A stretch of 45,354 nt of DNA from Gammaproteobacteria bacterium (GTDB lineage Bacteria; Pseudomonadota; Gammaproteobacteria; Pseudomonadales; Azotimanducaceae): positions 1-45,354 of the forward strand of contig JAPOYI010000049.1 in NCBI GenBank assembly GCA_026706665.1, read 5' to 3'. How positions within the stretch are numbered: the stretch's first letter is position 1; every line of letters begins with the position of its first letter. Positions 1-45,354 of this stretch are shown one piece after another. The position numbers and the translations under genes were made by a program. The notes below the pieces were generated by a model, which was given only the letters and a program-made list of their open reading frames with translations, was not told where the DNA came from and made no database searches.

Positions 1-65
1 TCCTCGCCCGACCCACCGAACTGCAGCGCGAAGCCTTCCGGCTGCTCGGCGTGCGGCTACAATAG
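1..65 (+). CDS. 3' end of an unidentified CDS, possibly a transposase
   Basis: Reading from base 3, an open frame gives about 20 residues (LARPTELQREAFRLLGVRLQ) and stops at a TAG at 63-65. The segment ARPTxLQ...A..LLGV resembles the extreme C-terminus of some DDE transposases, but 20 residues cannot establish this. The following bases up to 147 are AT-richer than the rest of the window and contain no gene. The gene starts outside the window, so its function is not known. Confidence 0.25.
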   Translation, partial: LARPTELQREAFRLLGVRLQ

Positions 66-147
66 TGTACCCAGTAACGACCCGATAAAAATCCGTGATC
101 TATCCAAAAATCAATAGGTTAGATCGGATCGGCTCTGGAAGTTCAGG

Positions 148-648
148 CTAGTGTCGAGGGGGCGTCTCGTCGAAGGTAAGCCCCTGGCGCTCGGCCTCGA
201 CGCGACGACGGTTCCACGCCATCCAATCCGCGTCTGCTTGCGCCATGCCTCGCTCGATGCCTTCCTCGCGGCCCTCCGCCTTGTGCTTCTCGATCACCGG
301 GATGACGAATCGATTCACCATTGCCTGATAGAAAGTCATTGCGGTTTCTCCCATCCTGTTCACGGGTCGCGTCAGCAGCATCGCCAGCATGGCTGTCCCG
401 ATGCCCACATTGCCGAACTCTCCCAGCACCGCGAGGGCGAAGTCGACTGCGTTCTGCCAGCCGACAAGCGGATCGTCCGCTCGTTCCATCGCCTTATAGC
501 CGATGCGCAATAGCGCGACAAGCCACAGCACGGCGACAATGCGGAAGAACGTACCGGCATCCCGTCTTTGAATGCTCCAGATGGAGACGTGGTCTTCCAA
601 TCGGGGTGTTGGCGACGGCAACAGCCAGCGTACCCACTTCCAGATCAT
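148..648 (-). CDS. Small membrane protein of unknown function, 166 aa
   Basis: I do not recognise the family. The chosen start is the ATG at 648, which gives MIWKWVRWLL. The frame stays open upstream, but there it runs antisense through the nitroreductase gene and reads as low-complexity arginine/serine sequence, so I left it out. Two or three hydrophobic stretches are visible (FFRIVAVLWLVALLRIGY, and a segment around AVLGEFGNVGIGTAMLAMLL). A hydrophilic C-terminal tail follows, rich in E, R and W (EGREEGIERGMAQADADW), and is probably cytoplasmic and helical. There is no clear Shine-Dalgarno. The gene lies downstream of the nitroreductase in the same direction, 115 bases away, and may be cotranscribed with it. 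Confidence 0.6.
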   Translation of the reverse strand: MIWKWVRWLLPSPTPRLEDHVSIWSIQRRDAGTFFRIVAVLWLVALLRIGYKAMERADDPLVGWQNAVDFALAVLGEFGNVGIGTAMLAMLLTRPVNRMGETAMTFYQAMVNRFVIPVIEKHKAEGREEGIERGMAQADADWMAWNRRRVEAERQGLTFDETPPRH

Positions 649-763
649 GGAATCTTTCGGGCAGTCGTGGATCCGCCACCATAGGGAAGGGTTGGCGGTC
701 AGTCTGTAGGAGGCCTCTTCTTCATGGCGTGAGCCAGCGTGGACAATTGTGTCCGAGATTCGC

Positions 764-1444
764 TCATGCCGGCGGCGGACCTCCGAAGGGGTCGCCGTCG
801 AACGCGTCCACCGTCGCGAACGCCCGCACCGGGCCGCGTCTAAGCCGGGTGAGTTGCCTGACCGGTTTGCCGATCGGCAGCATCGCGGCGACGGCGTGGT
901 GGTCGGGGATGTCGAACAGCCCTTTCGCGTCCAGCTCCCTGGCCACGACAAAGGTGGTCAGCGCGCCGCCCAGTCCCTCGTTGCGGGCCGCAAGCAAGAT
1001 GTTCCAGACGAACGGATAGATCGAGGCCCCCGGGACGACTGCAATGCGGGAAAGGTGCTGGTCCATGGCGGCGACCACCGACAGATCGACGGTGACCAGC
1101 AGGAGCAGCGGGGCATGGATCAGGCGTTCGATGAAGCCGGGCGGGATGGGGGTTGAATCCACGGTTGCTTGGTCGATCTGCGCGGGTTCGACGGTGTTCC
1201 ATGGGTTCGCGCCGGCCTTGACCTCCGCAAGATAGCGCCTGCAGGTGGGTTCGATGAGTGGTCCGAGAGCCGTGCGTTTCGCCTGATCGCGCACGACGAT
1301 GACGTGCCAGCCCTGGCGGTTGCCGCCGCTCGGCGCGAAACGCGCGTTGTCCAGAATGCGGTGCAGGACCTCGTCGGGCACGGGGTCGGGTGTGAAGTCG
1401 CGCGCGGCAAAGGTCGTGCGCATGGCTGCATAGGTTTCCATCAT
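764..1444 (-). CDS. Nitroreductase family FMN oxidoreductase
   Basis: This 226-aa protein has the compact nitroreductase fold, which normally binds FMN and uses NAD(P)H to reduce nitro, quinone or enone substrates in the cytosol as a homodimer. Visible family features are the N-terminal RxF element (R15, F17) and the segment APSGGNRQGW at residues 37-46, which contacts the FMN phosphate. Near the C-terminus is a hydrophobic helix followed by NEGLGGALTT. The start is one of two adjacent ATGs (1444 or 1441). A GAGG lies just upstream and is better spaced for the second. The neighbours do not reveal the substrate. The gene is followed on the same strand by the small membrane protein. Confidence 0.85.
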   Translation of the reverse strand: MMETYAAMRTTFAARDFTPDPVPDEVLHRILDNARFAPSGGNRQGWHVIVVRDQAKRTALGPLIEPTCRRYLAEVKAGANPWNTVEPAQIDQATVDSTPIPPGFIERLIHAPLLLLVTVDLSVVAAMDQHLSRIAVVPGASIYPFVWNILLAARNEGLGGALTTFVVARELDAKGLFDIPDHHAVAAMLPIGKPVRQLTRLRRGPVRAFATVDAFDGDPFGGPPPA

Positions 1445-1617
1445 GCCTCGTCAACTCTCGTGAGTGGCGCTAACGGTACCGGCTTCATTTGCAAGGGTAA
1501 ACGGCCCCAGTTGCACGCCTCGGTGGCCACAGATCGCGAACTATCCAACGATGAGTACCTAGACAGTCGCTTCTTTAACTGTGTGGTCAAACGGCTATGT
1601 TTGAGGTTCGTAGTCGG

Positions 1618-2373
1618 CTATTCGAGCAGGTGTTCCCGTATCGCGTGCTGCATGGCATCGTCGACGCCGATGCTGCGAAGGAAACCGAGCGGGCCACCGT
1701 GGAGTTCTTCCAGGCCGTCGAGGAACACGCGGATGGCGTCTTCGCGCACGCCCGCCGACCGGGTGAATGCCTCGCGGGTCATTCCCTCTGGAAAACTGGG
1801 GCCGCTCGCGACAAATTCCACGTGGCGCGGCACGTCGCGATTCGTGAGTGCGTAGTCCGCCTCGATCACGGCGCGGTCAACCCCGAGGATGTGAAGCAGG
1901 AGGGCAGTGATCACGCCGGTTCGGTCCTTTCCCGCCGTGCAGTGCAATAGAACCGGATAGGCACCCGCGTCCGCCAGCACATCGAAGACGCTACGCCAGG
2001 GCTCGGGGGCGTACTGAAGATAGGCGAGGTAGCGCTCGCCCAGCGTGCCAGTCTCGCGGTTGAGTTGTTCGTAGCTTCCGCCCGGGAGCAAGGATAGCCC
2101 CACGTAGCGGGCACCCAGCGTGCCGAAAGGTCCGCGACCGCAACTTTGCACTTCATCGGGTCGGCGCAGGTCGATCTGCGTCCTGATGCCCAGGTTGGCG
2201 GCGTCGCTCAGGTCGCCCAGGGTCATCCGGTCCTGTCGTCCGGCGCGAAAATAGCGGCCCCAGCGAATGGTGCGGTCGTCGGCGCCGCGATAGCCGCCGA
2301 TGTCGCGAAAATTGAAACAACCCTCGAATGGGTGGTGGCGCGCGTCGAAGTCGTCGATCATGCGGTTCGTCAT
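1618..2373 (-). CDS. Tyrosine-protein phosphatase (Y_phosphatase3 family)
   Basis: A 251-aa cysteine-based phosphatase. The catalytic P-loop HCTAGKDRTG is at residues 144-153, with nucleophile C145 and phosphate-binding R151. The family's N-terminal signature NFRDIGGY lies at 21-28, and an IDLRRPDE segment follows the region that probably carries the substrate loop. Members dephosphorylate phosphotyrosine and sometimes phosphoinositides. No signal peptide is seen, so it should be cytosolic. The ATG at 2373 was chosen because the family homology begins about 20 residues later. An in-frame ATG at 2361 is an alternative, and neither has a strong ribosome site. It is divergent from the SDR gene at 2525, and the 151 bases between them must hold both promoters. 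Confidence 0.85.
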   Translation of the reverse strand: MTNRMIDDFDARHHPFEGCFNFRDIGGYRGADDRTIRWGRYFRAGRQDRMTLGDLSDAANLGIRTQIDLRRPDEVQSCGRGPFGTLGARYVGLSLLPGGSYEQLNRETGTLGERYLAYLQYAPEPWRSVFDVLADAGAYPVLLHCTAGKDRTGVITALLLHILGVDRAVIEADYALTNRDVPRHVEFVASGPSFPEGMTREAFTRSAGVREDAIRVFLDGLEELHGGPLGFLRSIGVDDAMQHAIREHLLE

Positions 2374-2524
2374 GTCATTTGGGTCCGTGCGGGCCGAGCG
2401 TGGACGAGTCCGGCTTCGGGCGCAAGTTCGGGTTCTTGTTCCCTCCCGGTCCGGTTTGCAATTCCGCTCGCGTGAATCGGCAACTGTCCCCGGTCTATAG
2501 TGGCTATCAACAGGGAGGACCAGA

Positions 2525-3295
2525 ATGAACGAACTGAACGGAAAGATCGCGGTGGTCTCGGGAGCCAGCCGAGGAATCGGAGAAGCCAGCGCTCGGGCTC
2601 TGGACGCTGCCGGAGCGAGGGTCGTCATGACCGCACGCACCGTTTCCGACATGGACAGGGTGGCGCGAGACCTGTCGAACGATCCCGTGGTGATGGATGC
2701 TGACCTGTCAGTGCCCAGGGCTGGAACGGAGTTGGCCGAGCGGATCCTGGCGGCCGTGGGCGGCGTGGACATCCTGGTCAACAACGCGGGCATACCGATG
2801 CGGCGAAAACCGGAGGAATTGACCGAGGAGGATTTCGATCGCGTCTTTTCCATCAACGTACGCTCGCTGCTGATGCTCACCCTCGGCCTTGGCCCATCCA
2901 TGATTGCGCGCGGCGGCGGATCGGTCATCAACATCTCGTCCATCGCCAGCCTCCGCGGTCCCCTCGGCAGAGTGGCGTATTCGGGCGCAAAGGGCGCCGT
3001 CGACGCGATGACGCGGGCGCTGGCTGCGGATTGGGGCCCGGAGGGCGTCCGCGTGAACGCGCTTTGCCCCGGGCTTATCGTGACTTCGATCTGGGAGGCG
3101 GACCGCCGCGATATCCCTGGCCTCACAGAGCAGCTGGAAGAACGGATCGCGCTCAAGCGCTGGGGTTACGGAGCCGATGTCGCCGACGTCGTGGTGTTCT
3201 TCGCAAGCGATGCGTCGCGCTACGTGACGGGAGAGGTCGTGGCCGTGGACGGCGGCATGGCAAGAGTGAGTTCCGCGCCACGCCGGAAGGACTGA
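2525..3295 (+). CDS. SDR family NAD(P)-dependent oxidoreductase
   Basis: A classical short-chain dehydrogenase of 256 aa. The cofactor-binding SGASRGIG motif is at residues 12-19, NNAG at 86-89, the catalytic serine in the ISS at 137-139, and the Y152-x3-K156 pair in AYSGAK. The PG motif and a C-terminal VDGG end the fold normally. It probably oxidises a secondary alcohol or reduces a ketone with NAD(P)(H). The acidic-poor loop after strand 2 (TARTV) slightly favours NADP, which is an inference. The start is fixed by a strong GGGAGG seven to eight bases before the ATG. The amidohydrolase follows 19 bases downstream and the two probably form an operon. Confidence 0.92.
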   Translation: MNELNGKIAVVSGASRGIGEASARALDAAGARVVMTARTVSDMDRVARDLSNDPVVMDADLSVPRAGTELAERILAAVGGVDILVNNAGIPMRRKPEELTEEDFDRVFSINVRSLLMLTLGLGPSMIARGGGSVINISSIASLRGPLGRVAYSGAKGAVDAMTRALAADWGPEGVRVNALCPGLIVTSIWEADRRDIPGLTEQLEERIALKRWGYGADVADVVVFFASDASRYVTGEVVAVDGGMARVSSAPRRKD

Positions 3296-3314
3296 TACAG
3301 GGAGGAGATGCAGC

Positions 3315-4511
3315 ATGACCACGCTGTACCGCAATGGGCGAATATTCGATGGCGAGCGCATGATCGGGGGCCACGCCGTGCTCGTCGATGGCGAACGGAT
3401 CACCCGGGTCGCGCGGGAAGGCGAGTTCGAAGGCTTCGCAGGCGAGGAGGTCGACTGTTCGGGGGGTACCGTGATGCCCGGCCTCATCGACTGCCACGTG
3501 CATCTGCTCTTCCGCGGCGAGCCGGACCCGATGGCGGCGCTGGAGAAACTCGACGCCGCGCATGCGGTCGTGCGCGCGCTTGAACACGCCGCCGACACCC
3601 TGCGCGGTGGAACGACATCCGTGCGGGACTGCGGCGGGCGCGAATACCAGGAGTTCGCGGTGCGCAACGCATGCAACGACGGGCGGTTCCCCGGTCCCAC
3701 CATTCGCGCCGCCGGCAAGATGATCTGCATGACCGGCGGCCACGGCAACCGCATGGGTCGCGTCGCGGACGGTCCGGACGAGGTGGTCAAGGCAGTCCGC
3801 GAGCAGGTCCACGCCGGTTGTGATCTCGTCAAGATCATGGCGACGGGTGGCGTCATGACTCCCGGCGTCAATCCGGAGGACGCCCACTACTCTGCGCGGG
3901 AAATGGCCATCGGTATCGCCGAGGCGAAGCGCTTTCACAGACCGACAGCAAGCCATGCCCAGGGCGCCGAGGGAATTCTCAACGCGACGCGGGGCGGCGT
4001 CACCTCCATCGAGCACGGCATCTTCATGAACGAGGAGTGCTGTCGCGAGATGGTGGAGCGAGGCACGTTTCTCGTACCCACCCTGGCGGCCCTGCGCAAT
4101 ATCCTGGACCATGTCGAGGCGGGCATTCCGGACTACGTGATCGAGAAGGCGACCCGTTGCGCGGAAGCGCACGAGCGGTCGGTGCGCATGTTCAACGAGG
4201 CGGGTGGTCGCATCGCCCTGGGTACGGATGCGGGGACGCCGTTCAACCTGCACGGCCACAACTCGGACGAACTTGGCCTCATGGTGGATGTCGGTTTGAG
4301 CAATCTCGAGGCGTTGCGGGCAGGCACTTCCAATGCGGCCGATCTCATGGGCCTCGAGGACCGGGGACGCATCGCCGAAGGCGCAGCGGCGGACCTCCTC
4401 GTTGTCGAGGGCGACCCTTCGCGGGATATCGCGGCGGCGGCGGACCGCGCCCGCCATCGACGGGTGGTCAAGAACGGGGAGGTCGTTCCCGGTCGATCGC
4501 GACAAGGGTAG
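3315..4511 (+). CDS. Metal-dependent amidohydrolase (imidazolonepropionase/prolidase-like)
   Basis: A 398-aa amidohydrolase-superfamily TIM barrel. The metal-binding HVH is at residues 61-63 after the PGLIDCH segment. LVKIMATGG provides the lysine usually carboxylated in binuclear members. ASHAQ and SIEHG supply the further metal histidines, and LGTDAGTP carries the catalytic aspartate. This set of motifs is typical of the branch that includes Xaa-Pro dipeptidases and many cyclic-amide hydrolases, and the exact substrate cannot be read from sequence. There is no signal peptide. GGGAGGAG lies just before the ATG. It follows the SDR closely, suggesting consecutive steps on one small molecule. 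Confidence 0.9.
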   Translation: MTTLYRNGRIFDGERMIGGHAVLVDGERITRVAREGEFEGFAGEEVDCSGGTVMPGLIDCHVHLLFRGEPDPMAALEKLDAAHAVVRALEHAADTLRGGTTSVRDCGGREYQEFAVRNACNDGRFPGPTIRAAGKMICMTGGHGNRMGRVADGPDEVVKAVREQVHAGCDLVKIMATGGVMTPGVNPEDAHYSAREMAIGIAEAKRFHRPTASHAQGAEGILNATRGGVTSIEHGIFMNEECCREMVERGTFLVPTLAALRNILDHVEAGIPDYVIEKATRCAEAHERSVRMFNEAGGRIALGTDAGTPFNLHGHNSDELGLMVDVGLSNLEALRAGTSNAADLMGLEDRGRIAEGAAADLLVVEGDPSRDIAAAADRARHRRVVKNGEVVPGRSRQG

Positions 4512-4562
4512 GCCGAGCATGTAGGCTCTGGAGCTGTTTCACTCGGTCAGGAGCAGGAAATC

Positions 4563-4829
4563 GTGCAGGTATTGAAACGCGTCGGCATCGCTTCGGCGAC
4601 GAAGATCTCCGGGGTTATCGCCGCGATCTTCGGGGTTCTTCTCGGAATTGGATTCGCGTTCGCCGGCGGCGGTCTGGGCTCCTTCGGCGGCCTGCCGGGT
4701 TGGCTCATCGGACTGATTGGCTGGCCCATCATTTACGGCCTGATCGGCGCCATCGCGGGTGCGATCTATGCTGCGCTCTACAATCTCGTTGCCGGATCGG
4801 TGGGCGGTCTCGAGGTCGAGCTCGAATAG
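4563..4829 (+). CDS. Small integral membrane protein, 88 aa
   Basis: Starts at a GTG with AGGAAA just upstream. The protein is almost entirely hydrophobic and glycine-rich, with two predicted membrane segments (about residues 15-38 and 44-78). It ends in YNLVAGSVGGLEVELE. The pattern of two glycine-rich helices followed by a short GG-I/L-E-hydrophobic-E tail recurs in uncharacterised small membrane proteins of bacteria and archaea. No function is known to me. It lies 51 bases after the amidohydrolase on the same strand and is convergent with the next gene. A short AGGAC/GTCCT inverted repeat overlaps its 3' end at 4828-4844. Confidence 0.7.
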   Translation: MQVLKRVGIASATKISGVIAAIFGVLLGIGFAFAGGGLGSFGGLPGWLIGLIGWPIIYGLIGAIAGAIYAALYNLVAGSVGGLEVELE

Positions 4830-4878
4830 GACGCCTGCTGTCCTCGCAGCGGAGTCCTCGGCCGCAGGCTGGCGTGCG

Positions 4879-5472
4879 CTAACTCCTGTCGGCGATCTCC
4901 AACAGGCGATCCCTGAGTTCGGTCGGCACAGTCTTCAGGCCGTAGGCCTCGTCGTCGCCGATCTCGCAGCCACCGAGAGACGCCAGCCGAGAATTCGTCA
5001 TGTAGGCGCAGATGCCGAACACGAGTTGCGTCAACTGCCTGTGTGTGAACTTCTTGCTCATGGCCGTCAGCGTCGGCTCGGCGGGACGGCCGTCCAGTAC
5101 CACTTCGTTCGTGAACTGCAGCACGAGCTTCTCGGTTTCGTCGAACACGTCGGAACCCAGGTCGCCGGTGATGATCGCCTCCAGCTGGGCCTGGCTTCCG
5201 CCCCGGCGCAGCATCGAGACAGCGTGATTTCCCCACTCGTAGGATGAGTTGGCGAGGACGCTGGCGTGTACGACCGCCATCTCCTTCAGCAGCAGCGGCA
5301 TGCCGTCCGCTTCTTCCTGCCAGACCGTGCGATTGAACAGGATGTATTTCAGAAACGCCTGGGGCGCATGTGCCCAGACGTGAAATATGGCGAGATCGAA
5401 ACGCATCGCATCCCAGGCTTCTCTAAGTTCGGGATCGGCCTCTTCTTTCGGCAACAGGGGAATGTGTTTCAT
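4879..5472 (-). CDS. Carboxymuconolactone decarboxylase (AhpD-like) family protein
   Basis: A 197-aa, all-helical AhpD-like protein. The central motif NSSYEWGNH, around residues 75-83, matches the E-W-x-x-H proton-relay segment of the family. The CxxC redox pair of true AhpD peroxidase partners is absent, so a decarboxylase or isomerase-like role, or a non-redox role, is more likely. C-terminal segments FTHRQLTQLVFGICAYM and NSRLASLGG are typical of this subgroup. It is the last gene of a leftward set after the FadJ-like enzyme and the ABM protein, which suggests catabolism of an acyl or aromatic compound. The substrate is unknown. Confidence 0.85.
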   Translation of the reverse strand: MKHIPLLPKEEADPELREAWDAMRFDLAIFHVWAHAPQAFLKYILFNRTVWQEEADGMPLLLKEMAVVHASVLANSSYEWGNHAVSMLRRGGSQAQLEAIITGDLGSDVFDETEKLVLQFTNEVVLDGRPAEPTLTAMSKKFTHRQLTQLVFGICAYMTNSRLASLGGCEIGDDEAYGLKTVPTELRDRLLEIADRS

Positions 5473-5597
5473 CGCAGGTCCTTGCCTTGACGTGGAAATT
5501 GCCGGTCGAACGCCGCCAGCACGTCGTTTGCGCGGCGCTCGACCGTGTTTCGTGACTGGACGCCTTTGCCCTGAGCTCCTTCACTTGTGGGGCTTCG

Positions 5598-5891
5598 CTA
5601 TTGCACCAGGTCCATCAACTCGATTTCGGGTCTTCCACCGGAAAGCGGGCCAAGCTTGGCGCTTCGGGTCTTGAAGGCGTCGGATTGACCGTGCTGCCCC
5701 AATGCGTCGGCATCTTCGTACTGCTCCATGACGAAGTAGGCGTTGGGATCGTTCCGCGACTTGAACAGCAGGTAGAAGATGCAGCCGGGTTCGTTGTCCT
5801 TCACCGCCTGCTGCAATTCCTTGAATCCCGCTTCGAACTGCGCGTTCGCGCCTTCCTTGCATCTCAGTTTCGCGACGATTCCTATGCTCAT
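5598..5891 (-). CDS. Antibiotic biosynthesis monooxygenase (ABM) domain protein
   Basis: A 97-aa single-domain dimeric alpha-beta barrel. The features are an N-terminal strand SIGIVAKLRCKEG, a central CIFYLLFKSRNDPNAYFVMEQYEDADAL, and the helix with SDAFKTRSAKLG. ABM proteins oxidise small aromatics without cofactor or act as aldehyde/quinone-handling accessory proteins. Which applies here cannot be told. The ATG at 5891 is set by AAGGAG six bases upstream; the longer open frame beyond it is antisense to the preceding gene's coding and is not credible. It is placed 38 bases after the FadJ-like gene, in the same operon. Confidence 0.85.
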   Translation of the reverse strand: MSIGIVAKLRCKEGANAQFEAGFKELQQAVKDNEPGCIFYLLFKSRNDPNAYFVMEQYEDADALGQHGQSDAFKTRSAKLGPLSGGRPEIELMDLVQ

Positions 5892-5929
5892 GGCAACTCC
5901 TTGATCTGTGTAACGACGAATCCTGGGGG

Positions 5930-8062
5930 TTATCGTCTGGCCTTCGCTGCGTCCCAGGCCGCGAACGAACTGCCTTCCTCCGCAAGCCGCTGCAACAACG
6001 GGGCCGGACGCCAGGCGTCCCCGTACGCCTGGTGGTACGCCAGGATGTCCCGGTACACGTTGTCCAGTCCGACCTGGTCCGCGTAGTACATCGGCCCGCC
6101 CCGGTACTTCGGGAAGCCGTAGCCGTAGACGTACACGATGTCGATATCGCTGGCACGCAGGGCGATGCCGTCGTCGAGCAACTGGGCGCCGATGTTGATG
6201 AGCGGATACAGGCATCGCTTCAGGATTTCACCGTCGTCGAGTTCCTCGCGCTCGAAACCGAGTTCGTCGCGGGTCTCCGCGATGACCTGGGCGACGACCG
6301 GGTCCGGCTGTCCCTGGCGGCTGCCTTCCGGGTACGTGTAATAGCCCGCGTTCGTCTTCTGCCCGAGGCGGCCGAGTTCGCAGAGCTTGTCCGGCACGAT
6401 GGCGGAGAGCGGCTTGTCCTCGACGCCGGACATCTTGCGCGCGCGCCAGCGGAGATCGAGGCCGACCAGGTCGGCCATCGCGAACGGACCCATGTTGAAA
6501 CCGAAGTCGTAGATCACCTTGTCGACCTGCTCGGGCAATGCCCCGTGCAGGATGATCTCGCCGGCCTGGCGGGTGTACCCGCCGAGCATGTGGTTGCCTA
6601 TGAATCCGGGCGCGTTCAGGGCCATGACCGGAATCTTGCCGATAGCCTTGCCGAGCGCCATCGCCGTGGCGAGGGTTTCCCTGCTGGTTTCGACTCCGCG
6701 CACCACCTCGAGCATCTGCATGATATTGGCGGGGCTGAAGAAGTGTGCGCCGACCACGTCGCCGGGGCGCCCGGTCATCGCTGCCATCTGGTCCAGGTCG
6801 AGACCCGACGTGTTGCTGGCGAGCACCGCGCCTTCCTTCATCGTGGCGTCGAGCTTGGCGAAGACTTCTTTCTTGAGATCCAGGTTCTCGTAGACGGCTT
6901 CGATGACGAGGTCCGCGTCGGCGATGGCGTCATAGTCCAGCACGCCTTCGATCAGACCGAGGCGCGCATCCCGCTCCGACTCGCTGATCCTGCCGCTCCG
7001 GACCATGCGGCCATAGTTGTGTTCGATGACCGCCAACCCCTTGTCCAGCGCTTCCTGGTTCACTTCCAGCACCTTCACCGGAATGCCGGAGTCGGCGAAG
7101 CTCATGGCGATGCCGCCGCCCATCAAACCGCCGCCGACCGTTGCCGCGCTGCCGATCCGTTTCGTTGGCGTGTCCCTTGGCACATCTGGAATTCGCGCCG
7201 CCTGGCGCTCGGAGAAGAAGACGTGGATCATCGCCGCGCGCTGCGGATGGGCTACGCAACGCAGGAAGTTTGCGTGTTCGGCGCGCGTGGCCTCGTCGAA
7301 GTCGTCGATTTCGATGGCCCCCTTGATCGAGTCGAAAGCCATCTGGCCGTTGAACTGGCCGCGCATTCGCCGCGCCAGGTAGGCTTCTCCCGCCTTCAGG
7401 ACATCGGGATTCTTGCGGTCGGCGTCGATCTTGTCGCGCTTGTGGCGAGCGAGGGGATACGGGCCTCCCTCGGCGACCCTCGCTCTCGCGAACGCCATGG
7501 CGCCAGTCACCAGATCGCCCTCGATGATCGCGTCGATGAGGCCGACTTCAAGTGCCTCGTCGGTGTCGAAGGGATCGCCGGTGAGGATCGCCTGCATGGC
7601 TCGCTCCACGCCGATCAATCTCGGCACGCGCTGGGTGCCGCCGTCGCCCGGCAGCAGGCCGATCTTGATCTCGGGCAGGCCGACAGGTGCGCCGGGTGCG
7701 GCGACCCGGTAGTGGCAGTACAGCGCCACTTCGAAGCCGCCGCCGAAGCAGGTACCGTTGAGGGCGGCGATAACGGGCTTTTCGCTCTCCTCGATGTATT
7801 CGGTCGCTCGCCGTTTCGGCTGCTCGTCGGGGTTCTGTGCCGTACCGAACTCGCGGATGTCGGCGCCGGCGATGAAGGCGCGTCCCTTGCCCGTGATGAC
7901 GACGGCTTCCACGGCATCGTCCGCGAGCGCCGTCTCCATGTGTCGGGACAGGTAGAAGCGCACCCCGGAACTCAACGGGTTCACCGGCGGATTGTCGATG
8001 GTGAGAAGCGCTACACCTTCGCGCACCTCGTAATGGACCGTTCCGATCAGGGCCACGATCAT
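5930..8062 (-). CDS. Fused enoyl-CoA hydratase / 3-hydroxyacyl-CoA dehydrogenase (FadJ/FadB-like)
   Basis: A 710-aa bifunctional beta-oxidation enzyme. The N-terminal crotonase half has the oxyanion-hole segments GKGRAFIAGADIREF (about 58-72) and GTCFGGGFEVAL (103-114). Candidate catalytic glutamates are E111 and E131 (LPEIKIGLLPGDGGTQR). The C-terminal half has the NAD-binding GGGLMGGG at 310-317, SNTSGL at 416-421, the histidine of GAHFFSP (H440) and NAPGFIGN. It hydrates 2-enoyl-CoA and oxidises the resulting 3-hydroxyacyl-CoA. No thiolase partner is adjacent. The ATG abuts its GAGGA site, so the GTG two codons later (8056), with six-base spacing, may be the true start. It heads a leftward operon with the ABM and AhpD-like genes. 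Confidence 0.92.
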   Translation of the reverse strand: MIVALIGTVHYEVREGVALLTIDNPPVNPLSSGVRFYLSRHMETALADDAVEAVVITGKGRAFIAGADIREFGTAQNPDEQPKRRATEYIEESEKPVIAALNGTCFGGGFEVALYCHYRVAAPGAPVGLPEIKIGLLPGDGGTQRVPRLIGVERAMQAILTGDPFDTDEALEVGLIDAIIEGDLVTGAMAFARARVAEGGPYPLARHKRDKIDADRKNPDVLKAGEAYLARRMRGQFNGQMAFDSIKGAIEIDDFDEATRAEHANFLRCVAHPQRAAMIHVFFSERQAARIPDVPRDTPTKRIGSAATVGGGLMGGGIAMSFADSGIPVKVLEVNQEALDKGLAVIEHNYGRMVRSGRISESERDARLGLIEGVLDYDAIADADLVIEAVYENLDLKKEVFAKLDATMKEGAVLASNTSGLDLDQMAAMTGRPGDVVGAHFFSPANIMQMLEVVRGVETSRETLATAMALGKAIGKIPVMALNAPGFIGNHMLGGYTRQAGEIILHGALPEQVDKVIYDFGFNMGPFAMADLVGLDLRWRARKMSGVEDKPLSAIVPDKLCELGRLGQKTNAGYYTYPEGSRQGQPDPVVAQVIAETRDELGFEREELDDGEILKRCLYPLINIGAQLLDDGIALRASDIDIVYVYGYGFPKYRGGPMYYADQVGLDNVYRDILAYHQAYGDAWRPAPLLQRLAEEGSSFAAWDAAKARR

Positions 8063-8120
8063 TCCTCGCTGGTGGAATGGCGGCGAGTATACGAGATCGA
8101 CTGTCTATGGGGGCCTGACG

Positions 8121-8474
8121 TTGGCGGACGCAGCCGATTTCTGCAAGAATCCCGATTTTTCGGGGGCACTGCGGGTGAGCGTAGCCCGGCGGCAGACACG
8201 CATCGTTTACGATGCCTTCGTGGACTTGGTGGGCGGGGGCAAGGCCCTCGTCGACGCTGGCGACGTGGCGGCGTACATGCGTGATCGCGATCACCCGATG
8301 GACGCGTGGGAGATACGCGGCGAGTTCTTTCAGCTTCGGCAGATGGGACTGATAGATCTTGATGCCGATTCCGCGCAATGGGTTTCGGTTCCAGGCGGGG
8401 ATTTCGATTCGGCGCGGGCTGCGAGTTGGGGCGACGGCGGAACCGCATCGAATGGGCAGGCGGAAGACCAGTGA
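8121..8474 (+). CDS. Hypothetical protein, possible winged-helix fold, 117 aa
   Basis: I cannot name the family. The central part, about residues 22-90, alternates amphipathic helices and a short hairpin. It includes RRQTRIVYDAFVDLVGGG, VAAYMRDRDHPMDAWEIRGE and FFQLRQMGLIDLD, which resembles a small winged-helix domain. The last 25 residues are low complexity. The TTG at 8121 sits behind a GGGGG, and a GTG at 8175 (SVARRQ) is an alternative. It is divergent from the FadJ-like gene with 58 bases between, and lies 64 bases before xseB on the same strand, so it may be transcribed with xseB-ispA. Confidence 0.55.
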   Translation: MADAADFCKNPDFSGALRVSVARRQTRIVYDAFVDLVGGGKALVDAGDVAAYMRDRDHPMDAWEIRGEFFQLRQMGLIDLDADSAQWVSVPGGDFDSARAASWGDGGTASNGQAEDQ

Positions 8475-8538
8475 TTTCGGAACCACTTGATGAGCGGCCA
8501 CGGCGCCTTTCGGGCAGGCACCTCCGAGGGGCGTCCAC

Positions 8539-8832
8539 GTGAGTGACGCGACGGACGAAGCAGGCGATACCGGCGGTACCCGCGACGAAGTATCGAACGA
8601 CGCCTCGATCGACTTCGAGGATGCCTTGGCGCAGCTCGAAGCGCTTGTCGAGAAGATGGAGACCGGTTCCCTGAGCCTCGAGGAGTCGTTGCGCGCCTTC
8701 GAGCGCGGTGTGCGCCTTGCCCGCCACTGCCAGACCGTCCTCGAACAGGCGGAACTACGCGTGAAGGCGCTTCTCCAGGACGGCACCGAAGTGCCCGTGC
8801 CGGACAGCGGCGCAGGCGAAGATGACCTTTGA
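8539..8832 (+). CDS. xseB: Exodeoxyribonuclease VII small subunit
   Basis: A 97-aa protein. The conserved core [20 protein letters not shown] (about residues 26-45) is followed by [20 protein letters not shown], the helical hairpin by which XseB binds XseA in the exonuclease VII complex that degrades single-stranded DNA. The N-terminal 24 residues are acidic and variable. GTG start with GAGGGG seven to eight bases upstream. The end overlaps ispA by 11 bases, the usual proteobacterial arrangement. The large-subunit gene xseA is not in the window, which is common because it normally lies elsewhere. Confidence 0.93.
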
Positions 8833-9706
8833 CCGCGCGAAGTTCGCGCATGCCATCGAAACCGTTCTCGAGAGTCATCTAAACCGCAGTTCCGATATTG
8901 CGCCGCACCTGGTCGAGGCCATGCGCTACATGGCCCTCGGCGGGGGGAAGCGCCTGAGGCCCGCGATAGTCTGCGGCACCTGTGTCGCGCTCGGCGGATC
9001 CATGGAGGCCGCGCTCGATCCGGCGGCGGCGGTTGAGTACCTCCACACCTATTCCCTGATACACGACGACCTGCCCGCCATGGACGACGATGATCTGCGT
9101 CGCGGACGACCCTCCTGTCACGCGGCGTTCGACGAGGCGACGGCCATTCTGGCCGGCGACGCGATGCAGGCCCTGGCATTCGAGGTACTCGCCGCCGCTG
9201 GTCTCGTGCCCCCCGCGACCCGCGTGCGGATGATGCAACTCCTCGCCTCGGCGGTGGGCTGCGAAGGCATGGTGGGAGGCCAGGCACTCGATATCGTGGC
9301 CACCGGCGGCGAAATCCTGCGGATCGACCGGATCGTGCAGATGCATGCGGCCAAGACCGGGGCGCTGTTCAGAGCCTCCGTTCAACTGGGTGGCCTGGCC
9401 GCCGAACCGAACATCGACGAGGTGCGATTTCAGGCGTTGACCGCGTTTGGAGAGTCGATGGGCTCGGCGTTTCAAATCGTCGACGACATCCTCGATGTGA
9501 CACAGTCGAGCGAGACATTGGGCAAGAATGCGGGCTCCGACGAGGAACAGGGCAAGAACACGGTGCCGGCGGCGGTCGGTCTGAACCGGGCGCGGGCGAT
9601 GGCGACGGAGGCACACGAACGCGCCTTGAGTCACCTGGCGTCGCTCGGCCTCTCGGACGGGCCGCTCCGGGAACTGGCGGACGAGGCGGTGAACCGTGTT
9701 TCCTGA
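8822..9706 (+). CDS. ispA: Farnesyl diphosphate synthase (polyprenyl synthetase)
   Basis: A 294-aa trans-prenyltransferase that condenses isopentenyl diphosphate with dimethylallyl and geranyl diphosphate. The first aspartate-rich motif [14 protein letters not shown] begins near residue 82, and the second, DDILD, near 221. GGGKRLRP near the N-terminus binds isopentenyl diphosphate. The two residues inserted in the first motif are typical of bacterial type II farnesyl diphosphate synthases. It overlaps xseB by 11 bases and is probably translationally coupled. In many gammaproteobacteria dxs follows directly. Here the next gene is convergent, so dxs must be elsewhere. Confidence 0.95.
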
Positions 9707-9790
9707 GGTGGACGCGTATCCGCCCATTGCCCGCCGTCGCCGGGATGCACGTCGCTTCGCCGGGTAGTGGTGCTTGACCGATCCCGTCCG

Positions 9791-10987
9791 TTAGTCCCAA
9801 CGCCGCTTGATGTAATTCGCTTGTTCGGGCCCCGTTAGTTCCTGGGTCGTGTTGTTGACGCGCACGTAGAAGTCGTATTGCCTTTTCCCCGCCTTGAGAA
9901 AGACAGGATTGGAGGACGGCAACACCTCGATGTTGCACACCGAACCTTCCGGGGAGGCCTTTATCGTGATGGTGGTCAGCGCTGCCGCATCGAGACCCAG
10001 TTCGCCGCCAATCTTCTGGGTGATGGTGTTCACATAACGGTCGACGTCCCAGTTCTTCAGGTTGAGGTCCGGCTGAATGCCGACGATGGCGCCGTCGTCG
10101 CGCACGCCGACGACAAGCCTGCCGCCCTTGGCGTTCATAAGGCCCGCGACGGTTCGGAGCACGGCGTGACGGAAGAGTTGCTGTGGGGGAATGCCACTCT
10201 CTTCGTGGTCGAAGAAAGCCGAAGCCTTGTACTCCAGCATGTCCGTTTCTTCTCCAGCGAAAATCTCGTCGCGGGCGCGTCGCGCGCCCATGACTTCCGA
10301 AGTGATGATTCCGATCGGAAGGGCGATGAGCCCGTAACCGAGCACCATGACAAGCGATGCAAGAAACTGGCCCAGCGGGGTGGCGGGCGCGAGTTCCGAG
10401 TTGCCGAGTGTGGTCAGGGTGGACAAGGCCCAATAGACGCCTTGCGGGATGCTGCTGAAACCGTTTTCCGGTCCTTCGACGGCGTATTGCAGCGATCCGG
10501 CCACCATGGCGACCAGCATGACGCCGATCAGGACCACGAAGATCTTGTGCCGCCCGGCGCTGACCGACCGTGCGATGATGTCCGATGCTGTCGAGAAGCG
10601 CCCCAGGGAGAATATTCGCAGAATTCTCAGCACCCGCAGGACGCGCAGTACGGCAAGAGACTCCCAACCGGGTACGAACAGGGCCACGTAGGTCGGGGCG
10701 ATGGAGATGATGTCCACAAGGCCGAAGAAGCTGAATGCGTAGCGCGCGGGTCGAGGATGGCACCACAGGCGCACGAGGTATTCGACGCTGAACAGCATCG
10801 TGAAGGCCAGTTCCGCCGAACGAAGTTGTGGATGCCACACGGCGTTCGCTGCCGGCACCGAATCGATGATGACGACCGAAACGCTTGCGAGGATGGCGCC
10901 GACGACAATGACGTCGAAGGTCTTCGCTGCCTTCGTCACGCCGCCGAAGACCAGGTTGAACGTGCGTTCGCGAAAGTTCTCGTTCAT
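9791..10987 (-). CDS. Voltage-sensor ion channel fused to a Schlafen AlbA_2 domain
   Basis: A 398-aa protein in two parts. Residues 20-235 form a six-segment channel. S4 is LAVLRVLRVLRILRIF with arginines at 115, 118, 121 and 124. The pore helix and loop are around 180-205, and an S6-like segment is at 208-230. Residues about 245-398 match the Schlafen-type AlbA_2 putative nucleic-acid-binding domain: LEYKAS (251-256), GGRLVVGVRDDGAIVG (288-303) and the terminal FYVRVNNTTQEL (373-384). The pore signature reads TTLGNSELAP where potassium channels have T-V-G-Y-G-D, so ion selectivity is uncertain. The protein would sit in the inner membrane with the AlbA_2 domain in the cytoplasm. It is convergent with ispA, and pgpA lies behind it. 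Confidence 0.85.
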   Translation of the reverse strand: MNENFRERTFNLVFGGVTKAAKTFDVIVVGAILASVSVVIIDSVPAANAVWHPQLRSAELAFTMLFSVEYLVRLWCHPRPARYAFSFFGLVDIISIAPTYVALFVPGWESLAVLRVLRVLRILRIFSLGRFSTASDIIARSVSAGRHKIFVVLIGVMLVAMVAGSLQYAVEGPENGFSSIPQGVYWALSTLTTLGNSELAPATPLGQFLASLVMVLGYGLIALPIGIITSEVMGARRARDEIFAGEETDMLEYKASAFFDHEESGIPPQQLFRHAVLRTVAGLMNAKGGRLVVGVRDDGAIVGIQPDLNLKNWDVDRYVNTITQKIGGELGLDAAALTTITIKASPEGSVCNIEVLPSSNPVFLKAGKRQYDFYVRVNNTTQELTGPEQANYIKRRWD

Positions 10988-11061
10988 TGGAACGTCGCCG
11001 GGCGGAGGATCAGGTTCGATAGTACATCAGGTGCAATGTCCCCGTTTGGGAAGGCGGCGCG

Positions 11062-11511
11062 TCATCCGGCCGCGCCAAGCAGCCACAGCGCGAGATGCCC
11101 CGTGATTGCTGCCAGGACTCCCGCGAGGACGTCGTCCAGCATCACGCCAAGCCCGCCTCGAACGTTGCGGTCCGCCCAGGACACCGGCCAGGGTTTCAGG
11201 ATGTCGAACAGGCGAAACAGCACGAAGCCCGCTGTCATGGCGAGAACGTCCGAAGGAAGGCACGCCAGTGTCAGGCATACGCCGGCCATTTCGTCGAGAA
11301 CGATGGCCGGGTCGTCGCCGAGGGCGTGTCTTGCACAGAGACGCCGCAGAAGCCATGTGCCGGCAACGATCAGCGCCCCGGCGCTCGCAAGTTGAACGGC
11401 GAGAGGTGCCTGCGCCAACACCAGCCACCATATCCCCGCACCGAAGAGCGCTCCGCATGTGCCGGGCGCGCCCGGCAGCAGACCAATGCCGAAACCCGTG
11501 GCGACGAACAT
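11062..11511 (-). CDS. pgpA: Phosphatidylglycerophosphatase A
   Basis: A 149-aa membrane enzyme that removes the phosphate from phosphatidylglycerophosphate to form phosphatidylglycerol. The family signatures are all present: GFGIGLLPGAPGT at 6-18, DPAIVLDEMAG in the middle, FRLFDILKPWPV and GVMLDDVLAG, with four hydrophobic segments. The first ATG (11511) leaves almost no N-terminal extension, and the open frame upstream (DLRKPD before the ATG) looks like genuine PgpA sequence. A start at a rarer codon overlapping the thiL end (for example ATT at 11562) is therefore possible. It is the last gene of the glyA operon, 43 bases after thiL. Confidence 0.92.
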   Translation of the reverse strand: MFVATGFGIGLLPGAPGTCGALFGAGIWWLVLAQAPLAVQLASAGALIVAGTWLLRRLCARHALGDDPAIVLDEMAGVCLTLACLPSDVLAMTAGFVLFRLFDILKPWPVSWADRNVRGGLGVMLDDVLAGVLAAITGHLALWLLGAAG

Positions 11512-11554
11512 GTCGGGCTTGCGGAGATCGGCTGTCTCGATGACGCTGGGCTGG

Positions 11555-12427
11555 CTAGAAATGCCGGTATCCCTCTGCCTTGCCTATCGATACGACACCA
11601 CCCGGATAAAGAACGGTGATGCCTTCGCCCTCGACCACTTCACCGATCGCGGTGATCGGCTCATCCACGTCGGGCCGTCCGCTGGCCGTGAACAGGAGTT
11701 CGTAATCGTCGCCACACGTGAGCGCGGTCTGCGGCTCGACACTCTCCGCGACAGGCATTGCTTCCAGCGTCAACCGCGCCCCAACGCCGCTCGCACGGCA
11801 GACATGTCCGAGGTCCGCCAACAGTCCGTCGGAGATATCGATAGCGGCGGACGCCCGCCCCCGCAACTCCTGGCCCAGATCGATGCGCGGTTCGATGCGG
11901 TAGAAACGGGGATCGTTGGCCAGCCGTGCCGCGTGTCCGACACCCAGCGTGCCGGAGACGAAGACCATGTCACCTGCCTGCGCGCCGGAGCGCAGCAGGC
12001 GTTCGCCGGCGGGAAGAAGTCCATGCGCCGTGACGGACACGGCGAGGGGTCCGCGCGCGATGTTGCCGCCGACGATGGAGGCGCCGTAGCGCTTCGCGTA
12101 CTCGGCAATTCCGCGCGCGCAGGCTTCAATCCATGGGACGTCGGCCCGGGGAATGGTCAGGGACACCACGCAGAAGCTGGGACTCGCGCCCATCGCCGCA
12201 AGGTCGGACAGGTTGACGCCCATGGCGCGGCAACCTACGAGATCCCCCGGGGCATCCACGGGGAAGTGACGTCCCGCGACGAGCGTATCCGTCGTCACCG
12301 CCAGTTCGAATCCGGGCGGGACGGAAACAACAGCGGCGTCGTCTCCCGGACCGACGAGCACGGACTCGGCGCGCGCTGCACGCCCAAGGATCTGCGTGAT
12401 CCGATCGATGATCTCGAACTCGTTCAT
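11555..12427 (-). CDS. thiL: Thiamine-monophosphate kinase
   Basis: A 290-aa PurM-like kinase that phosphorylates thiamine monophosphate to the active diphosphate. Visible are the ATP/metal segment VGPGDDAA (25-32), the TTDTLVAGRHF stretch, VNLSDLAAMGA, AIDISDGLLADLGH and the late CGDDYELLFT. Length is slightly below the usual 310-330 aa, but all core motifs are present. The start ATG overlaps the nusB stop (ATGA), implying translational coupling. Thiamine and riboflavin genes share this operon with nusB, as in many proteobacteria. Confidence 0.95.
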   Translation of the reverse strand: MNEFEIIDRITQILGRAARAESVLVGPGDDAAVVSVPPGFELAVTTDTLVAGRHFPVDAPGDLVGCRAMGVNLSDLAAMGASPSFCVVSLTIPRADVPWIEACARGIAEYAKRYGASIVGGNIARGPLAVSVTAHGLLPAGERLLRSGAQAGDMVFVSGTLGVGHAARLANDPRFYRIEPRIDLGQELRGRASAAIDISDGLLADLGHVCRASGVGARLTLEAMPVAESVEPQTALTCGDDYELLFTASGRPDVDEPITAIGEVVEGEGITVLYPGGVVSIGKAEGYRHF

Positions 12428-12846
12428 TGCGTTTCTTCCGGCCGCAGGTCGCGCGCGACGCGGTCCAGCACGCCGTTGACGTACTTGTAGCTGTCTTGCG
12501 CACCGAACGTCCTCGCGAGGCCGATGTACTCGTCGAGCACCACCTTGAAGGGAACGTCCGGACAGGCGCTCAGTTCGAACGTCCCGGCGCGGAGAATGGC
12601 GCGTTCGACCTGGTCGAGTTCGCTGACCTTGCGGTCGAGGTACGGCGCGAAAGCGGCGTCCAGGTCGTCGGATTCAGCGATGACGCCGTCAAGGCACCGG
12701 TCGAAGAAGGCCGTGTCGGCCTTCTTCAAGGTTCCGCTGCCTGCGAACTGGGATCGAATCTCGTCGGGGTGGTGCGCGGCGATCTGCCATTGGTAGAGCG
12801 CCTGTACCAGCGCGCGTCTTGCGTGCCGGCGCGGCCATGTGGACAT
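12424..12846 (-). CDS. nusB: Transcription antitermination factor NusB
   Basis: A 140-aa all-helical NusB. With NusE (ribosomal protein S10) it binds boxA RNA in rRNA antitermination. Recognisable parts are the arginine-rich N-terminus with RRALVQALYQWQ, the central LDRKVSELDQVERAILRAG and the C-terminal VVLDEYIGLARTFGAQDSYKYVNGVLD. The ATG at 12846 is chosen because its A overlaps the ribH stop codon (TAATG) and the homology begins within a few residues. The longer open frame upstream is antisense-like arginine-rich sequence. Confidence 0.93.
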   Translation of the reverse strand: MSTWPRRHARRALVQALYQWQIAAHHPDEIRSQFAGSGTLKKADTAFFDRCLDGVIAESDDLDAAFAPYLDRKVSELDQVERAILRAGTFELSACPDVPFKVVLDEYIGLARTFGAQDSYKYVNGVLDRVARDLRPEETQ

Positions 12847-13319
12847 TAGAGGCGAGCCAGCAGGTCGGCCATTTCCAGCGCCGCGCGGGCGGCATCGCCG
12901 CCCTTGTCTCCGGCTGCCGGATCGGCGCGCTCGATGGCCTGTTGCATGGTGTCCGTCGTCAGCACGCCAAACACCATGGGCGTGCCCGTATCGAGCGCTG
13001 CGCGCTGCAGGCCGCTCGCGCACTGGCCGGCGACGAAGTCGAAGTGCGCCGTTTCGCCCCGGATGACGGCGCCGAGGGCGATCACCGCATCGGTGTCCGC
13101 GTGGCGCTCGGCGAAGGACTTGGCCGCGAGGGGCAGTTCAAATGAGCCGGGCACACGTATCACCGGTACGCTCTCCACATCGACCTGGTGCTTTTCCAGG
13201 ACGTCCAGCGCCCCGGCGATCATCGAATCGACCACGGACTGATTGAAGCGCGCCGCGATGATCGCGAAGCGCTTGCCACTTCCATGGAGTGCGCGTTGTT
13301 CGGGTTTTTCGTCGGCCAT
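12846..13319 (-). CDS. ribH: 6,7-dimethyl-8-ribityllumazine synthase
   Basis: A 157-aa lumazine synthase. It condenses 5-amino-6-ribitylaminouracil with 3,4-dihydroxy-2-butanone 4-phosphate, the penultimate riboflavin step, as an icosahedral or pentameric assembly. Seen are the ARFNQSVVDSMI segment, RVPGSFELP, ALGAVIRGETAHFDFV with the catalytic histidine (H of AHFDFV), and PMVFGVLTTDTMQQAIERA. It follows ribD after only four bases. The usual intervening genes for riboflavin synthase and the RibB/RibA functions are absent. Confidence 0.96.
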   Translation of the reverse strand: MADEKPEQRALHGSGKRFAIIAARFNQSVVDSMIAGALDVLEKHQVDVESVPVIRVPGSFELPLAAKSFAERHADTDAVIALGAVIRGETAHFDFVAGQCASGLQRAALDTGTPMVFGVLTTDTMQQAIERADPAAGDKGGDAARAALEMADLLARL

Positions 13320-13323
13320 GCGG

Positions 13324-14418
13324 CTATTTGCAAACGACGATTCGCAAGTCCTCGCCGATCATCTGAGTCTCCGCGATTCTACCCGCAACGGCTTGGGCCA
13401 GGCGTGAGAGCTTGAATTCGGCCAGCGGCCGTGCGTCGCTGCCGAGAAACTTGGGGGCGGCATAGAGGATCCATTCGTCCCACAGGCCTTGGGCAAGAAA
13501 CTCGCCGGTCAGGACAGGGCCGGCCTCGACCAAGACCTCGTTGCATTGACGGGCGCCCAGGTCGTCGAGCAGAAGGGAGAGGTCGACCTTTTCCCCGTCC
13601 TGCCGATGCACCTCGGCGTGCGGATGGCGGTCTGGCCCGTGCCTGCCGCAGGCGATCAGCGCCGGGCCCCCGGCCTTGAACACTGCGGCATCCCCGGGAA
13701 TATCGCCGCGCGAACTCACGATGGCCCTGAGCGGCTGCCTGGTCCGGCCGTCGGCGGAGAACCGTGCGTCGCGCACCGTGAGCCTCGGATCGTCGTCCCG
13801 CACCGTGCCGGCCCCGGTTACGATGGCACAGCTCCTGGCGCGCCAGTACTGCACGTCGGCCCGCGCGGCCTCGCCGGTGATCCAACGGCTCTCGCCGCTC
13901 GCCATTGCGGTGCGGCCGTCGAGGGACATGGCCGTCTTCAGGCGCACCCAGGGTCGCCCGGTGGACATTCGCTTTGCCCATCCTGGATTCAGTTCGAGGG
14001 CTTCCGGCATCTCTTCGATGTCTACCTGCACGCCGGCCGCGCGCAGTCGCGCGAAACCCTGGCCGTTCACGTTTGGGTTCGGATCGGGCATGGGCGCCAC
14101 CACGCGTCGAATGCCGGCGTCGATCAGGGTGTCGGCGCACGGCGGGGTTTTGCCCAGAATCGAACACGGTTCCAGGGAGACGTAGGCGGTAGCGTTCTCG
14201 GCGGGCCGGGCAGACCCGGGGGCCTGTGTCCCGGCATCCGCCAGCGCGGCGGCCTCGGCATGCGCCTGGCCGCGCCACATGTGCCAGCCGCGACCGATCA
14301 CCTTGCCCTCGCGTACGAGCAGGCATCCGACGCGCGGGTTCGGGGCGCAAGTATAGAACCCGCGTTCCGCCAGTTCGATCGCCGCGCGAAGGTAGAGGCG
14401 GTCGGCCGCCGAGATCAT
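13324..14418 (-). CDS. ribD: Bifunctional riboflavin deaminase/reductase
   Basis: A 364-aa two-domain enzyme. The N-terminal cytidine-deaminase fold has APNPRVGCLLV, the HAEAAAL zinc motif and the paired cysteines of EPCSILGKTPPC. It deaminates diaminohydroxyphosphoribosylaminopyrimidine. The C-terminal reductase fold begins at WVRLKTAMSLDGRTA, with SRWITGEAAR and VLVEAGPVLTG, and reduces the ribose to ribityl using NADPH. The zinc-loop segment reads CSILGKTPPC where most homologues have CSHxGRTPPC, but the C-x8-C spacing is kept. The start ATG overlaps the nrdR stop (TGATG). Confidence 0.95.
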   Translation of the reverse strand: MISAADRLYLRAAIELAERGFYTCAPNPRVGCLLVREGKVIGRGWHMWRGQAHAEAAALADAGTQAPGSARPAENATAYVSLEPCSILGKTPPCADTLIDAGIRRVVAPMPDPNPNVNGQGFARLRAAGVQVDIEEMPEALELNPGWAKRMSTGRPWVRLKTAMSLDGRTAMASGESRWITGEAARADVQYWRARSCAIVTGAGTVRDDDPRLTVRDARFSADGRTRQPLRAIVSSRGDIPGDAAVFKAGGPALIACGRHGPDRHPHAEVHRQDGEKVDLSLLLDDLGARQCNEVLVEAGPVLTGEFLAQGLWDEWILYAAPKFLGSDARPLAEFKLSRLAQAVAGRIAETQMIGEDLRIVVCK

Positions 14419-14885
14419 CAGTCGCGTACCGTGTTCAGATCTCGCAGATCCCGTACGGCCTCGGAGAAGTCCTGCACATCCTGGAAGTCCCGGTATACCG
14501 AGGCGAAGCGGACATAAGCCACGCCGTCCATGTTTCGGAGTTCCGCCATGACCGCTTCGCCAACGGCGCGGGACGGCAATTCACGCTCGCCGGTGGTGCG
14601 CAGCTTGTGCTTGATGCGGTTGATGGCATTCTCCACGTCCTCGCGGCTCACCGGCCGTTTCTCGAGCGCGCGGTCAATGCCGCTCCTCAGCTTGTCCTCG
14701 TTGAACGGTTCGCGCCCGCCGTCGGTCTTCTTGATGCGCGGCATCACGAGTTCGGCGGACTCGTAGGTGGTATAGCGCTCCGCGCAGGTGAGACACTGGC
14801 GGCGGCGGCGCACCTGGTTTCCCTCGGCGACCAGCCGGGAGTCGATGACCTTGGTGTCGTCGGCACCGCAGAACGGACAATGCAT
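14418..14885 (-). CDS. nrdR: Transcriptional repressor NrdR
   Basis: A 155-aa regulator of ribonucleotide reductase genes. The N-terminal zinc ribbon uses C3, C6, C31 and C34 (MHCPFCG and [14 protein letters not shown]). It is followed by the ATP-cone domain beginning near [16 protein letters not shown], which senses ATP and dATP. Start ATG at 14885, two bases after the glyA stop. The longer open frame upstream is antisense to glyA-like sequence and is not coding. No NrdR box was found in this window, and no ribonucleotide reductase gene is present here. Confidence 0.96.
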
Positions 14886-14887
14886 GG

Positions 14888-16150
14888 TCAGCCGCTGGCG
14901 GCGTAAACGGGGAACGCCCGGCAGAGGTCGAGGACCTTGAGCCGCACCGACGCGATCATGTTGTCGTTGTCGATATCGTCGAGAATGTCGCACATCCAGG
15001 CGGTGAGGGTTCGAAACTCGGCCTCGCCGAATCCGCGGCGGGTGGCCGCAGGCGAACCGATCCGCAAGCCCGAAGTCACGAACGGCGACCGGGGGTCGTT
15101 GGGCACCGCGTTCTTGTTGACGGTGATGTTGGCGCGTCCGAGCGCGGCGTCGGCCGCCTTGCCGGTGATGCCCCTGGTCGCAAGGTCGACGAGGAACAGG
15201 TGATTGTCGGTTCCGCCGGACACGACGTGATGGCCCCTTTCGATGAAACCGGTGGCCATGGTCCGGGCATTGGCCAGCACCTGCTCCTGGTATTGCCGGA
15301 ACTCCTCCGTCGCCGCCTCCTTGAAGCACACCGCCTTGGCGGCGATGACGTGCATCAGCGGGCCGCCCTGGGAGCCGGGGAACAGCGCCGAGTTGAGCCG
15401 TCTCTCGAGGCCCGCGCCTGCATGGGAGAGGATGATGCCGCCGCGCGGGCCGGCCAGGGTCTTGTGCGTGGTGGAGGTGGTGACGTCGGCGATGCGAACC
15501 GGGTTCGGATACAGCCCGGCGGCGATGAGTCCCGCGACGTGCGCCATGTCGACGGCCAGGTACGCATCCACGCCGTGGGCGATCTCGCGAAAGCGCTCCC
15601 AGTCCATTTTCCGGCTGTAGGCTGAGAATCCCGCCATGAGGAGCTTTGGCCGGTGCTCCTCCGCGAGGGCCTGCACGGCGTCATAGTCCACTTCGCCCGT
15701 TTCGGCATCCACGCCGTACTGCACCGTGCGATAGAGCTTGCCGGAGAAGTTCACCGGGGACCCGTGCGTCAGGTGACCGCCGTCGGCGAGGCTCATGCCG
15801 AGGACGCAGTCGCCGGGTTCGAGCAGCGCCAGGTACACCGCCGCGTTCGCCTGGGAACCGGAGTGCGGCTGCACGTTGGCATAGTCGGCCCCGAACAGCG
15901 CCTTGACGCGGTCGATCGCGAGTTGCTCGACGATATCGACGTTCTCGCAACCGCCGTAGTAGCGCCTCGACGGGTACCCTTCCGCGTACTTGTTGGTGAG
16001 CACGCTGCCTTGCGCGGCGAGCACGCGCGGACTCGCGTAATTCTCCGACGCGATCAGTTCGATATGCTCTTCCTGCCGCCGATTTTCCTGTTCGATCGCA
16101 AGCCACACCTCGTCGTCGAAACCGCGAATCGACAAACCTTCCGCGAACAT
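14888..16150 (-). CDS. glyA: Serine hydroxymethyltransferase
   Basis: A 420-aa PLP enzyme that converts serine and tetrahydrofolate to glycine and 5,10-methylene-tetrahydrofolate. The PLP lysine is K230 in [15 protein letters not shown], equivalent to K229 of E. coli. Other landmarks are [29 protein letters not shown] and the C-terminal [15 protein letters not shown]. The start ATG at 16150 has AAGGG adjacent and gives a family-typical N-terminus. An upstream in-frame ATG would add about 27 unlikely residues. It is the first gene of the leftward operon to pgpA. A TACAAT sequence around 16190-16195 on the minus strand could be its -10 box. Confidence 0.97.
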
Positions 16151-16323
16151 CCCTTGAGTCTCTTCCTCGTGCGGCGTTTCCTGATCCACATTGTAACGCT
16201 CGGTGTCCCGCAAGGCTTGAACACGGCTCATCGGGCGAGTGCTTCCGCTGCAATCGATGAGTGCGACCAACACACCACACCGGACGTTAGAATGTCGGTT
16301 TGGACGGACCGCGAGTTCGAGCG

Positions 16324-16566
16324 ATGAATTGGCACGATCACATCCACAGTTCTCCGGCGATATTGTCGGGCAAGCCCGTCGTTCGGGGCACGAGATTGTC
16401 AGTGGACTTCCTGCTTCGCCTGTTGGCGAAAGGATGGACGGAAGCCCAATTGCTCGAAAACTATCCGCAGGTGTCGCGGGAAGCGCTGAAGGCGCTGTTC
16501 GCATTCGCAGCGGAGTGCACGAGGGAAGAGAGTGTCCGACGATTCGCGGGCCCGGCGATGTCGTGA
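16324..16566 (+). CDS. DUF433 family antitoxin
   Basis: An 80-aa DUF433 protein. The pattern [27 protein letters not shown] followed by [22 protein letters not shown] is diagnostic: a small helix-turn-helix-like domain with the GKPxxRGTR element. DUF433 genes are regularly paired with DUF5615 PIN-like genes in toxin-antitoxin loci. The ATG at 16324 gives MNWHDHI, and the longer frame from 16300 adds residues not typical of the family. A TAGAAT at 16288-16293 is a possible -10 element. It is divergent from glyA, and its end overlaps the partner by four bases (GTGA). Confidence 0.8.
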
Positions 16567-16931
16567 AACTGCTCGCTAACGAAAACATACCTTTGGCGAC
16601 CGTCAAAGCACTGCGCGAAGCGGGCGAGGATGTTCTTTCCGTCACGGAAGCTTCTCCGGGAGCATCCGATGAGGCCATCATCCGTTGGGCAAGACGGGAG
16701 GGCCGCGTCGTGGTTACGTTTGATCGGGACTACGGCGAACTCGTGTTCAACCAACGGCTGCCACCTCCGGCGGGCGTGCTATATATGAGATTCGAACCGG
16801 AGAGTCCGACGGAACCCGCGGCTTTCATCGCTCGGCTGAAGCAAGAGGGTGTCGAGCTGGAAGGCCGCTTCACCATGATCAACCGTGACGGCATACGGCA
16901 GCGGTTCGTGCGAACAGGAGACACGACGTGA
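16563..16931 (+). CDS. DUF5615 PIN-like toxin
   Basis: A 122-aa protein of the Mut7-C/PIN-like group, a predicted RNase. Acidic residues expected at the active site are E7 (LLANENIP) and D54/D56 in [11 protein letters not shown], with the late segment GVLYMRFEP typical of the family. The family's usual first acidic residue is Asp or Asn; here it is N6. The GTG start overlaps the DUF433 stop, so the two are translationally coupled in the antitoxin-first order. Its own stop overlaps the GTG of the following hydrolase, an unusual continuation of the operon. Confidence 0.8.
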
Positions 16932-17722
16932 TCGTTGAACAGATCTGGACGGGCAACGCCCTGCGCAACTTCAACTACCTGATCGCCTGCCCGGAGACCG
17001 GCGAAGCGCTCGCCATCGACCCGCTCGACTTCGAGAAGTGCCTCGGGGGCGCGAAGGATCGTGGTTGGGACATCACCCAAGTCCTCAACACCCATGAGCA
17101 CGGCGACCACACGGGTGGCAACATGCCGGTGATAGAGGCCACCGGCGCGAAACTGCTCGCGCACCGGAACGCCGGGCCGCGCATCGACGGCATCGACGTG
17201 GGATTGGGCGCCGGCGATGTCGTGACTGTTGGCAAGACCGTTGAACTGCTTGCGCTCGACACCCCCGGACACACCATGAGCCATATTTGCCTCCTGTCCA
17301 AGACGGACGCGCCCGCGCTCTTTTGCGGCGACACGTTGTTCAATGCGGGGGCGGGCAACTGCCACGGCGGAGGGCATCCGGAAGAGCTCTACCAGACTTT
17401 CACGGACCAGCTCGACGAACTGCCGGACGACACGCTCGTCTATCCGGGGCACGACTACATCCTGAACAACCTCGGCTTCACCCTCGACCGGGAACCCGAC
17501 AACGATGCGGCGGCCGGCCTTTCGCGCGAGCTCGAAGGGACGCACGATCCGGACAACCCGATCGTCACGACCATTGCCCAGGAGCGCGAGATCAACACGT
17601 TCTTCCGCCTGACCAACGCGACAGTCGTGAAGCGGCTCCGGGAAGCGTTTCCGGAACTGTCCGAGGAACCCTCGCCCAAGGAGGTGTTCATCAGGCTGCG
17701 GGAACTGCGCAACAGTTGGTAG
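16928..17722 (+). CDS. MBL-fold hydroxyacylglutathione hydrolase-like enzyme
   Basis: A 264-aa metallo-beta-lactamase-fold hydrolase. The dinuclear metal motif THEHGDHTGG has H56, H58, D60 and H61. Further ligands are in TPGHTMSH, CGDTLF and VYPGHDY. Residues after about 175 form a helical C-terminal domain as in glyoxalase II (GloB), which hydrolyses S-D-lactoylglutathione. A different thioester is possible. The GTG start overlaps the toxin stop, with GGAGA nine to ten bases upstream. A hairpin at 17735-17762 follows the gene. Confidence 0.9.
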   Translation: MIVEQIWTGNALRNFNYLIACPETGEALAIDPLDFEKCLGGAKDRGWDITQVLNTHEHGDHTGGNMPVIEATGAKLLAHRNAGPRIDGIDVGLGAGDVVTVGKTVELLALDTPGHTMSHICLLSKTDAPALFCGDTLFNAGAGNCHGGGHPEELYQTFTDQLDELPDDTLVYPGHDYILNNLGFTLDREPDNDAAAGLSRELEGTHDPDNPIVTTIAQEREINTFFRLTNATVVKRLREAFPELSEEPSPKEVFIRLRELRNSW

Positions 17723-17734
17723 AAGGGCTTTCAT

Positions 17735-17762
17735 GGGTACGCCTCCGCGAGCGGAGGAACCC
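17735..17762 (+). terminator. Hairpin after the MBL hydrolase gene, possible terminator
   Basis: CCTCCG/CGGAGG around a four-base CGAG loop (17742-17757) is extended by GGGT (17735-17738) pairing with ACCC (17759-17762). It lies 13 bases past the stop codon, where a terminator would separate this operon from the guanidine operon. There is no T-run, so termination efficiency is doubtful. Confidence 0.4.
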
Positions 17763-17838
17763 CGGCGTTTCCGAACGCATCAGCGGTCGGGGTATCTCCC
17801 CCGGCTGAAGGCTCCTTGGACTGCAATAGCGCATTCGG

Positions 17839-17855
17839 CGCACCAGATTGGTGCG
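17839..17855. promoter_or_regulatory. NtrC-like enhancer palindrome
   Basis: CGCACCA-GAT-TGGTGCG is a perfect inverted repeat and keeps the GCAC-N7-GTGC frame of NtrC (GlnG) binding sites. It is centred near 17847, about 110 bases upstream of the start expected from the sigma-54 promoter, a usual distance for an enhancer-binding activator. The identification rests on motif and position only. A second, weaker inverted repeat (GCCCG/CGGGC, about 17884-17905) lies between it and the promoter. Confidence 0.6.
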
Positions 17856-17928
17856 TCGCGAGCCCTTCCCTTGGTCATAGGATGCCCGCACCCGCCGATT
17901 TCGGGCGCGTGTTCTTCAATTTTGGCGG

Positions 17929-17945
17929 CTGGCACGATGCTTGCA
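17929..17945 (+). promoter_or_regulatory. Sigma-54 (RpoN) promoter of the guanidine operon
   Basis: CTGGCACGATGCTTGCA matches the -24/-12 consensus TGGCACG-N4-TTGC(A/T) at every defined position, with GG at 17931-17932 and GC at 17943-17944. Transcription should begin about 12 bases further on, near 17956, just before the riboswitch aptamer at 17984. Sigma-54 control together with the upstream NtrC-like site would tie the operon to nitrogen limitation. Confidence 0.8.
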
Positions 17946-17983
17946 CCGTAGGCGGCGTGGGACAGAACAGTCCGCATAGGAAA

Positions 17984-18116
17984 GCTAGGGTTCCGGCCTT
18001 CCCCAAGGCGTCTGGTCCAAGAGCTTTCGGCCTCCCCTGGAGTGGGCGTCCGCCGCAATTGCGGTGGCGCCTCTCCCTTATAGCGAGGTTACACGGAGGG
18101 ACAAAAGCCCGGGAGA
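17984..18116 (+). promoter_or_regulatory. Guanidine-I riboswitch (ykkC class)
   Basis: The conserved blocks of the ykkC/guanidine-I aptamer are in order: GCTAGGGTTCCGG at 17984-17996, CTGGTCCAAGAG near 18011-18022, and ACACGGAGGGACAAAAGCCC followed by GGGAGA at 18091-18116. The segment between them forms a variable GC-rich stem. The aptamer binds free guanidinium. The expression platform is not obvious. TAAGGG at 18145-18150, which contains the ribosome site of the first gene, is exactly complementary to CCCTTA at 18075-18080 inside the aptamer, suggesting control of translation. GGAGA/TCTCC (18112-18128) could form a further small hairpin. No terminator with a T-run is seen. Confidence 0.92.
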
Positions 18117-18156
18117 TTGCCTGTCTCCATCTGTGAACCAAGGCTAAGGGACAACC

Positions 18157-19224
18157 ATGAAAATTCGCTTTCTGAAACCGTTCTGCGCCACCGTGGTGGC
18201 GGCGCTTTTGTCTTTCGCGCTCCCGGCTTCGGCCAAGGACGACTACAGGATCGCCTGGAGCATCTACGTCGGATGGATGCCGTGGGGATATGCGTCCGAT
18301 GCCGGGATCGTCGACAAGTGGGCGGAGAAGTACGGCATCACCATCGAGGTCGTGCAGTTCAACGACTACATCGAATCCATCAATCAGTACACGGCCGGGG
18401 CCTTCGACGGCTGCACCATGACCAACATGGATGCGCTGACGATTCCGGCGGCGGGCGGCGTGGATTCGACGGCACTCATCGTCGGTGACTTCTCCAACGG
18501 CAACGACGGGATATTGCTGAAGGGCGCCGGCGCAGAGCTTGCCGACATCGAGGGCCGGCAGGTCAACCTGGTGGAGCTCTCCGTGTCGCACTACACGCTT
18601 GCCCGGGCGCTCGACTCCGTCGGCCTGACGGAGAGGGATGTGCGGGTGGTCAACACCTCGGACGCTGACATGGTGGCGGCATTCGCGACCGACGACGTGA
18701 CGTCGGTGGTCACGTGGAATCCGCTGTTGTCGGAGATCCTGGCGATGCCCGACGTCACCAATGTCTTCGATTCCGCCAGCATCCCGGGAGAGATCATCGA
18801 CATGCTGGTAGTGAACACCGAGACCCTCGCCGCGGACCCGCGGCTCGGCAAGGCATTGGCCGGCGCCTGGTACGAGACCATGGCCATCATGTCCGATGCG
18901 GGCGATGCGGGTGATGCGGCCAAGAGCCTGATGGCAACGGCTTCGGGGACGGACCTTGCGGGATACAACGGGCAGCTTGCGGCAACGCGCATGTTTTTCG
19001 ACGCGGCGCCGGCCGTGGAGTTCGTGCGCTCGGACGATGTCGCGACGACCATGAAGAACGTCGCGGCGTTCTCGTTCAAGCACGGGCTGCTGGGAGAAGG
19101 TGCGCCAGACAGCGAGTTCATCGGCATCGCGTATCCCGGAGGCAAGGTGTTCGGTTCGACGGACAATGTGAAGCTCCGTTTCGACGATACTTACATGCGC
19201 ATGGCGGCCGACGGAGAGCTGTAA
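18157..19224 (+). CDS. Guanidine-operon ABC transporter, periplasmic substrate-binding protein
   Basis: A 355-aa protein with a cleavable signal peptide (MKIRFLKPFCATVVAALLSF then ALPASA before KDDYR) and an NMT1/SsuA-like binding fold starting at YRIAWSIYVGWMPWGYA. It is of the type labelled 'urea carboxylase-related' transporter. By its position after the guanidine riboswitch and before the permease, ATPase and guanidine-degrading enzymes, it most likely captures guanidine or a guanidine-containing compound in the periplasm. The ATG has AAGGG six bases upstream, and that site may be occluded by the riboswitch. A short repetitive stretch (DAGDAGDAAKS) lies near residue 247. Confidence 0.9.
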   Translation: MKIRFLKPFCATVVAALLSFALPASAKDDYRIAWSIYVGWMPWGYASDAGIVDKWAEKYGITIEVVQFNDYIESINQYTAGAFDGCTMTNMDALTIPAAGGVDSTALIVGDFSNGNDGILLKGAGAELADIEGRQVNLVELSVSHYTLARALDSVGLTERDVRVVNTSDADMVAAFATDDVTSVVTWNPLLSEILAMPDVTNVFDSASIPGEIIDMLVVNTETLAADPRLGKALAGAWYETMAIMSDAGDAGDAAKSLMATASGTDLAGYNGQLAATRMFFDAAPAVEFVRSDDVATTMKNVAAFSFKHGLLGEGAPDSEFIGIAYPGGKVFGSTDNVKLRFDDTYMRMAADGEL

Positions 19225-19257
19225 TCAGCACTCTCCTGTTGGGGGAGCCTCAGCACC

Positions 19258-20070
19258 ATGCGTCTCATCAACCTCCGCCCGAGCAGGGGCGCGGCGCTCA
19301 TCGTCGCGGCCCTGCCGTTCGCGGCGCTCATCGTCGTCTACCTGGTCTTTTCGGATCTCAGGATCGAGGCCAACCCGAATGACAAGCTGCTCCCGAGCAT
19401 GGAGTCGTTCGCCGAGGCGATACGCCGCATGGCTTTCGAGCCGAGCGTGCGCACGGGAGAGATCCTGCTGTGGGCGGATACGGCGGCGAGCCTCCAGCGG
19501 TTGTTCATCGGCATCGGGGTCAGTGCGCTCGCCGGATTCACGTTCGGCATCCTGAACGGGCTGATCCCGTGGTTCTCCGCGACGTGGTCGCCGCTGGTGC
19601 GGGTGGTCTCGATGATTCCGCCGATGGCCGTGCTGCCGATACTGTTCATCACGTTCGGTCTGGGCGAACTGGCCAAGGTCGTGCTGATCGTCTTCGGCAC
19701 GGCGCCGTTCATCATGCGTGACCTCGAGCAGCGGGTGCGCGAACTCCCGCGGGAGCAGATCGTCAAGGCGCAGACGCTGGACGCGAACACCTGGCAGATC
19801 GTCGTGCGGGTCGTCGCGCCCCAGGTGTTGCCGAGGCTCATGGACGCCGTGCGTCTTTCGCTGGGCGCCGCCTGGCTGTTCCTGATCGCGGCGGAGGCCA
19901 TCGCCTCGACGGAGGGTCTCGGCTACCGGATCTTCCTCGTGCGCCGTTACCTCGCCATGGACGTCATCCTGCCCTACGTGGCATGGATCACGCTGCTCGC
20001 CTTCCTGCTTGACGTGGGGTTCCGCAGGTTCAATGCGTTCTTCTTTCCGTGGTATGGGACGAGTCGATGA
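19258..20070 (+). CDS. Guanidine-operon ABC transporter permease
   Basis: A 270-aa inner-membrane permease of the SsuC/TauC type with about six transmembrane segments. The cytoplasmic EAA-loop that contacts the ATPase is visible around VRELPREQIVKAQTLDANTW and the following VVAPQVLPRLMDAVRLSLG. The N-terminal 35 residues contain the first membrane segment, followed by a periplasmic stretch before the transporter fold. The gene lies 33 bases after the binding-protein gene, and its stop overlaps the ATPase start. Confidence 0.92.
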   Translation: MRLINLRPSRGAALIVAALPFAALIVVYLVFSDLRIEANPNDKLLPSMESFAEAIRRMAFEPSVRTGEILLWADTAASLQRLFIGIGVSALAGFTFGILNGLIPWFSATWSPLVRVVSMIPPMAVLPILFITFGLGELAKVVLIVFGTAPFIMRDLEQRVRELPREQIVKAQTLDANTWQIVVRVVAPQVLPRLMDAVRLSLGAAWLFLIAAEAIASTEGLGYRIFLVRRYLAMDVILPYVAWITLLAFLLDVGFRRFNAFFFPWYGTSR

Positions 20071-20876
20071 TGGGCGACCACCCTGGGGCACTCATTCGCG
20101 TCTCGCAGCTATGGAAGAGCTACCCCGACACGGCGGTTCTGGAACGGATCAACCTCGAGGTGGAGCGAAACGAGTTCGTCACGGTGGTGGGCGCATCCGG
20201 CTGCGGCAAGACGACGTTCTTCAAGCTGCTGCTCGGCGAGGAGCAGCCGACCCGTGGCACGATCTTCGTTGGCGGCAAGCCTCTCTCGCCGGAACCCGGC
20301 AAGGATCGCGGCGTGGTGTTTCAGCGTTATTCCGTGTTTCCCCATCTCACCGTGCTGGAAAACGTGCTCCTTGGACTGGAACTGCGCCGTTCCAAGTTTC
20401 TCTGCCGCAGCTTCGGCCGCCGGCGACGGGAGGAGCTGGAGCAGTGCGAGGAGATGCTCGACCGCGTGGGGTTGTTGCCGTCGGCGAATGCCTATCCGGA
20501 TGCCCTGTCAGGGGGAATGCAGCAGCGGCTGGCCCTGTCGCAGACGCTGATCACGGGACCCGAGATACTGTTGTTGGACGAGCCGTTCGGGGCGCTCGAT
20601 CCGGGCATTCGCTCTGACATGCATGAACTCGTTCGCGAGCTGTACAGGGAACTCAAGCTCACGGTGCTGATGATCACCCACGACCTGTCGGAAGGGTTTC
20701 GGCTCGGGACGCGGCTCCTGGTCTTCGACAAGGTGCGCGTGGACCCGCAGGCGCCGGAGGCCTACGGCGCCACCATCACGTATGACGTGCCAGTGACGCG
20801 AAACCGGAACAACGGAAACGGTCTTGCGGACGTTTCGCAGGCCCGGGTGCAGGGAACGGGCGCGGGAAACGCATAG
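20067..20876 (+). CDS. Guanidine-operon ABC transporter ATP-binding protein
   Basis: A 269-aa ABC ATPase. Walker A is GASGCGKTT, the Q-loop is in GVVFQRYSVFPHLTV, the signature is ALSGGMQQRLALSQ, Walker B is ILLLDEPFGALDPG and the switch histidine is in MITHDLSEGF. It powers uptake through the preceding permease. The ATG at 20067 overlaps the permease stop, with a second ATG right after it. The upstream GTG at 20049 lies inside the permease and is less likely. The last 45 residues extend past the core fold and are hydrophilic. Confidence 0.92.
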   Translation: MMGDHPGALIRVSQLWKSYPDTAVLERINLEVERNEFVTVVGASGCGKTTFFKLLLGEEQPTRGTIFVGGKPLSPEPGKDRGVVFQRYSVFPHLTVLENVLLGLELRRSKFLCRSFGRRRREELEQCEEMLDRVGLLPSANAYPDALSGGMQQRLALSQTLITGPEILLLDEPFGALDPGIRSDMHELVRELYRELKLTVLMITHDLSEGFRLGTRLLVFDKVRVDPQAPEAYGATITYDVPVTRNRNNGNGLADVSQARVQGTGAGNA

Positions 20877-20889
20877 GGGAGACAGACGC

Positions 20890-21621
20890 ATGAGCGAGGC
20901 GAACACGTATCGGGACACGTTGCCGGGCGGACGACACTGGTCGTTCCTGGCGCGAGGCGGGACGACGCTGGAACTCGCGGATATCGAGGGTGGCGGCAAC
21001 GTCGGCATGCTGTTCTACAACCCGGCCAACCCGCTGGAGCGGCTCAATCTGCCGGACACCCTCAAGTGCCAGCACACCTTCAAGCTGACTGCCGGACACT
21101 GCCTCTATTCGGACATGGGACGGATCTTCTGCTCGATCACGGCGGACAGCGTCGGCTGGCACGACGCGTCGAGCGGCACCTGCAATGCCGAAATCGTGGC
21201 GGGCAAGTGGGGGACCCGCGACTACCAGGAAGCGCGCAACGACTACTACCGCAATGGCCGGGACTGCTTCCTCATCGAACTTGGCAAGTACGGGCTCGGC
21301 CGGCGCGACATGGCTGCCAACGTGAACTGGTTCAGCCGGGTGGACGTCACGGAACACGGCGACATGGTCCTGGCCGAGGGCCATTCGCCGCCGGGCGCCA
21401 GCCTGACCCTGCGTTTCGAGATGGATACGTTGGTGCTGATGCACACATGTCCGCATCCGCTGGATGCGTCGCCGGAATACCTGAGGAAGCCCATCGGGTA
21501 TGCGGTCGGCGTGGCGCCGCCGGTCGCCGATGACGATCCCTGCCGTCTCTCCCGTGAAGAGAACAGCCGGGGTTTCCTGAACAACGCGCTGTACCTGTTG
21601 GGAACGGGAGATTCGTCATGA
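20890..21621 (+). CDS. DUF1989 protein, carboxyguanidine deiminase subunit (UcaA1-type)
   Basis: A 243-aa DUF1989 protein of the 'urea carboxylase-associated protein 1' group. Such pairs have been shown elsewhere to be the two subunits of carboxyguanidine deiminase (CgdAB), which converts carboxyguanidine to allophanate and ammonia. Conserved elements include [12 protein letters not shown] (about 95-106), with histidine and cysteine likely to bind metal, and [10 protein letters not shown] later. The start ATG at 20890 has GGGGAGA in front. The longer frame from 20824 runs through the ATPase gene. The stop overlaps the partner's ATG (ATGA). Confidence 0.9.
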
Positions 21622-22259
21622 TGCGGGAAAGCAGCCACTCCGTGGAGGACGCGTATCGCGTCGAGATCGTGGGCGCTGGCGACTACTGGATGGAGGAGGT
21701 CAGGGCGGGCGAGACGTTCCGCATTACCGACCTCAAGGGAAACCAGGCCGTGGACACGCTGTTCTTCAACGCAGATCGTCCCCACGAGCGGTATAGCGCC
21801 TTCGACACGGTGCGCGAACAGCGCAACCTGTACCTCACGGTGGGCACGACCCTGGTATCCGACGAGGGCAACCCCATGCTCGACATCGTCGCGGATACCT
21901 GCGGGCGCCACGACACCCTCGGCGGCGCCTGCGCGGGCGAGAGCAATACCGTTCGCTATGCCCTTGAGAAGAAGACGATGCATTCCTGCCGGGACAGTTG
22001 GCTGCTCGCGGTCAACACGCACACCAAGTGGGGCCTCACCAAGCGCGATCTGACCCACAACATCAACTTCTTCATGAACGTGCCGGTGACTCCCGCAGGT
22101 GGCCTGACATTCGAGGACGGCATCAGCGCGCCCGGCAAATACGTGGAGCTCAAGGCGCGGATGAACGTGCTGGTGCTGATCTCCAACTGTCCGCAGCTCA
22201 ACAACCCCTGCAACGGCTACAACCCGACGCCTGTCGAACTCGCGACCTGGCCGCGCTGA
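21618..22259 (+). CDS. DUF1989 protein, carboxyguanidine deiminase subunit (UcaA2-type)
   Basis: The second DUF1989 subunit, 213 aa. [18 protein letters not shown] is the counterpart of the HD...GC motif in the first subunit. [19 protein letters not shown] and [11 protein letters not shown] complete the family pattern. With its partner it should deiminate carboxyguanidine made by the carboxylase encoded next, whose ATG begins one base after this stop. Which of the two corresponds to CgdA and which to CgdB I cannot assign from sequence alone. Confidence 0.9.
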
Positions 22260-22260
22260 C

Positions 22261-25200
22261 ATGTTCGAACGCGTGCTGATCGCCAACCGGGGCGCCATCG
22301 CGGTGCGCATCGCGCGCACCCTGCGGCAAATGGGCATCCATAGCGTTGGCGTATACGCGGAATCGGACCGGGATTCGCTGCACCTGTCCGCGGTGGACCA
22401 GGCCTGCCCGCTGGGTGACGGCGGCGCGAGCGATACCTACATCAACGAGGACAAGCTGTTCGAGATCATCGACCGCACCGGTGCCGAAGCCGTGCATCCG
22501 GGTTACGGCTTCCTGAGTGAGAACGCGGGCTTCGCGGAACGGCTCGCCGAGCGCGGCGTGGTGTTCATCGGGCCGCCACCGGAGCACATCCGGCGCTTCG
22601 GACTGAAACACGAAGCGCGCGCGATCGCTTCGCATGCGGGCGTGCATCTCTTGCCCGGCAGCGGGCTGCTCCGCAGCGTGGAGGAAGCCGTGATTGCGGC
22701 CGAGCGCATCGGCTATCCAGTGATGCTGAAGAGCACTGCCGGCGGCGGCGGTATCGGCATGCGGCGGGCGGACGGCGCAGCCGAACTGGAGGAGGCGTTC
22801 GACCGTATCCGGCGGCTGGCGGCGACCAACTTCGGTGACGATGACCTGTACCTGGAGAAACTGATCGCCGCGCCGCGACACGTCGAGGTGCAGGCCTTCG
22901 GCGACGGTCGCGGCGACGTGCTCATCATCGGGGACCGGGACTGCACGCTGCAGCGGCGGCACCAGAAAGTGATCGAGGAGTGTCCGGCGCCGAACCTGCC
23001 GACGGCGGTGCGCGAAGCGCTTCATGCACAAGCCCGCGCGCTCCTTGCCAGCGTCGAGTACCGCATGGCGGGCACCGTGGAGTTTCTCTACGATGCGGCC
23101 GCCCGACGCTTCTACTTCCTCGAGGTGAACACGCGGCTGCAGGTGGAGCACGGCGTGACGGAATGCGTCTACGGCGTCGATCTCGTCGAGTGGATGCTGC
23201 GGCTGGCGGCGGGGTCGTTCCCGCCTCTCTCTCAACTCGCGTTCCGCCCGTCGGGCCATGCGGTACAGGCCCGGGTCTATGCGGAAGATCCGAACCACGC
23301 TTTCCGACCGACGCCGGGCGATGTCTCCCACGCGGAGTTTCCGTCGCGAGAGGGTCTGCGGGTGGATACGTGGTTGCGCTCCGGCGCCAGCGTCTCACCG
23401 TACTTCGACCCCATGCTGGCGAAGGTCATATGTCACGGGCAGACGCGTCAGGACGCCCTGGATGCGCTGTCGGCGGCGTTGCGCGACAGCAGCATCTGCG
23501 GCATCGAGACCAACCTGGACTACCTCGCCCACGCACTGCAGATTCCGGCGTTTCGGGAAGCCCGGATGACCACGGCCAGCCTGGACGAACTGGACTACGT
23601 GCCGGCGAGCTTCGATGTGCTGGAAGGAGGCGCGGCTACCACCGTGCAGTCCTGGCCCGGCCGGCAGGGATACTGGAACGTCGGGGTGCCGCCCTCGGGG
23701 CCGATGGACGATCTTTCGTTTCGGCTCGGCAATCGCCTGGTGGGTAACGCGCCGGACGCGGCGGGCCTCGAGATCGTCGTGCAGGGACCGCAACTGAAAT
23801 TCAACACCGCCGCCACCTGCGCGATCGCGGGTCCCGCTTGCGAAGCGGATCTCGACGGTGAGTTCCTGGCGCCGTGGGCGCCGTTCGATGTCGAGCGCGG
23901 ACAGACGCTGCGCATCGGACGCATCGAGGGCGGCGTGCGTGCGTATCTGCTGGTGGCCGGGGGCATCGATGTCCCGGTCGTGATGGGCTCGACTGCCACC
24001 TTCGCACTCGGCGGAATCGGAGGTTTCAATGGAAGGGCGCTCCGCGCCGGCGACACGATACGCATCCACTCGGCGAACGCGGAAGCGGCAGCGCTCCCGG
24101 CGGAACGGCGTCCCGACTATGCCGCGCGCACAGCCGTCCGCGTGATCATGGGCCCGCACACGTCCCCGGATTTCTTTACCGAGGACGATATCGAGGCGTT
24201 CCTCGCGGCCCGGTGGACGGTGCACTACAACTCGAGCCGCACCGGGGTGCGGCTTGCCGGACCGCAACCCGCTTGGGCGCGGCCGGACGGCGGCGAGGCC
24301 GGCCTGCATCCTTCGAACATTCACGATACGGCGTACGCTTTCGGCAGCGTCGACTTCACCGGAGACATGCCGGTCGTGCTGGGGCCGGATGGTCCGAGCC
24401 TGGGCGGTTTCGTGTGCCCTGCGGCGGTGGTCAACGCCGATCGGTGGAAACTTGGTCAACTCGCACCTGGCGATACCGTCCAGTTCGTGCCGGTCACGGA
24501 GGCCGAAGCTGCACGGCTCGAAGAGGAACACAACGCCTATATCGATAACCTGGACCGCTTCCCCGCCGCGCCTGCCATTGCCGTCAGGCAGGAACCCGTC
24601 ATTCACCCGGCGGGCGGATCGCGGGGGAGTTCGGATTTCGTCATTCGCCGGGCCGGCCAGGAATGGCTGCTGGTCGAGTTCGGCCCCCATGTGCTCGATA
24701 TCGCCCTGCACCTGAGGGCGCACGCGTTCGCCGCGCGGCTCGAGGCGGAAGCCGTGCCGGGTATCGTCGAGAGCACGCTCGGCATTCGCTCGTTGCAGAT
24801 TCGCTTCGACCGGACCCGCTGGAATGCCGAATCCCTCGCCGCCTGGCTCGTGCCCATGCTGGAAGAGACTGACCGCATCGACGGCATGGCGCCGGAGTCG
24901 CGCATCGTCCGATTGCCGCTGTCGTGGGACGATCCCGCATGCAGGGAAGCGGTGCAGCGGTACATGCGCGTCGTTCGCGAAGACGCGCCCTGGTGCCCGG
25001 ACAACATCGAGTTCATTCGCCGCATCAACGGACTCGACGACGCGGACGCCGTGAAGGACATCGTATTCGGCGCCAGCTATCTCGTGATGGGCCTGGGCGA
25101 CGTGTACCTGGGGGCGCCCGTGGCAACGCCCCTCGACCCCCGGCATCGGCTCGTGACGACGAAGTACAACCCGGCGCGCACCTGGACGGCGGAGAACTCC

Positions 25201-25836
25201 GTCGGTATCGGCGGTTCCTATCTCTGCATCTACGGCATGGAGGGGCCGGGCGGCTACCAGTTCGTGGGCAGGACCCTGCAGGTCTGGAACCGGCACCGGA
25301 TCGGTTCGGCGTTCGACGAGCACTGGCTGCTGCGTCCATTCGACCAGGTCCGATTCTACGAGGTCGATGCCGAAACCCTGCTCGAAATGCGTGAGGCGTT
25401 CCCGCGCGGCGAACTCGAGCTCGATATCCATTCCACCCGGTTCGACTACGGCGACTACGTGCGATTCCTCGACGCGAATGCGGGCGAAATCGGCGCGTTC
25501 ACCGAGAAGCGCAAGCAGGCGTTCGATAGGGAACTCGCAGGTTGGCGCGAGCGGGGGCTGCTGACGTTTGAGACCACCCTTGCCGATGGAGTTGTGGAGG
25601 ACGGCGAAACGCAGGTGGCGCCGGGCGCCACGGTGGTCACCAGTCCCATGGCGGGTTCCATCTGGTCCGTGCGCGATTCGGAGACGGTGTCCCGGGACGA
25701 CGTGCTGATCGTCGTGGAGGCGATGAAATCCGAGTTCGAGATTCGGGCGCCGGTGGCGGGGAAGGTTGCCCTTTCCGTGTCCAGGGGCCAGTTGGTCGCA
25801 CCGGGACAGAGACTCGCGGTGATCGAGCCGGCATAG
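22261..25836 (+). CDS. Biotin-dependent guanidine (urea) carboxylase
   Basis: A 1191-aa single-chain carboxylase. Residues 1 to about 447 are biotin carboxylase with the ATP-grasp loop KSTAGGGGIGMR near 155. From about 470 comes a KipA-like carboxyltransferase part (GVPPSGPMDDLSFRLGN), then a KipI-like part. The C-terminal biotinyl domain has VVEAMKSE with the acceptor lysine K1156. It carboxylates guanidine (or urea) using ATP and bicarbonate. Members were long called urea carboxylase. The riboswitch and both DUF1989 genes argue for guanidine as the true substrate, but no diagnostic active-site residue was checked. Confidence 0.92.
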   Translation: MFERVLIANRGAIAVRIARTLRQMGIHSVGVYAESDRDSLHLSAVDQACPLGDGGASDTYINEDKLFEIIDRTGAEAVHPGYGFLSENAGFAERLAERGVVFIGPPPEHIRRFGLKHEARAIASHAGVHLLPGSGLLRSVEEAVIAAERIGYPVMLKSTAGGGGIGMRRADGAAELEEAFDRIRRLAATNFGDDDLYLEKLIAAPRHVEVQAFGDGRGDVLIIGDRDCTLQRRHQKVIEECPAPNLPTAVREALHAQARALLASVEYRMAGTVEFLYDAAARRFYFLEVNTRLQVEHGVTECVYGVDLVEWMLRLAAGSFPPLSQLAFRPSGHAVQARVYAEDPNHAFRPTPGDVSHAEFPSREGLRVDTWLRSGASVSPYFDPMLAKVICHGQTRQDALDALSAALRDSSICGIETNLDYLAHALQIPAFREARMTTASLDELDYVPASFDVLEGGAATTVQSWPGRQGYWNVGVPPSGPMDDLSFRLGNRLVGNAPDAAGLEIVVQGPQLKFNTAATCAIAGPACEADLDGEFLAPWAPFDVERGQTLRIGRIEGGVRAYLLVAGGIDVPVVMGSTATFALGGIGGFNGRALRAGDTIRIHSANAEAAALPAERRPDYAARTAVRVIMGPHTSPDFFTEDDIEAFLAARWTVHYNSSRTGVRLAGPQPAWARPDGGEAGLHPSNIHDTAYAFGSVDFTGDMPVVLGPDGPSLGGFVCPAAVVNADRWKLGQLAPGDTVQFVPVTEAEAARLEEEHNAYIDNLDRFPAAPAIAVRQEPVIHPAGGSRGSSDFVIRRAGQEWLLVEFGPHVLDIALHLRAHAFAARLEAEAVPGIVESTLGIRSLQIRFDRTRWNAESLAAWLVPMLEETDRIDGMAPESRIVRLPLSWDDPACREAVQRYMRVVREDAPWCPDNIEFIRRINGLDDADAVKDIVFGASYLVMGLGDVYLGAPVATPLDPRHRLVTTKYNPARTWTAENSVGIGGSYLCIYGMEGPGGYQFVGRTLQVWNRHRIGSAFDEHWLLRPFDQVRFYEVDAETLLEMREAFPRGELELDIHSTRFDYGDYVRFLDANAGEIGAFTEKRKQAFDRELAGWRERGLLTFETTLADGVVEDGETQVAPGATVVTSPMAGSIWSVRDSETVSRDDVLIVVEAMKSEFEIRAPVAGKVALSVSRGQLVAPGQRLAVIEPA

Positions 25837-25841
25837 AGTCC

Positions 25842-27581
25842 ATGGGAGGGAAAGGCGAGGTGGATCTTTCCATTGCGGGTCTCGCGAAGGCATACGCAGC
25901 GGGCACCGTGACGCGCCGTGATGTGCTCGAGCATGTCGGGGAAGCCATCAGGCGGGGCGAGGACCGACGCGCGTGGATACACGTGCTGGACCAAGCCGCG
26001 TTGGCGCCTTACCTGGAGCGGCTCGAAACGCTCGATGCGTCTGCCCATCCCTTGTGGGGCGTGCCTTTCGCGATCAAGGACAACATCGACCTCGCCGGAT
26101 GTCCGACGACCGCCGCATGTCCGGCCTACTCCTACGTGCCGGAGGCGTCGGCAACAGTCGTGGACCAGCTGCTTTCCGCGGGCGCGGTTCCCCTCGGCAA
26201 GACGAATCTCGACCAGTTCGCCACCGGCCTGGTGGGGACCCGTTCCCCCTACGGCGCGATGCGCAACGCCATCGATCCCGACTACATCGCCGGGGGCAGC
26301 AGCGGCGGCTCGGCGGTAGCGGTGAAACTCGGCATGTGCAGTTTCGCCCTCGGCACCGACACCGCCGGATCCGGGCGGGTTCCGGCGGCGTTCAACGGTC
26401 TGGTCGGTTTCAAGCCGTCGTTCGGCTGGTGGTCGGCGCGGGGCGTGGTCCCGGCCTGCCGGACGCTGGACTGCGTTTCGGTTTTCGCACGCTCGGTTGC
26501 GGACGCGCGCGCTGTTGCCGGCGTGGCTGGCGGTTTCGATCCCGATGATGCGTATTCGCGGCGAATCGACTTCGCCGGCTTCGATGTCACGCGATCCCGC
26601 GTGGGCGTGATCGATCCCGACCGCGTATCCGCCTGCGACGCGGATCACGCCTCGGCCTACCGTGCGTTCCTTGCGTCGGTGGCTGACGCCCAGGTGGAAA
26701 TCGACCCCGCCCCCCTGTTCAAGGCTGGCCGTCTCCTCTACGAAGGTCCGTGGCTCTCGGAACGGTTCGCCGTACTGGAGACGTTCATGGCGCGTCACTC
26801 CGACGACATGAATCCGGTCACCAGGGACATCATCGCGGATGGCGCGGTGCCAACGGCCGCTTCCGCGTTCCAGGCGCAATACGAACTGGCCGGACTCAAG
26901 CGCGAAGCGTCCCGCATGTTCGAAGCAGTGGACGTGTTGATTCTGCCGACGGCGCCAACCATATGCACGATCGGGGAGGTGGAACGCGACCCCGTCGGGA
27001 CGAACAGCCGGCTTGGCATCTTCGCTAATTTCGTCAACCTGCTGGACCTCTGCGCACTGGCCATCCCCGCCGGCAGTTTGCCGAACGGTTTGCCCTTCGG
27101 GGTCGCGTTGATCGCGCCGGCGGGCCGGGACCATGCGTTGCTGGACTACGGCGCGCGTTTGCTGGGCGAATCGGTTGCCACCGGAGGGCGTCCCGGAGAA
27201 ACCCATATCGCGGTGTGTGGCGCGCACCTTTCGGGACAGCCGCTGAACGGCGAGTTGGCGCGACTCGGCGGCTATCTCGTCCGCGGCGGGCGCACCCAGG
27301 ATCAGTACCGTCTCTACGCGTTGCCGGACGGCAAGCGCCCGGCACTCATTCGCGACGCGTCCGGCGGCGCCGCGATCGAGGTGGAAGTCTGGTCGCTGCC
27401 GACATCCGCGGTCGGCGCCTTCCTGGCCGGCGTCGCCCCGCCGCTCGGGCTCGGCAGGGTCGAGTTGGCCGATGGCGCGTGGGTTGCGGGCTTCATCGCC
27501 GAACCGCGCGCCGTAACCGGCGCCGCCGAGATCACTCGCTTCGGCGGCTGGCGCGCCTACCGGGCTTCCGATTCGCATTAG
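25842..27581 (+). CDS. atzF: Allophanate hydrolase
   Basis: A 579-aa amidase-signature enzyme that hydrolyses allophanate to ammonia and CO2. The Ser-cisSer-Lys triad is visible as K79 (FAIKDNID), a serine of GGSSGGS (151-157) and nucleophile S177 in GTDTAGSGRVPA. The C-terminal domain from about residue 465 (HIAVCGAHLSGQPLN) is the extra domain of AtzF/DUR1,2-type hydrolases. It follows the carboxylase after five bases and completes the guanidine pathway. The ATG gives MGGKGEVDLS. Confidence 0.95.
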   Translation: MGGKGEVDLSIAGLAKAYAAGTVTRRDVLEHVGEAIRRGEDRRAWIHVLDQAALAPYLERLETLDASAHPLWGVPFAIKDNIDLAGCPTTAACPAYSYVPEASATVVDQLLSAGAVPLGKTNLDQFATGLVGTRSPYGAMRNAIDPDYIAGGSSGGSAVAVKLGMCSFALGTDTAGSGRVPAAFNGLVGFKPSFGWWSARGVVPACRTLDCVSVFARSVADARAVAGVAGGFDPDDAYSRRIDFAGFDVTRSRVGVIDPDRVSACDADHASAYRAFLASVADAQVEIDPAPLFKAGRLLYEGPWLSERFAVLETFMARHSDDMNPVTRDIIADGAVPTAASAFQAQYELAGLKREASRMFEAVDVLILPTAPTICTIGEVERDPVGTNSRLGIFANFVNLLDLCALAIPAGSLPNGLPFGVALIAPAGRDHALLDYGARLLGESVATGGRPGETHIAVCGAHLSGQPLNGELARLGGYLVRGGRTQDQYRLYALPDGKRPALIRDASGGAAIEVEVWSLPTSAVGAFLAGVAPPLGLGRVELADGAWVAGFIAEPRAVTGAAEITRFGGWRAYRASDSH

Positions 27582-27682
27582 GAACCCTGTCTTGTCGTAG
27601 GTGCATGCCGACGGATGGCGTACGCTTTCGAAAAGCGGGATGATGGACCGCTCGGGCGCGGCGCGGATGGAGAAGTGAAGTA

Positions 27683-28654
27683 ATGTCGGAAGGCGATTGG
27701 GCGTTCCCGGACGCGTTGCAGCCCGGTGCCGATGACGTGAGCTTCGATCTCGACGACGCATTGAACGCCGTGGTCATGTTGCGAGCCGAGGTTCCGGACG
27801 ATGCGTTCACCGCGTCCGCTCTCGGCACTGAGCGCATCGGCAACGGCGTTGTCATCGACGACGACGGGTTGGTCGTCACCATCGGTTACCTGATCGCCGA
27901 AGCGAGCAGTATCTGGCTGACCACCAACTCGGGCAGGACCGTGTCGGCCTACGCCCTGGCGTACGACCACATCACCGGATTCGGGCTCGTTCGCGCGGTG
28001 GAACCCCTGGATGCCACGATGCTCAAGCGCGGCACTGCCGACGCGTGCCACCAAGGTGATCAGGTGTTCGTCATCAGCCAGGGCGGGGCGGCACATGCGC
28101 TGAAGGCCAAACTGATCGACAAGCGGGAGTTCGCGGGATACTGGGAATACCTGCTCGACGAGGCCCTTTTCACGGCGCCCGCGCACCCGCAATGGGGCGG
28201 CGCGGCGCTGGTGGGCCAGGACGGCAGGCTGGCGGGAGTCGGTTCCCTGCTGGTGCAGGAGGTCATTGGCGGAGAACAGGTGCAGGGAAACATGCTGGTG
28301 CCGATCGACCTCCTGAACGACACCCTGGAACACCTGTTGGCCACGGGGCGCTCCCCCGCGCAACCAAGACCGTGGATTGGAATGTCCACAGTGGAGTCGG
28401 ACCGCCGTCTCGTGGTCAGCGGCGCCTCCCGCCATGGCCCGGCAGCGAAAGCCGGCATGCAGCCGGGCGACGTGGTCCTTGAGGTCGATGGCAGTCGCGT
28501 CTCGACCCTCGCCCAAATGCTGTCCGCGATCTGGAATCTCGGCCGCCCCGGGGTGACCGTGCCCCTGACCATCGCGCGGTCGGGCCAAGTCATGCAGTGC
28601 AAGATCCAGTCGGCGGATCGCAAGGACTTCCTGAAGAAACCCGTCCTGCACTGA
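27683..28654 (+). CDS. Trypsin-like/PDZ protein lacking protease catalytic residues
   Basis: A 323-aa protein with an HtrA (S1C)-like domain (about 40-200) and a C-terminal PDZ domain (about 228-312, with GPAAKAGMQPGDVVLEVDG). At the catalytic histidine position it reads VTIGYLI (Y69 where TNxHVV is expected). D95 of YDHITGFGLV is kept. At the serine position PQWGGAAL replaces GNSGGP (W171 for Ser). It should therefore be inactive as a protease and may bind peptides or act as a scaffold. No signal peptide is seen, so it is cytosolic. A GGAGAAGTG precedes the ATG. It lies 101 bases after atzF on the same strand. Confidence 0.85.
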   Translation: MSEGDWAFPDALQPGADDVSFDLDDALNAVVMLRAEVPDDAFTASALGTERIGNGVVIDDDGLVVTIGYLIAEASSIWLTTNSGRTVSAYALAYDHITGFGLVRAVEPLDATMLKRGTADACHQGDQVFVISQGGAAHALKAKLIDKREFAGYWEYLLDEALFTAPAHPQWGGAALVGQDGRLAGVGSLLVQEVIGGEQVQGNMLVPIDLLNDTLEHLLATGRSPAQPRPWIGMSTVESDRRLVVSGASRHGPAAKAGMQPGDVVLEVDGSRVSTLAQMLSAIWNLGRPGVTVPLTIARSGQVMQCKIQSADRKDFLKKPVLH

Positions 28655-28679
28655 GTTCGAGGGGCTGGTTCGACCATCG

Positions 28680-29189
28680 ATGTGCTCTGCCAGGATCGAA
28701 CGCCGACAAGCGGTCCGTGCATTGATTCTGTGCGAATCCGACGAGAGCGTCCTGCTGTTGCGCATGCGGCGTCCCGACGATCCGGGTCACTTCTGGCTCC
28801 TGCCCGGCGGGGGCGTCAAACCCGACGAGGGGCGTCTCGACGCGCTGCGGCGTGAAGTTCGGGAGGAGACCGGGCTGTCGCTGCCGGGCGTGCCGTGTTT
28901 GCTATGGCGGCGCGTGCACAGGTTTCGCCGGGGACATGACGAAAACAGCCGGGTTACCGAGCAGCACGAGGACATCTACCTCGTGCGCACGCCGGCCTTC
29001 GAACCAACGGCCCGCAACAACCCGGATCCGAGCGAAGTCGGGATCTTCCACGAATTCCGTTGGTGGACGGTGGAGGCGTTGCGGAAGGCGACCGCCACCG
29101 ATCAGTTCGCCCCCAGGGCGTTGCCGCGCCTGGTGGACGGACTCGTCGCCAACGGACCGCCTTCGCGCCCGATGTCGCTCAGCGATTAG
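28680..29189 (+). CDS. Nudix hydrolase
   Basis: A 169-aa Nudix protein. The box G-x5-E-x7-REVREETGL is complete (GGVKPDEGRLDALRREVREETGL region, about 44-66) and preceded by the FWLLPGGG strand. It hydrolyses a nucleoside diphosphate linked to another moiety, but which one cannot be predicted. It begins 25 bases after the protease-like gene, perhaps in one transcript. It is convergent with the D-aminoacylase-like gene, with 30 bases between them. Confidence 0.9.
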   Translation: MCSARIERRQAVRALILCESDESVLLLRMRRPDDPGHFWLLPGGGVKPDEGRLDALRREVREETGLSLPGVPCLLWRRVHRFRRGHDENSRVTEQHEDIYLVRTPAFEPTARNNPDPSEVGIFHEFRWWTVEALRKATATDQFAPRALPRLVDGLVANGPPSRPMSLSD

Positions 29190-29219
29190 GCCGAAACTGA
29201 GCCGAGGCGCGGGGTGTCG

Positions 29220-30878
29220 CTAGCGTTCGTAGCTGCGCAGCACCCGTCCGGGGCGCGCGTCCGCAAGTTCATCGTCCCGGAGAACCACCTCGCCGTTGCA
29301 GACCGTCGCGGCGTACCCCGCCGCCCGCTGGATGAAGCGCGGCGCGCCGAACGGAAAGTCGTGGACGATCTCCGGCATCCGTTCCTCCAGGCGGTCCAGG
29401 TCGAACACGTTGATGTCGGCGCGTTTGCCGATTTCCAGGGTGCCCCGGTCCGTGAGGCCGAGTACGTCGGCCGGTACCGCGCTGATCCGGCGGACGGCCT
29501 CCTGCAGGCTGTATACCCCGGCGTCGCGGTGCCAGTGGGAAAGGATGAAGGTCGCCCACCCGGAGTCGATCATCTGGCTCACGTGCGCGCCGGCGTCCCC
29601 CAGCCCCGGCATCGCCCAGTCCATCGTGATCAGCTTCTGCAGGGCTTGGAGGTCGGTGTTGAAAGCCCGGAGATGGAACAGCGCCTTGCCGTCGGTCCGG
29701 TCGCTGATGCGCAACCACGTCTCCACCGGGTGCTCCCCCGCGGCCTGCGCCACGTGGTACAGGCTTTCGTCCAGTTGCTGGGTGTAGCGCGGTCTCCGCG
29801 CGTCGCCCATCCAGAACCAGCGTTTCATCGCCTCCATCACCGGTTCGCCCTGGGCCTTGACCTCATCGATCAATTGGCGCCGGGCTTCGGGATTCCGAAT
29901 AGTCGTGAGGCGTGCATCGAACCCCTGTTTGCGCAGCGCGTTCCACGCGGGGGTGCGGAAGAAGTTGCTGGTTGCCAATCCACCGACGCCGCCGCCGCTT
30001 CTCGGTACGGTGATGGAAGTCACCTTGAGGCCCTCGGCGCGCATGGCCTTCACCTTTTCGTCCAGGCGTTCCGCGCCGCTCTCGAGCGCGCAACTGAATA
30101 GCGCGCCGCGAGTGACGCGCGCCTCGTCGGCGATGAGCGCTGTTTCCTCTTCGAAATCCCGGAAGCTTGAGACGGTCTGCATGAGACCGCCATGCCTGCC
30201 GACTTCCCTCGCCACCGCCCGCAGCTCGTCGCGATGCGCGAATGTGCCGGGAATCGAACGGCCGTCGGGCAGGCGGTGCTGCGGCAGGCGGTTGGTTGAG
30301 AAACCGACCGCGCCTTCCTTGACCGACTGTCCGGCCAACGCGGCTATCTGCCGGATCTCGTCGTCTGTCGCCGGCTCTTCGACGGCGCGCTCCCCCATCA
30401 CGTAAAACCGCGTCGCGCAGTGGCCGACCAGTCCGCAGATGTTGATCGACGGTCCCAGTGACTCGAGGGCGTCGAGGTAGCCGCCGTAGGACTCCCAGTT
30501 CCAGGGCAGGCCGTGGAGGATGGCGTTCTTGGGGATGTCCTCGACCGTCTCCATCATGCCGGCCAGGAACTCCCTGTCAGCGGGTTTGCAGGGCGCGAAC
30601 GACACGCCGCAGTTCCCGAGCAGGGCTGTCGTGACGCCGTGCCACGAGACGGATGTGACTTGCGGGTCCCAGCCGATCTGGGCGTCCAGGTGCGTATGCA
30701 GATCGACGAAGCCGGGGGAGACGATCAATCCGCCGGCCTGGATTTCCTCCCTGCCCCTGCCGCCGACCTTGCCGATCTCGACGATTTGATCGCCGTCCAC
30801 GGCGATGTCCGCGTCAAAGGGCGCGTTGCCCGTGCCGTCGACTACAGTGCCGCCCCGAATGACAAGGTCGTGACTCAT
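29220..30878 (-). CDS. N-acyl-D-amino-acid deacylase family amidohydrolase
   Basis: A 552-aa amidohydrolase of the D-aminoacylase group. SPGFVDLHTHLDAQIGWDP carries the metal HxH near residues 58-60. GNCGVSFAPC and the catalytic aspartate segment GLGDAGAHVSQM are typical, and the protein ends in a small beta domain (FGAPRFIQRAAGYAATVCNG). Such enzymes remove acyl groups from N-acyl-D-amino acids, although many members have other substrates. The ATG at 30878 (MSHDLVIRGG) is chosen. The longer frame upstream covers the region in front of the RecQ gene and is not coding. Confidence 0.88.
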   Translation of the reverse strand: MSHDLVIRGGTVVDGTGNAPFDADIAVDGDQIVEIGKVGGRGREEIQAGGLIVSPGFVDLHTHLDAQIGWDPQVTSVSWHGVTTALLGNCGVSFAPCKPADREFLAGMMETVEDIPKNAILHGLPWNWESYGGYLDALESLGPSINICGLVGHCATRFYVMGERAVEEPATDDEIRQIAALAGQSVKEGAVGFSTNRLPQHRLPDGRSIPGTFAHRDELRAVAREVGRHGGLMQTVSSFRDFEEETALIADEARVTRGALFSCALESGAERLDEKVKAMRAEGLKVTSITVPRSGGGVGGLATSNFFRTPAWNALRKQGFDARLTTIRNPEARRQLIDEVKAQGEPVMEAMKRWFWMGDARRPRYTQQLDESLYHVAQAAGEHPVETWLRISDRTDGKALFHLRAFNTDLQALQKLITMDWAMPGLGDAGAHVSQMIDSGWATFILSHWHRDAGVYSLQEAVRRISAVPADVLGLTDRGTLEIGKRADINVFDLDRLEERMPEIVHDFPFGAPRFIQRAAGYAATVCNGEVVLRDDELADARPGRVLRSYER

Positions 30879-31031
30879 GGTTATCCCGAGGTTGGTGGTT
30901 GCACGTCTGGCGGGATGATAGACAATGGCCTGTGGGCACCGCCATCGACGGCGATTCCAATTCACCCAAAGTCGACCTCGGCGCAGGGATAGCGACTGCA
31001 ACCACGCAATTCGAAGGAGTTGCTTTACGGG

Positions 31032-33131
31032 ATGACCATTCGATCCGAAGCGCTCGCATTGCTGCGGCAGTTGCTTGCCAACAAGGACGCCGAGTTCCGG
31101 CACGGACAGTGGGAGGCGATTGACGCGTTGGTCAGCCGCCGCGAGCAGGTGCTCCTGGTGCAGCGAACCGGCTGGGGGAAGAGCGCGGTCTACTTCATCG
31201 CAACTCGGATGCTCCGCGAAAGAGGCTTCGGAGCGACGTTGATCGTGTCGCCCTTGCTGGCCTTGATGCGCAATCAGGTCTCGGCGGCCGAACGGATGGG
31301 AGTGCGGGCGCTAACTATCAATTCCACCAATCGGTCAGAGTGGCCGGCCTTGCGGCGGGCGGCGTTGTCCGACGAGGCAGACGCCCTGCTGGTCTCACCC
31401 GAACGCCTCGCGAACGAGAGTTTCATGGACGAAGTGCTGCTGCCGATTTCGGAGCGAATAGGATTACTGGTTGTGGACGAGGCCCATTGCATATCGGACT
31501 GGGGCCACGATTTCCGGCCCGACTATCGGCGGCTTGCCAACGTGCTCCGGCGAATGCCTGCAAACATGCCGGTAGTGGGCACGACCGCGACCGCCAATGA
31601 TCGCGTCATCGACGACGTGACGAGCCAGCTTGGCCGGATCGAGGTTCAGCGGGGACCCTTGATGCGAGAGACTCTGCAGCTGCAGACGCTCCGTCTGCCG
31701 ACGCAAGCGGAACGTCTCGCCTGGCTCGCGGAACACATCGATGAACTCCCGGGCACCGGCATCATCTACACGCTGACGGCGCGCGACGCGGAGCAGGTGT
31801 CCGCCTGGCTCAACGCGAGAGACGTTTTCGTCCGCCCTTACCATGCGAGTGTCGAGCACGAATGCTGGCCGGACTCGAACACATACCGTCGCCGCCTCGA
31901 ACAGGCGCTTGATCGCAACGAAGTCAAGGCGCTGGTCGCGACCACGGCGCTTGGCATGGGTTACGACAAACCAGACCTTGGGTTCGTGGTGCACTACCAG
32001 GCGCCGGGCTCGATCATCGCGTACTACCAGCAGGTCGGGCGGGCGGGACGCGGAATCGCGCGCTCGGTCGGGGTGATGCTCTCCGGCTTCGAAGATGGCG
32101 AGATTCACGATTACTTCCGGCGCACGGCGTTTCCCGACGAACGGTGGGTCAGGTCCGTTCTCGGGGCGCTCGAAGAGAAGGAGGACATGAGTACTCGGGA
32201 CTTGGAGCAGGCACTGAATCTGCGCCGGAGTCAGATCGAAAAAGTCCTCAAGGTCTTGTCCGTGGAGAATCCCGCGCCGATCAACAAGGAAGGAAGCCGC
32301 TGGCGGAGAACTCCCGTTTCCTATCGCGTGGACGCCGAGCGCGTTGCCCGGTTGACCGCGCAGAGAGAACTGGAATGGCGGGAAGTCGAGTCCTACATCG
32401 ATGAGCAGGGATGTCTGATGGAGTTCCTTGCCCAGGCGCTCGACGATCCCGATCCAAAGCCCTGCGGAAAGTGCGCGCGTTGCCTGGGCGGTCCTGTCGT
32501 CGATACGTCGGTTCCCCGCGAAACGGTGGCCGCCGCCGCCCGTTTTCTCCGCCGGGCGGAGCTTCCGCTGAAGTGCAGGAAGCAGGTTGCCAAGGGGTCG
32601 TTTCCAGCATATGGCTGGTCGGGAAATCTCCCTCCCGAGCTTCGTGCGGAACAGGGACGAATACTGTCCCGATGGGGCGATGCGGGGTGGGGCGAAGTCG
32701 TGGCGCGGGACAAGCTCGGCGGTCGCTTTCGGGACGAGCTCGTCGAAGCAGCGGGCGACATGATCAAGGAGAGATGGCATCCCCATCCATGGCCTGACTG
32801 GGTCACCTGCGTCCCATCGAATCGACATCCAACTCTGGTTCCCGATTTCGCGGCACGGCTTGCCAGCGCCCTGTCGCTGCCCTATGCGACCGCGGTGGCG
32901 AAGGTCGAGGACAACGCCCCGCAGAAGGAGCAGCAGAACCGATTCCATCAGTGCAATAATCTCGACGGTGTATTCGCCATTGAAGGTCAGGTCCGAAAAG
33001 GTGCGGTCCTGTTGGTGGACGATGTGGTGGACTCCCGCTGGACGCTGACGGTCATCGCCGCGCTCCTTCGGCAAGCCGGGTGTGCCGCGGTGTGGCCGTT
33101 CGCGCTGGCTACCGCGGCCCCGGGAGACTAA
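31032..33131 (+). CDS. RecQ-type helicase fused to a phosphoribosyltransferase-like domain
   Basis: A 699-aa protein. The helicase core (1 to about 370) has Walker A TGWGKS (46-51), DEAHCISDWGHDFRPDY (149-165) and motif VI QQVGRAGRG (333-341). A RecQ-like zinc site follows with C461, C478, C481 and C484. From about 590 the protein leaves the RecQ plan: WVTCVPSNRHP and VLLVDDVVDSRWTLT (659-673) form a ComF-like phosphoribosyltransferase domain with a PRPP-binding-type loop. There is no HRDC domain. AAGGAG lies 12 bases before the chosen ATG; an in-frame TTG directly abuts that site and is too close. The DprA-like gene follows after one base. The pair suggests single-strand DNA handling in a conflict or recombination system. 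Confidence 0.88.
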   Translation: MTIRSEALALLRQLLANKDAEFRHGQWEAIDALVSRREQVLLVQRTGWGKSAVYFIATRMLRERGFGATLIVSPLLALMRNQVSAAERMGVRALTINSTNRSEWPALRRAALSDEADALLVSPERLANESFMDEVLLPISERIGLLVVDEAHCISDWGHDFRPDYRRLANVLRRMPANMPVVGTTATANDRVIDDVTSQLGRIEVQRGPLMRETLQLQTLRLPTQAERLAWLAEHIDELPGTGIIYTLTARDAEQVSAWLNARDVFVRPYHASVEHECWPDSNTYRRRLEQALDRNEVKALVATTALGMGYDKPDLGFVVHYQAPGSIIAYYQQVGRAGRGIARSVGVMLSGFEDGEIHDYFRRTAFPDERWVRSVLGALEEKEDMSTRDLEQALNLRRSQIEKVLKVLSVENPAPINKEGSRWRRTPVSYRVDAERVARLTAQRELEWREVESYIDEQGCLMEFLAQALDDPDPKPCGKCARCLGGPVVDTSVPRETVAAAARFLRRAELPLKCRKQVAKGSFPAYGWSGNLPPELRAEQGRILSRWGDAGWGEVVARDKLGGRFRDELVEAAGDMIKERWHPHPWPDWVTCVPSNRHPTLVPDFAARLASALSLPYATAVAKVEDNAPQKEQQNRFHQCNNLDGVFAIEGQVRKGAVLLVDDVVDSRWTLTVIAALLRQAGCAAVWPFALATAAPGD

Positions 33132-33132
33132 A

Positions 33133-34062
33133 GTGGGTATGACTCCCCGGGCTCAGGCGGTCATGTTGCTTACAGTCTCGCTCGGCAAGTCCGACGCTGA
33201 TCCTTTGACGCCGGTGGAGTGGGGCGAGTTCGCGCATTGGCTCAGGGAAAGCGGTCGTTCGCCCGAGGACCTGCTGCGCGGTGATCTATCGGACCTGCCC
33301 CGGGACTGCGGCCATCCCAGGGTTACCGCGGAGCGTCTCCAGGCCTTGCTCAACCGGGGAGCGGCGCTCGCACTCCGGCTGGACAGGTGGCAGGGGGCGG
33401 GGCTCTGGGTGCTGACGCGGTCGGACTCCGGTTATCCGCGGCGCCTGAAGCAGCGTCTTCGGCGGCGGGCGCCTGCGGTCCTGTTCGGCTGCGGCGACGA
33501 GAAACTGTTCAATGGGAACGGCATCGCCGTAGTGGGATCCAGGAATGCGACCCCTGACGACATTCGATTTGCCGAAGACATTGGCCGCGGGGCCGCCGCA
33601 AGGGGAAGGTTGGTCGTCTCCGGCGGGGCCCGGGGAGTGGACCAGGCGGCGATGCTGGGCGCGCTCCACGCCGGGGGGACTGCCGTCGGCGTCTTGTCGG
33701 ACAACCTGCTTCGGTCGGCAACTTCGGCAAGGTACCGCGCCTCCCTCATGTCCGGAGACCTGGCGCTGATCTCGCCGTTCAACCCGGAAGCGCGTTTCCG
33801 CGTGGGCAACGCCATGGCGCGCAACAAGTACATCTATTGCCTGGCGGAGGAAGCCGTCATCGTCAGCAGTACACCCGATCGAGGCGGGACATGGACGGGG
33901 GCCGTCGAGAACCTGAAGAGGGAATGGGTGCCTCTAATGGTCAAGCGAACCGAAGCCCGGGATTCCGGCAATCCGCGTCTTGTCGAACTCGGCGGTCGGT
34001 GGCTGGAGCACATCGACGATCTTGCCGACTCCGCACCTGCGGATGAGAACAGACGGATGTGA
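33133..34062 (+). CDS. DprA/Smf-like DNA-processing protein
   Basis: A 309-aa protein with the Rossmann-like DprA core: GIAVVGSRNATPDD, GRLVVSGGARGVDQAAMLGAL and the later SPFNPEARFRVGNAMARNKYI (segments begin at about residues 134, 157 and 215). DprA proteins load RecA on incoming single-stranded DNA in transformation, but many sit in defence-type loci. The C-terminal winged helix of competence DprA is not evident. The GTG at 33133 has GGGAG six bases upstream; an ATG at 33139 is the alternative. The start lies one base after the helicase-PRTase stop, so the two are almost certainly co-translated. Confidence 0.85.
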   Translation: MGMTPRAQAVMLLTVSLGKSDADPLTPVEWGEFAHWLRESGRSPEDLLRGDLSDLPRDCGHPRVTAERLQALLNRGAALALRLDRWQGAGLWVLTRSDSGYPRRLKQRLRRRAPAVLFGCGDEKLFNGNGIAVVGSRNATPDDIRFAEDIGRGAAARGRLVVSGGARGVDQAAMLGALHAGGTAVGVLSDNLLRSATSARYRASLMSGDLALISPFNPEARFRVGNAMARNKYIYCLAEEAVIVSSTPDRGGTWTGAVENLKREWVPLMVKRTEARDSGNPRLVELGGRWLEHIDDLADSAPADENRRM

Positions 34063-34111
34063 CCGGGCAGCCGCCGCGCCCGATCCTGGGCTGCTCGGGA
34101 GGGACATGGTA

Positions 34112-34133
34112 GTATGGACGCATATATTCATAC
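34112..34133. promoter_or_regulatory. Inverted repeat before vapB, candidate autoregulatory operator
   Basis: GTATG (34112-34116) and CATAC (34129-34133) flank an AT-rich centre containing TATATT, a possible -10 element (34123-34128), within 40 bases of the antitoxin start. Ribbon-helix-helix antitoxins commonly repress their own promoters through such repeats. The assignment is by position and symmetry only; no good -35 box is seen. Confidence 0.4.
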
Positions 34134-34147
34134 CTGATGAAGTTCGC

Positions 34148-34387
34148 ATGAGAACCACGATTTCGCTCCCGGACGGCCTGGGTCAGCTAGCGCGGAGCGA
34201 AGCTCGACGGCGGGGCGTGAGCGTCTCCGCGATCATTCGCGAGGCCATGGAAGCGCACCTGCGCAAACCGGCTACGCACCGGTTGCCGTGGCAGGGTATG
34301 GTGAGCGACCCCCATACCAACGCGCGCATGCTCGATGAGGTGCTCGCTTCGGGATGGGGGGAAGTTGCAGCTCGCGGTCGTCGATAG
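34148..34387 (+). CDS. VapB-type ribbon-helix-helix antitoxin
   Basis: A 79-aa protein. The N-terminal MRTTISLPDGLGQLARSEA strand-helix and the RGVSVSAIIREAMEAHL helix form a typical ribbon-helix-helix DNA-binding domain. The tail, including DPHTNARMLDEVLASGWGE, would wrap the toxin. The ATG at 34148 starts exactly at the ribbon strand, whereas the frame open upstream enters the DprA-like gene. It overlaps the toxin gene by 23 bases. Confidence 0.85.
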   Translation: MRTTISLPDGLGQLARSEARRRGVSVSAIIREAMEAHLRKPATHRLPWQGMVSDPHTNARMLDEVLASGWGEVAARGRR

Positions 34388-34778
34388 CGGGCCGCTGCTC
34401 GCATCCGCCAATGCTGCCGATCCGGACCACGCGGCTTGCGTGGATGTGCTTGTCCGGCCGGACCTGGAACTGGTCATTCCGGCGTTGTGCGTGGCGGAGG
34501 TTTGCTACTTCCTCGGACAGCGCCACGGCGCCGACGCGGAGGCCCGTTTCATTGCCGGCCTCGAAGGGTACCGCGTGATTGCTCCGGTCGCGGAAGACTG
34601 GCCCCTGATCGCGTCGGCGGTGCGACGGTACGCGGATCTGCCTCTCGGCGGCATAGACGCGTCCGTCGCCGTGCTCGCCGATCGCATGGGAACCGATCGC
34701 ATCGTGACCTTGGACCGCCGGCACTTCACCGTTCTGAGGACGGACGAGGGCCGATCATTCGATCTGCTGCCCGCGTGA
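34365..34778 (+). CDS. VapC-type PIN-domain toxin
   Basis: A 137-aa PIN-domain endoribonuclease. The four acidic residues of the active site are recognisable: D7 (VVDSGPLL), E45 (CVAEVCYF), D98 (GGIDASVAVLA) and D117 (VTLDRRHF). It starts at a TTG preceded by GGGGGGA. Upstream in-frame codons from an ATG at 34335 belong to the antitoxin region and give non-family sequence. Toxin activity, if real, would be RNA cleavage held in check by the overlapping VapB. Confidence 0.85.
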   Translation: MQLAVVDSGPLLASANAADPDHAACVDVLVRPDLELVIPALCVAEVCYFLGQRHGADAEARFIAGLEGYRVIAPVAEDWPLIASAVRRYADLPLGGIDASVAVLADRMGTDRIVTLDRRHFTVLRTDEGRSFDLLPA

Positions 34779-34995
34779 TTTCGGGGCAACCGGCCCAGAT
34801 GGCGTATGCGTGTCCCCGGGAGTCACGGGGGTCGCGCATAAGGATGTCGAGCGCAAGGGAAGCGTCGGACGCGATGATCCAGAGATTTCATTCGATCTGG
34901 CGCCTTGTGCGATAGCGGCCTCCCGCATTCCTGCGCGGAAAGCCCCGCCGGATAGCGGTAGCATTGCCTTCGCAACGGACGCTCGGGAGACATGC

Positions 34996-36579
34996 ATGGA
35001 AGTTCCGCTTCTCACCGACGATTTTCTGCGCCGTCCCGTACAGCTGTATCCGAACAAGACTGCCGTGGTGGACGGCGCGCGGCGCTACACCTACGCGGAA
35101 CTGCAGTCACGGGTGAACCGGCTGTCTCACGCGCTCCTCGGTCTCGGCGTCCAACCCGATGACCGCGTCTGCATCCTGAGCCCGAACTCCCACTTCTTTC
35201 TCGAGAGCTTCTACGCCACGAGCCGGATCGGCGCGGTGCTGGTTCCGCTCAACTACCGGCTCGTGGCGGCGGACCACGAGTACATCCTGAATCACGCCGG
35301 GGTCACGTTGGTGCTGGTGGACTACGAGTACACCCGGGTGGTGGACGACATCCGGGCCAATCTCTCCACGGTCCGGCATTTCGTGGTTGCGGAGGATCGG
35401 GACGGGGCGGTCCAGGGGCGTCCGGGCTGGCTCGACTGGGAAACCCTGATAGCGGCACAACCCGATACCGATCCCCCGGCGATCGAACGGAGCGAGAACG
35501 GCCTGGTGTCGATCAATTACACGTCGGGCACCACGGCGCGGCCCAAGGGCGTGATGATGACGCACCGGAACCTGTACGTGAACGCCTATAATCTCACAAC
35601 CCACCTGGGCGTCTGTCACGACGACGTGGAGTTGTGGACGCTGCCGATGTTTCACTGCAACGGCTGGGGCGGGGTCTACGCGCTCACGGGAGTGGGCGGC
35701 ACCCACGTCATTCTGCGGGCCGTCGACGGCGCCGGGATATACCGCCTGATCGAGGAGGAGAAGATCACGTTCGCCTGCATGGCGCCGGCGGTGCTGCGCA
35801 CGGTCCTGGACTATCCCGACAAGGACCGGCACGCCATCACGACCAGGCCGCGTTTCGTCGTTGCGGGAGCGCCGCCGCCGGCGGCATTCATCGAACGGCT
35901 TGAAGAGGAACTCGGTTGGGAGTTCATCCAGATCTATGGATTGACGGAAACGGCCCCGGTGCTGACGGTTTCCCGCCCGGACCACGACACGGATCGGACC
36001 GACTATGCGCGCCGGTCGCGGGCAGGGGTGCCGGCGGTGGGCGTGGACATCGTGCTCCTGGACGAACAGGGCAAGCATGTCCCGCAGGACGGCATGAGCG
36101 TAGGGGAGGTCTGTGCCCGTACCAACGTCGTCTTCAAGGGCTACTGGGAGCAGCCAGAGGCGACGGCGGAGGCGATTCGCGACGGCTATTTCCACACGGG
36201 CGACCTGGCCGTCTGGGACGCCGGAAGCAACATCCACATCGTCGACCGGAAGAAGGACGTGATCATCTCGGGGGGCGAGAACATAAGCTCGCCCGAAATC
36301 GAGGACGCCCTCTACCGTCACCCCGCCGTGATGGAATGCGCCGTTATCGGCGTCCCAGACGACAGGTGGGGCGAGACGCCCAAGGCCCTGGTCGTTCTGC
36401 GCGACGGCACCGATGCGACCGAAGCGGAGATCATCGAGTTCTGCCGCGAGCACCTGGCTCACTTCAAGTGTCCCACTTCCGTCGAGTTCCGCGACGAATT
36501 GGCGCGCACGGCCACCGGGAAGCTGCAGAAGTTCAAGCTGCGCGAACCCTATTGGGCGGGAGAGCGCCGGGTAGGCTAG
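34996..36579 (+). CDS. Acyl-CoA synthetase (AMP-dependent ligase)
   Basis: A 527-aa ANL-superfamily ligase. The P-loop INYTSGTTARPKGVMMTH is near 173-190, YGLTETAP near 315, GYFHTGDL near 398, the hinge DRKKDVIISGGENISS near 416, and the catalytic lysine is in TATGKLQKF (about 509). It activates a carboxylic acid through an acyl-adenylate to its CoA thioester. The sequence resembles medium-chain or fatty-acid ligases of the DMSP-lyase-linked and malonyl/fatty types, so the substrate is open. The ATG at 34996 has GGGAG seven bases upstream. Its TAG stop lies in the 20-base repeat, and it is convergent with ileS. Confidence 0.92.
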   Translation: MEVPLLTDDFLRRPVQLYPNKTAVVDGARRYTYAELQSRVNRLSHALLGLGVQPDDRVCILSPNSHFFLESFYATSRIGAVLVPLNYRLVAADHEYILNHAGVTLVLVDYEYTRVVDDIRANLSTVRHFVVAEDRDGAVQGRPGWLDWETLIAAQPDTDPPAIERSENGLVSINYTSGTTARPKGVMMTHRNLYVNAYNLTTHLGVCHDDVELWTLPMFHCNGWGGVYALTGVGGTHVILRAVDGAGIYRLIEEEKITFACMAPAVLRTVLDYPDKDRHAITTRPRFVVAGAPPPAAFIERLEEELGWEFIQIYGLTETAPVLTVSRPDHDTDRTDYARRSRAGVPAVGVDIVLLDEQGKHVPQDGMSVGEVCARTNVVFKGYWEQPEATAEAIRDGYFHTGDLAVWDAGSNIHIVDRKKDVIISGGENISSPEIEDALYRHPAVMECAVIGVPDDRWGETPKALVVLRDGTDATEAEIIEFCREHLAHFKCPTSVEFRDELARTATGKLQKFKLREPYWAGERRVG

Positions 36580-36595
36580 TGTTCCGTCAAGCCCA
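36576..36595 (+). repeat. 20-bp direct repeat, copy 1 (possible mobile-element end)
   Basis: CTAGTGTTCCGTCAAGCCCA occurs here and, identically, at 45301-45320. In both places its TAG is the stop codon of the preceding gene. Sequence diverges immediately after the 20 bases. A match of this length is not expected by chance in 45 kb. The CTAG core plus a conserved flank suggests the terminus of an insertion sequence or a small non-autonomous element, here a remnant without a transposase. Confidence 0.6.
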
Positions 36596-36651
36596 AGCAG
36601 AACCGCAGTGAATGGGCCTGGCCCCATGCCCCCGGGGCGCATCGACATTCG

Positions 36652-39600
36652 TCACCGGGGGTCGACCCGGGCGAGCCCGATCTTCCAGCGCTCCTCGCCG
36701 AGTGCGTGCTCGGCCGAAAACGCGGGTGACCAGTCCCCTTCGCGCCAGCGAGTCGCCAGGGTCTCTTCCATGACGTAGGGTCGATGCTCATCGAGAGCGG
36801 CCAGGATTCCGGGCGAACCGTCAATGCCGAGCGCGATCCGGTCAGACACGTCAAGCCCCGCCTGCTTGCGGGCGTCCTGCACGGTGCGCACCAGTTCGCG
36901 GGCGAGGCCCTCTCGTACCAGGTCCTCTGTCAGCGTGGTGTCGAGGCCCGCGAGGTAGCCTCCCTCTTCTGCGCAGGCATAGCCTTGGGCTGACGTCGAT
37001 TCGACCAGCACATCCTCTGGTTCGAAGGTGAGGGTCTCGTCGCCCACCGTCATTTCGAAGGCCCTGCCGTCGGCTGCGGCGGCAGCGATCGCGCTCCCGT
37101 CCGCCTCTGCCAGGGCAGCCTGAATCGCGGGCACGCGTCTTCCATGGCGTCTGCCGATACGGGGCAGGTTGGGCCTGACGCGGTAGCTCAGGAGATCGGC
37201 GCCGGAGGCCAGCACTTCCACCGCCTTGACGTTGAGTTCCTCGCTGATCTGCTCCGCGTGCCGCAAAAGGATCTCTTCATGCGCGGTGCCGGGTGTGCGA
37301 ACCATCAGGCGCGCGAGTGGCTGTCGCACGCGCAGGCCACTTGTATTGCGTGCCGCTCGCCCGAGTCCAACCACGCGCTGGACGACTTCGACATCGGCGA
37401 TGAGCGTGTCGTCGCGGGCTGCGGGGTCGGGTAGGGGCCATTCGCTCATATGCACGCTGATTGGCGCCGTCTCGGCGACTCCCCTTACCAGGTTCTGGTG
37501 CACCGCTTCGCTCAGGAAAGGCATGAACGGAGCCATCAGCCGGTTCACGGTATGCAGGCACTCGTACAGCGTCAGGTAGGCGGCCTGCTTGTCGCGGCCC
37601 TCGGCGGCCTTCCAGAACCGCCGCCGGTTGCGCCGCACGTACCAGTTGCTCAAGGCGTCGACAAACGACTCAATCGCCCGGCCCGCTCCCAGTACGTCGT
37701 ACGCCTCCAGCGCCCGCGTTGTGACCCATACCGTCTCATGCAGCGCCGCGAGCGCCCAGCGGTCTATCTCGGGGCGTTCGGCGAGGGGCACGTCGTCGCT
37801 GACGTCGACTTCGTCGAGCTTCGCGTACATCACGAAGAACGCGTAGGTGTTCCAGTACGTATTGATGAATCCGCCGACCACTTCGCGAACCAGTTCGACG
37901 GAGACGCGCTTTTGTGCTTCCGGGGCCTGCCGGCACGCCAGGTACCACCTGAGCGGGTCGGCGCCGACGCGGTCGAAGACCTCGTACGGATCGAGAATGT
38001 TGCCAAGTGACTTCGACATTTTCTTGCCGTCCTGGTCGACGACATGGGCGAGGCAAATGCAGTTCCTGTAGGCGACGCTGTCGGACACGAGGGTCGCGAT
38101 GGCATGCAGCGAGTAGAACCAGCCGCGCGTCTGGTCGATGGCCTCGCAGATGTAGTCGGCGGGAAACCGGCTTTCCAGAAGGTCGGCGTTCTCGAACGGA
38201 TAGTGGAACTGGGCGTAGGACATCGCGCCCGAATCGAACCAGCAGTCGATGACTTCCGGGACCCGCCTGTAGATCCGGCCGTTGTCCGGGTGCGTGAAGG
38301 CGATCTCGTCCACGGCTGGCCGGTGCAGGTCGACATCGGCCAGGTCGCGCCCGCAGAGCGATTCGAGTTCCGCTATCGACCCGATGCACATGTAGTCGCC
38401 GTCGCCATCGGTCCAGACGGGCAAAGGCGTGCCCCAGAAGCGCTCTCGCGAGAGCGCCCAGTCGACGTTGTTCTCGAGCCAGTTGCCGAAGCGTCCGTCG
38501 CGAATCGTCTCCGGGACCCATCTGATCGACCGGTTCAACTCGGCCATGCGGTCACGGAACCGGCTGGTCTCGATGTACCAGGCATCCTTGGCGTAGTAGA
38601 CCAGCGGGTCGCCGGTGCGCCACCCGTGCGGATAGTTGTGCAGCACACGTTCCGAGCGGTACATGAGCCCGCGTTCTTCGAGCAGCGCGATGAGGATCGG
38701 GTCAGCATCCTTGAAGAACTTCCCCGCCACAGGTTCCACCGCCGGGACAAAACAGCCATCGAGACCCACGCCGTGCAGGACGGGCAGACCGTGCCGCCGC
38801 CCCAGTTGAAGGTCGTCCTCTCCGTACGCCGGCGCACAGTGGACGATCCCGGTGCCTTCCTCGACCGTAACGAAGTCCGCGGCCCACACCTGACAGATGG
38901 GGCCCTCCGCCGGCAGATAGTCGAACAGGCGCGCATAGCGCATGCCTACGAGGTCGCTGCCCTTGACCCGCTTGAGGACGGTGAATTCCGCGTCACGCAG
39001 CGCGGATTCAACCAGCGCTTCGGCAAGGATGAGCGTCTCGTCCCCGGCCCTTGCGTATATGTAATCGACATCGGCATGCGCGGCGAGGGCCAGGTTAGAC
39101 GGTAGTGTCCACGGCGTGGTCGTCCAGACGAGGAATGACGTGTCCGGCGAGCCTTGCACAGGGAAACGCACGTAAATGGAAGGGTCCTCGACTTCCTTGT
39201 AGCCGAGTGCGACTTCCTGCGAAGAGAGCGTGGCGCCGATGCGCGGATCGTAGGGAACCACCTTGTAGCCCCTGTACAGGAGCCCCTTGTCCCAGATCTG
39301 CCGGAGCAGCCACCAGACCGACTCGATGTAGCTGTTGTCGAACGTGGAGTAAGCGTCGGACAGGTTCACCCAGAAACCCATGCGTTCGGTCATCCGCTCC
39401 CAGTCGTCGATGTAGAGCTGTACCGACTCGCGGCACCTGCGAGTGAACTCGGCCACGCCCACCTGGCGTTCGATCTCGGCCTTGTCGAAGATGCCGAGTT
39501 CCTTTTCCACTTCGTGTTCGACGGGCAGGCCGTGGGTGTCCCAACCGGCCTTGCGCGGGCAGTGATAGCCCTGCATGTGCTTGAAACGGGGGAAGATATC

Positions 39601-39798
39601 CTTGAACGTGCGCGCGAGGACATGGTGAATGCCAGGCCTGCCGTTGGCGGTCGGCGGACCCTCGTTCCAGACATACAGCGGGCGGCCCTCGCTCTGCCGC
39701 TGCGCTGCATTGAACACGTCGTGCTCGCGCCACAGTTCGAGAACCGCCTGTTCGAGTCGCGTGCCGTCGTAACGGCCCGGCACGTCCCTGAATCCCAT
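36652..39798 (-). CDS. ileS: Isoleucyl-tRNA synthetase, long eukaryote-like type
   Basis: A 1048-aa class I synthetase. The HIGH-type motif appears as ANGRPGIHHVLAR (about 51-63) and KMSKS is encoded at 38008-38022 (DGKKMSKSLGN). The long form, the GRPGIHH variant and the extended C-terminal domain place it with the type 2, eukaryote-like bacterial IleRS rather than the usual proteobacterial type, which has a C-terminal zinc ribbon. Type 2 enzymes are usually mupirocin-resistant and are often acquired horizontally. The ATG at 39798 is preceded by a T-box leader containing an intrinsic terminator. It is convergent with the acyl-CoA synthetase. Confidence 0.95.
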   Translation of the reverse strand: MGFRDVPGRYDGTRLEQAVLELWREHDVFNAAQRQSEGRPLYVWNEGPPTANGRPGIHHVLARTFKDIFPRFKHMQGYHCPRKAGWDTHGLPVEHEVEKELGIFDKAEIERQVGVAEFTRRCRESVQLYIDDWERMTERMGFWVNLSDAYSTFDNSYIESVWWLLRQIWDKGLLYRGYKVVPYDPRIGATLSSQEVALGYKEVEDPSIYVRFPVQGSPDTSFLVWTTTPWTLPSNLALAAHADVDYIYARAGDETLILAEALVESALRDAEFTVLKRVKGSDLVGMRYARLFDYLPAEGPICQVWAADFVTVEEGTGIVHCAPAYGEDDLQLGRRHGLPVLHGVGLDGCFVPAVEPVAGKFFKDADPILIALLEERGLMYRSERVLHNYPHGWRTGDPLVYYAKDAWYIETSRFRDRMAELNRSIRWVPETIRDGRFGNWLENNVDWALSRERFWGTPLPVWTDGDGDYMCIGSIAELESLCGRDLADVDLHRPAVDEIAFTHPDNGRIYRRVPEVIDCWFDSGAMSYAQFHYPFENADLLESRFPADYICEAIDQTRGWFYSLHAIATLVSDSVAYRNCICLAHVVDQDGKKMSKSLGNILDPYEVFDRVGADPLRWYLACRQAPEAQKRVSVELVREVVGGFINTYWNTYAFFVMYAKLDEVDVSDDVPLAERPEIDRWALAALHETVWVTTRALEAYDVLGAGRAIESFVDALSNWYVRRNRRRFWKAAEGRDKQAAYLTLYECLHTVNRLMAPFMPFLSEAVHQNLVRGVAETAPISVHMSEWPLPDPAARDDTLIADVEVVQRVVGLGRAARNTSGLRVRQPLARLMVRTPGTAHEEILLRHAEQISEELNVKAVEVLASGADLLSYRVRPNLPRIGRRHGRRVPAIQAALAEADGSAIAAAAADGRAFEMTVGDETLTFEPEDVLVESTSAQGYACAEEGGYLAGLDTTLTEDLVREGLARELVRTVQDARKQAGLDVSDRIALGIDGSPGILAALDEHRPYVMEETLATRWREGDWSPAFSAEHALGEERWKIGLARVDPR

Positions 39799-39823
39799 CG
39801 TTCGTCGTTCTCCGAACAAGACC

Positions 39824-39875
39824 AAAACGCCCCGACAACGGATGCACGAGTCGTCAAGCATCCATTCGCGGGGCG
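39824..39875 (-). terminator. Intrinsic terminator in the ileS leader
   Basis: On the minus strand CGCCCCG (39875-39869) pairs with CGGGGCG (39834-39828), and within it GGATGC (39863-39858) pairs with GCATCC (39845-39840). The two helices are separated by symmetric five-base internal loops. A run of four T follows at 39827-39824. It lies between the T-box sequence and the ileS start, where the conditional terminator of a T-box leader belongs. Confidence 0.8.
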
Positions 39876-40140
39876 AAGGTTCGGCCGCCTCGTGCGGCCC
39901 AGCGTCGCGGTACCACCCGTGTTCGCACGCGCCTCGCGGCGCGCGCCTCATCCGGTCACGGCACCATCTTCGGCGCGATGACCCGGCCCGTTTACGGAAG
40001 CCAACCGGCCGAGCCTACTGGAATGCGAACATTCGTTCGGTCAGCGGCTCCAGGGTGATGTTCGTCGGTAGCGCCTGCGAAGCTCCCACCATCCTCCGCT
40101 CGCTGGACAGGCGCCCTGATCCGGCTACTCGTCCCCTTCA
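39824..40140 (-). promoter_or_regulatory. T-box riboswitch controlling ileS
   Basis: Reading the minus strand from about 40140: AGGGGACGAGTAG opens stem I, and GGTGGGAGC is the AG-bulge-like element. GAACATCACCCTGGAGCC contains the specifier loop, with the isoleucine codon ATC at 40059-40057. The T-box GGGTGGTACCGCG lies at 39918-39906, and the terminator at 39875-39824. All core elements are in the canonical order and the specifier codon fits the downstream gene. The leader should sense uncharged tRNA-Ile (GAU anticodon) and allow ileS transcription when it accumulates. T-boxes are characteristic of Gram-positive bacteria. I see no obvious promoter further upstream. Confidence 0.88.
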
Positions 40141-40708
40141 CAGCCTTTTGGTTGCCGGCTCGTCTCCACCTGGCGGGGCGCGCCCGGACGGAAGAAACCT
40201 GCAATACCGCGTGATCTTAACGCGGCGTGGAACTGCAAACCACCGCGCTGGCTTCACCCCCGCCCAAGCCGACCCACGACTCGATCCCCGGGCAGCCCGA
40301 TCGACTCGGGAAGTCCGATCCGCTCCGATCCGCGATGCGGGGCCGCAACGCTACGGTTTCTTGGTATGCTCGATCGCGGATGACGCCGTACAGCGCGGGC
40401 TGGACCCGAAAGCCGGGCCACCCGCCGAATACGTGAGCCGCAATGCCCGGCGAGGGATAGCTTCCCCCGCCCGTGGTGAATAGGCGGGAAACTCTCACAG
40501 CCCCGCTGTGGCCTTGTCCACGACCCGGCACCCAATTCTTCGGGCCGGGCAATAGGGGATGAAGCATGGATCGGGTCGCTTGGCGGCTGGCGTCGTCTTT
40601 CGGACCATGAGCACGCGGACGGTGCGCGCGGCCCACCGGCCGGATGCTCGATCAACGCCGGTGACCGGCTGTTCGAACCACGCTCTCCTCGGGTGTGGAC
40701 GGACGTAA
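40141..40708. other. 568-base region without a recognisable gene
   Basis: This lies between the ileS leader (minus) and a small plus-strand ORF. It contains several strong inverted repeats: CCGCGT/ACGCGG around a seven-base loop at 40207-40225, CACAG/CTGTG at 40496-40510, and CCCGGC/GCCGGG at about 40524-40548. Open frames here have arginine/proline-rich composition on both strands and no family signal. It may carry the ileS promoter and perhaps a structured RNA. I could not match it to any RNA family I know. Confidence 0.5.
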
Positions 40709-40939
40709 ATGAACGAATCGGAATATCTGAAGGGAAGGATCGAAGCCCTGTCCCTGATTGTCGGTGCCATGTTTATCGAGACGCCGCCAGCGGACTCGAA
40801 GTTCGCAGCCAAACTTGTTGCCCTCGCAAACGAGTTCTTCACGGACAGGCCGCTCGACACGCAAACCACCGAGTTTCGCAGCGGTTTCCACCAGGAATTC
40901 GACCGGATGATCGCGATGCTCGACGGGCTCCGGCATTAG
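40709..40939 (+). CDS. Hypothetical protein, 76 aa
   Basis: No family recognised. The sequence MNESEYLKGRIEALSLIVGA followed by FAAKLVALANEFF and FRSGFHQEFDRMIAMLDGL reads as two or three amphipathic helices with a balanced amino-acid composition, unlike the chance frames around it. It has no membrane segment or signal peptide. There is no strong Shine-Dalgarno before the ATG. It stands alone between two non-coding stretches. Confidence 0.5.
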   Translation: MNESEYLKGRIEALSLIVGAMFIETPPADSKFAAKLVALANEFFTDRPLDTQTTEFRSGFHQEFDRMIAMLDGLRH

Positions 40940-41436
40940 CGGATCCTCGAACTGACAGGCGCACAGCGCGCTTGGCCAACGCGGGGATATCGAGGCTTGT
41001 CCGGTGTCCGCGGCCGCGGCGCGGTTGCGCCGCCGATGGCAACACCCTGGCAGTGATGGTGTGCCGCCGCCCCGCTGCCCGAAGCTGTATCCGGCGCATG
41101 GCCTGGAGGATGGGCTGGGGTCCGGAAGCGTGCGCCGGCATTCCGCACTGCCGAAATTAGTAGTCGACCTGGTTTGCGGGTAGCTGTACCACCTACCTGT
41201 TGGTTTGCTGCAACTACCGGTTCTTTGCATTGCCTCCCCAAATCACGGCCCGGATAATTTCCGGGCCCACGGACTGATATCGGTCGGTTCAAACCTCGAA
41301 CGGGTTCCCGGATCCGAGGATTGGGATCGTCTCAGACTGGCCTTGCGCCGATGGGCTGCCGATGTTGCAGCGCATGGACCCGTATGGCCGGATTGGTGAT
41401 TGAGGCGCATGGAGCTTGGTGAGGGTCTTTGACAGG
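40940..41436. other. 497-base region without a recognisable gene
   Basis: I see no gene or RNA family here. A hairpin GCCCGG/CCGGGC with a seven-base AT-rich loop lies at 41248-41266 and could end transcription from upstream, though it has no T-run. The last 30 bases before 41437 hold the possible alternative TTG/GTG starts (41416, 41419) of the peroxidase gene. Confidence 0.5.
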
Positions 41437-42411
41437 ATGAGCGTCTCTGACAAGAAGCCGAAACGCGGATTCTGCGGTTGGCTCAGGCTGACGGTCGCTT
41501 GCCTGGCGGTTGCAGCACCCGCCAATGGCGAACCCATCAAACCGATCCCTCAGAACAACGGTACAGATTCGGCCAAGGCCGCGCTCGGGAGAATGCTGTT
41601 CCACGATACGCGGCTTTCGAAGGACGACTCGGTGTCCTGCGCCAGCTGCCACGAACTCTCTTCGGGCGGCGACGACGGTCGAAAGGTCTCAGTTGGCATC
41701 GACGAATTACCTGGCCTTGTGAATTCGCCGACGGTGTACAACGCGGGCTTCAATTTCAAGCAGTTTTGGGATGGTCGGGCGGACACGCTCTCTGAGCAGA
41801 TCGACGGTCCAGTGCAGTCTTCGATCGAAATGGGCAGCGTGTGGCCCGAGGTCGTCAGCAAGCTGTTCAAGGATGAGAACTACCCGGCGCTCTTCGGCAA
41901 CATCTATTCCGATGGCATAAACCGGACGAACATCAAGGATGCGATAGCTGAGTTCATCAGGTCGCTGACCACTCCGAATGGCCGGTTCGACCGGTGGTTG
42001 ACCGGAGAAGCCGACGCCATCACCCCGCTGGAACGGCGGGGCTACACCTTGTTCAAGTACTACGGTTGCGTGTCCTGCCACCAGGGCGCGAACGTCGGAG
42101 GCAACATGTTTCAGGTGTTTGGCGTCATCAACGAGTTTTTCAAACGTCGCGGCAATATCACGGAGGCTGACATGGGCCGTTACAACATCACCGGTAACGA
42201 GGCGGACATGCATGCATTCAAGGTTCCGAGCCTGAGAATGGCGGCCTACACGGCGCCTTATCTGCATGACGGCAGCGCCGCTACGTTGCGTGATGCCGTT
42301 GATGCCATGTTCGAATTCCAGTTGGGGAGAGAAGCGCCGGATGCAGACAAGGACGCAATCGTTGCCTTCATCAGGACACTGGCGGGAGAGTCCGAGGAGC
42401 TGACACAGTGA
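41437..42411 (+). CDS. Di-heme cytochrome c peroxidase / MauG family protein
   Basis: A 324-aa exported protein. A signal peptide (WLRLTVACLAVAAPANG) precedes two c-type heme sites, CASCH at 68-72 and CVSCH at 211-215. Typical family segments are LGRMLFHDTRLS, NSPTVYNAGFN, FWDGRADTL and KVPSLRMAAYTAPYLHDGS, where a methionine-type ligand region would lie. It reduces hydrogen peroxide with electrons from cytochrome, or modifies a protein as MauG does. The ATG at 41437 was preferred, but a GTG at 41419 preceded by GGAG is possible. The kinase-like gene overlaps its end by four bases. Confidence 0.9.
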   Translation: MSVSDKKPKRGFCGWLRLTVACLAVAAPANGEPIKPIPQNNGTDSAKAALGRMLFHDTRLSKDDSVSCASCHELSSGGDDGRKVSVGIDELPGLVNSPTVYNAGFNFKQFWDGRADTLSEQIDGPVQSSIEMGSVWPEVVSKLFKDENYPALFGNIYSDGINRTNIKDAIAEFIRSLTTPNGRFDRWLTGEADAITPLERRGYTLFKYYGCVSCHQGANVGGNMFQVFGVINEFFKRRGNITEADMGRYNITGNEADMHAFKVPSLRMAAYTAPYLHDGSAATLRDAVDAMFEFQLGREAPDADKDAIVAFIRTLAGESEELTQ

Positions 42412-44099
42412 AGTCAAACAATTCGATCATGGTCGCGACCGTCCTGTCGCTCATTCTTGTCGCAGCGGTTTCGGTTCTCTACTGGCTTGTCCGCAACAAC
42501 GGCGTGGAGGGGTACCGCTCTTCCATTTCCGGTGTGCAGCAGATTCAGCAGTTGGCGGCGGACTGGAGCATAGAAACAGCCCGCGTGAGGTCCGACCCGC
42601 TGGCCGATTTCGACTCGCTGGTGGCTTTCATCCCACAGATGAACCAACTCAAGGGCGTGCTCATGGCGCAGGTCAGGAGCATTCCCGACGTTCCGGACAG
42701 GCTGGCGAACGACGTGAGCGCGTACGTTAACGCGGTGGACGCCAAGGAAGAGCGAATTGAGCGCTTCAAGACGGGATACGCGGTAATCAGGAACTCATCG
42801 CGTTACCTGCCGGTGGCGGCGGCGAACATCGTGCAGGCGCCGGACCTCAATCGCGAACTGCTGGGTGAAGTGACTACCCTGACGAACGAAATCGACGGCT
42901 ATCTGGCTGCTCCGACCGACGCCACAAAAGGGCGCCTGACCGTTGCGCTGGAGCGCCTGGGCGAACGCGCTGCGGTGCTGCCCTCGCCGTTACCCAACTA
43001 TTTCGCAAACTTCATCTCCCACGCGGAGGTCCTGCTCGCACGACAGGCACCCACCGACGAACTGTTTTCGCTGGCGACATCAAATGAGATATCGGATCTC
43101 GCGATCCAGCTCGTGGACGAACTGGGATTCGAACTCAGCCGGAAACAGGAACGTAACAGCTACTATCTGAACGGCATCCTGGCGGCGGCGGCGGCACTGT
43201 TGTTGCTGTGGATCGCGTTCGCGGTCAGCAGAACGCGAACTGCGGTCGCGCAGGTGACCGCTTCGCCTGTTGAGTCTGTGGCGGTCGCTCCCGCACAACG
43301 CGCAGAGGTCGTCGAGGCGCCTGGAACTGGCGTCCGCGGTCCGGCTCCGGGCGCGGAGAAGTCGTGGAATGGCGCTGACTCCACGAATGCGAAGCTCTTG
43401 ATGTCGCACAAGATACTCTCGGAAGTCATGGGCAAACGCCTTGCCGAGACTGCGGACGACATCGCAACGGGCATCGAATCACTCACCGAGGCGAACGACA
43501 GGGTCCAGGAATCCCAGAGCGATGACGAGCGCGCCGAGGTGGTGGCGACGGCGAATGCCATCGTGGCCAGGGTTCGGTCCCAGGCGGCGGAAATCGCGGA
43601 GGTCGCGGAACGCCTGTCGGCTCTTGGCAAAAGGCAGGGCGGAGCGAGCTATAGCCTGGTTGATGTCAATGACTGTATCGAGGAAGTCGTCACCGTAACG
43701 CAGGCCGAGAACGTTGCGACGGTCGAGACGGAATACGGGGACGCTCCCGACATCTTCGCGTTGAGGCCGGAAATCTGCCTGATGCTGGAGAAGGTCGTCG
43801 AGAACTCCATGCAGGCAATTCAGGAGAAGAACGAAGACGAGGGCGGGGAAATCAGAATCGCGACGAGTGGAGAGAACGACAAGGTGTACATCACGATCAT
43901 CGACAATGGTGTCGGCATGTCGACCGAGGTACGCGAGAAGATGTTCCAGCCATTCTATTCGGCGACGGGTGACCGGAACGGCGTCGGGCTCACCTGTACG
44001 ACCTACCTGGTGGAGAAGTACGGCGGGTCGGTTTCTGTCAGTTCAATGCTGGGCGGTGGAACCGTAACGCGAATAACGGTGCCGGGAATGCCGGAATAG
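42408..44099 (+). CDS. Membrane histidine kinase-like protein with DAHL-type sensor region
   Basis: A 563-aa protein. Membrane helices at about 8-28 and 255-273 enclose a helical periplasmic sensor region with WSIETARVRSDPLADFDSLV, the pattern of the DAHL domain. The C-terminal ATPase domain has an N-box (EKVVENSMQAI, 461-471), G1 (IDNGVGM, 498-504), an F-box (FQPFYSATG) and G2 (GVGLTCTTYLVEKYGG). No standard HisKA H-box is present. The only candidate is H334 in LLMSHKILSEVMGKRL. The GTG start overlaps the peroxidase stop. No response regulator is in the window. It may sense the state of the peroxidase's substrate in the periplasm. Confidence 0.82.
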   Translation: MKSNNSIMVATVLSLILVAAVSVLYWLVRNNGVEGYRSSISGVQQIQQLAADWSIETARVRSDPLADFDSLVAFIPQMNQLKGVLMAQVRSIPDVPDRLANDVSAYVNAVDAKEERIERFKTGYAVIRNSSRYLPVAAANIVQAPDLNRELLGEVTTLTNEIDGYLAAPTDATKGRLTVALERLGERAAVLPSPLPNYFANFISHAEVLLARQAPTDELFSLATSNEISDLAIQLVDELGFELSRKQERNSYYLNGILAAAAALLLLWIAFAVSRTRTAVAQVTASPVESVAVAPAQRAEVVEAPGTGVRGPAPGAEKSWNGADSTNAKLLMSHKILSEVMGKRLAETADDIATGIESLTEANDRVQESQSDDERAEVVATANAIVARVRSQAAEIAEVAERLSALGKRQGGASYSLVDVNDCIEEVVTVTQAENVATVETEYGDAPDIFALRPEICLMLEKVVENSMQAIQEKNEDEGGEIRIATSGENDKVYITIIDNGVGMSTEVREKMFQPFYSATGDRNGVGLTCTTYLVEKYGGSVSVSSMLGGGTVTRITVPGMPE

Positions 44100-44101
44100 C
44101 C

Positions 44102-45304
44102 ATGAGAGGGACACCGAATTGGCTGGCGGCAAGAAGACCGGAAATCCGGGCGCCGGGTTTCGGGCGAGTCCGGTGGACCCTGCTGTTGGTCGTTCTCCTG
44201 CCAATTCCGGTGGTTCTTTTCCTGGGTCCATATGTTCGCAACGCGCTGAACGGTGCATCGGAAAACGACGCTTGCCCGGTTCCGCGAGTGGACATTGCTG
44301 GCCACGCAGCCTACCTGCTGGACCTTCGCAAACCGTTGAACCCGGCGCAGGCATCGCTTCCTGGCAAGCTGTTGCTTGACATAAGCCACGACCTTGATGC
44401 CAACACCGAACTGAAGGTATTCACGCTCACCCCCTATGCCGAGTCACCGCGAATGCTGCTCGGGCGCCTGTGCAAACCCTACGACAACGCAGACCTGACG
44501 ATTGCCACTGCCAAGGACCAGGGCAACGGCGACGGGTTCCGGGACTGCAACGACATTCCGGCCCAGGTTCCCGCGTCGTTACGCGACAAGGCAAACCTGT
44601 TCTGCGCCCAGCGCAACGCGTTGCAGCGTCGAATAGATGTAATGGTGCAGCAGCACCGAGACGGAAGGGTCGCCAACGCATTCCTGGCCGAAGCCTTCGA
44701 GGATACGTTTGAATCCCTTGAGAAACTATCGGGATCGAAATCCCTCTACCTGTTTTCGGACATGTTTCAGCACTCCAGCTGGTATTCGCACCTGGACCTT
44801 CAGTGGGAGGACTGGGCCTTCGAAGAGTTCTCGGAAACACGTGATCGGCAATCGGTTCTGATCGGCGCTCCGGCGCGGGTGATTCCAGGCCTCAGGGTGA
44901 AGGTCTTTTATGTCCCGCGAACTGGATCAACGGAAAACCTCCGGGTGAGAGTCGCGCACCAGCAGTTCTGGCAGGATTACTTTGCCGACGCCGCCCTGGA
45001 TTTCGAAGATCGCGCGCCGATGTTGGAGTTCGCCTACGACCCTTTGATGGATGTGCCGTCGAAGGCGGAGATCGCGGCGCAGGAGCGGGAGCGAGTCCGA
45101 TTCGAACGAGAAACGGTGGAAAGGTTGCGTGCGCGGATCAAGGAAGAGCAGCTCGAGCTTGAGTCGGCGCGCCAGCGTTTGACCGACGAGACGCGAGAGT
45201 TGGAAGCGCGTGAACGCGAGCTGCGTCAGCAGCAGGATCAATTGGCAGAAGAAAAGAACCAGTTCGCCGCGCGGAGCGAGACTATCGGGGTTGACGGCAA
45301 CTAG
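44102..45304 (+). CDS. Membrane-anchored protein with C-terminal coiled coil, 400 aa
   Basis: I do not recognise a named family. One membrane segment (about 25-43) follows a short positive N-terminus. The following domain contains LLLDISHDLDANTELKVFTL and SKSLYLFSDMFQHS, which are reminiscent of the strands of a von Willebrand A-like fold without clear metal-site residues. From about 330 to 390 the sequence is a charged coiled coil (ERERVRFERETVERLRARI and similar). The ATG lies two bases after the kinase stop, so the three genes form one operon. The TAG stop lies in the 20-base repeat at the window's end. It may be a structural or signalling partner of the kinase. Confidence 0.75.
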   Translation: MRGTPNWLAARRPEIRAPGFGRVRWTLLLVVLLPIPVVLFLGPYVRNALNGASENDACPVPRVDIAGHAAYLLDLRKPLNPAQASLPGKLLLDISHDLDANTELKVFTLTPYAESPRMLLGRLCKPYDNADLTIATAKDQGNGDGFRDCNDIPAQVPASLRDKANLFCAQRNALQRRIDVMVQQHRDGRVANAFLAEAFEDTFESLEKLSGSKSLYLFSDMFQHSSWYSHLDLQWEDWAFEEFSETRDRQSVLIGAPARVIPGLRVKVFYVPRTGSTENLRVRVAHQQFWQDYFADAALDFEDRAPMLEFAYDPLMDVPSKAEIAAQERERVRFERETVERLRARIKEEQLELESARQRLTDETRELEARERELRQQQDQLAEEKNQFAARSETIGVDGN

Positions 45305-45320
45305 TGTTCCGTCAAGCCCA
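45301..45320 (+). repeat. 20-bp direct repeat, copy 2, at the window edge
   Basis: Identical to 36576-36595 (CTAGTGTTCCGTCAAGCCCA) and again overlapping a TAG stop codon. The remaining 34 bases to the window end, beginning GATATGCGAGTGTAG, are less GC-rich and contain no visible frame. They may be the outer end of an insertion sequence that continues beyond the window. Confidence 0.6.
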
Positions 45321-45354
45321 GATATGCGAGTGTAGCTGCGAGGGATTTTTGGTT

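Follow-up and report, generated by a model that had tools for sequence, protein, structure and literature searches.

An isoleucine T-box leader upstream of ileS in a gammaproteobacterium whose resident synthetase gene appears to have been replaced

The ileS gene and its leader

The window, by which we mean the whole 45,354-nt stretch of DNA analyzed here, comes from an assembly of 252 contigs and 5.0 Mb (G000), and encodes an isoleucyl-tRNA synthetase, P0001, on its minus strand (Table 1). P0001 was the only match to TIGR00392 above the cut-off in this genome. We rejected the presence of a second ileS, as the other TIGR00392 matches reached only 27–218 bits and, judging from their partial extent and ORF sizes, look like related class I synthetases. 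A mupirocin-type (MupA/MupB) identity for P0001 was also rejected, with scores of 799 and 771 bits that fall far under the cut-offs of 1900. In the window genome, as in two others of its genus (G399 and G400), the gene and its leader sit between an acyl-CoA ligase gene and MauG-like/histidine-kinase genes.

We found that the ileS leader (40150–39799, minus strand) is a complete isoleucine T-box. An earlier note on this DNA had claimed a full T-box in the minus-strand ileS leader and proposed a search with the Rfam model RF00230; run on the window with Infernal, this returned a match at 40150–39866 (minus strand) that covers 219 of 219 model positions (62.6 bits, E = 5.6e-13). The interval first assigned to the T-box, 39799 to 40140, holds the leader but stops about 10 nt short of the T-box start, which lies near 40150. 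Against the whole 5.0-Mb genome the E-value was 6.0e-13, and no other RF00230 match appeared there even at E ≤ 10. Because 62.6 bits is under the Rfam gathering score of 93 for RF00230, a default Rfam scan misses this T-box; such a scan of the window reported a Guanidine-I riboswitch only.

Table 1. Features of the ileS locus, in window positions.
Feature	Position	Strand	Basis
T-box Stem I: lower helices, AGCGA (40104–40100), GGUG (40090–40087), specifier loop	40047–40150	minus	RF00230 alignment
Specifier codon AUC (isoleucine)	40057–40059	minus	Place in RF00230 alignment
Stem II, GAA and AGUA strands	40009–40044	minus	RF00230 alignment
Stem IIA/B region, extended here	39960–40007	minus	RF00230 alignment, helix 7
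Stem III hairpin	39922–39947	minus	Leader fold; covarying hairpin, columns 231–289 of the 36-leader alignment
Antiterminator with T-box bulge, CGGG-UGGUACC-GCGA ... UCGC-CCCG	39869–39919	minus	RF00230 alignment, conservation, constrained fold
Intrinsic-terminator-like hairpin CGCCCCG...CGGGGCG (39875–39828) and TTTT (39827–39824)	39824–39875	minus	Hairpin −31.1 kcal/mol
Probable Shine-Dalgarno GGAG, 3′ of the hairpin and outside it	39810–39813	minus	Read from sequence
ileS, isoleucyl-tRNA synthetase (P0001), 1048 aa, ATG at 39798	36652–39798	minus	TIGR00392, 906 bits (cut-off 621)

Within Stem I, we take AGCGA and GGUG to be the apical elements, and the GAA and AGUA strands of Stem II are presumably S-turn-like. 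The isoleucine specifier and the invariant T-box sequence, both of which had been read from the letters in the earlier note, were recovered by the analysis: the ATC at 40059–40057 sits in GAACATCACC, where as AUC it would pair with the anticodon GAU of tRNA-Ile, and the T-box sequence GGGUGGUACCGCG is present, with GGGTGGTACCGCG at 39918–39906 (minus strand). The antiterminator is closed by UCGCCCCG, and its UGGU bulge is complementary to the tRNA 3′ ACCA; we assume that the U at the variable position matches the discriminator base A73 of tRNA-Ile.

The segment CGCCCCG is common to the 3′ strand of the antiterminator and the 5′ arm of the terminator-like hairpin. Folding of the leader, another proposed check, revealed the Stem III hairpin, and constrained folds of the leader in isolation gave −52.3 kcal/mol for the terminator form vs −37.6 kcal/mol for the forced antiterminator, which is the order expected if the switch stays off until tRNA binds. 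The claim that a T-run terminator precedes the ileS ATG stood as regards the hairpin and its TTTT, but the T-run is short (TTTTGG), which explains why a generic terminator scan of the leader reported no terminator. At the same place the closest relative (L104) has TTTTTGGTTTT. A scan of the leader for sigma-70-like promoters found none. The leader also contains an ATG in frame with ileS, at 39951. From there the ileS ORF (36652–39951, minus strand) measures 1099 aa, and automatic gene calling could therefore place the start of ileS within the T-box.

This leader combines the features by which class I T-boxes are recognized in RF00230, namely a full-length, significant covariance match, a Stem I specifier that agrees with the amino acid of the regulated gene, a UGGN bulge within the antiterminator, and a mutually exclusive terminator-like hairpin ahead of the gene, here with a short T-run.

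Conservation and distribution of the leader

We compared 38 distinct leaders, the window's and 37 more, drawn from 39 loci of which two (L191 and L199) repeat others (L085 and L098). Each of the 39 T-box loci is followed, no more than about 190 nt downstream and in the same orientation, by a P0001-type ileS, whose product is 67–97% identical to P0001 over the part covered. The specifier was AUC in every one of the 38 leaders (35 by script and 3 by reading), while the T-box sequence was GGGUGGUACCGCG in 37 and GGGUGGCACCGCG in the remaining one. A terminator-like hairpin that overlaps the antiterminator and is followed by a T-rich, sometimes interrupted, tract was found in 36 of the 38, and in many of them this tract is longer than in the window; the script did not show a clean terminator in L100 and L202. 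Only five leaders reached the gathering score of 93. In L096 and L097 the terminator hairpin holds very long inverted repeats that are nearly perfect, as would result from the insertion of small repeat elements into the hairpin loop.

An alignment of 36 leaders, with L100 and L202 left out, was used to assess covariation. For the Rfam-derived structure, 87.0% of cells were paired, compared with 79.6% after shuffling, a test that is inflated by the relatedness of the rows, and with 30–48% when the structure was slid along the alignment, a control that keeps this relatedness and favors the tested structure because one of the rows served to map that structure. Cells with two-sided changes numbered 153 vs 61.9 in the shuffled alignments, and the covariation score was 0.311 vs 0.170, with none of 500 shuffles as high. 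In the RNAalifold structure, compensatory changes were seen in 34 of 46 pairs. Among the individual elements, the Stem I helices had 61–100% of cells paired and two-sided changes in 16 of 21 pairs, helix 6 was 88% paired with two-sided changes in 5 of 6 pairs, and helices 9 and 10 of the antiterminator were paired in 100% of cells. As to the S-turn and Stem IIA/B, the Stem II helix is conserved together with its GAA and AGUA strands, of which the AA of GAA and the UA of AGUA are invariant in the 36 rows and the other letters are kept in at least 70%. Poor pairing was seen for helices 4 (61%) and 8 (57%) of the Rfam-derived structure, probably in part through misregister, since RNAalifold puts Stem III slightly differently and Stem III covaries there. 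Given the E-value, the covariation and the location before ileS, we rejected a chance origin of the window match.

We searched the 27 genomes behind the IleS loci of records titled Gammaproteobacteria or one of its subgroups, or only Proteobacteria (L012 and L022), and 21 of them contained a T-box. The six misses are of several kinds. Two (L060 and L070) were rejected as members of the gammaproteobacterial IleS clade despite their titles, because their IleS fall with those of Rhodothermota and other phyla in the tree of 76 IleS described below. The contig of L023 begins inside ileS, and for L009 and L075 the T-box motif was absent from the upstream sequence read, which extended to up to 2.5 kb. 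At L008 (4822–5000) we observed a T-box remnant in which a long hairpin replaces Stem I, with a degenerate bulge, GTGTGGTACCGTG, and a terminator-like hairpin kept.

Across the class, we sampled 369 genomes and found a T-box in two, the window's own and G194; the filters were strict and the count is a lower bound, in keeping with the rarity in the class that had been claimed for this element. In the order of G194, T-boxes were present in 17 of 117 genomes including G194 itself, one in family f208 and 16 in family f163, the latter figure being a count of T-box genomes and not a share of that family. The T-box is thus recurrent in one gammaproteobacterial family, f163, which is probably Woeseiaceae, judging from the Woeseiaceae-titled records close to G194 in the IleS tree. 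One f163 carrier (G544) is a single contig of 4,059,891 bases. Among 14 control genomes, matches at E ≤ 0.001 or stricter were limited to five (Bacillus subtilis, Thermus, Deinobacterium, Corynebacterium and Lactococcus), all in phyla with known T-boxes; at E ≤ 0.01 an archaeon was added (6 of 14), and at E ≤ 10 the count was 10 of 14. The E. coli and Caulobacter controls gave no RF00230 match at any threshold used, up to E ≤ 10.

Host, resident ileS and origin of the unit

On the evidence of synteny and 16S, the host of the window's T-box and ileS is a gammaproteobacterium, as had been claimed. The single-contig chromosome of an uncultured Pseudomonadales (OX638346.1, the genome of locus L002) also carries the T-box and ileS, and the window from 29.9 to 45.3 kb aligns with it in four collinear blocks of 78–89% DNA identity, which cover about 13.4 of 15.4 kb. 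Its 16S is 83.3–83.4% identical to that of E. coli, and in a comparison with a plasmid collection the best 25 of 571 matching records were all gammaproteobacterial (83.0–86.4%). G399, which belongs to the window's genus, and OX638346.1 agree in the place and the score of their T-box, and G400 matches the same part of the window in blocks of 91–96% DNA identity. A tRNA-Ile(GAU), the expected partner of the AUC specifier, is present in the rRNA operon of G399; a pattern search did not find it in the window genome, probably because the rRNA operon was not assembled there.

T-boxes were found in 3 of 58 relatives, all within the window's genus (3 of 9 genomes, namely G000, G399 and G400), and these same three carry the P0001-type IleS (89–100% identical). 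Five others of the genus (G396, G397, G398, G402 and G403) have a different IleS, 40–41% identical to P0001, and in G401, which is 64% complete, we found only a weak match to a related synthetase. In other genomes of the family, no T-box was detected at E ≤ 1e-4 (0 of 28), and 27 of the 28 had an IleS match that was at best 38–42% identical to P0001; in the rest of the order, the counts were 0 of 21 for the T-box, with IleS matches at 28–32%. We checked the surroundings of the resident ileS in G397, G398, G402 and G403, and in all four the gene adjoins one for a luciferase-like monooxygenase. This monooxygenase gene is also present in G000, G399 and G400, where the 13–16 kb read around it held neither the resident ileS nor its phosphodiesterase neighbor, and none of these three genomes has a second full-length IleS. 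A missing resident gene together with a T-box and ileS elsewhere in the genome is what displacement by an incoming unit would leave, and it thus appears from these comparisons that the T-box-type ileS stands in for a different, original ileS, and that switch and gene were acquired together.

To place P0001, we used a tree of 76 IleS sequences (LG+G4, drawn with midpoint rooting; 16 rows were dropped for size). The L022 protein was kept out of the tree, having 10 stops in its matched stretch, and its T-box is still counted. The 27 IleS of the gammaproteobacterial set form one clade (support 100/100) that lies among IleS of Chloroflexota and Deinococcota. It joins Trueperaceae (L042 and L058) and Ktedonobacter-like Chloroflexota (L046 and L049) at 98/91, with L036 (titled bacterium) and L039 (Thermaceae) next at 98/93. 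Four of these six nearest outgroup genes (L039, L042, L049 and L058) have at least 12 of the 13 letters of the T-box motif within 160 nt upstream, and L036 and L046 lack the motif in 2.5 kb upstream. Together with the exchange of ileS within the genus, this supports the suggestion, made when the leader was first noticed, that regulator and synthetase were transferred together. As 2 of the 6 nearest genes lack the motif, the ancestral T-box is an inference. More broadly, 11 of 24 Chloroflexota/Deinococcota-type ileS genes had at least 12 of 13 motif letters within 160 nt, and L048 had a partial motif (10 of 13); 28 of 40 outgroup genomes hold RF00230 matches somewhere, and an upstream motif alone is not a T-box. 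Four Chloroflexota loci (L026, L032, L033 and L037) have the full motif 0.86–0.95 kb upstream of ileS, possibly with a gene between.

T-boxes are present in L016 and L017, which branch first in the gammaproteobacterial clade, so the ancestor of this clade probably had a T-box, and L003, L008, L009 and L075 look like later losses. At L003 (3065–3098), what precedes the ileS of JAJEAD010000026.1 is a stump, the first nucleotides of the T-box, and the rest has apparently been deleted. A different contig from that assembly (L100) carries a T-box ahead of a second ileS, and this ileS is cut short by the contig end; the assembly is a MAG, and a mixed bin is possible. Judging from the recurrence of the T-box in family f163, the entry of the unit into Gammaproteobacteria is old. 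The patchy distribution suggests that the window copy arrived later, by transfer within the class.

Proposed mechanism and relation to known T-boxes

We consider it very probable that a canonical class I, transcriptional isoleucine T-box controls ileS here, and that T-box and gene were acquired as a unit from a lineage related to Chloroflexota/Deinococcota and displaced the resident ileS. The anatomy of the RNA, its conservation and covariation, the host, the single ileS and the pattern of replacement can be read directly from the sequences compared, and tRNA binding, switching and termination would follow by analogy with known T-boxes. By that analogy, Stem I of the nascent leader would bind tRNA-Ile(GAU) through the AUC specifier and the apical loops. 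If the tRNA were uncharged, its free ACCA end would pair with the UGGU bulge and hold the antiterminator, and ileS would be transcribed; if it were charged, the more stable terminator would form and transcription would stop. As to history, for which we infer both the donor and the direction of transfer, the unit would have entered Gammaproteobacteria from a lineage related to Chloroflexota/Deinococcota, taken hold in a single family, f163 (probably Woeseiaceae), and at a later time passed to an ancestor of the three T-box species of the window's genus, displacing the resident ileS there.

Other explanations have to be weighed against this one. Vertical inheritance, in which the T-box and ileS were ancestral to Gammaproteobacteria and lost almost everywhere, would account for several gammaproteobacterial lineages carrying the unit as one IleS clade. 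We give it a small chance, given the scarcity of T-boxes (2 of 369 genomes sampled across the class, 3 of 58 relatives), the low identity to P0001 of IleS from the same order and family (28–32% and 38–42%), and the position of the closest IleS outside the clade in Chloroflexota and Deinococcota. That last observation would also fit contamination, with a contig from a Chloroflexota, Deinococcota or Gram-positive genome misplaced in a gammaproteobacterial bin, as might happen in an assembly of 252 contigs. We rejected this as extremely improbable, as the window from 29.9 to 45.3 kb is syntenic with a single-contig chromosome bearing a gammaproteobacterial-type 16S, P0001 is the only ileS of the genome, and T-boxes precede ileS at 37 further distinct places.

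Concerning the mode of action, ileS is the usual target of the class II translational T-box. The leader might likewise be translational, with tRNA binding freeing the ribosome site as in actinobacterial ileS, and the short T-run and the silent generic terminator scan would fit such a mode. We see only a slim chance of this: class II leaders have a truncated Stem I without apical tRNA-elbow motifs, whereas Stem I is full here, with AGCGA and GGUG; the ribosome-binding site is not sequestered, the GGAG lying 3′ of the hairpin and outside it; and T-rich tracts, many of them longer, follow the same hairpin in most other leaders. Slimmer still is the chance that the RNA is a degenerate leftover, kept by recent descent and no longer switching. 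Apparent losses do occur in the clade (a 5′ stump at L003, a replaced Stem I at L008, and no T-box at L009 or L075), but compensatory changes run through the 36 leaders, and specifier, bulge and antiterminator are unbroken, in the window as elsewhere.

Beyond the class I switch and the single displacement described here, we tentatively raise a broader possibility, which we hold somewhat short of even: that T-box and ileS form a self-contained, self-regulated unit that crosses phyla, moves between gammaproteobacterial lineages and displaces resident synthetases. Such a unit might displace a resident essential synthetase because it would sense only the host's tRNA-Ile and need no other regulator. 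One displacement is seen here, and repeated displacements are the bold part of this proposal. If it is true, a tRNA-sensing antitermination switch operates in Gram-negative Gammaproteobacteria, and a cultured species is probably among its hosts.

In the literature searched, isoleucine T-boxes are known from Firmicutes, Dehalococcoides and Deinococcus radiodurans (PMC2494555), and surveys place T-boxes in Firmicutes, Actinobacteria, Chloroflexi, Deinococcus-Thermus and a few deltaproteobacteria (PMC2494555; PMC3766115). The class I ileS T-boxes resemble the window leader in the Stem I specifier, Stem II, GGGUGGUACCGCG, the overlap of antiterminator and terminator, and the ileS target (PMC2494555); the window leader differs in its gammaproteobacterial host, a score under the gathering cut-off and an extended region between Stem II and Stem III. 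The same source counts T-boxes in 2 of 125 proteobacterial genomes, those of Geobacter sulfurreducens and Pelobacter carbinolicus (PMC2494555), which are proteobacterial like the window's but lie outside Gammaproteobacteria and regulate leuA instead of a synthetase gene. The class II T-box of Actinobacteria, described in PMC7583486 as having a truncated Stem I and acting on translation, shares the sensing principle with the window leader, which by contrast has a full Stem I and a terminator-like hairpin.

The earlier note knew of no gammaproteobacterial T-box, and none was reported in the literature searched, mostly titles and the starts of abstracts; the recurrence of the T-box in f163 shows, however, that the window is not an isolated case. 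The main text of the TBDB paper does not contain the word "proteobacteria" (PMC7778990), and in passages of two further papers "gammaproteobacteria" is used for matters other than T-boxes (PMC11477304; PMC10234816). The mechanism proposed is ordinary T-box antitermination, and it is the host range and the gene replacement that are new within this literature. A conserved gammaproteobacterial set, mostly under the Rfam cut-off, widens the known range of T-boxes, and the exchange within one genus makes the function of a riboswitch that moved with its synthetase into a distant lineage directly testable.

Two further observations concern the window outside the ileS unit. On the side of the T-box opposite ileS, a MauG/MbnH-type di-haem protein gene adjoins one for a DAHL-domain histidine kinase (41416–44099, plus strand). 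The Guanidine-I riboswitch lies at 17974–18117 (plus strand; 82.8 bits, over its gathering score of 63), and downstream of it an operon-like run of ABC transporter genes, UAAP1/UAAP2, urea carboxylase and allophanate hydrolase follows, which is an ordinary arrangement.
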